In this document: piece by piece, positions 1 to 64,000 of the stretch
Layout of the letters: each line of letters starts with the position of its first letter
Numbering within the stretch: position 1 is the stretch's first letter
NCBI GenBank assembly: GCA_964007475.1
Contig: OZ023273.1
Span: 108,932,485-108,996,484 of the forward strand
Direction: 5' to 3'
Source: Hybos culiciformis
Lineage: Eukaryota; Arthropoda; Insecta; Diptera; Hybotidae
Length of the DNA stretch: 64,000 nt
Notes under the pieces: model-generated
The model's input: the letters and a program-made list of their open reading frames with translations, nothing else
What the model was told of the DNA's origin: nothing
Database searches by the model: none
Translations under genes and position numbers: made by a program

Positions 1-2637
1 ATTATATAAAAAAGCTAACAAAATCATCAAGCAATTTGATGCTAAATAAGGTATATATATGGTGTTATATTTGTCTGAAACCATATCAGCAAAAAATGCG
101 GAATTGGCATATTAGGTAAATTTCATTTTTGAATTGAGAAACATAAAGTTTTTATAATATTCTTTGCATTAATGTAGTTGTTCTTTAAAATTTGGAGTTA
201 TTTTTTAATTCTTCCAATAGTTTGCGAAGAAAAATTTCATAATTAAATAGTTCATTTCATACAAACATTCTTTTGGAAATATACACTCAGTTCAGTTCGA
301 ATATTAATCAATAGACAAAATTACTTAATTCAAGTCATTTAAATTAAAATATAAGAATTTCTTTTGTATTATTTATCCTTTAGATTTCTCAAGACTCAAT
401 GTCACATTTGAATAAAAAAGGAAACACGGAAATAAATTATAGAATGACAAAGTATCTACTTGGCTGGTTTACTAATGTTATTTAAATCAAACATTGTTTT
501 TCTTTTCTATTCAAAATTTGAATAAAAACTTCATAACAATTAAATAACACTATTAAAATAAGAGTATCTATGAAAATTATTAAATTTTTTTGTTATTCTC
601 TATAATCACTTGTATAAACATTTAAATTTTGATAACACGCATATAAGTGATTTTTTTCCATAAATTAATGTTTTTCATAACGAGAAAAATAAACATAAAA
701 CATAAATAGGGTAAATTTTTGTTTATTAAGTATATTTTGTTTTTTTTTAATACTCTGGACTACTTATTTAACAGATCATTTAAGTGCGCGTTTTTTGTTT
801 CTAATAAATAAACAAATTAATAATTTATCATTTTATTAAAATTTAGTTCAAAGTAAAATAAGGTATATGAATATATTTTGTTTATTATTGCTGAAAATTT
901 TATTATACGATCAATGATATAGAGGGGTCTCTAAAATATATAAAAAATAACAACGACGACATAGACCTTCAATTGAGAGTCGAATTTTATAAATTTTTAA
1001 TGCTAACTGAAAAATAGTAATAAGGAAGGGTTAATTAAATTTTATATTGCTAGCTAATGGTGCTGAACATTAAATGAATAATTTTAAAGTTTATTAGGAA
1101 TATTTTGAAAATATTTAACATTGACTAAGTAATTTATTCTCCTAAGTAATTTTATACGATGAAGTAAAAATTAATCTTTACATTATACTTGTTTCATTGT
1201 ATGTTCTATAAAATCGTCTGTATATTATAAAATCTGCGAAAAAAATTAAGTTCAATAAATTTAATTATTCTATCTAGAAGTTCATAAAAGTTGTATAATT
1301 TACAACAAAAAAAAATATAAACAATTTTATTATTTTTCTATTTTAAATTAATTTTCTTTGTCTTAATAATTTAATACATATATTATTTGAATATAAATAC
1401 TACGACGATGATAATAATAAACAAATTTAAATGTGTTTTTGTCGTTATTACAGATAACAAAAATTCAAAAGATTTGATAAGGCAATGGAAAACTTTTTTA
1501 TTCTATATTAATTGAAAAAAAATAATTGTTAATTAAAAAGTTTTGTTATTAAAAATATATTATGTTTTTATTATAAATACTTCTAGGCACTATGGCATTA
1601 TTTGTTGTCTTTTATTCCGACATTATTTTAAATTCCAATAATATTAGATTTGTTTCCATTTTAAAGACAAACAAAAAAAAATGTAGGAACATGGTACTTA
1701 AATAGAGAAGAGTTATTTGGGTAGTTAGTTAAATTATAATTATCTAAATCTAAATCTATAATCTAAATGTATTATCTAAATCTAAATCTATGTATAGAGC
1801 AAATAAACTGAAACTCATATAGAACAGTTCTGCACGTACATAATGTGTTTTTTTTCTTGGATTTATCAGATTTATTAATTTTATAGCTCGATAAAAATTG
1901 GATTTTTATGTGATTTTTTCATAAATTCCCCCTATTTTTGTAAAATATTATACTTACTTACAGTTTTAAAATTCAAATATAAATGTTTTGCCATTTGCAT
2001 TCATTGAATTGAGAATTCAATTCAAATAAATTTTAAAGTTTGTAAAAACTTTAAAGTTTACTTTTTCACCTTCTATGTACTTTATCTGGAAATTTGTAAT
2101 TTTCATTATTATTATACTAAGCATGTAAGAAAATTGAACCAAACATTTTAAATTGAAATAAATCTTATATTCATACAAATTCAAGGCGAAATGTCAGATA
2201 TTTAGATTATAAGCTAAGAATTTTTGGATTGATGAAATTTCAATCATAATATTATAAAAAAAAAATTGCTCCAAAAGCTTCAATTTGAATTAAAATGCTT
2301 CAATGGTTCAAATGTCTACAAAACTTTTTGTTTTCATCAAAGTTTTAAGTAATATTGTAATTAAAATTTTGGAATTTAAAAAAAGCCGATATTCAAATCA
2401 TTTATAAGATTTAATTTAAAGGTTGCAATTACAATCAAAGCAATATTTAAATAGGATTTATAGCTTAATTATATTTAAGAACTTAAATATTGTATTACTG
2501 CTTGCTGGGATAATTTTACTTTTATTTTACATACAAAAAATTAAATTCAACAATTTTAAATGTAAAATGATTTTGCTTTTAGTAAGACTTTTATGTTTTA
2601 CAAACATATTGCCCCAATTCATTGATTGAGAAACTTA

Positions 2638-2692
2638 ATTTACTATTTATTATGCATGTACATTGTACATCACTAAAATATAAATAGTAAAT
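2638..2692. repeat. Short perfect inverted repeat (hairpin)
   Basis: ATTTACTATTTAT at 2638-2650 is repeated as its exact reverse complement at 2680-2692, giving a 13-bp stem and a 29-nt loop that itself contains the palindromic TGTACATTGTACA. It could be a remnant of a palindromic MITE or chance structure in AT-rich DNA. Confidence 0.45.
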
Positions 2693-3290
2693 ACTCTTTG
2701 GAGAATTGTATAACTATATAAGTAATTTATTTTTTAATATTAAATATACTTAGATATAGAACACTTATGTTTGCAAAAATATTATTTCAAATGTTTTAAA
2801 TATCAAAATATATTATAGGTTAATATACCTTTGTTAGTTTATTAACGTTAATTTTTTTTACCCTAATAAAATGAAATTGAAAATACTTTACTGTCCCCTA
2901 GAGAAATATGAAAGCGAATATTCAATAATTTTTTATTTGAAATATGAATATTGTACTATACCACCTACTCATATACATATATTTTCTACCATTATGATTG
3001 TTTTAAAAAAGTTAATATCGTGTCATAAATTTAGGAACAGGAATTAATTATGATATTAGTTTTAAAAGAATTATGATCAATATGTTAAATAATGCAACCT
3101 TATAGAAAGTGAAAGATGTACAAACATTAAGGTTATTTCAATTATTCATACTAGTTGTATAGTAGTATTTATTGGGGTTATGACATGAAATGTTAAATTA
3201 TTGTCATAAATATATTAATAAATATTTAGTAATATTTATAGAGTGAAAATAGGATGAACTTTTATAAAAATAACAATTAAAAAATTAAAA

Positions 3291-3293
<3 letters not shown>

Positions 3294-3322
<29 letters not shown>
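3294..3322. repeat. 29-bp poly(T) run
   Basis: An uninterrupted run of 29 T, the longest homopolymer I see in the window. It could be the poly(A) tail of a minus-strand retro-insert, but no recognisable LINE, SINE or gene lies on its high-coordinate side and no target-site duplication is obvious. Slippage growth is the alternative. Confidence 0.7.
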
Positions 3323-5969
3323 CAAAGATTGTAATTATCTTACGTCAGAGATACACACGCAATTAAAAATTATTTATTAATGATCCATCGGTGGCTTATT
3401 TAATCAAGAAAATCATTATCAGAATTCAGTAATGTCACGGTGACGACGATGAGAGAAATATAAAAAAAACAAAAATTAAAATATTCTTATAAACAAATGA
3501 CTTTCATTTATTTTAAGATATTTACATAAATTTATCATTATATTAATTTATATTCACTTGTACAAATAAACGTTAAATAAATATAAAAAAGCATATTTAC
3601 AAATATTAATATCCAATATACTTTGATATATAATTTTTAATACAAATATAAGTAATTTTATTTGAGTATCTAGTCTAGTATTTCATTTCATAATATTATT
3701 ATGTGTGGCAAAAATAATATTATTTATAACTTCCTTTTGATTATAAATTAGGAAAAAAATTATCTGGGCAAAAAATAATGTAAGCTTTGGCAAAATCAAT
3801 GATTATTGTATTTGACTCACTAAAATTTCGTTACAATTTTTTTTTTTTTTTTTAATATTTATAAAACTCTGAAAGGACTAAATCTCAAAAAGAACAATTC
3901 AATCGTTCTTCAAGTTTTTTTGTTCCCAAAATTAAATACTTTAAAAATAAAACAAAAAATATATACACATTGAAACTACCCCATATTTGAACAAAAATAT
4001 AAAATATTTTTATCCAAATAAAAATAAGATTATCTTAAAAAATTTGCTATACGCTGTCAATAATTTTGAACTGTGTGATGGAAAACATGTTAAGTTTGTT
4101 CTATTTGTCAAATTGAAAAAAAAAAACAATAAAAATAAATAATGAAAAACTATTTAAGTTAAAGAGTGTTAAACAACATTAGATATTTAACAATCTTTTT
4201 TATTATATTTGTTTTTTTCAATGAAATCAAAACCAGAACGGTATTTGGCGTTTAATGCTTATAGTTCAAATCAATGAATGAAAAGAATTTAACTTATGTA
4301 GATAGGTATATACTTTTTATGTACAAACAAATAAAAAACCAAAAGAAAATTTATAGAATGAATAATTGTTGAAAGTTTTTCCATGTTATTATACTTATTT
4401 ATGAATTAAAAGAAAAAAATAATGAATGAATATAACTATAATAAGATGTTGTTATATACAATTTAACTCGCAATTTAGTAAGTTTTGAAAACAAATATTT
4501 TTCTTATTAAAGGTTTTTTTTTAAATTTACAATTTTATTAAGTGAATTAATTGATAAATTAATTAGTACACAAAATTTAACAAATTTTATACAGAATATA
4601 ACTTAAAAACTTAAATTTTCAAGTGCAAAACATAGTAATATAATTGAAGCGGGAAAACTTGAAAAATGTGTGAGTACACTCCATTGATGTTCAAAGTAAT
4701 TTTTAATAATTTTTCACGCAATCGAAATCTTTCAATAACAATTTTTATAGCAAAATAGTATAATAGATAAGTATAAATCTAAATATGAAGTCAAAATAAT
4801 TTTTATACAGAAAGAAAAATTAATTGAAATTTTTATTACTATTTAAAATGTTTTTATTACTTTTTCTATTTGAGGTGTGAGAATTAAAAAAAAAAAATAC
4901 ATTATCGTTTTAGTTGAGAAATTATTTAGAAAAAATCGATTTACAGGTCTATAACAAAAAATGCTCTCGAATATTTCACTCATTGTATTATTTACTAATT
5001 TGGATCGTTCATCGTCCAAAATCTCAATTCTTTAATATTATTTTTAAAAAAAACTGATCCACTCAAATTAAGTTAAAAACAGGATTGCCCAAACATTTTA
5101 TTCAAATTGTTTAACCAATTAATATTTTCATTACTATCTTTATAGTGTATATGGTTTTTATAAGATTTTATAATTATAACTATAACACATCACTTGGTTT
5201 TTAATTATGGAAGCATAAAGAATATTATTTTTATTGAATTCTATATGAAAACAAATTTTGTTTATTTAAATATCAAATGAAAGCTTAAAGAAATTTTTAA
5301 TGTAATCGGAGCGTAAAATTTTTTTCGTTTTGAATTCACGTTCATAATTATTTACTTTGATATAGTTACTAAATGAAAAATGTGTGGGTGAACGTGTTGA
5401 CCATAACCCAAATTCAAAAGCATTGTATTCTGTATTTTTAAAAATTATTATTTTTGAACAACATTAGAAAACTGTGATTGAAATATACATATATTAAATT
5501 AATTCTGTAGTGATGTTTTAAACATTCGTACTTTAATAAATTTTTATAAGTAACATTATACTTATTCATACAATGTTCATCCGAAAAAAAAAAAATTAGC
5601 GCTATTTAGCTGGTTGTTCCCTTTAATACTATTCATGTCCAAATTTAAGTCCTTGAGAATGAAATAATATTGTAACAATAAGAATATAATTTAACTCATT
5701 TTAATAAATAAATTGAATGTCCGCCCCTTAAATAAAATTTAACATTAACAATAATAAGTGTTGAAATATCTATAATACCATCTAACTTCTAACACTTTTT
5801 TTTTAATAATATCACGCCTTGTTTTATGACTTATAATGTTAAAAAATGGCATAAATAAATAAATCAAAGAACAGACAATAATTATTCAGTTCATACATAA
5901 AAGCGCTTATCTTAGATGGATCGTGGTTTTAACAAGGCCTACTAACTATTGAGAAATAACTTAAAAGTT

Positions 5970-6162
5970 TGATATTTATTATTAATAATTTCTTTTAATC
6001 TGCTTTCTTCTAGATCTTTGTACAGACTGTTCTTTTATTTCATTTCTTTTTAATCAATACAATACTTATTTCTACTTAAAGTTATATTAAATAATTCATA
6101 ATTTTAATATTATTCAAATTCCATTCAGCTTATTTCTTAGTACATACATATATAATATAACA
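5970..6162 (-). repeat. 3' LTR of the gypsy element
   Basis: On the minus strand the LTR starts TGTTATATTA right after the purine tract and ends near ...TATCA at 5970. About 165 bp align to 10265-10430 with 11 differences (10 substitutions and one 1-base indel). At about 190 bp it is short for the family. Confidence 0.85.
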
Positions 6163-6176
6163 TGTCCCCTTTTTAT
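6163..6176 (-). other. Polypurine tract
   Basis: On the minus strand the sequence just upstream of the 3' LTR reads AATAAAAAGGGGACA and then TGTTAT. A purine run ending in GGGG next to the LTR edge is the expected plus-strand priming site and fixes the inner boundary of the LTR. Confidence 0.65.
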
Positions 6177-6489
6177 TTATTTTTTTTTTATGTTCCGCAA
6201 TTAGAAAGTTTTCGTAAAAAATATATGTAGTTCGTCTGAATATTTTTCCATTTGTCAAAATTTTTACCCAATATGATATTTACCCAATTCTAACTTTCAC
6301 TCAAATATTTCCCATTTTACACATAACATTTTCATTCAATTCAAAAGAAATTTCTTTTTGAACACCTCTTTTGTTTTAGTTCGAAATTCGCTTTAATATT
6401 TGGTACTAATTTAATGTTAAAGTGACTTAAATTTTCTGTTAAACTGACCTAGTTTTTCTACCACTGATTTTGTGACACTTCTAGCTTTT

Positions 6490-7075
6490 TAGTAATTGTA
6501 TTTCGATATTCCAATAATTATCAATACCGTTTTTTTTGGTATATTTTTCGAAATTTGAACAGCTCTTTCAGATAATCCATTAGACTTAGGGTATAACGGG
6601 CTTGTAGTTGTTATTTTTATATCAAACTTTTTTGTCCAAAATTTTTAAATTCAAAAGATCCGAATGGATTATTGTCAGCAATAATTTCTTTAGGTATCCC
6701 TAGAGAAGCAAAAACCAATTTTCTCATTAATTCAATAATATTTAGAGTATAATAATCCATGATAACTAAAAAAAAATTTCCTTCAAACTCAAATATATCC
6801 ATTCCAATTTTATCAAAAGGGCAATGAGGAATTTCGCGAGATAAAAGTGGTTCACGTCTCTGATTATTTCTAAATTTTTGACAAACACTACATTTTTCAA
6901 CTATATTTTCAATATCCGTCATTAATCCACGCCAGTAAACAATTTCTCTATTACATGATTTCGTTTTTTCGATGCCGAAATGACATTTGTGCAATTTTTC
7001 CAAGATTTCGTCCCTTAAAGATGTCGGCACTAAAATACGATCATCAAAAAAAATTATATTATTATCTAAAAACAA
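6490..7075 (-). pseudogene. Gypsy integrase (broken)
   Basis: The N-terminal HHCC zinc-binding module is clear: LHKCHFG supplies the His pair and EKCSVCQKF the Cys pair. The catalytic core follows, with the first Asp in GMDIFEF and the second in the motif IPKEIIADN. About 20 residues normally found between DYYT and the GIPKE motif are missing, so there is an internal deletion. A frameshift near 6620 puts the third catalytic residue (Glu, in NGLSER) in another frame, still readable at about 6555-6590. The enzyme would insert element cDNA into the genome; this copy cannot make it. Confidence 0.9.
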
Positions 7076-7283
7076 ATTTTCTGTAAATTTCTAAAAGCTT
7101 TTAACTTTTTCAGGCACTGATTTCTTATTATTAGGCCAACCGTTTTTAATCATTATTTTCAATTCAAATAAGATCGTATCCTTTTCAGTTTCTTGTTGAA
7201 ATTTTAAAATTTTCTTGTCAGAAACATTTATTGAACGAACTAACCCATCTAAATTTTCTAATGTGGCAGTATCTTCACCTTTT

Positions 7284-7741
7284 TTAAAAAGACAAGAAAT
7301 CTGCTACGACCACAAACTTTTCTGGTAAATATTCTAATTTAATTTTATATTTCCATAATTTCATTTTCATACGTTGTAATCTACCTGAAGTAACTTTATT
7401 AATAGATTTATTTAAAATTCCCAGCAGAGGTTTATGATCAGTTTGAATAGTGAAATGTTGACCATAAATCCAATTGTGGAATTTTTTACAAGCAAAACAA
7501 ATATCCAACATTTCCTTTTCAATCTGAGAATAATTAATTTCTGTATCCGTAAGACTTTTTGAAACAAACGAAATAGGTTTACCCATTTGTACAAACAACA
7601 AGCTACCCCATTCTTACTTGCATCAGTTTGTATTGTTATTTCTAAATTAGGATCAAAAGGCTTTAGTTTAGTAGCTTCGGAAATAATTTGTTTGACTGAT
7701 CCAAACAAAAAGTATGAGGCGGTAACCATTGAAAACAACAT
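7284..7741 (-). pseudogene. Gypsy RNase H (broken)
   Basis: Two overlapping frames carry the domain. The first has TIQTDASKNGVACCLY (first catalytic Asp region). After a frameshift near 7590 the second has NYSQIEKEMLDICFAC (catalytic Glu), then TIQTDHKPLLGI (next Asp) and the AADFLS-like tail, here VVADFLSF. This is the RNase HI domain that follows RT in Ty3/gypsy Pol. The frameshift makes it non-functional. Confidence 0.9.
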
Positions 7742-8668
7742 CTTACTTTAATAATTCTCTTGTAGGAGTTGTAATCTCAGCTAAATTTGGAATAGCCTTT
7801 TGTAAAAAATTTACCATTCCTAATAATTTTTTAACGTTTTTTTTTACTTTTTGGAACACCTATATTTTCAATAGCTAAAATTCTATCTGAATCAAAAGAG
7901 ACACACTGCTCTGAAATAATATGCCCTAAAAATTTCTTTTCCTTCTGATAATATTGAAATGTTTCCTTATTAAATTTTATATTCTTAATTTTTGCCCTTT
8001 CCATAAGCTGTATTAAAATTTTATCATGCTCTTGTATATACTATGTGCGTAAATCTAAATATCATCAATATAAATTATTATGCCATCAATACCCTCAAAA
8101 ATTTTTTCATTACATTTTTGAAATGCTTCTGGTGCAACTTTTAATCCAAAAGGCAACCTACAAAATTTATAAAGCCCAAAACGGGAACTAAATGTGCACA
8201 GTTTGCTCGAGTTTTTTCCAGTTTAATTTGGAAAAATCCTTCCTTGTTATCTAATACACTAAAAAAAAATGTATCAGCTATTTTACTAATGACGTCATCA
8301 AATTTAGGAATTAAATAACACTCATCCCTTATATTTTCGTTTAAATTTTTTGGATCCAAACAAACTCTTAAATTACCATTAGATTTTTCAATAATTACCA
8401 AATTTGAAATCCATTCTGATGGTTTCTCAACTTTCTCAATAATTTTCAAATTTTCAAGTCTATTCAATTCTAATTTTAATCTATTATGTAATTTCATTGG
8501 AATCCTTCTAGGTGAATTATCGACAGATTTTGCATCATTTTTCAATTTTATTTCATAGCTGTCAACAAAACATCCAAGACCTTCAAAATTATTTTTATAA
8601 TCTTTCAAAATTTTATCTTTTCCTATTTGTATACAATCTACTCTTTTAACTATGATTTTCACAACCAA
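7742..8668 (-). pseudogene. Gypsy reverse transcriptase (broken)
   Basis: The N-terminal half is a 175-residue open frame at 8141-8668, with conserved blocks RRIPMKLHNRLKLELNRLE, SNLVIIEKSNGNLRVCLDP and FFFSVLDNKEGFFQIKLEK, the last being the palm strand with its catalytic Asp. Downstream the frame shifts. The YIDD active-site motif is readable at 8061-8072 but is followed within two codons by an in-frame stop. The thumb region lies in further broken frames down to about 7750. Confidence 0.92.
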
Positions 8669-8935
8669 TCAAACCCAATAAAGGGACCACCTTTTCTTTA
8701 AAATAAATCTTTCCATACTCACTTCATTTTTAAAAATACACTCATAATGCACTTCTCCAGCTAAATCTAATTCTTGAGCCGAATGAGTCACTAACTTTAA
8801 ATCAGTTTCATCAATTTTTTCTTTTTCAAACATTTGTTCAAACACAGATAATGGCAAAATATTTTCACCTGCACCTGTATATATTTTTACTTTAATAATT
8901 TTACCGTTAATTAAAATTTTCTCAAACTACGATTT
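8669..8935 (-). pseudogene. Gypsy aspartic protease with mutated active site
   Basis: The motif normally reading D-T-G-A appears as K-I-Y-T-G-A-G-E-N followed by ILPLSVFEQ. The catalytic Asp codon is TAT (Tyr), at 8879-8881. Downstream come KLVTHSAQELDLAGEVHYEC and a flap-like region, typical for the retropepsin of insect gypsy elements. Because the Asp is lost, the protein would be inactive even if translated. It sits between the zinc knuckle and RT, as expected. Confidence 0.82.
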
Positions 8936-9032
8936 CTTTTTTACAACTTCATCAATAATAGAATCAATAGAAAAAGCTTCTTCAGCATCTTTTATTTCTT
9001 TTATCTCATTTACAGATTTAAGTAGTACGACA

Positions 9033-9128
9033 GCATATTGCAAAATAATTCAGTTTATTACATTTTTGACAAAACTTCCCAAACGCGGGACATTTGCCAT
9101 AAACATGATTAATTTTACAAAATTTACA
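9033..9128 (-). pseudogene. Gag nucleocapsid zinc knuckles
   Basis: Minus-strand translation gives a CX2CX3HX4C knuckle (CKFCKINHVYGKC), then CPAFGKFCQKCN and a second knuckle in which the expected His is Tyr (NYFAIC). This double-knuckle arrangement is typical of Gag in one common insect gypsy lineage and would bind element RNA. It is separated from the rest of gag by the Kazal insert. Confidence 0.85.
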
Positions 9129-9144
9129 ATTTATTATTTTTTCA
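9128..9144 (-). repeat. Direct repeat flanking the Kazal insert (copy 2)
   Basis: Plus-strand AATTTATTATTTTTTCA. It matches 9517-9533 at 16 of 17 positions (one A/C change). The pair brackets 9145-9516 exactly and is best read as a target-site duplication. On the sense strand of the insert it is A-rich (TGAAAAAATAATAAATT), as for LINE-machinery insertions. Confidence 0.8.
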
Positions 9145-9516
9145 AAAAGTATTTACAAGCTCATTATTATAATTTCATTAATAAATCCCATTTTTTTGTT
9201 GACTCTGACATTTTTCACGATTTTTAATTTGAATCTTTTTTCCAATTAGACTTTTAGTTTTTTGTGTACATTCAAACATGCAGGCATTATCATATGTTAT
9301 ACCATCAGAACCACAAACTGGTTCATAGCTTCTGTTACAATAACATGCTTGAGCATTAATATTATTAACAATTGATGCAAATAAAATCAATGTTATTAAA
9401 AAAATCGAAAAATATTTCATATTAAATTTATTTATTTTTTTTAATTTCTCACTTTCAAACAACAAAATAAAATACAATTATTATTTTAACTAGGGAACTT
9501 TTCTCTTCGCTTGACT
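9145..9516 (-). mobile_element. Kazal-gene retrocopy-like insert inside gag
   Basis: A 372-bp block of non-retroviral sequence between two 17-bp direct repeats. In sense orientation it has about 96 bp of AT-rich leader, an intronless Kazal ORF and a short 33-bp trailer. Taking out the block plus one repeat copy would leave the gag frame running straight into the zinc knuckle, which marks the edges independently of the repeats. An intronless cDNA-like gene with a 17-bp A-rich duplication fits LINE-mediated retrocopying. No poly(A) tail or AATAAA is seen at the 3' end, which is the weak point; 3' truncation or tail loss would be needed. Confidence 0.75.
9178..9420 (-). CDS. Secreted Kazal-type serine protease inhibitor
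   Basis: An 80-residue protein. The ATG at 9420 is chosen because the frame further upstream has only TTG, and because the signal peptide starts exactly here. It has A at -3. Residues 1-23 are a signal peptide (KYFSIFLITLILF core, likely cleavage after NNINA). The mature part has six cysteines at 26, 28, 36, 47, 51 and 71 (C-x-C-x7-C-x10-C-x3-C-x19-C), with the Kazal signature PVCGSDGITYDNAC. Counting from Cys28 as P3, the reactive-site P1 is Arg30, which predicts inhibition of trypsin- or thrombin-like proteases. The short Cys1-Cys2 spacing resembles insect infestin-like domains. Asn29-Arg-Ser is a glycosylation sequon at P2. It is a single domain with a nine-residue tail. The frame is intact although the gypsy ORFs on both sides are broken. 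Expression is unknown: it would depend on the gypsy LTR or a promoter in its own leader. Confidence 0.88.
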   Translation of the reverse strand: MKYFSIFLITLILFASIVNNINAQACYCNRSYEPVCGSDGITYDNACMFECTQKTKSLIGKKIQIKNREKCQSQQKNGIY

Positions 9517-9533
9517 AATTTATTCTTTTTTCA
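9517..9533 (-). repeat. Direct repeat flanking the Kazal insert (copy 1)
   Basis: Plus-strand AATTTATTCTTTTTTCA, 16/17 identical to 9128-9144. It lies where the upstream gag fragment stops making sense; the gag frame hits a stop immediately after it. Confidence 0.8.
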
Positions 9534-10162
9534 TCATTATTATTGCTAAATTTATTAAAATTATTATTAATCTCATTTTCTTGTTTCTGTTGAAACTTAC
9601 CATTCCCAGATTTTTTCCTCTCTTTAGCGTAAACCTCCGTTGTTGACGATGATTCACCTCTTTGTATTTGTAAATTTTTTGATTGCATATTGCTTACTTT
9701 ATCTGCACGTGCCTTTTTAATTGCTTGTTTTAAAGATAAACTATCTGTTTCTAACATCTTTTTTGTCGAGCACACCCAAAACAATTCGATCTATCAGCAT
9801 GCACCTTCTTAGCCTCATGTTTTAGCCAATTTTTTAATATTAAAAAAGAATCAAATTTTTCACTTTGCCGCTGAACTCGACTCCAAAACAATAAACTTTC
9901 ATACATTTCTTTCTTTTTTTGTAAACAGAAAGATTCAAAAGCCTGAAAAACCTTCTCAAGACCTTTTTTTTCATTATTTGTCAGACTCAAAGAGTTATGG
10001 AATAGTTCAGTAGCTTCAAAAATATACCAATTTTCGGTCAATTTTCTTTTTTCTGAAAATCAATAGCAGCCGCAAATTGTTCCCAACTTTTTTGAAAACT
10101 CGCCAGTTTTCAGCTAAATTTCCTTCAGATTTCAAGTCATCAATCTTCTTCAAAAATTCCAT
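9534..10162 (-). pseudogene. Gypsy gag, capsid portion (broken)
   Basis: Likely start at ATG 10162 (MEFLKKIDDLK followed by GNLAENWRVFKK, the usual start of this Gag family). A frameshift near 10035 leads into a frame with TNNEKKGLEKVFQAFESFC and MYESLLFWSRVQRQSEKFDSF, matching the classic gypsy capsid blocks (E-K-x-F-E-x-C, Y-E-x-x-x-F-x-R-x-Q-x-x-x-E-x-F-D-x-F). A second frameshift near 9780 leads into LSLKQAIKKARADKVS and then a Lys/Asn/Gln-rich linker ending at the Kazal insert. Capsid proteins package element RNA; this one cannot be made. Confidence 0.85.
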
Positions 10163-10238
10163 TTTATACTGAATTTTTCTCGGTCTACCACGTTGTTTCC
10201 AAATTAAAAAAAAATTTTCAAAATTCAATAGAATTCGT

Positions 10239-10256
10239 TTTTTACAGGGTGCGCCA
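10239..10256 (-). other. Primer-binding site
   Basis: Minus strand: the LTR ends ...AATAACACA and is followed at once by TGGCGCACCCTGTAAAAA. TGG directly after the LTR CA end is the complement of a tRNA 3' CCA, the primer for minus-strand synthesis. I cannot name the tRNA with certainty. Confidence 0.65.
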
Positions 10257-10444
10257 TGTGTTATTCATTTTTAATAATTTCTTTTAATCAGCTTTCTTCT
10301 CGATCTTTTACAGACTGTTCTTTTATTGCATTTCTTTTTAATCAATACAATATTTATTTCTACTTAAAGTTATATTAAATAATTCTTAATGTTAATATTA
10401 TTTAAATTCCATTCAGCTGATTTCTAAGTATATATAAAAAAAAA
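10257..10444 (-). repeat. 5' LTR of the gypsy element
   Basis: Plus-strand edge TGTGTTATTC at 10257, adjacent to the primer-binding site. It aligns with 5970-6162 through GCTTTCTTC, GACTGTTCTTTTATT and ATTCCATTCAGCT. The outer end has run into poly(A) and is blurred; the TATA-like TATATAAAAA at 10431-10440 lies where the two copies stop matching. Confidence 0.82.
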
Positions 10445-10445
10445 A

Positions 10446-11508
10446 GTTTTAATAACTTTTTTTTTTCTCTGCATAAGCTTATAATAAGATTTGATAATAA
10501 CTTTAATAAATTTAGATAATAACTGTTTTCAAATACTTAAAATTATCATAATTACACGTTTTAAAACATCGAATCCTATGTTATAAATAAATTTTAGCGT
10601 TTGACTTATATATCAAAGAAATTTTACAACATTTCTATTTATATACATATATACTTTTTCATTATTAAATTTAGACTACAATTGACAGATCAACCTTATA
10701 TACACTGATTTATTTCTATTTTGCTAAAGAATATAATATTTTATTTATAATTTTATATTTTTTTTTTTTATTTATTTATTTTTATGCACATGTAGAGCTT
10801 CTTTGAAATTGAAACCATTTCACACAAAAAAAAGTATAAAGTATTAAATTAAAAAAAAATAGGTTTGCAAGTGAAGAAACAAGAAAATATAATGTCTGGA
10901 GAAATAAATTTTTATTTTCATTTGTTTCCTATCGTTAAAAATAATATATACAAATATATTATTCTAGTATTTTTTTTTGCTTAGTGAAAAAAAAAAATGC
11001 ATTTTAAAGAAAAAACAATTTCTAATTAAAGCGACTATATTTCATTAACAATTTTATTAGGCTCGCTAGATAACATCTGATGGTGATTCGATTCGAAATA
11101 GTAAGCTTTACAGGATGATAAAACTTAACCCGACAAATTTTAAAATGTCGTAAAAAATTTTTTCACCAAAATATTTCAATAATCGTTAGTTGGCCTTAGA
11201 CTAATAAAAAAGTAATTAAAAATATTACTAACTTGAATCAAAGTTGAATTAATTTCTTATAAGTAGTAAAATAGGTATTATGTACATTAGAATTATGTTT
11301 ACGATGATGTGGGAGTATTATTTTTAAATTAAAACAAAAATCTTTTTAATCAAAAAAATTTAAATAATTCACAAACAGTTAAAATTAAAAATTTTTGCAC
11401 ATGTACATATGTTGGGATATATTATGTATCTAAGTCTAATCAAACATTATAAATTAAGTGATATTTGATGTATAATTTTATAATAATTTTTTTTTTTTAT
11501 CTTTTCAG
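10446..11508. other. AT-rich non-coding stretch
   Basis: No gene, repeat boundary or RNA supported. Poly-A/T runs only. Confidence 0.5.
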
Positions 11509-11570
11509 GTTTGTTATATCTCTAGTTCTGTGCGAATTGAAATTGTCCGGAAGTTTGTGCTATACAACAG
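11509..11570 (+). other. Possible exon island
   Basis: A 62-bp stretch with clearly higher GC than its surroundings follows a strong polypyrimidine tract and acceptor (run of T, then ATCTTTTCAG) and is followed by a weak donor CAG/GTTCTT. Frame 2 reads VISLVLCELKLSGSLCYTTG and stays open about 18 more codons to TAA, so it could be a terminal exon instead. No family recognised and no partner exon found. It may be an unrelated conserved patch. Confidence 0.28.
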
Positions 11571-12009
11571 GTTCTTTTAATTTAAATAATATAGACGTGT
11601 GCTTAAATCTTTTATTAATTAATTAATTTTCTTTATATACATGATCTTTCTACAAGAAAACTCTTAACTAAACAATTACAATATATATGTATTATACTAA
11701 ATGTATCATTTTTCATATACATATATACATTCTTCACATTATATATACCTTTTAGCGGTAGATATAATGACCAAAGAATTACATGAATGAATATTAAATA
11801 AACAAAAACGTTTAGAATAAACAAACTTTTCTTTTCTGATGATTCAAACAATAAATACAATAATTTTATGGCATAAATTTTTATCTTCAACGCAATCCGA
11901 ATATTATTCAATATTGAAAGTTTTATTGTCAAACGGCCTAAGGTAATAATTATAATTTCAGACAGTTGATTAAATTTTAAGCTTTATCAATGACCCTAAA
12001 CACTAGACA
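11571..12009. other. AT-rich non-coding stretch
   Basis: Nothing supported. The one open frame on the minus strand (11633-11932) starts at a non-ATG codon and is a low-complexity hydrophobic string. Confidence 0.5.
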
Positions 12010-12016
12010 GGATAGT

Positions 12017-12683
12017 CAGGCCTGCCCATCCTTTTTGTACTAAAGTTCGACTTTTTTTAATCCAACTACATCGAGATCTACCCATATACAAAAAAATTTG
12101 ATCGGTATAACTTGAGTTTATTTCATTTCAATTTAAAATACAAAAAATTGACACAAAACAAGTCAAAACATATGTAAATTATCAATTAAAAATTTATCAA
12201 TTAAAAAATATAACTTTATTTAAAATTAAATAAAAAATATAACTTCATTCATCGTGATAATGGTAGATTTTAGTTTTCTTTGCAACGCTCACGATTAGGG
12301 CTGGGAAAAGTTAAAAAAAACTTTGTACAGAAACAATAAAACAAGTAACTCAAAATTTAAATAATATAATTACCAAAATAATATTAAGTAGTTGGTCACG
12401 TGAATTCTAAATCGAAACTAAAATATTCAAACAAATTTGAGTCAAATTCAAATAAATCGCTAGAATTCAGTAATTTTGAAGTTTTCTCATACTTAAAATA
12501 GGCAAGTAAAATAAAATTTAAAATAAGTTACCTAAGAGTCTGTTCACTTATTAGCAATTATTTAAAAAATTTTGGGTTCACAAATTTTTTTTTTTTTACC
12601 ATTTTTAGTCTGTAGTATAAGATCGACCCAAATTCGTGTCGAGATCGACTGGTAGATCGCGATCGCCTGGTTGGGCAGGCCTG
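12017..12683. mobile_element. hAT-like non-autonomous TIR element (667 bp)
   Basis: Left end CAGGCCTGCCCATCC (12017) and right end GGGCAGGCCTG (ending 12683) are inverted copies, extending imperfectly inward: TCGAGATCTACC on the left matches the inverted GGTAGATCGCGATC region on the right. GGATAGT directly abuts both ends (12010-12016 and 12684-12690). CAGG...CCTG ends with a 7-8-bp duplication fit hAT; the exact match here is 7 bp, and an eighth base has diverged or the end is off by one. The interior is AT-rich with no transposase frame, so this is a MITE moved in trans. Confidence 0.85.
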
Positions 12684-12691
12684 GGATAGTG

Positions 12692-14096
12692 TAACTTATA
12701 ATTGATAGACCAATTCTACAAATTCGCAATTCTACTTCGATTTAGAAAAAGACTATATAATTCAATTAATTAAAGTTCTCAAACTTCCAAAAAATATTAT
12801 ATAATCTATTCTATACTTCATATTTATTATGAATTGAACTTTTAAAAATAATGTAATCTATATGTACTTATAAATTATTTTAATTTAAAAACTAATATCT
12901 ACATACATATGTCCAACAACGTATTTACGGTGAAATAAATCAAGTCATTGCAGATTCTAATTTAAATGACGTACATAAGTTATTTTTCGCTGACGACTTC
13001 AATGTAGAATATCAAGAAATACAATATTTAGTTTTCTCAGCTTTATTATTATAGTAGACACAAAATATAAAAAGTTAATATTTTTACATTAAATATTTGG
13101 TTATTATAGAATTTTTCCGTTGAATAATATAATCAAAAATGTCGAATATTTTTATAGTGAATAAAGAATTATCTATAGAATTATTTATCTAGGTTCCATA
13201 AAATAGTAATTCGTTATTCAATTTACATGAAAACGTGCCGAAGAGTTTTCCGCCAAATTCAGCCGTCTTGAAGTTAAATTAAAATTTGCCTGTTTGTTTT
13301 TCTAATTTATTTGTAAAAACATAGTATAGACAAAGTCAGTTACTTTTTTTTATCCTCGTTTACATAATTCTTTTGCGTAATTTAAAATAAAACGATCAAT
13401 TGCTTTATGTTAAGCTGATTTTAGAGTATATAATAACCTAATAACTTTCATAGCTTTAATGTCTTTAACCTTATTTTTTTTTTTAGAGTAAAAAAGAATT
13501 CAGCGCAATTTTACATAATATTTACAAATAATTATCTCATAGAAAAATATATTTTATTTATGTATTTCTTTTGAAGGCAAATATTATCAGCTCTCATTTT
13601 CTAGAAAACGAACTTTTCTGATAAAGTATAACCTTTAGAAAAAAAAAAAAAATTATTAATCAAAAAATATTATTTTTTCTACAAAATATAATATTATAAA
13701 ACTCAAAATGTGGCAGAATTTTCTTATTTAATCACCATATAATTTTATTTGTTGTAAATTTCACTATCAAACTACATTTAATAATTGACGCCTTCAATAT
13801 TTATACAGTGTTATATACCTACTAGAGCCAGTGAACTGAGCAATTATAAAATCAAGGCTCAATCACAACCATTAGTTTCATTAGTTTTATAAATTAATAG
13901 AAATATTTCCAAAAATATTTTCCCTAGAATCTTGAAACTAAATTAAGTTTTGTAAATCTACTAATTTTTTATATAAATAGTCTATTATTAAAAATTATTA
14001 ATTTAAAAGAAGATTTAAAAAAAAATCATGTAGTCATTATCATCATTGTTCTTTTGATTCAAAAACGTCAGGAGGGCTTGAAATTAATAAATTTTA
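12692..14096. other. AT-rich non-coding stretch
   Basis: No gene or recognisable element supported. Confidence 0.5.
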
Positions 14097-14363
14097 ATGG
14101 AGTTCTGCCTTATAATAATCCTATCTATAATCATAGATTTTTCACCAAAAATATTAACCTTTAATATAATTGAAGTTTATTATCGTCACCATTTGATCAA
14201 TGCTTTTTTTAAAGTTTTATATCGCGTCGCATTCAATTTCATTAAAAACGAAAGGCAACTCAGTATTATTGAATTTGTTTTTTACATGTTGTTTTTGCTA
14301 AATATTGTAATAGACTATAATATTTTTTTTCGAAGTATACGAAATATTAATTTTAAAACGTAA
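14097..14363 (+). CDS. Doubtful small ORF, 88 aa
   Basis: An ATG-initiated frame giving a hydrophobic, Ile/Phe-rich product with two or three possible membrane segments (around residues 3-13 and 62-74) and a few charged turns (YYRHH, NERQLS). Codon choice is simply AT-rich. No family is recognised, and no TATA box or clear poly(A) signal sits at the right distance. It is more likely a chance ORF than a gene, listed because its composition is less repetitive than the other chance frames. Confidence 0.15.
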   Translation: MEFCLIIILSIIIDFSPKILTFNIIEVYYRHHLINAFFKVLYRVAFNFIKNERQLSIIEFVFYMLFLLNIVIDYNIFFRSIRNINFKT

Positions 14364-17300
14364 TTCGGCCTATTAAAAGAAAAAACTATTTAGATAAAAA
14401 ATAAGCATAATAGAAAAAATTATACCAAAGAATAGATAAAAATACGATACAAACGATCTTTTAAGTTAAAATCTTGTTATCGTTAGTTTATTAACAAAAT
14501 AAACATAAACAATTTATAATATTTTTATGAATGAATATTTATTTTGCTTTATTTACAATGAATGTTATTATATTATGTTAAAATTATTGTTAACTTGTGT
14601 TGGGTTCAAATACATAATTATATAATTTAATATGTTTTCACCTTTTGTTTTTCTTGATTCATAAATTTTAAGTGAAACCTATTCATCGCTTGAATTACAA
14701 TTTAAGAATAGATTTTTTCAAGCTTATATAATTATTTTGAATTAAGTACAAATTAATTTTTTATAAATTATCGTTTCAACTCCTTGTTTAAGTTTTGAAT
14801 GCACTGCGTCCCAATTTTTGTTTTAAAATAGTTACGAATCTCCTTTTAAACCGGATATTATAGTCCTGAATTAATGTAGCAATATTTAAATTTACTCTAC
14901 TGAGGTTTACATTGATCTTGAAATTTTTTCAAGATAAACAATAAAATTATTCTAGCGAATTTTTTTTTTTTTTTATATCTTATTTTTAGATAAATATTTA
15001 TTATAAAATATAAATGAAAAACATATAAAATCGCATGAAAACCATAAAAATAAAACAGAAATCTAAAAGATAATTTTTGTTTCGTAAATTGTGCGTATAA
15101 ATACCCATTATATTATTACTTAATTCAATGTTATTATTTATTGAAATATTTTTTCCAATATTAAAATCATAAATGATTTTAGATAAAATTTTCCTTACAA
15201 TTTAAGTTAAAATAAAAAACAAGAAAAAAACATCTAAAAATTCTTCAGGGTGTAATATTTAATATTTTAAAAGTTTCATGCTTTCTGGATGAAACTTGAA
15301 TACTAAGTTCTTTATTTTGGACATCATTTCATTTGAATACAATTTATGATAAGTTCCATCAGACAATTTTATAGTACAATAGAAATAAAATTCCAAAAAC
15401 TAAAATTCATATACGAAATTATCACTTCACTGATAGAAAATATTTTTCTTTAGAACGAAAAGTTTAGAGTTAGCATCTTCTAATTCTTATCAGTTTTGAG
15501 TAAAATAGGAAATAACATTGTTATCAATATTTATTGAGTTAATTATAAAAGTATATGTGATGAAGTGAAATATTTATGTTAAATTATAAGTTTAAAATTG
15601 TTTTCAAGAATTCTTTCCATTTTAATTTTCAAAATTCATTCTGTTTGATTAAATTTATTGTTAGGAAGGAATTTTTGAAAAAAAAAAACCCTTCTTAAGT
15701 TTAAAACACTAATATTGAATATCAAAAATTATGGATAAAGCAATAGTTAAACATCTGAAAAGAGTTCCCGTTGGAAAATCTAAACTTTTTCCTGGAAGTA
15801 TAATAATTATTGTCTTTCATAGATCTAATTATATTACTGGATTGAGTTAAATCTGAAGACTACATATAGTTAAACAACTGATGAAATATTTAAACTTTTT
15901 CAATATTTTTGACCATCACCCAAGTGCATATATAATAATATTGTCTTTCGTAGAAATAATTCTGGTAATAGTAATATCCTCTTATTATTCGATTATGGAT
16001 TAGAATTCTGCAATAAAAATTCTATACATTGTATATTATAAAATGCTATTTGAAAGAGAATTATATTGACAGAAATTTTTATTATTATCATTCAATCCTA
16101 TTTTTGTTTTTATTTTTATAAAGATTTTCTGTTCCCTCAAGTTTTTTTTTTTTGTTCAAGAAATTACAAGTTTTTAAATATTTGATTCACGCATGAATAA
16201 ATAAATATAAGAAAGTTATTTAATTTTATTTAAATAAAAATATATTCATATAAATGTATTTATTTTTCTATAAGTAAAATATTCTTAAATATAATAATAT
16301 ACCTAATATTGTATTCATCAGATGTAAAAGAATATTAATTTTCATACAGATTCTGTGTACAGGCATTTAACCTTTCAAATTAAATATCAAAATTTAATTT
16401 AGATATTTGTGGTAAAGCCACTTTGGATGAAATTCTTTTATTTACATATCCCATGTGTATGTAAGTACAGATTTCTTTTAATTGCTTGAACCAGAATAGT
16501 ATTTTTCCACTAAAATTGTGAAACCGTAAACAGTTGTCGTTGTTTGAAATTCTTTCACATCATTATTTTTAATAAACTATTATCTCTTATTCTAATTAAA
16601 TACTGATAGAAATAAATTATACTATCGGAAGCGGTTCGCTGGCGCAATCGCATTTATAAAACATTTATAAATCTTTGAAGAAACCAAATAATTATTTTTT
16701 CTTTCTGCATCACAGCTGATATGAGATTATATTAATACATTTTTTGTTAACAAAAATTTGTTAATTGGAAAAATTTCAAACTAGATAATATTATTCTAAT
16801 ACATACTATGAAAATTGTTCCAAATCTATGTCAAATAATCGAATTCGTGATAGAACTAAAAAATAATCCTGCAAAAAAAAATTGCAATAATCATAATTTT
16901 TTTTTTATCTAGAACTTTCCGTAACATTTTGCAGTAAAATTTAATTATATTAGATCAATATTGAGTTATTGACAATTTTTTACTTATATCTTTTTTCGTT
17001 ATTTGTTCAACACAAATTAAAATATACGATTGATTGATATTGTTCTGCTGTTGCAATAGATAATTTTCATTAGTGAGTGATGCAGTATATGCATTCATTT
17101 TGTCATCTATGTGTATAAAAAATTAAGAAACTACATTTGTCAGATTTCATCAATTTTCTATACATAAGTATAGTATTTCAGAAACAAATTCAAAACATAT
17201 TCTAGATACGCCTCACTAGTGGCTGTGTGTGGCACATATAGAATATTATTTACATACTATTGATAAATTACTAAAAACAAGAAAAAAAAATAGAGGGCCC

Positions 17301-19480
17301 TGTTAAATTTTGTTTTCAACAAAATTTATCTATGTAAAACAAAAGTTTTCCGTTGAAAAATAAAAATACAAGCAATATTTTCTTATCTGGAAAGAAAAAA
17401 AATTTAACATAGATTCATAAAATTTTATGTCATGCAGAATGTAAAATGCATAAAACTTTATATATTTTTCATTTTTTTTTTATTGGTTTTGTTTTTGTTC
17501 TTTACATTTTACAAAATTTTATTATACGTAAAAGGAAGGAAGTAAAAAGTTTATTTTCCAATGTCAAAATCGTAGGAAAATTTTAGAATTAACCTGAGTT
17601 TTTTGAATAATATTCAGGTGCAAAGTGTGGTAATAATTCAGAACTTTAAAGTAAAGATTATTAGAAGAATAAGAATCGTATTTCTGCGTTCTGCAGGTAA
17701 AAAAAAAGAGTTCCAAAGAGTTCCTGAAAACAAACTTTAATTTGGTGTTGACTTTATATTAAATACTTAATTTTTAGACTTAATTCCTAAAAATTAATAT
17801 AAAATTCTAAAAAATTAACTTATTGTTACTTTTTCCATTTAAAAAAAAACGTATCGCAAACGAACGCTCTATATTTACTTGTTCTGATTGAAGAATGTTT
17901 ATTTTCTTACGATCTAGATTACATATTATTGTACATATTAAATGTACACTGAGGTATATACTACAACTGTTCGTGTTTCATATCCTTCAATTAAAAACAA
18001 AAAAATAAAAAATACAAGTAAAATAAATATAAAAAATATTTTATTTGTCTGGAGATGAATAAATAAACAAAAATATAAAATATATAAACAATCTTTTATC
18101 ATCTTTTATTAAGATGGATTTTCCTTTTGGAACCAAAACATATATGTTATACGTACATAGTATGTAAATATAGAATAAAAAAATAACATATAACAGCACC
18201 TCCTACATAATATACTTTTAAATAAAATATGCGTATTTTTAAAAAGCATTTTACCAATTATTTGTGTTTATAAGTTGTTTCTTTAATTGGCATACATAAA
18301 ACCTCGCATAAAAAACATTATGTTTTCATTCTTAGTCTTTTGCTTTAATTTTCAATTCTATATATGTATCAAAAATAGATTTAGATACAACTGAAAAAGG
18401 TACTGTAAATATACATACAGTATAATTATATGTGAATTTATATTATATATACGATATGTTTGATCCATATATGTACTTAAAATCAGCAATCAAAATTTTT
18501 TTTTTACTTAACATTGGAAAAAAAATCAATTTTTAAGTACCTATTTTGAATAAAAATAAATGTATAAAAATGTGAATAAAAAATGTTTTCTTATTTTTTT
18601 CTCCGCCAATTCAAAGCATGATAAATATTAAAAAAAAATTTTTTAAGGATTTTATATAATATTTTTTATTAATATGTGCGTGTATAAATAAGTACGCAAC
18701 CAGCAACAACTATGAATATAATAATTTTAAATTTTTTTTATTTTAGAAAAATTAAAATTTGTGAAATAACGTAGAGAAAGGTATAAAGAAGAACTTTTTG
18801 ATACATATACAAAGGTGTCTCAACTGAAGCGGTTATGCTTGATGCCACAAAATCATACATATTATACTAGATAATGTTATGAAAATTTCAATTATTATCA
18901 ACCTCAGCTTTGTTCGAACAATTAAATAAATAAAATAATTTCAGCTTTATTCATTCTGTTCTCCCCTTAGATTTTGACCTCAAATAAAAAATACTTAAAC
19001 AAACAAATAAATAGAGTATTTATTTTACATATTTTCTTTTTCCTTTTTTTTTTTTTTGTAAAATCTCGTTAAAATTTTTCTTTCCATTCTATTCTGCCGC
19101 AATGTACACATCATTCATCCTTAACCTTTATAGAAGATACTTTATTTTTTTTTATTGTTCTTGGTGTATACCTACTTTTTTTGTAAATTATAATTTTTCT
19201 TCTAGAATCCTAAAAGGATTTATGTGTAAAAAAAAAATAAAAAAAAATTATTTTCCGCATGAAATATTTACGTTAGCTTTGTTTCTCTCTTAAACATCTG
19301 AACATAAAAGATAATAGTAATAAATTCTGAAAATAAAACTTGGAAAAATTAATGTAATTATAAATATGAAACTAAATAAAGAAAACAATGTTAATATTTA
19401 TTTTTTGACAAATATACCTGACCAAATTCCATGGGGACATACATAAAATACTTAGATTAAGAGAGTTAATTATTTGATTT
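14364..19480. other. AT-rich non-coding stretch with one diverged duplication
   Basis: No gene supported. The only internal structure I can point to is the diverged tandem duplication at 15744-15970. A GC-richer patch at 16625-16657 (CGGAAGCGGTTCGCTGGCGC) stands out but has no ORF or repeat attached. Confidence 0.5.
15744..15970 (+). repeat. Diverged tandem duplication, about 123-bp period
   Basis: TAGTTAAACA starts both copies (15744 and 15867). Further shared blocks are TAAACTTTTTC, ATATAATAAT/AGTATAATAAT, ATTGTCTTTC(A/G)TAGA and AATTATATTACTGG/AATTCTGGTAAT. Small indels separate the copies. Origin unknown. Confidence 0.5.
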
Positions 19481-19492
19481 TTTTTTTTGAGT

Positions 19493-19533
19493 TATAAAAA
19501 GCCAATATATAAATACTTAGTAAAAAATTTAGT
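19493..19533 (+). promoter_or_regulatory. Candidate core promoter of the 19591 gene
   Basis: TATAAAAA at 19493-19500, with initiator-like TTAGT at 19517-19521 and 19529-19533, places transcription start 60-70 bp before the ATG. A second TATAAAA at 19559-19565 lies too near the ATG to be the main one. TATA-like words are frequent in AT-rich DNA; spacing and position just upstream of a real ORF are what support this. Confidence 0.45.
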
Positions 19534-19590
19534 TATTAGTTGACCTCTCTCGAAAAGTATAAAATTATTGTTAGTCAATAAAATAAAAAT

Positions 19591-20226
19591 ATGAAAGCTG
19601 TCTATATTACTAATTACAAAATGACAACGAATTTTGATTTTTTATTAATTTTATCAATAATTTTTTTGATTTTAACACAATACATAAATAGCCATTTGGA
19701 ATTTTGTACAAAAAATTTTGATAACAGTAGTGTATGGACATTATATTGCAACGGATATTATCCAGAAGAAGCATCATTTTTATATAATGATAAATTAGTA
19801 AATACATTAGATCCATATAGAATATTTTTGCTTATTAATGAAAATATATATGAAAATATAATTTTTATTGCACACGGTAAGACAGTTTTTCAAAAATGCA
19901 ATAAATTTCAACGTATATCAAAATTTGAATATAAACGTTTGGATCCACAGCCACAAATTTCAATTTCACATAATAAAAATGATTTTGTCGAACATTGTTT
20001 GGAATATACAACTGGAGTGGCAGAATTGTTAGTAAAGGAATGTGAAAGTTTAATGCCAGGTGTTAATTTAACTAAAATTGACAATAAGTCACAATTGAGT
20101 AATGTTATATTTCAATATGTGAGCAAAAATTATAATGTAAAACACCCTAGTAAAGCATCAAGTAAAATTAATATATGGTTTTTAATGGAAATTCTAGCGC
20201 CAATATTTCTCCTATTATTATTATAA
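19591..20226 (+). CDS. Secreted, probably GPI-anchored protein of unknown family
   Basis: A 211-residue single-exon gene, the longest intact ORF in the window. ATG at 19591 has A at -3; an alternative in-frame ATG is residue 11, after which MTTNFDFLLILSIIFLILTQ is a strong signal sequence, cleaved near YINS (about residue 34). The mature part has five cysteines (39, 53, 103, 136, 151), N-glycosylation sequons at N45, N159 and N165, and mixed, non-repetitive composition with runs such as DPYRIFLLINENIYENIIFIAHGKTVF. The C-terminus (residues 194-211) is a hydrophobic run ending the protein, preceded by small residues SKASSK, which fits a GPI-attachment signal; a single C-terminal membrane anchor is the alternative. 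I do not recognise the family. An odd cysteine number suggests a free Cys or a dimer. Upstream TATA box and downstream AATAAA complete a plausible transcription unit. Confidence 0.8.
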   Translation: MKAVYITNYKMTTNFDFLLILSIIFLILTQYINSHLEFCTKNFDNSSVWTLYCNGYYPEEASFLYNDKLVNTLDPYRIFLLINENIYENIIFIAHGKTVFQKCNKFQRISKFEYKRLDPQPQISISHNKNDFVEHCLEYTTGVAELLVKECESLMPGVNLTKIDNKSQLSNVIFQYVSKNYNVKHPSKASSKINIWFLMEILAPIFLLLLL

Positions 20227-20229
20227 AAA

Positions 20230-20275
20230 AATAAAAATTAGATACAATGTAAGTTCGATGTGTTTACATTTTTTA
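20230..20275 (+). terminator. Poly(A) signal of the 19591 gene
   Basis: AATAAA at 20230-20235 begins three bases after the stop codon, and a GT-rich downstream element (GATGTGTTT, then a T run) follows at 20258-20275. Cleavage would be near 20250, giving a very short 3' UTR. AATAAA is common in such AT-rich DNA, so the pairing with the GT-rich element carries the weight. Confidence 0.5.
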
Positions 20276-20279
20276 AGTA

Positions 20280-23200
20280 ATTATTATTCAACTACAAGAA
20301 AATAATAAATTTAGAAATCCATTACAAACAAAAATTTAATACTTTGAACTTTTTACCAATTTAAGAAGTCCACAAAAAAATTAAGTTCTTAGCATAAAAT
20401 CTAAATGAAATTCACAGAACCACGCTAATATACCTTGCAGTCTATAACGTGAAAAATAATTGAATTTTCGCATAGAATGTACGTATAGAATAAACATATC
20501 TAAATATATATCTATATAATTTCATAATTTCGTTTTTTTTTTCTAAATTTGAGCCTCAAAACGGTAATAATAGGTGAATAGCATATGTGTAACATGTGTA
20601 TATTTGGCTGTATATTCGAAAAGTGAATTATAATAGACACCTGGAATAGTGTGAAATTAAAGACGATTAAACTGAATCCATAAAATGTATTAATCTAAAA
20701 CCCGGAAAAATTTTCAAAATCTAATCAAAATAATTTAAAATAAGCTTATATACATATTTATTTTTTCATTAACATTTTTCTTTCTTTCATATAAGATGAA
20801 AAGCTTTTATTTCTATTTTAAAAATACAAGTAAAGTTAATTAAAATTTTTATTTAATTTATAGCAAACAGAATAAAATAGTTAAGAATAGTTTTTCCCAG
20901 TTTTTCTTTATTTTATTGAAATGATATCAGATTTTCAAGTTTATCGTTAATTGGAATTTTAATTGAATTTAAAAACTTTTCTAAAAACTTTGCGCAATAA
21001 TTATTTATTTGTTATAAATGCTTAAAAAAAATATATTAAAAAATAAAATATTAGTTGTATCTCCGGTATATGTATGGAAATTTATGCTATTTACAGCGAT
21101 AAAAATATTTATGTTAAATTATTGTTAGAAAAACACTTAATAATGTTTTTAAATGGAATTATTTTTGTTCGAAACTTGCTTCACATGGAAAATAATTTAA
21201 AATTTTGGAAAATTTGTATGCTTCTGGTATAGTTTTATTATGCTTTTCTTATGTAATTCTTATTATTACTATTTTGTTTTGTTTTTTTTTTTATTTGTAA
21301 ACATTAATTATAGCTATTTGGGAATGAATCATTGATTGTATATTTTAAATGCATTTTAATAAAAAGAAGTAAAAATTTAGAAACCTTAATACGAAATTTT
21401 TTTTGGAATTTAACTCAAACATATTCTACAAGTCTATGCAGTCACTTACAGAATGTGAATAAGGATAAGATTAGAAATGTAGTGTTTGTTAAGTGTATGG
21501 TTAATACGTTATTAAAGATAAATTAAGAAAAAAAAAGAGAAGTAAAGTATTTTTTGAAAAATGTTTGTAGTAAAAAAATTAAATAAAATACAATGAAAAT
21601 TGAAACTACTTTTTTTTTTAGAATTAAGATCAAGAAAAGTTAGTATCCTTCAAGTAGTTAATGGTCAATTCTAAATCTTTTCCCTTGAATGATAAATTAT
21701 ACGCAAATTAATTAAGATATAATTAAACAAAAGATTTAATTGAAAAAAAAAAAAAATATATAAATCAGTAATATTATCAAATAAATTTTGACATTCACCA
21801 CCAATGCATCCGCCTGTTGTGGAAAGATATAATTTTATAGCCTACATCGTCATTATTTGTAGGCAATAACATAAGCCACAGCAAGAAAAAGATTAATTTG
21901 TTGTTTAGTTTTGTAGACAAATAAGATTTCTATAAACAATTATTGCCGCTATCAATAAGATTTCTTGTTCATGAGAAAAATTAAACAACAGCATCTCTCT
22001 AAAAATATTACCACATCCCGTTTAATTGATAAACCTTTCTTCTTGAACTATACACACACACAAGTACGATTATGTACATACATAATAATGAATGACTAAT
22101 AAAATTTATTTAAATTAAAGCTTTATTTTTTTTAAAAGTCAAAAATATAAATTTATTTGATGAAATTTAATTTTTTTCTTTGAGAATTCTATTTTTAATA
22201 AAAATTATTATTTTATTAAAAGGCTGCCATGGAATTTACTATACATATATAAAGCTTTACAGGATATCTGAACAAGTGTTTTTGTTTTTGGTTTTTGTTT
22301 TGGCAAAAATTACCACCAAGGCGCCAAACTTAAAAGAAAAAAAAACTCAAAATAATAAAATGCAACAAAAATAATGAAAAGTCTGTTTCCACCAAAATAA
22401 TTATTTTTATCTATGCATTTTTTATTTTTATAACGTTGGGCAGCCCACACTATAATCTCTATTCAGTTCTTGTTGTTTTTTTTAAAAGTCAATTAATTTA
22501 TGCTAATATTTTAATGAAAGATTTTTGTATTTTAACTTCACCTCAAACACAAATCTAGTTTTATGAGGCAAAAAAAAAAAACAATTTTATTTTATGAACC
22601 GTGGCATGGTGGTAATAAAATTTTTATTTTTAAAACATAACCGGTTAATTTCTGTTTTTTTTTTTTTTTTTTTGATATAACTAATGCATAATAAATCTTC
22701 TAGAATAGAAACTAGCGTTTTAATTGATTGGAATTTTATGTAATTAATAATGTTAATAATTATGGATAATTTTTTTTAAATTGAAATAATCAATCATTGA
22801 ATTTAATAAAATATCATAATTAAATGATATTATTATACGTCAAATACGTTGTATACTATTGTTATTACTTCTATACGTTTTAACTTTACTGATTGCCAAC
22901 CAAAATTTTTTATATAAATATAACGATATTGTAAAGTCTAACATTGATAATAGAATTTTTTTCTAATTAAGTACGTCTTCGTCAATTTAACTAAATTTGA
23001 TTAAATCTAAAATTAACTAGTGTTTTTAAATTTTATTAAAACTGAAAAATTCAGTTCTAGTCCGCAAGACAGAACCAATACTTAAATGTTCTACAATGAA
23101 AATTAAAGCATTTTCTTTTTTTTATATAAATTTTTCTAACATGAATTTTGCTTGACTATATCCTTTATGAATTAATTATTATGTTTATATACATTGATAA

Positions 23201-25620
23201 ACGTATTTCATTTATAAATTATTAAAATTATATTTACATCAATGTCATAAATATATTTCTATTAAATATCCATTATGATTTTCAATAAATGATTGGTTTT
23301 TATTCCAATAGAATTTGCATGGTAACCACAAAATAAATTATTCAAATTTCATTGTTAAGACGAAATGATTGTGATAAGAAGTTAAATTTTCGTAATATTG
23401 AACAATTACTATGGTGAATATAATTTTACTTTTATATATAACTAGAGTAAAATTATAATTAAAAACTATTGTTAAACTATAATTAAAAAAAATAAACCAC
23501 TAAATGGTTGGAATATTTACAGATTTTAACCTGAATTTCAATTTGACCTTAATAGTCTGGGAATTGTAAAGTAAAATGAAAATTCCCAATGTGCATATAC
23601 TTAATAGTTATTCAGAATATTATAATTTTTCAAATAAATATTTACACTTATACATATATATTCCTCATAAACCTCTGGCACCGGCTTTTTATTCATCACC
23701 AATTTTGAATAGGTACTAAATTTTTCTATAATGCTTTCAGAATATTTTTCAAAACAATTTATTGCAAAATGTTGAAGTGGTGTAATGTTAAAAGCAAATC
23801 TTTAACATTATGACCTTGACAATATAAGTAATACATATTTTCTATAGAAGAAAAAATATTTCATGGAACTTATAGTAAAAATAGTTTGAAAAAAATAAAA
23901 GAAAAAGTTAAAATTTTTATGACTCTGTTCATAAATGAAAAAAAAAAGAGTACATACATAACGCCCATCCATTCTCATAAGAAAATTTATAAAAAAAAAA
24001 AAAAAAAATTTGAATTTATTGACAAGCCTGCATTTGCATATAAATTATATACATGTATGTATAATTTTTAAAAACATAATGCAAGTCAATAAAAATTATT
24101 TATAAATTGATTGACAATAATTGATTTCAATTGCCAAAATTATAAAAAAAAAATTCAACTAAATTAAAAAAACTTCAACAGAATAAAGATCTTTTTTTCT
24201 CAGAAATTATTATATTTCATTGTGACTTGTAATGTAATTAAATTTTAATTTGAGCACTTATTTAACTAATTTAAACGAATAAAATTTAAAATTAATTTTT
24301 TTTTTCAAGAAATTATGCTAAATTTATTCTAGAACATATAAAAAATGATATAATTATGATAAAAACAACATTCATAAAATTAAAATGTTTGTTCAAAAAA
24401 TTTAAAAATAGAATTATTTTGGAATCTTTTAATATATCATCGTTGAATAAACAAGTTAAGTAAGTCTTTGAATTTTTTTGTTTTTAGATATTCTTTTATA
24501 TAACATTGTCAGTATGGCCATAAGTTTATTATCTATTTTATTTTCATTACAATATTAAAATCAGGCACGTTTTCAAAAAATTAGAAACTTGTGTGCAAGA
24601 TATAAAATTCTATATGGAAGCTTTTATATCTAATAAAATTGACAAAATAGAAAAGCTTAATTTTTTAAACAACATAACATAGGTAGATAAAAATTTTAAA
24701 TAATGTTTGAATTAGAAATAATTTTGTTATAGAAAATTTCAATTATTATTCTATTCTATAAGGATAAAAAGAAAATCAATAAAGGCACATAAAATTTTGG
24801 TATACCCAAAGACAACATAACATACTTATATTATAACTACATACCTACAAAATTTTATAAATGATATTGTTTGCAAAAATTTTTCAGGTTAAATGGTCAC
24901 CATTGATAAATTGAATTATTTTTTTTTATTAAAACTATTATAATGCAGGAGACATTACAAAATTATTTGGGCTAATTTGAGTTAAAAAAAAAAAATCTGA
25001 CCGCATAATAATTTTTGAAAGTAAATTCAACATGTTACATCTGCAATTGCAATAAAATTTTAATGAATTATTTAAGGTTCTATGTCGTCGTTGTTATATT
25101 GTAAATATTTTATTTTAATTTTTGTTGTAATTATTGCTCCGAAAATAAAGAATAATTACAATTTTTTTAACTGAAAAATATTATAATATACATTGATTGT
25201 AGTCTCTGCTGAATTCATTCTCAAAAAAAAAAACAATAAATAAGTGGTATTTTGTAATTTGCATATTTTGAAAAGTATGTTACATGAAATCAATGAAAAA
25301 AGAAATTATTTAAATTTATATAGCAAAATTGGGATCAGAGAAATATCATTATAGATATGGAATATGTATTAAATGTATAGAGAATTGATTGTAATAAAAA
25401 TTTTTTTTTATAATTTCTACGACCTCATATTGATTGCACACATATTATTTCTTTCAAAAATATAGGTTTAGGACACATGGAATTTAAATGAATTCTAGAT
25501 TCAAGGGAAAATGAATTCAATACTACTGAAACCTACGAATAAATACTAAAGGAAGAGTAAATCCAGCTCTGGAATGAAGTATCTCTCTTACATGTATTAG
25601 TGAAACCTATACATTAACAT
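20280..25620. other. AT-rich non-coding stretch
   Basis: Nothing gene-like supported. A 19-T run lies at about 22656-22674. Open frames here are low-complexity Lys/Ile/Phe strings, mostly with non-ATG starts. Confidence 0.5.
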
Positions 25621-26060
25621 TACAGGGTGCTTTTTGCAAAATCTGCAAACATTATGTTTGTCGTTTTGGGATTGTTTTCAATTTATTATAATTAGTATTT
25701 CTACTTTCCACACCACCTTTGAGGTAAAGAAATAGGCGCGTTTTTTTTTAAGTGGTATCCCCAGGAGGCCTAATCCACTATAGCAGCATACAAAAAAAAA
25801 TTAATTATTTTACCGTCTTGGATTTCACATCGCGGGGTACGCCTCTACCCCCTCTCCAAAATTAGGCCAAATCGGAGTTAAAAAATTCCTTCCCCATATC
25901 CAAATTTTTGAAAACTTTGAGGGGCCAAAACTCGGAAACTGGGCCTTTCCCCCAAAAAAAAATACATGGGGGGTGATTTTGGCACCGCCTCTACCACCCC
26001 ACCAAGTTTGAGCGAAATCTGAGGGGTGCACGCGTTCTGCACTTTAGCCAATATTTATTT
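25620..26060. repeat. Unclassified GC-richer repeat with internal duplication
   Basis: A patch much richer in C and G than the window. It contains two related 37-bp segments, 25841-25877 and 25987-26023 (28/37 identical by count), both starting GCCTCTACC and ending with AAATC(G/T)GAG, 146 bp apart. G and C runs (CCCCAAAAAA, ATGGGGGGTG) lie between. The minus-strand open frame through it (25825-26031) lacks protein character. It looks like a fragment of a dispersed repeat, perhaps a DNA-transposon interior, but no TIRs are found. Confidence 0.5.
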
Positions 26061-26110
26061 AAAAAGAGACCGATTATAAGCCCAACACTCTATAAGTTTA
26101 TATTTTTTAT

Positions 26111-26130
26111 TTTTTGACATTTATGTTCCA
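26111..26130. repeat. 20-bp direct repeat, left copy
   Basis: TTTTTGACATTTATGTTCCA, identical to 27184-27203. The pair brackets 1,053 bp that include the THAP-like exon. Confidence 0.6.
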
Positions 26131-26274
26131 AAAAAATTTTCCCTCACCCACCGATTTTTTTTTCCCCCAACCTCCAATTTTTTTTTGAATTACTTTAACA
26201 AAATAATTTAAATTTTTTTTTAAACATTAAATTTAAATATAATTAATATAATAATTATTTTATAATAATAATAA

Positions 26275-26284
26275 AAATACTTAC
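26275..26284 (-). other. Splice donor of the THAP-like exon
   Basis: Minus strand CACAA/GTAAGTATTT, matching the metazoan donor consensus at all six intron positions; it interrupts the frame within the His-Lys codons. Confidence 0.5.
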
Positions 26285-26358
26285 TTGTGACTGGAGATTT
26301 CATTTTTGTTGTTAATTGCACCGATACGATTTTTGCAACTTTTTACAAAGCATTTCAT
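26285..26358 (-). CDS. Probable first coding exon of a THAP-domain protein
   Basis: Minus strand from ATG 26358: MKCFVKSCKNRIGAINNKNE then ISSHK, then the consensus donor GTAAGTATT at 26284. This matches the start of a THAP zinc finger: C-x4-C followed by K-N-R, a short loop, then S-x-H-K. In many THAP genes the first exon ends right there, before the Phe-Pro pair. THAP proteins bind DNA as transcription factors or as transposase DNA-binding domains (P-element, THAP9). The second half of the finger (Trp, then C-x2-H and the AVPTIF-type end) should lie in an exon at lower coordinates; I could not find it, so this may be a gene with a long intron or a truncated copy. The leader just upstream contains AAAAAGC repeats. 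Confidence 0.5.
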
Positions 26359-26619
26359 TTTTTCGCTTTTTTTTTTGCTTTTTTTTTGGCTTTTTTCTCA
26401 CTCAAATTAACTTTATTTTTATTATTTATTTTTTTTTTAAGAATTTTTGCAATAGTAATAATTCTTTTTATTTAGATTTAAGAAAATCTGATTTTAATTC
26501 ACAACTGAATTTTTTTTTTTTAATTGGATTAAAAAAATACTGGAACTCACATTGAAAATGGAGTGAGCCGGAAGTGATGAGCTGACAGAAAAAAATTAGC
26601 TGATAGTTGTTAAAATTTT

Positions 26620-27183
26620 AACCCGCCCATTTACTTACTTATTATTAAACATGTTCAAAATTTATAAAAGAAAGAAATATGAAATAGAAGAGTGAGATAT
26701 GATAATTGTGAATAGGTTTTTACAAGTTTTTTATTAAATCTATTGAACTGATGGTATAAATTTTTTTTGTAGGTATTATGAAATTATTCGTAGGCATTAA
26801 AATGTTATATGAACAGGTTTATACAAGCGTGCTACTTATGGAAACTCCAATAGATGTGGCTATACTTACTTAAGACATTGTCAATTTTATTTTATCTGTC
26901 AATTCACTGTTTTGACAGTCCCTATCTGTGGTCACATAAAATGTTTATTTACATTGAATTTTGTATGAAAAATACGAAATTTAGATTTTATTTAGATACT
27001 TCGCAGATATGTGAATATTTTTATTAATTAATAAATGTTTTACATCTAAAATAAAATAAAATTTCGCATTTTTGTGAATTGAAAAATAAAACTTAGCAGC
27101 GACCGTGCGGCTAATGTAAAAAGTTGAAAGCTGATTTATAACCTTAATAATAGTAACGGCGTTCCTTTTTTTTTTCTTTCTAA
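26620..27183. other. Unassigned sequence upstream of the THAP-like exon
   Basis: No ORF supported. Two patches (26824-26940 and 27095-27170) have mixed composition unlike the AT background, e.g. AGCAGCGACCGTGCGG, and could be promoter sequence or an old repeat. Confidence 0.3.
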
Positions 27184-27203
27184 TTTTTGACATTTATGTT
27201 CCA
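27184..27203. repeat. 20-bp direct repeat, right copy
   Basis: Exact copy of 26111-26130, followed by a (TTC)n tract at about 27204-27220. It could be the second half of a target duplication or a coincidental shared word. Confidence 0.6.
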
Positions 27204-27908
27204 CTTCTTCTTCTTCTTCGGCTTCATTCGTTTATAGTATAAACGTACCAAAATATTTATCCATATAGATCGATGACTGAAACAAATTAAAATTAGTTTT
27301 CTTTTGTAAAAATATGTTTTTGCCCCTACTTTTAAATGACAAGCTGACTTTAAATTATGAACACTATACAATGTTAAAATCTTAATATTTTATCATAATG
27401 TCTTCTCTTCCAAACGAATGATTAACCATTAAATTAAATTAAATTAAGCTTTAATGATATTTATTAAAAATAAAAATTAAACCCAAAAGGAAACGTACAG
27501 TAGATTTTTGTCTGAAATAACTTGAACCTTTTTTTTTGTGTTTTTTTGGATATTTTTTACTTAGCATAAAAGTTCCTTGAACTGGAAAAATAAAAGAAAT
27601 TAAGAAAAACAAAAATTATGAAACTTTTTCCGACAAAAAAAAAATTATTCAAACATTTGCCCGCACTCAATAGAAATTTAGTTTTAATTTTTTTTTTTTT
27701 GCTTTATGAACATTGTATTTATATGTCCGTACATATGTATAATAACGTAAACTTTCAGGGTTCTCATTTAAAAACACAAAATCATACAATCAATTTGCCA
27801 AATAAAATATTAAAACCACAAATTTTAGTCTGAGATAGAAATCGAATCGAACATGCGCAGTAAGATGATGACAATACAGCAACGAAGAGTTATAACAAAT
27901 AATAACTA
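27204..27908. other. Intergenic stretch before the TIR element
   Basis: A (TTC)n tract, poly-T runs and a short mixed-composition segment at 27840-27890 containing ACATGCGCAG. No gene supported. Confidence 0.4.
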
Positions 27909-28206
27909 TACTCTCTAAATAAATTTTGGCTAGATTGTGGGTAAAAAAACTAGATTGAGCAACTAGATTGTGTGCAACTAGGAACTAGTTGGAAATCTAG
28001 CTTCCAAAATTTACCTAGATTCTAGTTAAAATGCCAAACTAGATTCCTAGTGGAATTCTAGTTACCAAGGCTAGATCTTCCATTTTTTTTCCTAGAATCT
28101 AGTGACTTTTATAAAAAAAAAAAAAAAATTTATTCTAATATTTTTTTTTATTTATATTATTACAATTTCTTTATTAGATTTTTATTAAATTCTAATTTTA
28201 TTTCTT

Positions 28207-28280
28207 ACGCCTTCTTCCGGATTCGAACCTGGTTCTTTAGCATTGCAATTCGCCAACACTACCACTCAGCTACGGTATTG
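28207..28280 (-). ncRNA. tRNA-related segment with pol III A and B boxes
   Basis: Minus strand: A box TAGCTGAGTGG (28262-28272) and B box GGTTCGAATCC (28219-28229), start to start 43 nt apart, the spacing found inside a tRNA gene. Counting tRNA positions, the anticodon loop is near ATTGCAA, so the ancestor could be tRNA-Ala(UGC) or Cys(GCA). D, anticodon and acceptor stems pair poorly, so it is a tRNA-derived sequence (SINE-like head), not a working tRNA. Confidence 0.65.
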
Positions 28281-28337
28281 AAATTTAAAATGTACATAAA
28301 ATAGAAAATATAAATTTGGTATACACATTTTCTTTGT

Positions 28338-28391
28338 GGTATGTTAGTTATTTGCAATTCTAAGGACGCAGGTTCAAATCCCGAAGACAGC
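28338..28391 (+). ncRNA. Second, inverted tRNA-related segment
   Basis: B box GGTTCAAATCC at 28371-28381. The preceding sequence GTGGTATGTTAGTTATTTGC and AATTCTAAGG mirrors the other segment (GTGGTAGTGTTGGCGAATTGC...), and the part after the B box (CGAAGACAG) mirrors CGGAAGAAG. The A-box half is degraded. It faces the first copy across about 60 bp. Confidence 0.5.
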
Positions 28392-28753
28392 AAAAAAATC
28401 TGGTATCAATAATTGAAATCTAGCAATGAGAAATAGATGATAATTGCATAAACTAGATTTTAATAATTTTTCAAATTTGTCTAAAACTATTTTAAAACTA
28501 TATTCTAGTTTTAAATTTCCGTTCTTGTAATCTAGTTTACCAAAATAACTGGAATATTAATGATCTGAAATGGAATCTATGTTCGGTAAATAATTTGTAA
28601 AATTTTACCTAGAAATCTAGCTTTTGAGAACTAGATTTTTGCGTAAACTAGCTTCTGAAACTATAAAACTATTTTCAATAATTGAATTTCCCAGTAAAAA
28701 TCGTTTAACTAGATCAAAGCTAGGGATTCTAGCCAAAATTTATTTAGAGAGTA

Positions 28754-30814
28754 GAAATAGTTTTCAATTGAACTTAATACCCTCCAAACAAAATTCCATC
28801 TGATATTTTAAAACATTGTTAGACTTAACTAATGTTCTTATTCAATAGTGGATTGATAACAATATCTACCCCACTCGGCCATTTCTATCAATTTTATTGT
28901 ATTAGATTAGATTAATTATAGAATTAATATTAATTTAAAATAGTTAATAATATTTTAATATTCTTGCATCATCTTCGTTCAAACGTTAGTATAGAATCAA
29001 AACTTAGATGAATGATTTTACAATTTTAGAAATTCTGAAATTTTCTCCTTTATTCTAGTTTCATTTACTTTCTATGTTTGTACTGTAGATACTTATGTAT
29101 AGTATATAAGTTAAGAAATGTAATACAACGAATTTACTTGTTTAATTATTTGCTATGATGATTTTAATACTGTACTAGCAGTAACACACAATTGAAATTT
29201 TTTGTGCGTAATAAATAAGCGTATAATACGTATATATAATACATATGTATGTTGTGTGTATAGACAACATAAAAAATAAAATAAACAAAATTTTAAGAAA
29301 ATAAAAAAAAAGATGAAATAAATCTTGATTAAATATTATGGTAATTAGTTTGTTAATAAATTTCTAAGAATTTCTCTTTAAAAAAACGAAGAAAGTTTTA
29401 ACCAAAACCACATAAAAAAAAAATGAACAAATTTTTTAAGTAGCTTGACCAATGAAATATTATGATTATTTTTTGGTTAAAAATGAGGACAAACTTTGAA
29501 ATAATATTATATTGAAATGAAAATATATTTTTTTTTTAATAAAATATATAAAACCCTGAACTTGAATAATAAATAGGTACATTTTTGGAAAAAAAATTCG
29601 ATTCACATTATATTATATGTTTTATTTTCTAATCCTTACCATAAACTTATATTCAACAAACTTGTAATAAAATTTAAAAATTATATAAAAAAAATTCATT
29701 TCTTTTCGTTATTTATATCCAAAGAGACATAATGGGATGGATATATGTAAATTACAAAAAAAAGGGCTTATTTATTTAATTTCGTACAAAGTTTTGTCAA
29801 TACTCTCACATAAACTATATTAGAAACCCTTAAAATATGCTAAATTGGCAATGAAAATAATTTTTCTAATTTTATGAAAATACGTCACAATCAAATGGAA
29901 CAAGGATTAATATTAATTTCTACGTAAGTTTAAAATTTCTGAAGCGTCCGTCGGGAAAAAGTCATATATTTGTATATAACTTTGTTTCTGTACTATTTTG
30001 ATTGACCTTAGAAACATTATTATAGTTATGACAGAGAAAAATAAAATTTTAAATTTATTATTAAAGTTATATAAAATTCATATAATTAAAATTGACAACA
30101 AACTCTATAAATTTTATATTATTCTAATAATTTTTAAACTTTATTAATATATAAATAAAAGTTAATTTATTCTTATTTAACAAAAAAAAACCCTTTTCAA
30201 AGTAATTGAATGAATTTATCGAAATTGACATAGAAAGGGACAGCCAGCCAGCATGATGTTATTATTATTAATAAATCATTTAATTTTTCTTTTATGTTTT
30301 AATGAAAACTAACGTTAAAAATACGTAAATGGTTTAAAATAATAAATGTCTAGCCATAAATTTCGTTATGTTGGAATTCTAAGGTAATATCAAGGTATAT
30401 ACTTATTGTTCAATCATTAAAAGAACTTTTTTTTTCTCTTCAGAAGAGACAATTTAATTTACCTCATACCTTTTATTTTGGCTACATTTAATTATTCAGA
30501 AAATTTTATATAATTAATTCAACGGTTTATTAATAATGTGATTAAATCATGTTAAGTATATCATATATATAATATATAAAATGTTTTTTTTAATCGCCTT
30601 TTTTAATCGCCAGAACAGAAAAACTTTTGATTTTACATGTTTAAAATTACAATTCTGTTGAATACTTAAGTGCCAACCATTATTAGGGGTAGCCACCAAC
30701 TGCACTCAAAATAATTTTACATAATTGTAATTCACATAATATTGTCATGTATAAGAATTATTGCACTTTGATTTCCGAAAATTTTCAATATACTCTTTTC
30801 TTTCAGCAAATTAA
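28754..30814. other. AT-rich non-coding stretch
   Basis: No gene or bounded element seen. Confidence 0.5.
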
Positions 30815-30823
30815 GATACAACC

Positions 30824-31034
30824 ATAGATTAAGAATACACATAGATTGTTAGCTTCATACAACATTATTTTTGGTATTTTTATGTTAATATAACAAAATA
30901 AAATACGTGATAATTATCAATATATGAAAAGAATTTTATTTATGTAGTTTTACTAACATCTTCACATAAAAATACCAAAAAATACTGGAAAAATGTTGTA
31001 TAAAGCTATAAATCTTTCTGTATTCTTAATCTAT
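30824..31034. mobile_element. Palindromic MITE (211 bp) with 9-bp duplication
   Basis: Ends ATAGATTAAGAATACA and TGTATTCTTAATCTAT are perfect inverted copies. The arms continue imperfectly for about 70 bp each (shared blocks TAGCTT(C/T)ATACAACATT and GGTATTTTTATGT), so most of the element folds back. GATACAACC stands at both edges (30815-30823 and 31035-31043). An 8-9-bp duplication suits hAT or Mutator-like transposase. No coding capacity. Confidence 0.85.
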
Positions 31035-32019
31035 GATACAACCTAACTATAAGATTTTTAATGAACCACAGTTGACTCTATAAAACTAAAATATAATAAA
31101 AAATATTTGAAAATTTATAATTAAAATTGTAAATCAACAATTTTTATTTCAAGCTTTTATTTTTAAAAATTAAATAAATAATGATAAAGCTATTTTTTTG
31201 TGAACAAGAGAAATAATACTTGTGTATGTTTTTTTCTAATTTTTTGAAGATAATTTCGCAAATAACCAGTTTTTTATTCCACAGTCGACTTATAATTTTT
31301 ATTTTATTTTATTTTTTTTGTATTTAATTAATTTTCAGTTGTGAGTACAATTTTTGTTTACTGAAGTTCGAATCAACATTAAAAAACAATAAACTCAAAA
31401 ATTTATTAAATTCTACATCATATTAATAATTATGCCTATATGATTACATTTTTTATTTTTTATGTGGATTTAAAAAAATTAAAAATAAATTCTTATAAAA
31501 CTGAAATATAACAAAAATTAAGAAAATAAAATCACAATGAAAACAAAAAAAAAATAAATAAAAAAATAAAAAAGAAAACCTTTGCTCTCAATTCGTTTTT
31601 TTTTTTTCTCCTGTTCACCTCATACCAATTAGCACATTTACAGGTCATTCGTCTTATTAAATTTATTATTATTGTATGGTATTTTTTAATTTTTTTTTTT
31701 ATAGATTGTTTGAAACATAAAAATAATAATAACATGTAATTTTGCTTTGAGTTGTTTATACATATGTTGTACATATTTATATATACATACTTTTTGTTCT
31801 TTCTTTCTCTGAATATGCTAATCACGATTTGTGTAAAAAATGAGTCATTTGACTTACTTTTGGCGTCATTTAATTTAATAAAATAAAAAATAAAAATAAA
31901 AAAAACTAAAATAAATAAAATAATTTTAAATTTCCAATAAATTGAAATTTTATTTTCTACTTCTGACTTTCTTTTTAAATGTGGTGAATCTTGTGATGTG
32001 AATCATTAATTCAAAAAAC

Positions 32020-32072
32020 GTCAGAAACTATTTTCAAGCCGGAAGCTATCGCGATCGTAATGTATGAAGTTC
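32020..32072 (+). other. Possible exon end with consensus donor
   Basis: A locally GC-richer segment (GCCGGAAGCTATCGCGATCG) leads to TATGAAGTTC/GTAAGTGA with a perfect GTAAGT donor at 32073. It might be the end of a 5' exon. No reading frame or acceptor partner is established. Confidence 0.18.
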
Positions 32073-32730
32073 GTAAGTGAACTTAATAATTATGGAACTT
32101 TGGAGATAATGGGAAATTAAAGTTATATTAGATATAGTTTTAAATTTAATAACTTTTTTTTCAGCATATAACTAATATACGTGATAATTTGATATTGATT
32201 TTTTTTTTTAATATACAATTATTATCAAATTAATTGATTGATATGAAATAAAAAAATAAAAATCTGAAAATATATTAATCAAATATAATCAAAATTAATA
32301 AATCTGACTGAAAGCTTTTTGTTATTTCACAATAAGTTCTTAAAATTAATTAAAAAAAAGAATATTTAATTAATGGAAATTTTAGTAATTTATTGTCGAA
32401 TTTTGTTGTAATTGATTATCCAATTGATTTACAAATAACATTGATTTTGTTCTCTAACTCAGTGATTTTTATAGATCGGCCCACATTACAAAACTTATAT
32501 TTGTGTGGGGACCTTAAAAATTTGGTTCACTTAGATAAAACAATGACAAATTATATATTTTTGCTTATTGTTAGGAGTTCGAAACAGAAGTCAAACTGTA
32601 GAAAATGAAAACGCCTAATCTTCAATGAAGCAAAAACAACAAATATTCAATATGTATGAACGAAAAAAAACACACAAAATCGTATTATGTTCATTATTAT
32701 ATACAAAAATTTTGGAATTAAAAAATGGAT

Positions 32731-32782
32731 AGCTGTCGAGGGCCAATTTTGGCCCGCGGGCCATAGATCCCCCATAGCTGTC
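32731..32782. mobile_element. Probable hAT terminal fragment
   Basis: GGCCAATTTTGGCCCGCGGGCCATAG: a GGCCCGCGGGCC palindrome in a 20%-GC region is characteristic of hAT-type subterminal sequence. ATAGCTGTC occurs on both sides (32730-32738 and 32774-32782). No full TIR pair is found, so this is a remnant at best. Confidence 0.35.
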
Positions 32783-35152
32783 ACTCTAACTCTTTCTCCG
32801 CCCCAGTATAAATTTTATCCTTCTAAATGTATTTATTTTTGCCAACAATTTCTTATATTTTGGACGTATTCGAACAACCTTTTTTTGTCAAGTTTTCTAA
32901 GCTGTCGAAAAATTAGAAATTTTAGGTTTTGAACAAAAAAAAAATATAATTTTTAAAAACTAGTCGCTTGTCGCGAACATCACTATAGGAACAAGAAAAT
33001 AAATTCATCATAAAAGATTTTATTAATGGAAATTTCCTGCTAAATTCTAAGCCTACGCCTACATCAGCATTACAATTAAATAGGAGATTGGGTTGTGTTT
33101 TATTTTGTAATCGTCTTACACTAGACATTCATATTTTTCATTAATTATCTTAAATTAATTAGTATACGATTAACATTAATAAGTTCGTGGGAGTTTTCCT
33201 TTTTAGAGACTACTTATCTAATGACGTTCAGGTATCAGGTTGATTAGAATAAATTTCTTCTTGAACAAAAAAAATTAATTATCCTTTTATTTCAATTTAT
33301 TGCGTATATAATTTGTTTTTTCTAAATATTTTGTACGCACTTGTAAAAATAAAAAGCACATTATAAAAGAAGTGAAGTTATTTTTGTCTTAAAAAGTACA
33401 CATAATAAAATATACTTGTAATTAAATCAAAGACTCGTGAAATTGAATGACTAGAAAATTCTTGATAATGAGAGAACACACGATTCACAAATTGAATAGA
33501 AAGAAACGCTCTAAATAACTTGATGGTATACATTTAAAATTAATGAAAATTAATTGCCATTTTAGATTAATTCAATTAGTATGTGATTGTTTTTTTTTAA
33601 TGTAGACTTTTGATCCATGAATTCATTATATAGAATATGATAAACGGCCATCGGAGCTTGAAATCTTCACAAGAGTTTTTATGATTCTCATGTTAAAAAT
33701 AATCAGGAAATGAAACTTTTACATTTCGATCAAGTGAATTTCCTTTTTTTTTTATTTAGGTTCTTCGATTTTTTTATAAGAGTCAACGAATTAGATTTTT
33801 GAAGCTAACTGTTTAAACAACGACGTCAATCTGATTCAGAAAACATAATTTTGCATAGGTGAAAGATATAAAAAGATACTATATATACAATCAGCAACAT
33901 TAACGGTGAACTAAACAAAAAGAAATCAAAAACTAATTCAATTGCGCTGTTGTAAAATATTAACAGTGACTGAAAAATTTATTGACTATAAAACTTTTAT
34001 TATTATACTCGTACATACTTATTTTCAGTGAACTCCAAGGTTCTTAACCTCAATTCTTCTTATTCATCAATAATTATGATGGAATTTTATGTGAAACATA
34101 TTTTTTTTGTTTTGTCTCATTTTTTAAATATTCTTATTTTGGAATTTCTTTTCTCACATAAGTTTGAATGGAACAATATAATAGAACGTTGTAAATGTTA
34201 AAATATCTAAATTTGATAGTTTGTTATAATTATACTTATATTGTTAACATTATTATTTGTAAAATTTTTTCTGCGGCGAACTTAATCTTTAGAGATGAAG
34301 AACTATAGATTAAAATGTACATATATAGTACTTTCATAAAGGTATATTATTTTTCATTCACAACATATTCTGTATTTTGTATTACTGTTAGTTAGATAAA
34401 TACACAAATCATATATAGAATAATTATAAAAAATTCCAATCAGAAGAAAGAAAAATAATGAAAACATTAACAGATCATAATATTTTGATATAATTTATTT
34501 TGCGTTTAATATAAACAAAAATAATCATTCATAACATGACATAACTTAATTAGCATTATATGAACATGTCATCTAAAATCAGTGTCATTTAATAAATTTA
34601 ATATATATGAAAAATCTAATTTATAAACTACATAATATTATAGTAGATATTTTTTACTGCAATTATCTACAAGATTTCTAGAATAAATTATTTCTTTTAA
34701 TTAAAAAATTCTCGATCAAGAATATAATTAATTATTTTAGAAATCTATTGTTTGGTCTCATTCGGATTTTATTCATTTTATTGTTTCATTCAACTTAGAA
34801 AAAATAATTTGAATCTTTATTTATTTTGAAGCTTTTTTTAAAAACAAAGTATCTACATAGGAAAAAGTTTGACATTTCCCATTTTCTGTTTATTTTTTAT
34901 TTCTTATTTTTATTTTTTTTAAGATTGACGTATTTTCTATAATAAATCACATGTATATAAACAATGAAAAGATAATAAAAACAATAATAAATTTAATAGA
35001 TATTGTGAACCTTTTTGTTTTTTTTTTTGGTTATTTTCTTAATTAAATTGTGTGACTTGATTAGCAGAATAAATAAACATAAACAAGCAAATAAATATTA
35101 AAAAAAAATACAGAGTAATAATGAATTTTCTTTTTATTTTATTTTTTTGCAG

Positions 35153-35197
35153 AAATCAACACCGAAATATAAATTAATTTTGGCTCAAAGGATATAA
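35153..35197 (+). other. Possible terminal exon fragment
   Basis: A T-rich tract ending TTTTTTTGCAG is followed by AAATCAACACCGAAATATAA, which reads KSTPKYKLILAQRI then TAA. The acceptor is good, but 14 codons are too few to judge coding. No partner exon found. Confidence 0.18.
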
Positions 35198-38100
35198 TGT
35201 TTCAGCTTTCATCTTTTTTTTTTTGTTAATGAAAAATAGAAATTAATTGGAAAATTATAAACATTAAAAATATAAAAATAAAAAAAACACACAAGGAATC
35301 ATTAGACAAACGCGTTAGTTTGTGACTGGCAAAAAACAAAAAGTAAGTAGTAATGACAGAATTCTTATTGTCCTTTTTTTTAATTATAAGAAATAATTAT
35401 TAAAATTAATCAATTTTTTTTGTAGAATTTTATGTTTTCTCACGTTTCATTCCAATTATGTTAATTAGGAAAATTGTTTCAGATTATCATTGTTTTATGA
35501 AATTGTGTAAAATAATTAATTTCAATATCGAATATTAAGATTCCCATCTTTTTTATTACAGAAAATATAGTAAACCATTCCAATAATAATTATTGGACTG
35601 AAATTAAAACCTCGAGAACTTGTTTTGCATTGTATAAGCTGCACGACAACCTGTCAAACTAAACTGTAATATCCATAATATATTCAAAAATAAATTCAAA
35701 CAAACAATTTTTTTTTCATATTCTTGAAGATTAAACCGCATCAATGATGAAACCGGTCTTAGATTAAAAATTCGTTTCAAAAAGTTTGACCTTTCAATAT
35801 TATAGAATTATTACATTATATAGCTTATATGGCGCCAAAAAAAAATAGAATCGATTTCCTTAACTTTTTATACTGTATAATATTTCGTGAGTATAATTTG
35901 CCAAACTTCTACACAAATAGTTTAATAATTAGAGTAAAAACTTTAACAATCTGTCCTTGCGCTTAAAATATATAATTATTTTTATTATTTTTTTTTAAAT
36001 AAAATTTTCTTTTTTAAAGAAAATTCTGACTCCATCGGAAAAGAAATAAAAATGTATGTATATAAATTCAAAATAAAGTAAAATAAAATAGTTCAAAAAA
36101 ATTAAATAAATTGACCTTCATATAATAAAACATTACATGCATTATTTATAATTGAATTCCATAGCAAATGTAATTTTCTATACATTCATATTATTTATGT
36201 ACATAATTTTATACTAATTGAAATTCAGAAAATGTTAAATTATTATAAATATATGTAGTATGTAGTAGGTACCATTTTACCTATTCGGTAATTGAATTAT
36301 AACTCATATATTTTCTTAATTAAAGCTCAATATAAATTATTTCGTTTGATTATTGATTGATTAGCTGGGTAAACATAATACAATGTTGTGTTAATTTAAA
36401 GATACTTTAATATTTTTTTTTGGGAATTTTTTTGTTTTTTGGAAAATTAAAGCGAAATGAATTTGAAAACAAAAATATTTTTTCAATGATATTTGAATTG
36501 AATACAAATTTATGGAAATTAAATATCACTATGTACAATAATGTATAGATAGTTGAAAAGAGATTGTAAATATTTTATGACTATGATTGCCTTTTTTTTT
36601 TTTTAAATAAATCAATAACCAATAGTATGCATGTATAGGTATTTTATTAATCCGGCCGGAAATTTAAAATGGAATATTCTTACATATTAAATCACTAAAT
36701 TTTTGTACGTCATGCAAAAAAAAAAAAAAAAAGAACAAAACATTTAGATATTTTTTTCAACATATTTGCTTTCATTATATTTTAAATTTTCTTTTATTTC
36801 TATGTATATGTATATTAATATGCTATCAACATACATTGTAAATCCTGTGTAATCCCATCTGAGTCTTTCCTCATTATATTTTCATTAAAGGTTAATGCAC
36901 AAAAGAAACTTTTATTTTATACATATGTTTTTCTTATATGCTCTGTAGGTATCCCTTGTAAAGTTTTTCGTTTCTTTTATATTTGAATGCTTTTTTTTTT
37001 GTTTCCATTGTAAGTGTTCTTAATAAATTAAATTCTCCAAGGAAAATTCTGTTTTTGTCCTTGTTAATATTATAGTCAAATTGTCTTCTTACATATGGTG
37101 AAATTTTGTACGGCATTCTCTTGAAATAAAAAAAAATAGATGAGTAAAAATGTAGTCTATAGTCTAGTCAAGGCTTTTACTTCGAAATTATAATTTATGT
37201 TCCTGGTAGAAAATGGATACATAAATAAAGTTTTATTTTTAACAAATAAGATTAGTTAGCGGAAGTGAAATTTATTGTATACAACATAAAGATATATAAT
37301 TTTAGAACCATAGTGCGATAATGCTGTACAAACAGTTTTTAAAGATGTTGAAGCCTTAAGCTCTTATTTAATACTATTATGCTGATATTAATATTAGGTG
37401 AATTTAATTACCAAATAAATTACAAGAATTATTAGAATCGAATTGAGCTTCAGAATTAATTTAGTTACTGAAACTTTAACAGGGTGTCTTTAGTTTTATT
37501 AATTTATTCATTTATAATCATGGGGAATAATCATGTGATAAACTGTATTCTTGAAATTAAAATAGATTAAAGAAATAAAAGGAAGCTTGTGTTTGGATAA
37601 TTTTTGATAAATTAAATACATTCCTCACAATAAAAGCAAAAGGTGAATATATTATTTTTATTCGTAAAATATTTTTAATCCTTGATGACACAATCCTGCA
37701 TCCCGTATCTTTTTTATACAATTTTTGTAGACAGTGAGGGTAATTCAAATAAAGCATAAATATTTTCTTCTTAGCGTTTTTAAAGACAATTTTATTTACT
37801 TAAATGCCACAACGTGTTATATGTATACAAAGTACAAACATACATTTTAATGTATATACATTTAGTTTATAAAGATAGAAAATGAGGTGTTTTTTTTTTG
37901 CTGAAAATAATAAATGAAATGATTGATAAGAGCTTTTATGGGTTATTTACCCTTAAACAGTTAAGAATAAAAATCCTTTTCTATACGTCTGTCTGATCTG
38001 GATGTACCCAACATATTATTCAATGTTGATATGAAAATCAGAATGGTAAACAAAATATAAAAATAAAAAATAAATACAATTGATGTTTGTTTCAAAAGGG

Positions 38101-41100
38101 GTCATGAACCTAAAGCATTCACTATGATTGGTGATAATTACTCCAAATTGAAATTATAATTATACTCTGCTAAACTAAACCTAAATGGTATTTGAAGAGG
38201 TTTTTTTACTTGGAGAAAGTATTTAAAATTAATTTAGCGTCGAGGTCCGTAATCATAGTATCGTGCATCACAAATTTTTAGGATAACAAACACTTAGGAT
38301 AGAAAATAACTACAATAAAAAGCCAAATCCTTGATTGAAGCGTAAAAACAGAGATACATCTTCGTTGTTATATTAAAATTAGCGCTTTTCAAATTTATTG
38401 CACAGCTCTGTGAGACATATATTGAGAACTATGAAATACACAAATTTTATTATTTTTTCATTTACTTTTTTTTTTTTAAAGTACATAATTATGAACATTA
38501 TCTGATAAAATTACCATAAAATTTTTTCTGTTCCTTTGAAAATTTTCTTTTCTAAAGAAAAGTTCATTTAGTGAAGTCAATTTAAAGAAAGCGTCGAAGA
38601 ATTTTTAATGGTGCTTGAAAAAGTTGCTGCCATAAGAGATTCTTATGCATATATTATGTATGTAATTATGTTAAACTAGCTAAAGTAGTATATGCTATTG
38701 AAAAACTTTCATAAATATTATATGTGGTATATACTGTATATACAAGCAAAATAATTTTAAGTATATAAAACAGCGTACCTACAATAATTATTTTATATCA
38801 TTCTATGCAAACTTAAAATAAAAAAAAAAAAAAAATAAAAAAATATATATTTTCTGGTAACTAAATTAACATTGTGTACACAAAATAAAATAAAAATCAG
38901 GATAAGGTTTAATGACACTGAAAAATCAGGTGGTGAATTCCTAAATGTAGAAAAAGTTAAATAGAATTATATAACTTTATAAACTTGAAGTTTACTTCAA
39001 AAAGTATTTGAAATTTTCTACAGGCGAAAGAATTTTGAATTATTGTCATAAAATCGAATATATCCACATTTTATCAGTGCCATTCTTCATCATCCTTTGA
39101 AGCTTTTTTTTTTTTTAATTTGGAAAATTCAAAAAATAAGTCAGCCCCTTATTCCCGTCACATTCTAAGCGAGTAATAACTATAATTCACATATTGTTTA
39201 TTAATATTTTTAGAGATTGCATGTTCATAAAAAAATTGAAAGTATTTTTATTTTTTTTTTAAAACTTTGTTTTTTATCATAAAAATAGCCGATTATAAGT
39301 TGGTGCCCAAATGTCGTAATTACTTAGTTTTTTTTTTAAATTATTAATTGCTATACAATAATTCAGACAGGGTCATTCGAAATTTCAATCAAATTGCGAG
39401 ATAAAAGAAAAATTAAACACAATTGCATTATTCGTATAAATCAAAAATTTCAATGAATGAATATATTAATTATAATAATTTGCGCACATGAACATTGCGA
39501 CAAATAAAATTTAATTAAAAATTATGATTTTTCATTAAAAAAGTTAATTTGGCACACTTAAGTTAATCGTTTATTTATATGGTTTATGATAGAGAATTGT
39601 TTATATGGAACAATTTTCATAAAAGTTTACTGTCTCCATATTTTTATTCAATAAATCTGTTAGCAGGCACTATGAAGGCTAAAATGTCCTTCTAACGTAT
39701 TACGCAATAGTCATCAGTATTGAAATAAAAAAAATACTTTATTTCAGATAAATAGTAACTTCCTTTATAATATGCATTATTTAAAACCCATGCTCTGAAT
39801 TTCCTATTAAATTTAAAATTATTTAATGTAAAATCCATCAAAGCTCGATTGTATCATTAATAATAAAATATAGTGGACATACTATGCTCTCTAAAAAAGG
39901 ATTTAGTTTTCCATAAAAAACGAGTTATAAAAAAATAAATAAGACTATATGCATAATAATGTACAATATTTTATTAAAAATCCATCAATCACTGACAGAA
40001 CGACTAAAGTGCTTAACAAAGGATTCAAACAAAAAAAAATATATTATAATTTCATAACCATTAAACAACAATCACTTATTTTCGTCATGAAGTAGAAAAC
40101 TATATCCTTGAACTTTTTGAAAATAAAGCTAAAAGTAATAAATTTATTATTTTCATAATTTCATATTCCAAAATGTTGAATCTTGCAGTAAAAATGAATT
40201 AAAAAATATGTATATATATTGATCGGAATAATGTGAATAAGCTTTTGTCTAGAAGTTGAAATTTTCAAATAATATAATTAAATTCTTATAGGTTCAAGAA
40301 TAAGTTCTTACAGTTTCTGGTTACAGTAAATTAGACGTTAACATGGTGTTTCACGTCCATTCTTCGACAAAAAAATCGTCTCATGATATTTTGATAAAAA
40401 AAACAAGAATTTTTTTTAAAGTCAAGAATTGCAATATTTTCTGTCAAGCTTCAAAAATATTTTTTACTTCCCTTTGTATTACCTATCTATCAATTTTTGC
40501 AATAATAAATATACCTGCATCTGCCATAGGGTATTTTGTAAAAGGTTTCGCCTATAAAAACTTTTTTTTTTTAAATTTTGATATATTTTTTAAATGAAAA
40601 TGTTAAAAGTAAAACTTTTGCATAACAAATGGATTTAACACGATTACGATATTCTGCACTATAATATTTTTATTATTCGGTTACAATTTTATTATTTCAA
40701 AATCAATTCATTGTAAATTTCGTGACTCATGAACTTTGAATAAAATATACAAAAAAAAAAGAAACAAATTCAATTGGACTTTTTTTTTTGTAATTTTTCT
40801 GCAATATAAATAAATGGGCACACAGAAGTTAAGAATTCAGGGTTTGTTTAATACGGATATGTACTATGTATAGACATTATGGTAAAAAAAAACGTGCTTG
40901 AGTTTTTTTATAAACATTATAGATAATATAGTCAGTTCACTGAGAACCAAGGCGTAAATTAAATTGAAAATCATCATTTACAGTGGCACAAGTATTTACT
41001 GAAAGAAATCTCTTTTTTACCATTCCGTGAAAAACTTCTTTCACAAACTTCGTTACAATAATATTAGATAGTTAAAATTGCGGCTTCGTAATGTTCTGCA

Positions 41101-43619
41101 CTGATTTTGAACAAAATGGATCACTTCTAGATTAGAATTTTCTGCCAACTCAAAAAATTCAATATGTTGCTTGTATGTTGTATCCAGAATTGGTATGTAC
41201 GAATAAATTAAACGTCAATAAAATGTTAGAGTTTTATATTTTGCTGACAATAATAAAAAGAGCTACATATGCCTATTTTGTAAATAAACAAATAATTTTT
41301 TTTTTATTATATACCTATAAGAATTTTAATTTTACCCATGTTTTTTCAAAAATACCTATGCCTAAAAATATTTTGTTTGTTTTTGTACAAATGAAGCCTA
41401 ATAAAATCAATTTTTGAAGGACAACAACCACACAATTATTTTTTTTGTATCTCTATATTTGTGGAATTAACTTATAAATAAAAACTTCTATTTCAAAAAA
41501 TAAAGTTATATAAAAAAAAATTAATTTAATCTATGTTAAAATACTTTATTTGATTTCTTTATTCCGTTATTAAGAGTATGTACGCAAGTACCACTTAGTC
41601 ATCGCAAAGTTGTTTAATAAAATTTCATTATCTAGTAGTTGTTTGCGCTACCTACCAATAGAAAAAAAAAATTATATTTCATTGACTTATTTTTTTTTAA
41701 TTTTACTGAGATCACATAATGTTGTAATATTTAGTGATCAAGGTTAAAATAAAAAATAAAAAAAAAAACTGGTAGATACTTATTGTAAGATTCTATTGTG
41801 TTATTGCTTTTATTTGCAGTCAGTGTACCTAATTTATGTATTTTTTTTTTTAATTCGAATAAATAAGCTTTTCTTTTTCTTATAAGTATGACATAAACAT
41901 AATATCTCAGGGGTTTACATTACCAATTGAACATAAAGTTAAATAATGAAATAACATTACATTAAGTAAGAACTTTAAAAACAACTTAAAAGTGATGACA
42001 TTTTTTAAAATACTTCAACTGTCTTCATTATCTATCGATAATCAAAAAAAGGAGTTTAAATTAAAAGTAATAGAGAAATATTTATCAATTTTTACTTGAA
42101 CTATTTTTCGATAAATATAATAAGAAGCTCTTATTATAATCTAAATAGCCTGTGAATAAAATGTACATTTCATCATAGTTTAACTATACATACTAACAAA
42201 TATTCAACGATCATTAATTATTGAAACCATTTGCATTTTAACTTCAGGCTTGTAATTAACATTCAGCTTGAAGATAAATCGACCTGTAAAAAGTCAATAA
42301 TTTCCATAATCAACTTTCTGGAAATTGTGTATTAGACTGAATGTAAATTTTATTATATACATTTTCGTTCATTTGCCGTAATTAGCACATTAGTTAATAA
42401 ATTTATCCAATTATTATTTAATATCTATGAAGAACAATGTACAAAAAGAAATAAAGTATAATTATTACCAATACGATTATTACTTTAAGTATATACCTGT
42501 TTTATTAATACATATATGCATTTTTTTTGTCGCTTTATATATGGCAAACACTGACATAAAAAAAAAGTAAAAGTGTTTTTTTTATTGTTTTAAAACTTTT
42601 AAGCTTGATTCGAAAATAGAAATAAAATTAAGTTCTTTGTTTGTTCAATAAAGTTATTGGGTATTAAAGACCATCATAAACGCTTACAGGAATGTTATAT
42701 AAAAAATAACATCTCAAATTTCTGTGGTTGTGCCTATACTATTACTTTTTAGTACAAACAACACAGGTTCACGTGATACACAATTGATAAACAAGCTCTA
42801 AATTATTATATTCTAATTTTGGTTCTAAAGTTTGTCAGTTTCCGGAAGTTTTGTAGGTTAAACAAAATAAAGAAAAAGATAGTTTGATAAAAATATCCTA
42901 CTAATTTCGTTTTATTCTATAATTGTGAATTCGACGGGTCTTAATAATGACTGAAAGCATTTTCTTTCCTTAACTTTTAGTAAGATTATGTTAAAAATCA
43001 AATATTTCAGACAAATGTAATATTTCAAAATTTTTATTTGCAACATTCTAAAATTGATATTAGAAAATTAGTCATCAATTAAAAGTAATATTATATATGT
43101 ACTTATATAACACATACATGTAGGTATATAACTCCACAAAGAAATGTATTTAATTTACGGATATGGCTTTTCTTGCAAGTTTTTATAATCGGTTGAAATT
43201 GAAATAAAAATATTAAAAAGAAAAAGTAGGTTACCTACTTAAATAAAAAGGTGGACTTTGCGCAAACACTTAATAAACATTGAAAACACCTAAAATATCT
43301 ATAAATATAATTAGAATTCAAGATAGATATTCAAATAAGTACAAGAAATAAAAAATCTTTTGGATAAGAGTTAGACCGGTTCTATACACAAATTAGCATA
43401 TAAAATAATCACGCGGCTATTGTCATCTTAATAATAATAAAAAAATACATAAAATAAAATTTTTAAAAGAATAATTATGCTTTCAATCTTTAATTTTCTA
43501 TTTCAATATCTACCCATTATATATTTCAATATTTACAGGTACAACACCTATGTATTTACATATATGTTTGGTTTTTTTTTCAACATTTTTACTTGTACTA
43601 TTTATCTCATTAATTTTAG

Positions 43620-43677
43620 CCCATTTGTTGCTGAGATTGATGGAAATTGGCAAAAAGTTGTATCAGGGGTTCTTTAG
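43620..43677 (+). other. Possible terminal exon fragment
   Basis: After TATCTCATTAATTTTAG the frame reads PFVAEIDGNWQKVVSGVL then TAG. Its balanced composition, with Trp, Asp, Glu and Gly, is unlike the chance frames around it. No family recognised and no upstream exon identified. Confidence 0.22.
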
Positions 43678-44328
43678 TTCAGACTGGCCCTGTAGTTTTT
43701 GGACGTACATGTGTAAATAATATGAGAAATTCCTATTATTGTAGAATAATTTTTTAATGACTAGTAAAAGCTATAATATCTACTGCCAAAAATCAATATT
43801 AAAAGATTTTATTGAAAAATTAAAATATTATGGGCTGAAAAAATTTTCTATATAAAAGACAAATTCATTTAAAGGAACAGCTGTTTCATTAACAAATATT
43901 AAATAGAATAAGAAGAAAATTGTATCTCATTATGAATTAACAAAAATTTTATTTTTCGTGAATCATTGAAAATTTTACTATGTATATATTTTTTATAAAT
44001 AAAAGAAATTGTTTTTTTTTGTGATTTTTTAAATGAAAAATCTGTTCATATAATTAATTTTTGTTTTCGCAATATCCCCATGAATGTTTTCCGTGAAATT
44101 TCATTCATTAGAATAAATGGTTTTTCATTTATCTGATAACGACTTGTTTTTTATTTTATTAAATTTAATTTAATAATTTTTAAATTTATAAGTACATTCT
44201 GAATACAATTATTGTATTTGTATTAATATAATAAAAAAATGATATTCATTTAAAAAAAAGAAAAAGTACACAAATGACAATTAATTGAAAAAAATATACT
44301 TTATATTGATTAAAGAATAAAGTATGAT

Positions 44329-44553
44329 TTAGTTTATGTTAGTATGTTTATTCAAATTGTCTTCCAACATGTTCGAAACATCGCTGCAGATATATAAAAT
44401 AAATTTAAAACCTTGTCTTTTAACATTATCCAAAAGTCTTTCAACATACACCCTACTGAATTTGTCTACTAATATAGTAGCCACTCTATAGCATATAACA
44501 AGTATCGAAATGACTGAATGACTTCTTGAAAAATAAAGATTTATCGGTATCAT
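44329..44553 (-). CDS. Doubtful small ORF or exon, 74 aa
   Basis: ATG at 44553. A hydrophobic stretch (SVISILVICYRVATILV, about residues 13-29) is followed by a charged, fairly balanced region (DKFSRVYVERLLDNVKRQGF, then ICSDVSNMLEDNLNK). Composition is more protein-like than neighbouring frames, which hints at a real exon or a decayed gene. No motif recognised, and no poly(A) signal immediately after the stop. Confidence 0.25.
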   Translation of the reverse strand: MIPINLYFSRSHSVISILVICYRVATILVDKFSRVYVERLLDNVKRQGFKFILYICSDVSNMLEDNLNKHTNIN

Positions 44554-47500
44554 GTTAAGCCAACTTTAAAATAATAAACGCCTCAAATTAATACAGATTT
44601 TTACATTTAAGGCAAATAAATATCAACTTTTACAACGACAAATATAGCTTATGTGGATTATATCGATTTGAAAATTTATGTTTTCTCAAATTTCAACTCA
44701 TTTGAAAAAACATGGAAGCCCTTTATTACATCATTTACAAGAAAATAACATAATAAAATGCAATAAAATTTATAAAATCTAAATTATAAGCATAATTTTT
44801 AAAAAATTTGGTCCAAAAAAAAAACTTAATTTTCATTAAAAATTCAAAATATTTTTAATAATTATATAGATTATAGAGGAAGTAAGAAATTAGAATCTAA
44901 AAATTGATGTTTTCCGCGTAAAAATAATAAGCCTATGAAAATGTTTTTTTTTAAAACAAAATATATACATATATATATTTTTTTTAAATAATTCTATTTA
45001 AAATAATATTATTTAAAATTATGTTTTTTTCTTTGCTCTGAATTTATAAAGCAATTAATTTCTCTAAATAAATTACAAGAAGTTTAAAAAAGCAAAAAAA
45101 AATTTTTCATTGCATAATAAATTTTGACAAAAATATTCTCATTTAATGAAAAAAAAAAAAAAATGAAAAAATTTCATGTCAGCATTTATTCTAAAAACAT
45201 TAAAATTAAATTCTTATTTTATGCCAACGAAAGAATATTAATTAGGTTCCCAGAATGTATGTAAAAACATATAGGTATATATGTAGAATATTTTTATCTA
45301 TATTACATATTATGTAAAATTTTATAATTTATAATTTTACATATTGTAATATTTAGGCACATATTATTTTATTAATTCATTTACAAAAATAAAATATTTA
45401 AACGACGCGAAACGAAGTACACACCGTGAAATTTACATTTTCTGCTGTAACAGATTGTGAAATTTTAGAATTTTTAGCTTGAAAAGAAAATACATTCTAG
45501 CTATGATATACATATTCTGAATAGAGTTGACCAGTATATATAAAAACAATATAGTATAAATAGTTTAAATGTCACACTTCTAAATACTCTCTCTAGAGAA
45601 AACTTTGGAGCTACATATTTTGTTCGCTGTAAATTACTATTTTCTATATTCCAACTCGAAAATTAATTGACTTTGAGGGATATAAAGTTTTGAAGCTTAC
45701 ATTCCAAATATTACAATTGGTTACTCTCAAAATTCAACATGTTGTAAATCATAATTTTCAAGTTACATGTCCAAAAGAAAAGAATAAAGCCTAAGTTTTC
45801 GATCAACTTTATAAAACAAAATTGGAAGTTATTTATGAAAAGTATTCGAAAATTAAATCAATATCTGTGGTGCCCTCTGTAAAATTTTCAGTTCATCATC
45901 GTGTATGCAAGCAATAAAAATGAGAAAACCAATGCATCTCATCTTTAATAAAATTTATTAACTAAATTATGACATATGAAATGAGAGCATATATATATAT
46001 ATAAATATAACTATATATAAAAAATATATGAACATTAGTGCATTAAATTCTAGGAACTAAAATGAAGACAATAATACATATTTATTTTGTGTCTAATTGA
46101 TTTTTAATTTTTTTGTTTTCAAGTTCTGAAGTACAATTGACCTTAACAATCGTTAAAAAAAATTTTTTTAAGCTAAAAAGAAAACATTTTTCTTGCATGT
46201 TTTTTTGTTGTTGTTGTTTCATTAAAGTAAACAAAACAATCAGATAATTGTTGACACGTGTGTCTTATTTTATTTATTTTTTACCTATAAAATATTCCAA
46301 ATTTTTTTTTTTTTTTCAATCAATAAATTAAATATAATTATACATTAATTTGAAACAGGACATTATTGCCAAAAGAATGGTATCCTTTTTGGCACGAAAA
46401 ATAATAAATTTAACAATGAAAAATTAGAAGCTTTAGTATACATTTGTTTCTATTTGCTTTAATAAAGTTACCTGTCACATTTAGGTAATTTAGATTTATT
46501 TTTGATTAGATATTGATATTTGTGTACATAGTAGTACCATATTTATACAGTTTATAGTGCCAAAATGTTATTGCTTTACATACTCAATTAATTATATATA
46601 ATTATATATTATCAAGAAAATTTTGTGTTGGACACATATTCTTTTATAATTGAAATTGATTGACAAAAATGAAATTCTAACTATAATTATTTGAAAACTA
46701 TTTTACAAATTGGATTAATTTAACTCTCTGAGACCTCAAATCTTCCACGTATTCATTTAATCATAAAGAGGAATTTAAAAAAATATTACATAGTTACTTC
46801 TTAAATGAAGTATAGAGTCTGGGTTCAGCATCTTGATTTAAAATAATTTACCTTTAAAATATGTAGCTTGATCACAATCCGGGTATATTTTACAATTCAT
46901 AAAGTCCATATACTTAGGCATGATGATCCATATACTGATATACTTAACAATTTTCATTCAAATCCGGTCACCAGTCCAAATCTTTGTAAAAAATCGAATT
47001 CCAATCATTTTTTAATAAGTTTCCTCTAATCGACATCTTTCTATTCTAGATAAAATTCAAAATTTATAAAAATTTTAATCAAAAAAATTATTTAGATCCT
47101 TGGCTGATAGAGAGCTTGCAACTTCCAAGAATTTTTAGCCGAAGTGAAAATGGAAATTTTATTTCGTCCGTAAGACAGAAAGCAAATTATCAAGTAGATT
47201 TGATAAGAAAAATTTGATTTAATTAAATACATCTCTTTATCGGGACTATAGACAAGCTAAATTCCGCAAGCTGAAAGTGCTAATGTGCCGAGTCTTAAAA
47301 ACTTAAAATTTTTTTTTAGAACAAACGTAGACTTTTATTTTCTCTAAGACTTTGCACGTTAACATTCATATAGGAATAATTACTCTTCAAATATTAGTGT
47401 TCTTTTCTTATGTACATTAACAATTCGAGAGTTCTTGAACACTTGAAAGTTTTTTTTTTTATTTTCTATAGAGAAAGTGTTGTTTTCACTTTATTATTAT

Positions 47501-50500
47501 AAGATTTGACAGTTTAAATTTATAGACTTTAGAATTTCATAACCTTCTTTAATAAAAAGTTATACAAATACATGTTATGTGCACACAATATATATTGTGT
47601 ACATAACATTACCAAAAAAGTTTAATTTTCATCATGTTAACCATTTTAGGTACACACAAAAAAAAAAAAAAGAAAACTTTTTCAGATATAAATTATTCTC
47701 AAAAATATAATACTGCAAAAAAGAATTGCATAATATAAATGCAAAAGTCGCATAAGAGAGAAAATAAAGTCACCTAATTATGCAGGCATTTTACAAAAAA
47801 AAAAAAAATAATACAATATTTGAGGTAAAAAAAAACATAATTTTTGTTCACCTGACTGCACTTAATATAATCAAATAGAATTTATTATGAACTACCATAA
47901 TTATATTACTGAATTAAAATTGTTGATTTCTGTCCATAAAAAGGAATATCTATATATTTAAAAAAAAACCTTTTTATGAGAATTCTCTCAACTTTTTCTT
48001 AAATTAATTAAATGTTGATTGTAATTCCTGATCCTTATTTTTCCAATAATTACAATCTGCTTATTTCCATAAAAATACCAGTTTTGTCTTAAAGTCTATT
48101 TGGAAATCCGAACAAAATGTACTTTGATCATTGAAAATCAAATTTGTACTACAGTAAACATCAAAGGATTTAAATATAATACTATTCATTTTCAGCATTA
48201 TTTACGTAACAACTCGAAGATACTGCATTTCATTCATAATACCCAAAGTGTGAATATTTTTAGCTTTATTATTTGAATAAATACATACATGTTTTTAAAT
48301 TCCACTATGCTTCTGTTTATTCAATTTCTTTGCTTTTGAAAAAAACCAATTTTGGCAGTATAATTTTTTTAAATTAGGAACATTATTATGAATATTATGA
48401 TGGTCCTCCTTCTACAAAAAAAAATCATTTTTATTAAAGGAAAGAAATGTCCTACTTATGGTTAAAGTATATATTATGATTTATTTCATATAAAATTTGA
48501 ATTTTAAGAATAAAGAAAGGGAAATCAAAATTTTTTTGCATAATGACACTAAATTGCTGCAGAAATAAATGGGTAACCTAATACTGTTGTGTACATAAAA
48601 AAAAAATAGTTATTTCATTTATAATTTTAATTTTGGTAGAAAGCCAAAAGTTTTGTTATTTAAAATCAATAAGTTCAAGTGCTATGAAATATTAGATTTA
48701 TTAAATGAAATTTATATATACCGACATACATAATGTTCATATAAGTTTGTTTAATAAAATAAAAAATAAAAAAAAATTGTAAATAAATATTAGGCTTTAA
48801 TTTCCTTTTTTATTTTATTATGTAATCCTTTGAAACTTCAATATTTTAAATTTAGTATGATCAACTAAATCGAGGTGCATTACGAAGTCTTCTTATCTTC
48901 GGTTTACAATAATTTTCAGCGAGAATTATTAGATACAAGTTGTAAAAGCTGTGACTTAAAAAAATAAAAAGATATTCAGAAGTAACTTGAAGAAAAATTT
49001 GAAAAATCAAAATTTTCGTGCTTGCAAAAATAACAAGTTTTCATTTCAATTTTTTTTTGTTCCATAATAATAATTAATTATAAAAATAAGCTCATTAGAA
49101 TTTTCTTTACAAGAATATGATTTTCATTATTTAACAAAAATTTAATTAAAACTAAGTTAATTAAAAAAATCTGTACATACTTAAGAATGAATAATTTATA
49201 AATTTTTGAAAATCTTTCAGTATTCACAGCATCTGTAATATAAATAAAGATATAAAATTTTCTTTTTTTGTCCCATACTAATAAAAAAATTAAAATATTT
49301 TTAATTTCTGCTCATTAAGACTATTTATATATAAAGGAAATTAATTGATCAGTTTCTTAACATGCTCTAGATTTCAAATGTAATACTGGCGTTTTTATTC
49401 CATTCGCAGAAACCTAACTTAATAGCATATAAATGTTAATGAGAAAGGCTTTTGTTTTAATTTTATACATTAAAGTAACTTCTCTGAATTAAATCTTAAA
49501 AATTAATCAGATCAGAAAACACATTTAATTTATATTAATTTTGAACTGCTTGAAGAATTTTAATATCATAAACCTACTGCTAAAATTCTAAATTTAAAAT
49601 ACTTTATTTATCCCTTTTAAATACTCAAAATAATGAAATTCAATGTCATGAAAAACATCTTTTCTTTTTTTCATATATTAACCTTGATAAAAAGAAAATT
49701 CACACAAGCAAGTATGTATATATACTTATATAGTATATACTTACAGGAATTACGTATGTAATGTTATTTAACCTTAAGCTAAAATTTTTGCAAAAAAATA
49801 AATTTATTTTTATTTTAATATCTGAACATAATTCATTCATTTGTATTTTGAAAATAAAAAAAAAAAGTTAATTAATTATGTTCTCACTACAAAATGATTG
49901 GAAACAATTTTTTTTTATTTTAAAACTAAAATAAAATAACTAGGTGTTTGTTTGTAGAATAATTTTTTTTTTATAATTAAAGAAATATATTTGCTTGACA
50001 TGAAAAACATTTGAAAAGAGTTTGAACTCTTTCGAGTCATATATAATTTAGTTTCTGCAGATTTTTTTTAAATGAAGGCATTGATTAATTAATAAGTTAT
50101 TAAAATTGTAGAAATGTTCAACTTAAAATATTTTAAAGGACTTCAGCCGAAGCTTTGGAAATATACTTATGCATCGAATCTTTTTTCTAATGTCAAAAAA
50201 ATGTTTAAATAAAAATTATAAAATTATGTATACTTAATATTTTATTACTTAAAATTTTTTTATTTTTATCAAAATTTATTTAATTTAATAATCTACTAAA
50301 TATGTGCTCGTTTCTCGTGTGGTAGAAGTAATTTATTATTTATATTATTCTGTATGCAGGTAGAGTTTAAAATTTCCATATATTTAAATATGGAATTAAA
50401 AACAATTTATTTTATTGGTTAGATTTTTGGCTAATAAAATAGTATGTATTCTAAAAACTCAAAACTAGCATAACATGTTATTCTCAAAAACGAAAATTGT

Positions 50501-51836
50501 TTACAGTGGTCGATATTAAATTTAAAAAACAAAATTTACCTTTATATTGGGAATTTCTGCAGGTGTGTTACCTTTCTATAATAAAAAAAACAAACAAATA
50601 ATATATTTTTTCGATTTTTCTGACATAGCATTGCCTTTATTCATTTTATATTATACCGTATACTTATAAATAGAGCATATAAATACTTAGTAGTTATAGT
50701 AGTTATACAGCAATGTAAGTACTTTGATTTGCTTTGAAATATCAATTCATGTTAAAAGATTCAAAACTAACTATTGGAAAAAGTCAAGGACATTTTTATA
50801 AATATATACATACATATATATTTTCAATTGTCATATATATTTTATTGAAAAATGAAAATACGGTAATAACAAAAAATAATTTTATATGTTTGCATTAACC
50901 TATAGATATTTGTACTAAACATCGAGTGCTTTAAAAATTATATGCAAAGTGCATATATAACATGCCCTGTGAACCAATAAAGGCCAAATGTAAAATATAC
51001 ATTGCGATAGAAATATTTATTTAACACTTTCTTAATTTATCGAGTGTTTCTTTAATTGAAATAGTTGGATAGCATAATATATTAATAATGAAACTTTTAA
51101 ATACCTACCTATGTTTAAAATAAATAATTATGTACGTTATGAATAAATTACATTTTCAGGATATTTTACTTTGGTTCTTTGTTTGAAAGAATATAAATAA
51201 AGAAAGAAGAAAATATGTCGCTATTGTAACACTTAAGATTCTAGAGTCCTATAACTATTGAATTTCTGAACTGTACAAAAGTTTTTAATTATTCTTTAAA
51301 AACAATTTTTACTTTTTAAAAAAAATGTAAATGAAATATAATAAGAGGTCCTTAAATTAGAAGAGTTTCTATTCGAGTGTAGATCCGAATCGGGGTTATT
51401 AAAATTAATTTCGATGAAAATCGAAAGGTTAAATGCCGATTCCAGGACTCGAAAAGTGTTTAAGACTTCAATTATGAATCATAATTCAGACTTTGGCTGA
51501 AAATGGATTTCAATTAAAATCGGTTTATGTTTAGATGTTATAGAAACAAACAAAAAATTCTAACTTGCGAAAGTATTTTCAATCAAAATGTTGAAAATAA
51601 AATCAGTTATGTACAATTATTCTTTATTAGAGAATTTGTTTGTAAACATATATATATACATATATGAATATGTAATCTTATGTAAGATATGTATGCAAAC
51701 AGCTAGAATTTCATATACTTTTAAATCAAATATAAATTAATATTTTTTAATGCGTTGCGGATCGTTATGTTGTATTTAGTGCTATAGAATTTATATCACT
51801 AAATGGAGTATTATATGCGTCAATACACATGCAATC
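44554..51836. other. AT-rich non-coding stretch
   Basis: No gene supported. A near-palindrome at 47572-47609 is the only bounded structure noted. A mixed-composition patch at 51370-51540 contains repeated AATCG words and may be an old repeat. Confidence 0.45.
47572..47609. repeat. Near-perfect palindrome
   Basis: The core ACACAATATATATTGTGT is an exact 18-bp palindrome, flanked by ATGTTATGT on the left and ACATAACAT on the right, with a 2-base bulge (GC) on the left side. Confidence 0.6.
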
Positions 51837-51907
51837 ATTTAGATGCATCTGCGTAAATAATGAAAAAATTTAGATGCATCAGCGTAAATAATGAAATCAT
51901 TTAGATG
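51837..51907 (+). repeat. 31-bp tandem repeat, 2.3 copies
   Basis: The unit TTTAGATGCATCTGCGTAAA followed by TAATGAAAAAA repeats with AGATG starts at 51841, 51872 and 51903. The second copy has CATCAGCG for CATCTGCG. Confidence 0.8.
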
Positions 51908-52047
51908 TTTTGTTTTGAATATTACGTAATACCTAAACAAACATAATATCTCTCACAATATTTCAATACAGCCAAATACAAAAAAAAAAAATGAGAAAAA
52001 ATGAGAAAAAAAAATATTCTCTCTTTGCAACTACCTCTCCTACAGTA

Positions 52048-52230
52048 TATTGGATATGTAAACAAAATTTGTTATACAACTCGTTCTGTATTTACACAAA
52101 AATACATTGACACTTGTCAATTTATATCACTCGACCTTCGGTCTCGTGATATAAGTATTGACTCGTGTCAATGTATTTTTGTGTATACAGAACTCTTAAT
52201 TAATAACAAATTTAGTTTACATATTCAATA
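52048..52230. mobile_element. Near-perfect palindromic foldback element (about 183 bp)
   Basis: From TATTGGATATGTAAAC (52048) to GTTTACATATTCAATA (52230) the two halves are reverse complements with few mismatches. Shared blocks include TTCTGTA(T)TACACAAAAATAC, ATTGACAC and TATATCAC. They turn at CGACC-TTCG-GTC around 52132-52143. RNA from either strand would form a long hairpin. The TSD cannot be fixed. It is a foldback MITE or a hairpin-RNA locus. Confidence 0.8.
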
Positions 52231-52867
52231 ATCTACTATTAAATCTTTATTTTCATAAATTATTACGTACATTACGTTTTTTTTTTCCTAATTTGCATAT
52301 AAATTACTCTAAGAAATAATTTTTTTTTTATGAAATATGATTATAAATAATGAATGCTTATAATGTGAGCGCACGTGCTTATTTTAATTAATATAATAAT
52401 GATTACTGTATATGATTAAAGCTTCTAAATATATTTTAACATTTAAAAATATTTATTTAACGCTTCAAATCAATTTATTCATTGTTTATTTTTTGTGCAA
52501 TTTAGTTGCACAGTAAAAGGCGAAAAATAAAGAAAAACATAATTACGAAAAAAATTAATTCCCATAACTACAAAGACTTAAAATTATTATAATTTGTAAT
52601 AATCGAACATAATTATATAGGAAAACTTTTACAGTAGTTGCATCAGAAATAAAATTAAATTATCGAACAAAAAATATATATACTTAGGTTGTGGTGGGTT
52701 ATCCATATATTTTTTAGATAATTATATTATTGTTTTAGATTTGTGTCAAAATGCTTGAAAATGTAAGAAAATCATTAAATCAAATGAATTTCTAGATATT
52801 ATGCGCAATTTAATTACGGTTTATTTGTAAATTGAATTTAAAATTATAATTCTGAAATTGACTAATA

Positions 52868-53279
52868 CCGTATCTGCACTTGTCTGCAAAGGTCAGTTCC
52901 TAAGGTCACCTTTACGAAACCCGTACACACTTGTATTTTTTTACAGTAAAAAAAACGAAGTGTAAACAAACTGTTTTTTATCTTGTTTATTTTTAAATTA
53001 GTATTTCCAACCTTTTGAAAATAGGAAAAAAGCAGAAAAAAGCAAGGAAAAAGCAGAAAAGTTGGCAACTATATTGTCTGCAAACTGACCTTTTTTGTCT
53101 GCAACTTTTTTCTCTGCAAACTGTCCTTTTACGCAAAGGTTAGTTATTTTTTTTCCTTTTTTTGTATGAGAAAGGCCTGTTCACAGGTCGGTTTACAGGT
53201 CAGTTCCGCACAGGTCGGTTTAAAGGTCGGTTTACAGGTCGGTTTACAGGTCAGTTTTAAGGTCCAAGTGCAGATAAGG
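52868..53279. mobile_element. 412-bp TIR element with TA duplication and 12-bp subrepeats
   Basis: CCGTATCTGCACTTG at 52868-52882 is inverted at 53265-53279 (14/15). TA flanks both (52866-52867, 53280-53281). Inside, ACAGGTCGGTTT-type 12-bp units repeat on the right, and their reverse complement (AAACTGACC/AAACTGTCC) recurs on the left, making a subterminal inverted array. No transposase; likely a Tc1/mariner-type MITE. Confidence 0.8.
53181..53258 (+). repeat. 12-bp tandem subrepeats
   Basis: About six units of ACAGGTCGGTTT, varying as ACAGGTCAGTTC and AAAGGTCGGTTT, within the right half of the TIR element. They give a spurious QVGLQVGLQV-type frame. Confidence 0.85.
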
Positions 53280-53282
53280 TAT

Positions 53283-56200
53283 AAAATGCATAAAATAAAC
53301 TTTTCATATTATTATTATTTCATATTATTATTAAGATTATTCTTAGAAATAAAACAATATATTACTATCTAGCTAATTATAAGGCCCAACTTGGAAACTA
53401 TAATACACTTTATTTATATATTTTAAAAAATTTATTTACTTTCCATTTATTTCTGCAAAATTGATTATGTATTTAATGAGTTTTACCTTGAATTTCAAGC
53501 TTAAAATTATGTGTAGATATATAATTATTATATATATAAAAAAAAACCACAAGAGCGCCCAACCCAAAAAAAAACAATTTTCATCAAGGTCATTTTTCTT
53601 ACGATTTCAGATTTTCCTTTTTTTTTTTTTTAAAGTCTTCTATATACATAATTTTCTTTTTTTTTTACAATAAATTATAAAATTCAAGACTTGATTGTCC
53701 TCATTCTTAGATAGTTTTTTTTTTTTGTAATTTAATAATGCAAATAATTATAAAATTATTGTGATATATATATAACTAGTTTAACATAATAAAAATATCA
53801 AAGGAAGTTCTAAATTTAAACTATTTAGCTAGCACTTAATAAAAAAAAATTTTATAATTCAAAATATGCTAAACTAATCAAAATTATTGAATAAAACTTA
53901 GTCACGTATAATTTTCATTATTTTTCTTAAAGCATTTTTTTTTTTGTATTTTATTTTAAGGATTATTATCCTTTTATATGATGTAGACGTTCATTTTGTG
54001 ATTCTCCTTCTAATAAAAAAAAATAAAAATATTATTATTATAACTACGTTAAAAGTCCTTCAAATTATTTTTAATTTTTTTTTTCTCTTAAAACAAAATA
54101 AAATTATAGTAATATTTCATGTTTGTAACTAGTTAAATGTTTTAAAGTTTTATTTTATTTAGAAAGAATATACTTTTACTTTATCCTTTCTTTGGGGATT
54201 TTCAATTTTCCAGGGTATTGTAAAGTTTTTTTTAAATTTTGTTAAAAAACAATAGAAAAAAATTGAGTAAAATAAAAGAAAGACGTAGCAAAAAAAAAAC
54301 CTTAATAATTCTTATTATGGAGAACCTTAGCGAATTAATTTCGCGTTAAATTAACTTAATTTCTTTATTCACTTACTTGGCTTCCGGTTTTATTTTTTTA
54401 ATTGCTTCCTCTTTTTTTTTAATTTAAACATTCAATATGCTAAAGAGTATAATTATTGTGAAAAATTTTCAAAGTAGACTCTACTCTAGAGATGATGAAA
54501 ATAAATTTTCTTGTGATGGAATTGGCAAGTTATTTCATTTGAGAAATTTTAAAAATGTTGTTTAGCGATACTTTTTAATTTTGACATAATTAAAAATTTG
54601 AAAAAAAAAAAATGTTGAACAGAAGCAGAACCGCGTTATTAACATTTCGATTTAAGAGACCACAGGCTAAACTTATTTTTAAGGTTCTTTCAATATTACA
54701 CCAGTATCATTTAGTCGAATTTTGGGAAACAATCGGGTGTAACAATCGGGTTTAAGCACATCGGAATCGGTAAAACTTTTAAAATTATTGAAAATGATGT
54801 CTGTAACTTCCAGATCCAAAATCGTAGATATTCATCCTTAATTCGAGGTGAAAGTGAACCAAGTTTTAGCATTAAAAGAATCGATTTAGCAGTTCATTAG
54901 TTATAAGTTATAAGAATTTTAGAGGAGAAAGAACGTTTGGAATTTTTTTCATTTTTGATTGTCTAAAAATTAAGTTTTCAGAGTGAACAAAATAATTCTG
55001 TTTTAGTTTCTGATTTAAATATAAGTCCTTAAGTTTCCGCTTTTATGATTATTTTCAATTCAATTCATAGAAACATCATTTAAATTAAAATTCTCATAAA
55101 TTTTCTTGTAATATATGAGAAATTTCCAATGTTACGAACATATTTCATTTATAATATACAGTATCTTGTACATAGTAGTTATAATATTAAAATATGTAAC
55201 TTTTTTTCTAAAACACTTTAATTCAAAAATAAAAAATAAAATAAAAAAACCTTGATGCTTAAATTTAAAAAAATGGCATAGGTATACATACATTATAGAA
55301 ATTCAGAAAATTGAATTTAACATAGACAATATTTAAAGTAAATGTAAAAAAAAAATTCATACTCATGAATAATTTCAAAGGACAAAATGAACAAAATATC
55401 AAAGTGTTTGAGTGCTTCTTATGTGCATTTTTAAAAGATTTCAATAACTTTTTATGTAAATTTTTTTTTTTAAGGACTAAAGCTTTGGACACATGTAATG
55501 TATTTGTATAATCTTAGTATATAGGTACGTATATACGTCTTAAAAATAAAATATCTGATTTAACTGAAGAAATTTGACCTAATTCCAAAAAAAAAACAGA
55601 ATTTCAAATTATATAAATTTATTCTTGAGAAGAATTTAAATATTGAGTGCACTTTATTGAAAATGGAATTGAATTTTTTATTTTTAAATTTAATTTCGAA
55701 TGGAGCCTTAAATATTAATAAAAAACTGAAAATCTATGTAAGGATAATAAAAATTCCTTGTAATCGAAATTGCTTCAAAGTTTAAATTAGTACAATTTGA
55801 ATAGTAATTTCAGTTTCCATAGCCCCAATTGTAAGTTATAAATATTATACAAGTTAAGAGTTTTTAATAAAAAAAATGTTCAATAAAAAAGAAGGATATT
55901 GCTTTGAATTTTATTTCCAATGAAAAAAATATCAAAGTCTTACAGTTACACTTATAAAAAAAACAACTTTTTGTACATTTCAATGTTATATTTGAAAACT
56001 CATTCGAAATCGATTTCTTTTTTGTCTTATTGATTTTGATAGTAGATAAGAATATTTATATAGCCGCAAAAATTATTATTGTGAATAATTTTGTATAAAT
56101 TAAAATTAAAATCTAATGAGGTTTTAATATTTTTTTATATAATACCAGCAGATTGAAATCAAAAATTCGTTTGTTATTCTAATTCTGGATAACTATAAAC

Positions 56201-58080
56201 GAATACAACAGGAAAGTACCATTAAATGTGCATGTATATGATATTTTTGATATTTCGTTATGCCAAACCCTGACATTTTAATAAAAAAAAATGTAAATTT
56301 TCCTTCATCGATTTATTATTATTAACATTTTTGTTTTGATTCCTATTGTGATTTCATTGTAATCCTAGATTTATTCTCAAATATATTATACGTATATCAT
56401 TAACATTTTGAATGAAATAAAATGCCTTCAGGACATTAACATTGAATAAGATAAAATTTTAATATGAATTATTTTTGCAAAAAAAATTTTAACTACAGAA
56501 TTTGTTTGAATAGAAAAATCCTTGAAGTTTTTTTTTCCGAGAAATAAATAATTTTTAAAATTTAGATTTTGATTTTCCTTAATAAATATTTCTGATCAAA
56601 ACATAGTATGCGTTTTATACATTCCATTTTTGATGCCATTTTTCACTCCTTTTTTCATGACAACAAAAAAAAAAGAAGCTATTTGTATAAAAAGTTACCT
56701 AATGTTTTTTTTCATTGGCATTTTAACATATTTGACATTTTTTGGTTTGTGACGTTTCTGCTCAAAAAGGAATGTGTAAAACGGGTATAATCACTCAAAA
56801 ATTTATATACAAACACATAATGCAGGACTAACGACACAATTTTCTGTTTTCAAATCTTTCAAGATTTTTTTTTTTTTTTTTTAAATATTCCTGACATAAT
56901 GATTAATATCTTTATATTTAGGAAAAGTTATTAATAATACCAAGAGCAATTAACTATTTTCTTTTTAATAGAATTACAGACTAATATTATATTATATCTA
57001 TATTTGACAGAACAAAATTGATAACGCCTCAAAATATTACGATTTTGAATATAGAAACATCATGATTCTTATTAACCGTGAAAAAAAATTAATCATAAAA
57101 CATTATTATGATTTTTGAAATTTGAAAACTAAATTAAGTTTTTTTTTAATAACACATTTGTGTATGAAACAGAATGCTGTAAAATGCCAGTTGAATTATA
57201 AGGGAACAAAAAATTACTGCTTTTATTTAACAGATGAAAATCATAAAAATAAAAATAATTTATTATGAACGAAGAAGTTGCATATCCTTTCTCAAAGATT
57301 CTAAGTGACAAGTAGACTATCCGTTGTGACGACATTATTATAAAATTTTATATTGTAAATGCATCAACATAATATTGTTATTATACGAATTCTGAATTAC
57401 AACTTTGAATTCCTTTTGTCAATTTATAATATTCATAATATTTCAGGCAATAAAGTTAGTTAACATTCTTATGAGGTTTTTCATATTTTCCATATGATAA
57501 TATTTATCCAAATAATTCAAAAAACCAAATTATAATATTATTAATGTGTAAGAAATAATATGTTTCTCATATCTGAAAATGGGTCAAAATTGTAATTCTA
57601 CTCACCATATATATTGTATAAAATGTGAATTAAGAATAATGAATTCTTATAGAATTAGAGTTAAACCAATATAGTCCTATTATTTTTATTTAAAATGGTT
57701 ATTTATTGGTATATAATTATAGTTCTTGTATTATTTTTTTATTTCTCTTAAAAATATTATTAGAATTCTCCGTTTTAAGTGTTTTCATTTTAATTGAAAT
57801 TGTGTAAAAACTCTTTATTGTCAGAACAATTATATAAAGAAAATTTTTAAAGTATGCAGAAAAAAAAATTGCGTTTTTTGCATACCAATTTAAACTTTAT
57901 TGTATACTCAGACAGAATACATTCAATTATAAAAAGTATAATTAATGGGATCAAAGGATATTTTTGTAAACAACACAAAGAAAATCTATATAAAATTCTT
58001 ATTTTGTAGATAATTTCTTCAGGGTTTTAAAATATAGTTTTATCGTTATCTTTATAATTGTTGTGGTCATATGAAATGTA
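53283..58080. other. AT-rich non-coding stretch
   Basis: No gene supported. A mixed-composition segment at 54640-54900 with repeated ATCGG words (CAATCGGGT twice) may be decayed repeat or old coding sequence, but no frame is convincing. Confidence 0.45.
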
Positions 58081-58176
58081 TGATAGATGCAATGCATGAT
58101 AGATGCAATACATGATAGATGCAATACATGATAGATGCTATGTATGGTAGATGCAAAACATAATAGATGCATTCTT
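58081..58176 (+). repeat. 16-bp tandem repeat, six copies
   Basis: The unit TGATAGATGCAATACA starts at 58081, 58097, 58113, 58129, 58145 and 58161. The first four copies are near-identical and the last two degenerate (TGGTAGATGCAAAACA, TAATAGATGCATTCTT). Confidence 0.88.
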
Positions 58177-59862
58177 TAACTTTAACATAAATTAAACATT
58201 ATCTAAAAATAAATGTTTTCCGTATTTTTACATTTTTTTTTTAAATTTTTTCATTTTTACATCCTTTCGCTAAGAATTTTTGTATATTGAAAAAAATTTT
58301 ATAAAAGTCAAATAAATTATTCTGAATAATTTTTGTTTTTATTATTTCAATTTTCAAGTGTATATATTCGTTTAAAACAATTAAATCACAAGAATAATTT
58401 TAAAAATCATAAATATCAAAAAATTATTCAAGAAGAATGTTATTTAGATATTAATTTTTTTTTGCCAAGAATTAATTTTTTTTTGTATCGTCTTAATGTC
58501 CTCGGCTTTTTTTTAAAAAACATATTTCAATCGGAAATAACATTATTATTATTTACAAACAAAATTATTTTCCATTATTTTTTGATTAAGATCTTGTTAA
58601 AATATTAAAGACAAATAAAAACATAATAAAAATTAATTTATTTTTGATTTCAAATAAACTATATTGTATTAAAAACCATTTTCTGTGCCAAAAATAGTAA
58701 AACTAGTTAAGTTCCTGGTTTCTTTAGATTTTTTTTGTTAAACTTTGGACAAAAAATATAGAGAGATTATTTTCCAATTCAATTTTTTAACGCTTTAAAA
58801 ATCGGCTTGACTTTTTTTTTCTTTTAAGAGTAAAATTTTCGCACGATTTTTATGTAACATAGTATAGGCACTTCAACTAACTAATGGGTGTATAAAATTC
58901 TAAACAACTGCTGGTGACAACATGATAAATATTATTATTAACCTGTATTTTGACAAATAAACATTCTTAGTAAAAGTATATTTTGTTTACAAATAAATCA
59001 GTTGTTTATTTACAAAAGAAAAGGTGTTCTAATTTTTGTCCACTTTTATCATTTAAAAATATTTTTTGGCCTAATTTCCTTTTAAACTACTTTTTTTTAT
59101 GTAAAACATTTAATTCAGTAAACATAGCATTATTTTGTGTTATATTTTCACATCATACCAGTATATATATAAGTTGTAGATATACACATTGTTTTTGTCA
59201 ACCAACATTCTAAAAATAAAGTCCTTTTAGCAACTTACAATTTTGCATATAGGTATGTATGTTAGATAAAAGGGTATTTAAATAAAATAAATTTGAAAAG
59301 GATATAGCATTTTTTATAAACGTCCTGAATTTTATACAACAACCCGTATGAATTGTATTATATAATTTCTTAAACGGGTCAAATAACAGGATATAAAGAC
59401 CTAATTTATATAAATACATTCATAAAAGAGGATGCACTTTGTTTTGATGTTAAAATAGGGAAATAAAAGGATTATGAGAAATTAAATAACTTGATATTCA
59501 ATACATGAAAAGTGTAGAAAATGACAAAGAATGGGATATTTTTATATAATATTCTTTTTATTATTGATAAATTTATTTTGAAAGTGTCCTAAATCAAATT
59601 TAATGTAGATCTCAGACAGTTGTATAGTGGGGTCATAAACAGTAATGTCAAATTAAAGTTAAAACAGAAAATGTGTCATAAGGTAAATAATTTAATTTGA
59701 ACATTTTCGTTTAATGATGGCACGATGTGCTTAATTTATTTTCGACTGAGAAGTCAACATCTATGTGGATCTTCAAATTTCATATTTTATATTTGAAGAA
59801 CAATTTCTATGATTCTTAAATCGAATTTCTTTTTTTTTATAGAAAATATGTACACGTTCAAT
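58177..59862. other. AT-rich non-coding stretch
   Basis: Open frames (58333-58608, 58983-59213, 59210-59419) are Phe/Asn/Lys-rich strings with no domain or signal pattern and are not supported as genes. Confidence 0.45.
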
Positions 59863-60126
59863 ATATCGCCTGCTCAGAAATGAAACAACGTATAATGAAA
59901 AGTATAGTTTCGAGTGATTTAAATTTAAAGATTTGAAAATTAAAAAAACGTATGAAAAAACATCAAGTAGCGTATAATTTTCATCTAAAAAACACATTTT
60001 AATCAACATTAAGAATATTGCAAAGTAGTTGTACTTATAAAATCGAGTACGAGGAATCGAATGGTGCTATTGTCAAATAATGACGTATAAATGTCATACG
60101 TTGTTTCATTTCTCAGCAGACGATAT
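59863..60126. mobile_element. Inverted-repeat element (about 264 bp)
   Basis: ATATCGCCTGCTCAGAAATG plus AAACAACGTAT at 59863-59893 is inverted at 60096-60126 with two mismatches over 31 bp. The 202-bp interior is AT-rich with a few further short inverted blocks. The size and long arms suit a MITE, but no target duplication is clear. Confidence 0.65.
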
Positions 60127-61132
60127 TATGTATATTATCTATACATTCTACATAATTATCCTTTGAAAAAAAAAATTCGTATGGTAAGTACGTGATTTTA
60201 AAATTCAAATATTTGCTAAGAACTTCATAATGTCAAATGATTTTTCAATATTAGAAAGAAATTTTTTTTTTTTTAAATAAAATGTCAATTTAAAACCTAT
60301 TATTGAATGAAAATCTTCATTCATACATATATATGTATGCTTTATTGCATTTCTTTAATTCAAAATCATTCAGTGAGGATATATTTATAGAACCAGTAAA
60401 TACATTTTAATATCAAATTTTTATTTTTTATTTTTTTTTTCAAAATCGACTTTGAAAATCACGTAAATGAACGTGAAAGCAATCAAAGCTATTCAAAAGA
60501 TGTTTTTAATTTTAATTTGTCATGGCAGAATCATTTCCAAAATCAAATTTGAATACATAAATCTGGTATTTTAAATTAAAATGGATGAATTATTCTTTTA
60601 AAAGTTAACCAAATTTATAAAAATCAAGCTTGAAATAGAATATGGGCTATGTAAAACCTATATTGAATGGTCTCTATATCAAAAATTAAATTTTTTTACG
60701 TTAAAACCTAAAAACAAAAAAGGTAATTTTTTTAATGTTTTTTTTTTTTTTGACAATGAACAAGGACGTTGAAAATTGCATTTCTCTTTTTTTGTGTTCA
60801 TGTTTTCATTAAACATTAAACTGACAATATTTCATTCAATTTATACATGAACATTAATTTTCCCTTTGCTTTCACTGAATAGAAAAGAGTTCTATATTAT
60901 ATAGTTTTAATAGTATAGAGGTTTATTATTATTTACATTAGAAAATGTTTTTCATATATATATGTTTATTATTATTTTATGTACTATGGAAAAACGGAAA
61001 TTGCCTTATGGAAGAGAGGAAAAGGAAACAGGACATTAATTCGGGTGTATTGATTATTTTTATTTTTTTTTAAATTTTAAAACAAATTTATTATTATTAT
61101 TATTATTGTTTTTTCTTTTTTAATTCGATAGC
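60127..61132. other. AT-rich non-coding stretch
   Basis: Poly-A/T runs and a (TTA)n microsatellite at about 61088-61108. No gene supported. Confidence 0.5.
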
Positions 61133-61140
61133 ATTACTAC

Positions 61141-61845
61141 CAGGGCTTTTTTTGTACCGGAGCTCACCGGAGCGCAGCTCCGGTAAAAATAAATAAAATA
61201 AAAAACCAATTCTTATTAGATTTAAAAACTTGTCGTTATTTTTCTCATGAGAAAAATTCGTAATTAACGATAATTTTTATCTAATAAAAATTTTAAATCA
61301 TAGATTTGCCATAACTAGGTTTCCGATTGCTATTTTTTTTCTAGATTTTTTGTCTAGTTACCTATTCTGCGATTACTAATTATTCTACGTTACTTTGAAG
61401 ATTTTAGGAAGTTAAGAATTTAAATTTATTTTTCAAAGTGTCACTTATAATATAGTTTTTAAATATATCCTAAGAATATGAAAATAATAAATAGTTATTT
61501 TAATACCCTACCAAAAAAACTTAGAGGAGGCGAGGTATGTAACGCATAGAAAGTTTCTTGCAATGTTCGAACGCCTAATCCGCCAGTTTTGATTTTTTGT
61601 CCCAAATTTTTTTTGAAAAGCAGTTTTAGATTATTTTAAAGTTTAATTTAGAAAAAACATTTCATTCACAACCTCCGAACTGTTTGATACTTTAAAAGGG
61701 TATAAAACTTTTTAGAATCGGTTAAGGCTAAGTGCTCGGAATCTCTTCAAAACTATTTTTTTGTGTCACATGTATCCGTTTTCCTTCTATAGAATTAAAA
61801 ATAATATAGCGTTCCGGTAAATATTTTTTTCCAAAAAAAGCCCTG
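61141..61845. mobile_element. hAT MITE (705 bp) with perfect 8-bp duplication
   Basis: TIRs CAGGGCTTTTTTTG (61141-61154) and CAAAAAAAGCCCTG (61832-61845) are perfect over 14 bp. ATTACTAC directly flanks both ends (61133-61140 and 61846-61853): an exact 8-bp target duplication, the hAT hallmark. Just inside the left end lies a GC-rich hairpin, ACCGGAGCTCACCGGAGCGC then AGCTCCGGT, with a shorter TTCCGGTAA near the right end; this is typical hAT subterminal sequence. No transposase ORF. The unbroken duplication suggests fairly recent insertion. Confidence 0.95.
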
Positions 61846-61853
61846 ATTACTAC

Positions 61854-64000
61854 TATTAATAGTTTTATATGTTTGGAAATTTTGTATCAAGATAACTACT
61901 CCTACAGATATTGTAATTTTTTTTTGAAAGTGGGAATTCTTTGTATAATACATAATCCACGACATCAGCATCATCACATTATCATGACATCAATTCACAT
62001 TGAGGGATAATATATTATAATGACATTTTTGTAATTCATTTCCTGAATAATAAAAGTTAAGAAAAATTTTATGGTATCTACAATCGCACACCTAAATAAA
62101 TTTTTGGCATTGCAAATGTTACTTAAAATTTACACAATGTAAAAATTAGTTTTTCTTAAAGAACATACATAATAATATCAGACATACTGTACGTATAGTA
62201 TAGCTAGGTATCAATTTTTTTAACTATGAAAACTACTTAAATATGTATATAGTGTAAAATAAGTTTAAGTATATTCATTGAACATAAAATTAGAACTAAC
62301 AACATTGTAATTCTGTACAATTATGTTTTTCGATGAAAATAGACCAATTTGATTGTAGTTAATTTCAGTAAGATTGTGTACAATTAAACTTCCAAACCCA
62401 AAAATATCATGGTTTTATATTTTGGTTATTTTTTTTATGTTTTAAAATTCTATATAAAACTTTTTAGCTTTTAGCCCTAAAAGAATTTCAGTTTTTTTGC
62501 GAAAAAAAAAAATAATAATAATAAAAATAAACGTTCTTAAAAGAAATTAATTGCATTTTATTCAATTTGTTTTGATTGCATGGATTTGAAATAATAATGT
62601 AGATAATAAATACATTCCACCACTCAAATAAAGCTTATTTTTTTTTATCCTTGCTCTCATATTTTTCAATAAGACATGCCATTATATGTTTGACCCCTTT
62701 GGTTTCATTTGAAATTGATTGTTGAAACGAAATTCCTCTTTATAATTGTTTACTTTTTTATTTTTAAACTTTTGAAATGTTGAAATGTAAAATGAATTTG
62801 CCTTCCAAAATTATTTTTTATGTTTCTTATAGTTTTGTGATTATACTCTACACTTAATGTTTAGAATTCCTCTATTGTTTTACCCTTGATTCAGGGTTAT
62901 AATTTTACATTTCTTATATAAGTATATATAACTTTATTATATCGGAAAAACTAAATAATTTATTTATTGTAATGTGGAGATTAAAATTTGTATAATTAAA
63001 AAATTTTGTTAAACTAATATGAATAGAATAATTTAACTATTCATAACTAAATTTAGAATAATGTTTTAATATTCGGCCTATGGTGGATTTTAAAAATAAC
63101 ATAATAATAATATCTAATTCTAATTTAATTGATCATCTACAGCTCACTCACGCAATCCATTTGAACACGTATACTTTCAGCTTTTTTTTGAATATGTCGT
63201 TAATAGAAAAAAGTTATTATTATTATTATTATTATTTGACCTTAAAGTTTTGAATAAACTTTTTGTAAAACTTTCACAACCTATTATTTTCTTAATAAAG
63301 TTTTATTGAACTTAAAGCCATTAAAGTAATTAGTGTTGTGATGATGCATTTTGTCACTGTGTTATTTACTATATACCCTAAAAACATACAAATTCTTAAA
63401 AGCTTTAAATATAAATATTCGTGTCGGTTTTTTTTTTCTTATAAAAATATTCTAAATATATTTTTATTTTCCATAATAAATTCATAATAAATTATTTATT
63501 TTTACAAAGCGAGTTTAGTTATTTAATCAAAAAACTCATTAAGGTTAAGGTTTTAATATAACAAAAAAAATTGAATTTTTTTTTTTACAAACTATACTTA
63601 AGTACACTATATAGATAAATAATTTAAAGAATAAAAATAAATAATTCGAATGAAAAGCCTCATAATTTTTTAAGTGATAAATATATTGATGGTCAATAAT
63701 TAAAAAAAATTGAGCGCAACCTTTTTTCGAGCTTACACTTTAGTTAACTAAAAGAAAAAAGTTAATGTAAAATATGTATATCCAGCCAATTTATGTCATG
63801 AACTTTGAAAGGATTTTTTTTTTATAATTTTTTACAAATTTGTATTTAATCAAATGACAAAACAATATATTTGATGAAATTTCCATTTCAAGTTTATCAA
63901 GATATAATTCAGTTAACTGTGCTTAAAATAATTTCTAAAATTTTTTAGAACCTAAATTTTTATAAAAACAAAAATTTGAGGCAACCATGTTTCCAACTAA
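61854..64000. other. AT-rich non-coding stretch
   Basis: An (ATT)n microsatellite at 63213-63237 and homopolymers. No gene or bounded element supported. Confidence 0.5.

Follow-up and report, generated by a model that had tools for sequence, protein, structure and literature searches.

Host genes captured by LTR retrotransposons or retroviruses can be found in sense orientation inside gag, with tailless junctions that display microhomology. In mammals, tailless retrocopies are flanked by target duplications, as described in the available portions of two reports (PMC5322556; PMC2912911), and a screen for tailless retropseudogenes gives the flanking target duplication as 8-35 nt (PMC5322556). 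In humans, class 2 templated insertions, as far as the accessible text of the report characterizes them, show microhomology and filler sequence with no target duplication (PMC5110952).

The insert described here, an intact Kazal inhibitor gene that interrupts the gag of a gypsy-type element in Hybos culiciformis, resembles a retroviral capture in that a host gene lies in sense orientation in gag, is tailless and shows microhomology. It differs in that dating and distribution favour arrival after integration of the element, and in that it breaks gag and is present in one copy only. The tailless retropseudogenes, in the part of the paper available, have a target duplication, no oligo(A) tail and a 3′ truncation relative to the likely transcript; the insert has a duplication and no tail as well, and may likewise be 3′ truncated. 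However the retropseudogenes are from therian mammals, are linked to LINE1 and derive mostly from small RNAs, whereas the insert is a protein gene with an intronless donor and a presumed RNA step (PMC5322556). Templated sequence insertions are, like the insert, short patches from a distant site. The insert shares a target duplication with class 1 and microhomology plus filler with class 2, and with a duplication but no poly(A) tail or signal it fits neither class fully, as these are defined in the accessible text; assignment to class 2 was rejected because at least 7 bp are duplicated (PMC5110952). In the literature searched, judged mostly by titles, no capture of a Kazal gene by a retrotransposon was found.

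The interrupted gypsy-type element

The window, i.e., the whole stretch of 64,000 nt that was analysed, spans C1:108,932,485-108,996,484 in a genome of 342 Mb, C1 being a contig of 152 Mb. The host of the insert is an LTR retrotransposon on the minus strand of the window, with two LTRs, a gag zinc knuckle, RNase H and an integrase zinc-binding domain in the order of the Ty3/gypsy-type layout. Repeat comparison places the 5′ LTR core at 10259..10434 and the 3′ LTR core at 5970..6146 (13 of 176 compared bases differ). The gag gene is interrupted: its upstream part (9515..10264) consists of three overlapping, frameshifted open frames, and its zinc-knuckle part, recognized by inspection, lies at 9033..9134. 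The pol region (6617..8668) is broken into an RT-like ORF (8141-8668; assigned by position and inspection, with no Pfam match), RNase H (7284-7613; Pfam) and the integrase zinc-binding domain (6617-7090; Pfam); the integrase piece has one unnamed match in the protein database. All of these features are on the minus strand, and the element copy is frameshifted at multiple places. Rfam gave no matches within the window.

Two other features of the window should be mentioned. A 214-aa ORF at 19582-20226 (plus strand), with hydrophobic ends and, by inspection, the look of a secreted or membrane-anchored protein, has no Pfam match. Positions 51731-52242 contain a dispersed repeat built around a 31-bp tandem core, which is also present near the Kazal paralogue described below (L008:3838-4675), with ~93-94% identity in two main pieces.

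The Kazal gene

The insert carries an intact Kazal ORF of 80 codons plus stop (9178..9420, minus strand). The Kazal domain (9208..9351, minus strand), which Pfam delimits as residues 43-90 of a 99-aa open frame, matches Kazal_1 with an E value of 3e-12 and 46.8 bits (curated cut-off 21) and Kazal_2 with an E value of 3.2e-8 and 34 bits (curated cut-off 22.8). The six cysteines read from the translation are in Kazal order, C-x-C...C...C-x3-C...C, and N-terminal residues 1-23 are hydrophobic and signal-peptide-like by inspection. Thus the open ORF, the Pfam match and the six cysteines bear out the preliminary description of a complete, intronless Kazal gene within gag. An Arg is the second residue after Cys2, a position that we take to be P1 by the Kazal rule; should the gene be expressed, the product would be secreted and, from this P1 Arg, would inhibit trypsin-like proteases. 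A single-sequence structure model has a mean pLDDT of 57.7 and was set aside.

A homologue search of the protein database with the single Kazal protein found none, and a three-row Kazal alignment drew three weak matches, those named being from Orchesella cincta (44% over 69%) and Chamberlinius hualienensis (52% over 36%). In viral contigs, 31 stretches fit a search pattern and none was confirmed as a relative. The 37 PDB sequences matched have agrin and ovomucoid as the two top scores and include rhodniin, infestin and dipetalin. The window copy shares six cysteines and a short Cys1-Cys2 spacing with these insect C-x-C Kazal inhibitors, and we assume by this spacing that it belongs with them; unlike that group it has a single domain with P1 Arg, and is known here from its sequence.

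Empty sites in other copies of the element

None of the five other gag copies found has the Kazal insert, which is thus present in one of six, repeat counts from the genome search being lower bounds. In the two close copies, L016 (C1:105.82 Mb) and L017 (C1:57.93 Mb), gag runs into the zinc knuckle without Kazal sequence. The 17-base site that is repeated in the window is single in L016; its recurrence in L017 is due to an 83-bp tandem duplication (L017:3370-3535) of the gag stretch that contains the target site. Three distant copies (L021-L023, 67% at the DNA level) have less than 100 bp from gag to the zinc knuckle and no Kazal sequence between. Since the window copy has the repeats and empty sites are found elsewhere, the window copy is the derived one. 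The proposal that the gene had been captured within the element family, so that the same insert would be found in other copies, is not supported by these five. L017 is itself broken by a different sequence, an 803-bp DNA-transposon-like insertion (L017:2464-3266) whose inverted ends align over 47 columns (83%) and which is flanked by GTAC on both sides.

Repeats and junctions

The direct repeats at 9128-9144 and 9517-9533 are identical at 16 of 17 positions. When 41-bp edge zones were compared, none of 1000 dinucleotide shuffles gave a 17-base match with at most one mismatch, and of 3000 real pairs of places in the window that are 389 bp apart one did; with 81-bp zones the counts were 3 of 1000 and 9 of 3000. 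The repeats are therefore real, as had been described from inspection. Up to the right-hand repeat gag keeps to one frame, and past the left-hand repeat the zinc knuckle is in another. Discounting 389 bp, the block at 9145-9516 plus one repeat (389 mod 3 = 2), brings the two into register, and the two close copies run straight across, so that the frame register reported earlier also holds.

Alignment with the empty sites and with the paralogue re-delimits the insert as 382 bp (9145..9526, minus strand), absent from L016 and L017, with paralogue homology at 9153-9526. Thus the repeats and the frame do set the edges, as had been proposed, but the exact edges shift. The 3′ repeat copy (9128..9144, minus strand) is derived from gag, with 16 of 17 bases like the empty site of L016 and L017. 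The 5′ repeat copy is composite. The sole base that distinguishes the repeats is a G in the 5′ copy, as in the paralogue, and a T in the 3′ copy and in both empty copies; the 5′ copy therefore consists of 7 gag bases (9527..9533, minus strand), by paralogue and empty-site alignment the minimal target duplication, and 10 donor-like bases (9517..9526, minus strand) identical to the paralogue, including the mismatch G. A 10-base match of this kind has a chance of ~1.3e-5 at window composition. These 10 bases also match the 3′ repeat copy at 9 of 10 positions, and 8 of them, AATAAATT, occur in the gag target as well and form a 5′ microhomology. A target-site duplication is thus present, its sequence being single in the empty site; it comprises for certain 7 bp of gag, and reaches 17 bp at most, when the overlap is included as a microhomology used in annealing. 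What had been called a 17-bp duplication is upheld for at least 7 bp of gag, and the remainder overlaps the donor.

At the 3′ edge, 8 bp (9145..9152, minus strand) are unlike both the paralogue and the empty gag site and are either filler or diverged sequence. The window has the 8-mer at 17 other places, and at one further place (38998) a 12-base string that crosses the edge; these matches carry no weight for a templating of the filler from nearby. A poly(A) or LINE-like tail was looked for at the 3′ edge of the insert and none was seen. In a scan for five poly(A) signal hexamers, homology was found to stop 106 nt before the first AATAAA of the paralogue; by inspection, an AATAAT is present shortly before the end of homology. 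A processed retrocopy of the poly(A) type is not supported, the insert having no tail and the AATAAA lying beyond the end of homology.

The donor cluster

A search of the genome DNA with the block gave seven matches, two of them full length: the window itself and C1:100,462,420-100,462,785. The latter is a paralogue 8.5 Mb from the window on the same contig, with 94% identity over 364 of 372 bases and a Kazal ORF of 74 codons that has no introns over the matched span. At the protein level, 11 of 13 matches to the Kazal protein lie at C1:100.46-100.98 Mb, the paralogue among them and two of the 11 within one 303-aa frame; the remaining two are the window itself and one on C2. Judged by sequence, this cluster is the source family, and the expected parental Kazal family is thus located on the same contig. 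The actual parent could instead have been a sister of this paralogue that has since been lost. Within the cluster, the open stretch at L009:3905-4693 carries four to five matches to the Kazal domain, all in a single frame, and the paralogue (L008:4970-5194) displays a Ser at P2′ and three changed codons beside the reactive site.

Gag sequence was sought near the paralogue by comparing window positions 8500-10499 with 10 kb around it, and these match in the block only. The retroposition proposal had been said to fall if the parent were intronless and matched beyond the repeats into gag. The paralogue is indeed intronless, but its match extends only 10 bases into the repeat and not beyond. Because the coding part of the paralogue is itself without an intron, intron loss was rejected as an assay for retroposition, and missing introns say nothing on a retrocopy origin. 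The LINE-mediated retrocopy first proposed is therefore not substantiated in its original form: the intron comparison is uninformative, there is no poly(A), and homology ends short of AATAAA.

Age of the insert and sequence change

The LTRs of the window element have diverged to a K2P distance of 0.078; in L016 the LTRs differ at 1 of 181 bases, and in the LTR-like pair of L017 all 177 compared bases are identical. The insert and the paralogue differ at 11 of 369 bases (K2P 0.031), with 3 indels; outside the shared coding part the count is 1 of 144, and in strictly untranslated sequence 1 of 126. Against the LTR differences, Fisher tests gave p 0.025 for the block, p 0.004 for 1/144 and p 0.010 for 1/126. 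In pol, 30 changes in 878 bp are exclusive to the window copy, a number that fits an old insertion of the element. The contrast of 30/878 with 1/144 falls short of significance (p 0.11), and has p 0.019 when the leader is included (1/213). The insert is thus probably younger than the element, although regional rates may differ and the indels weaken the contrast. Spread of the gene by the element, which the preliminary description had raised, is not supported, given its presence in one of the six copies found, the broken gag frame, the frameshifts of the element, and a divergence of the insert that is lower than that of the LTRs. Nor is an element-transduced gene supported as a class for the insert by the absence from the five other copies found and the comparison of 1/144 with 13/176, with the proviso that pol by itself does not separate the ages.

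Over the 74 codons shared with the paralogue, there are 8 nonsynonymous changes in 179 sites and 1 synonymous change in 43 sites (pN 0.045 and pS 0.023), and the proposed dN/dS comparison thus shows no trace of purifying selection. The 3 indels all lie outside the shared codons; two are in the 5′ UTR, and the third is beyond the stop of the paralogue, inside a short C-terminal extension of the window copy. Base changes number 10 of 156 in the mature part (with codon 75) and 1 of 170 in the 5′ UTR and leader (p 0.004), a clustering recognized in hindsight. Codons 27, 31 and 32, beside the reactive site, contain four base changes; by Kazal position rules we take these codons to be P4, P1′ and P2′. 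At P2′ the window copy has Tyr and the paralogue Ser. Among the other Kazal sequences listed, 8 of 11 have Tyr or Trp and none has Ser; the change is therefore likely on the donor side.

Retention of the relocated gene as a functional gene under selection appears unlikely. The intact ORF, the lack of indels in the shared codons, the pile-up of changes in the mature part, with four beside the reactive site, and the P2′ Tyr kept by the window copy are points in its favour. However pN is not below pS, a 240-bp frame would be expected to stay open in so young an insert even if selection were absent, the P2′ change is likelier on the side of the paralogue, and the clusters were recognized post hoc.

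LINE-like insertions in this genome

LINE-kind endonuclease domains are abundant in this genome: all 150 of the domains scored, from 1051 candidates, match the profile (best E 9e-22). The profile also gave a signal in 3 of 14 control genomes, in one of these above the cut-off. Twelve young LINE-like copies from four families were inspected, and 11 have a string of 10-15 bases common to both flanks; in L028 the flank string is 4 bases only, and part of some flank strings is tail. In all 12 the tail is made of AACCT or AAAT repeats and not of poly(A). Insertion by such LINE-like elements here makes duplications of similar size without poly(A), and the absence of poly(A) is therefore weak evidence against a LINE in this genome.

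Two of the young LINE-like families, represented by L026-L031 (C1:7.83, 64.62, 68.29 and 114.58 Mb; C2:8.31 and 70.07 Mb), end in AACCTAACCT... repeats. The AACCTAACCT repeat is presumably the complement of the arthropod telomere repeat TTAGG. These six copies are at unrelated sites, and five of them have their own flank duplications.

Possible origins of the insert

We favour, with about even confidence, a tailless, target-primed single copy of a Kazal transcript, placed in an old gypsy-type element. One extra copy of a cluster Kazal gene would have been inserted 8.5 Mb away, in sense orientation to gag. The staggered duplication points to paired nicks: gag would have been cut in a staggered manner, and a LINE-type reverse transcriptase would have primed internally, without poly(A), on the Kazal transcript. 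The far end of the cDNA would have paired with the opposite overhang at AATAAATT, and fill-in would have doubled the target, which gives the structure of a “tailless” retrocopy. The donor family, the empty sites, the target duplication of at least 7 bp, the 5′ microhomology with its donor-type G, an insert less diverged than the LTRs, and the numerous LINE-kind endonucleases are all consistent with such a copy. That the insert starts at the 5′ end of the donor mRNA is a guess. Against a tailless copy it should be noted that the Kazal 3′ edge lacks the AAAT or AACCT tail, and LINEs with a specificity for their own tail seldom copy mRNAs. The L1-type nick motif is TTTT/AA, which the supposed nick does not resemble. 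The donor is intronless, so that introns cannot prove an RNA step, and a 5′ microhomology with an 8-bp filler is just as characteristic of a break repaired by a DNA patch. Such a DNA route, in which a staggered double-strand break in gag was patched from the Kazal locus by way of the AATAAATT microhomology and closed by end joining with 8 filler bases, is a tentative but substantial alternative. It would account for the lack of a tail, the 8-base microhomology, the filler-like 8 bp and a 3′ edge that is off the canonical poly(A) site, and class 2 templated insertions likewise show microhomology and non-templated bases in the accessible text of the report (PMC5110952). However the duplication takes in at least 7 bp of gag, and class 2 insertions are described in that text without target duplication (PMC5110952). 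In addition, a whole coding region with short flanks would be likelier to come from a transcript than from a random 374-bp piece, although inserts with ORFs are also those that catch the eye.

A transcript could also have been acquired by the element itself, if the polymerase, while reverse transcribing the gypsy RNA, switched to a Kazal mRNA packaged with it and then returned to the same gag stretch; the copy would then have been born with the gene and could have spread it. The sense orientation, the missing tail, a 10-base landing site (9/10) and the duplicated stretch fit a jump out and back, and the pol changes (30/878) do not differ significantly from those of the insert (1/144; p 0.11). 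The same 1/144 set against the LTRs (13/176, p 0.004), the lack of the Kazal block in all five other copies and a zinc knuckle put out of frame by the insert nevertheless make a retroviral-type capture improbable. A more specific form of it, in which the polymerase took the Kazal mRNA at AATAAATT to give an element born transducing, with an intact inhibitor whose reactive-site loop then diverged fast, must be regarded as highly improbable. An assembly artefact or a join of haplotypes is scarcely credible: the window is inside the 152-Mb contig, and a misjoin would hardly produce a target duplication, a microhomology and a copy that is 3% diverged from the paralogue.

Implications

With a tailless transcript copy as the preferred reading, the insert looks like an ordinary one-off gene duplication and not a gene carried by an element. 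The donor family, the insert and the empty site are all in one genome, and the junctions can thus be read base by base. They show that a neat-looking “target duplication”, alike at 16 of 17 bases, can be part donor sequence, through microhomology, which matters where such repeats serve as proof of LINE retroposition. Spread of a defence gene by a mobile element is not supported here; a short intronless gene of the defence type can, however, leave its tandem cluster in this way.
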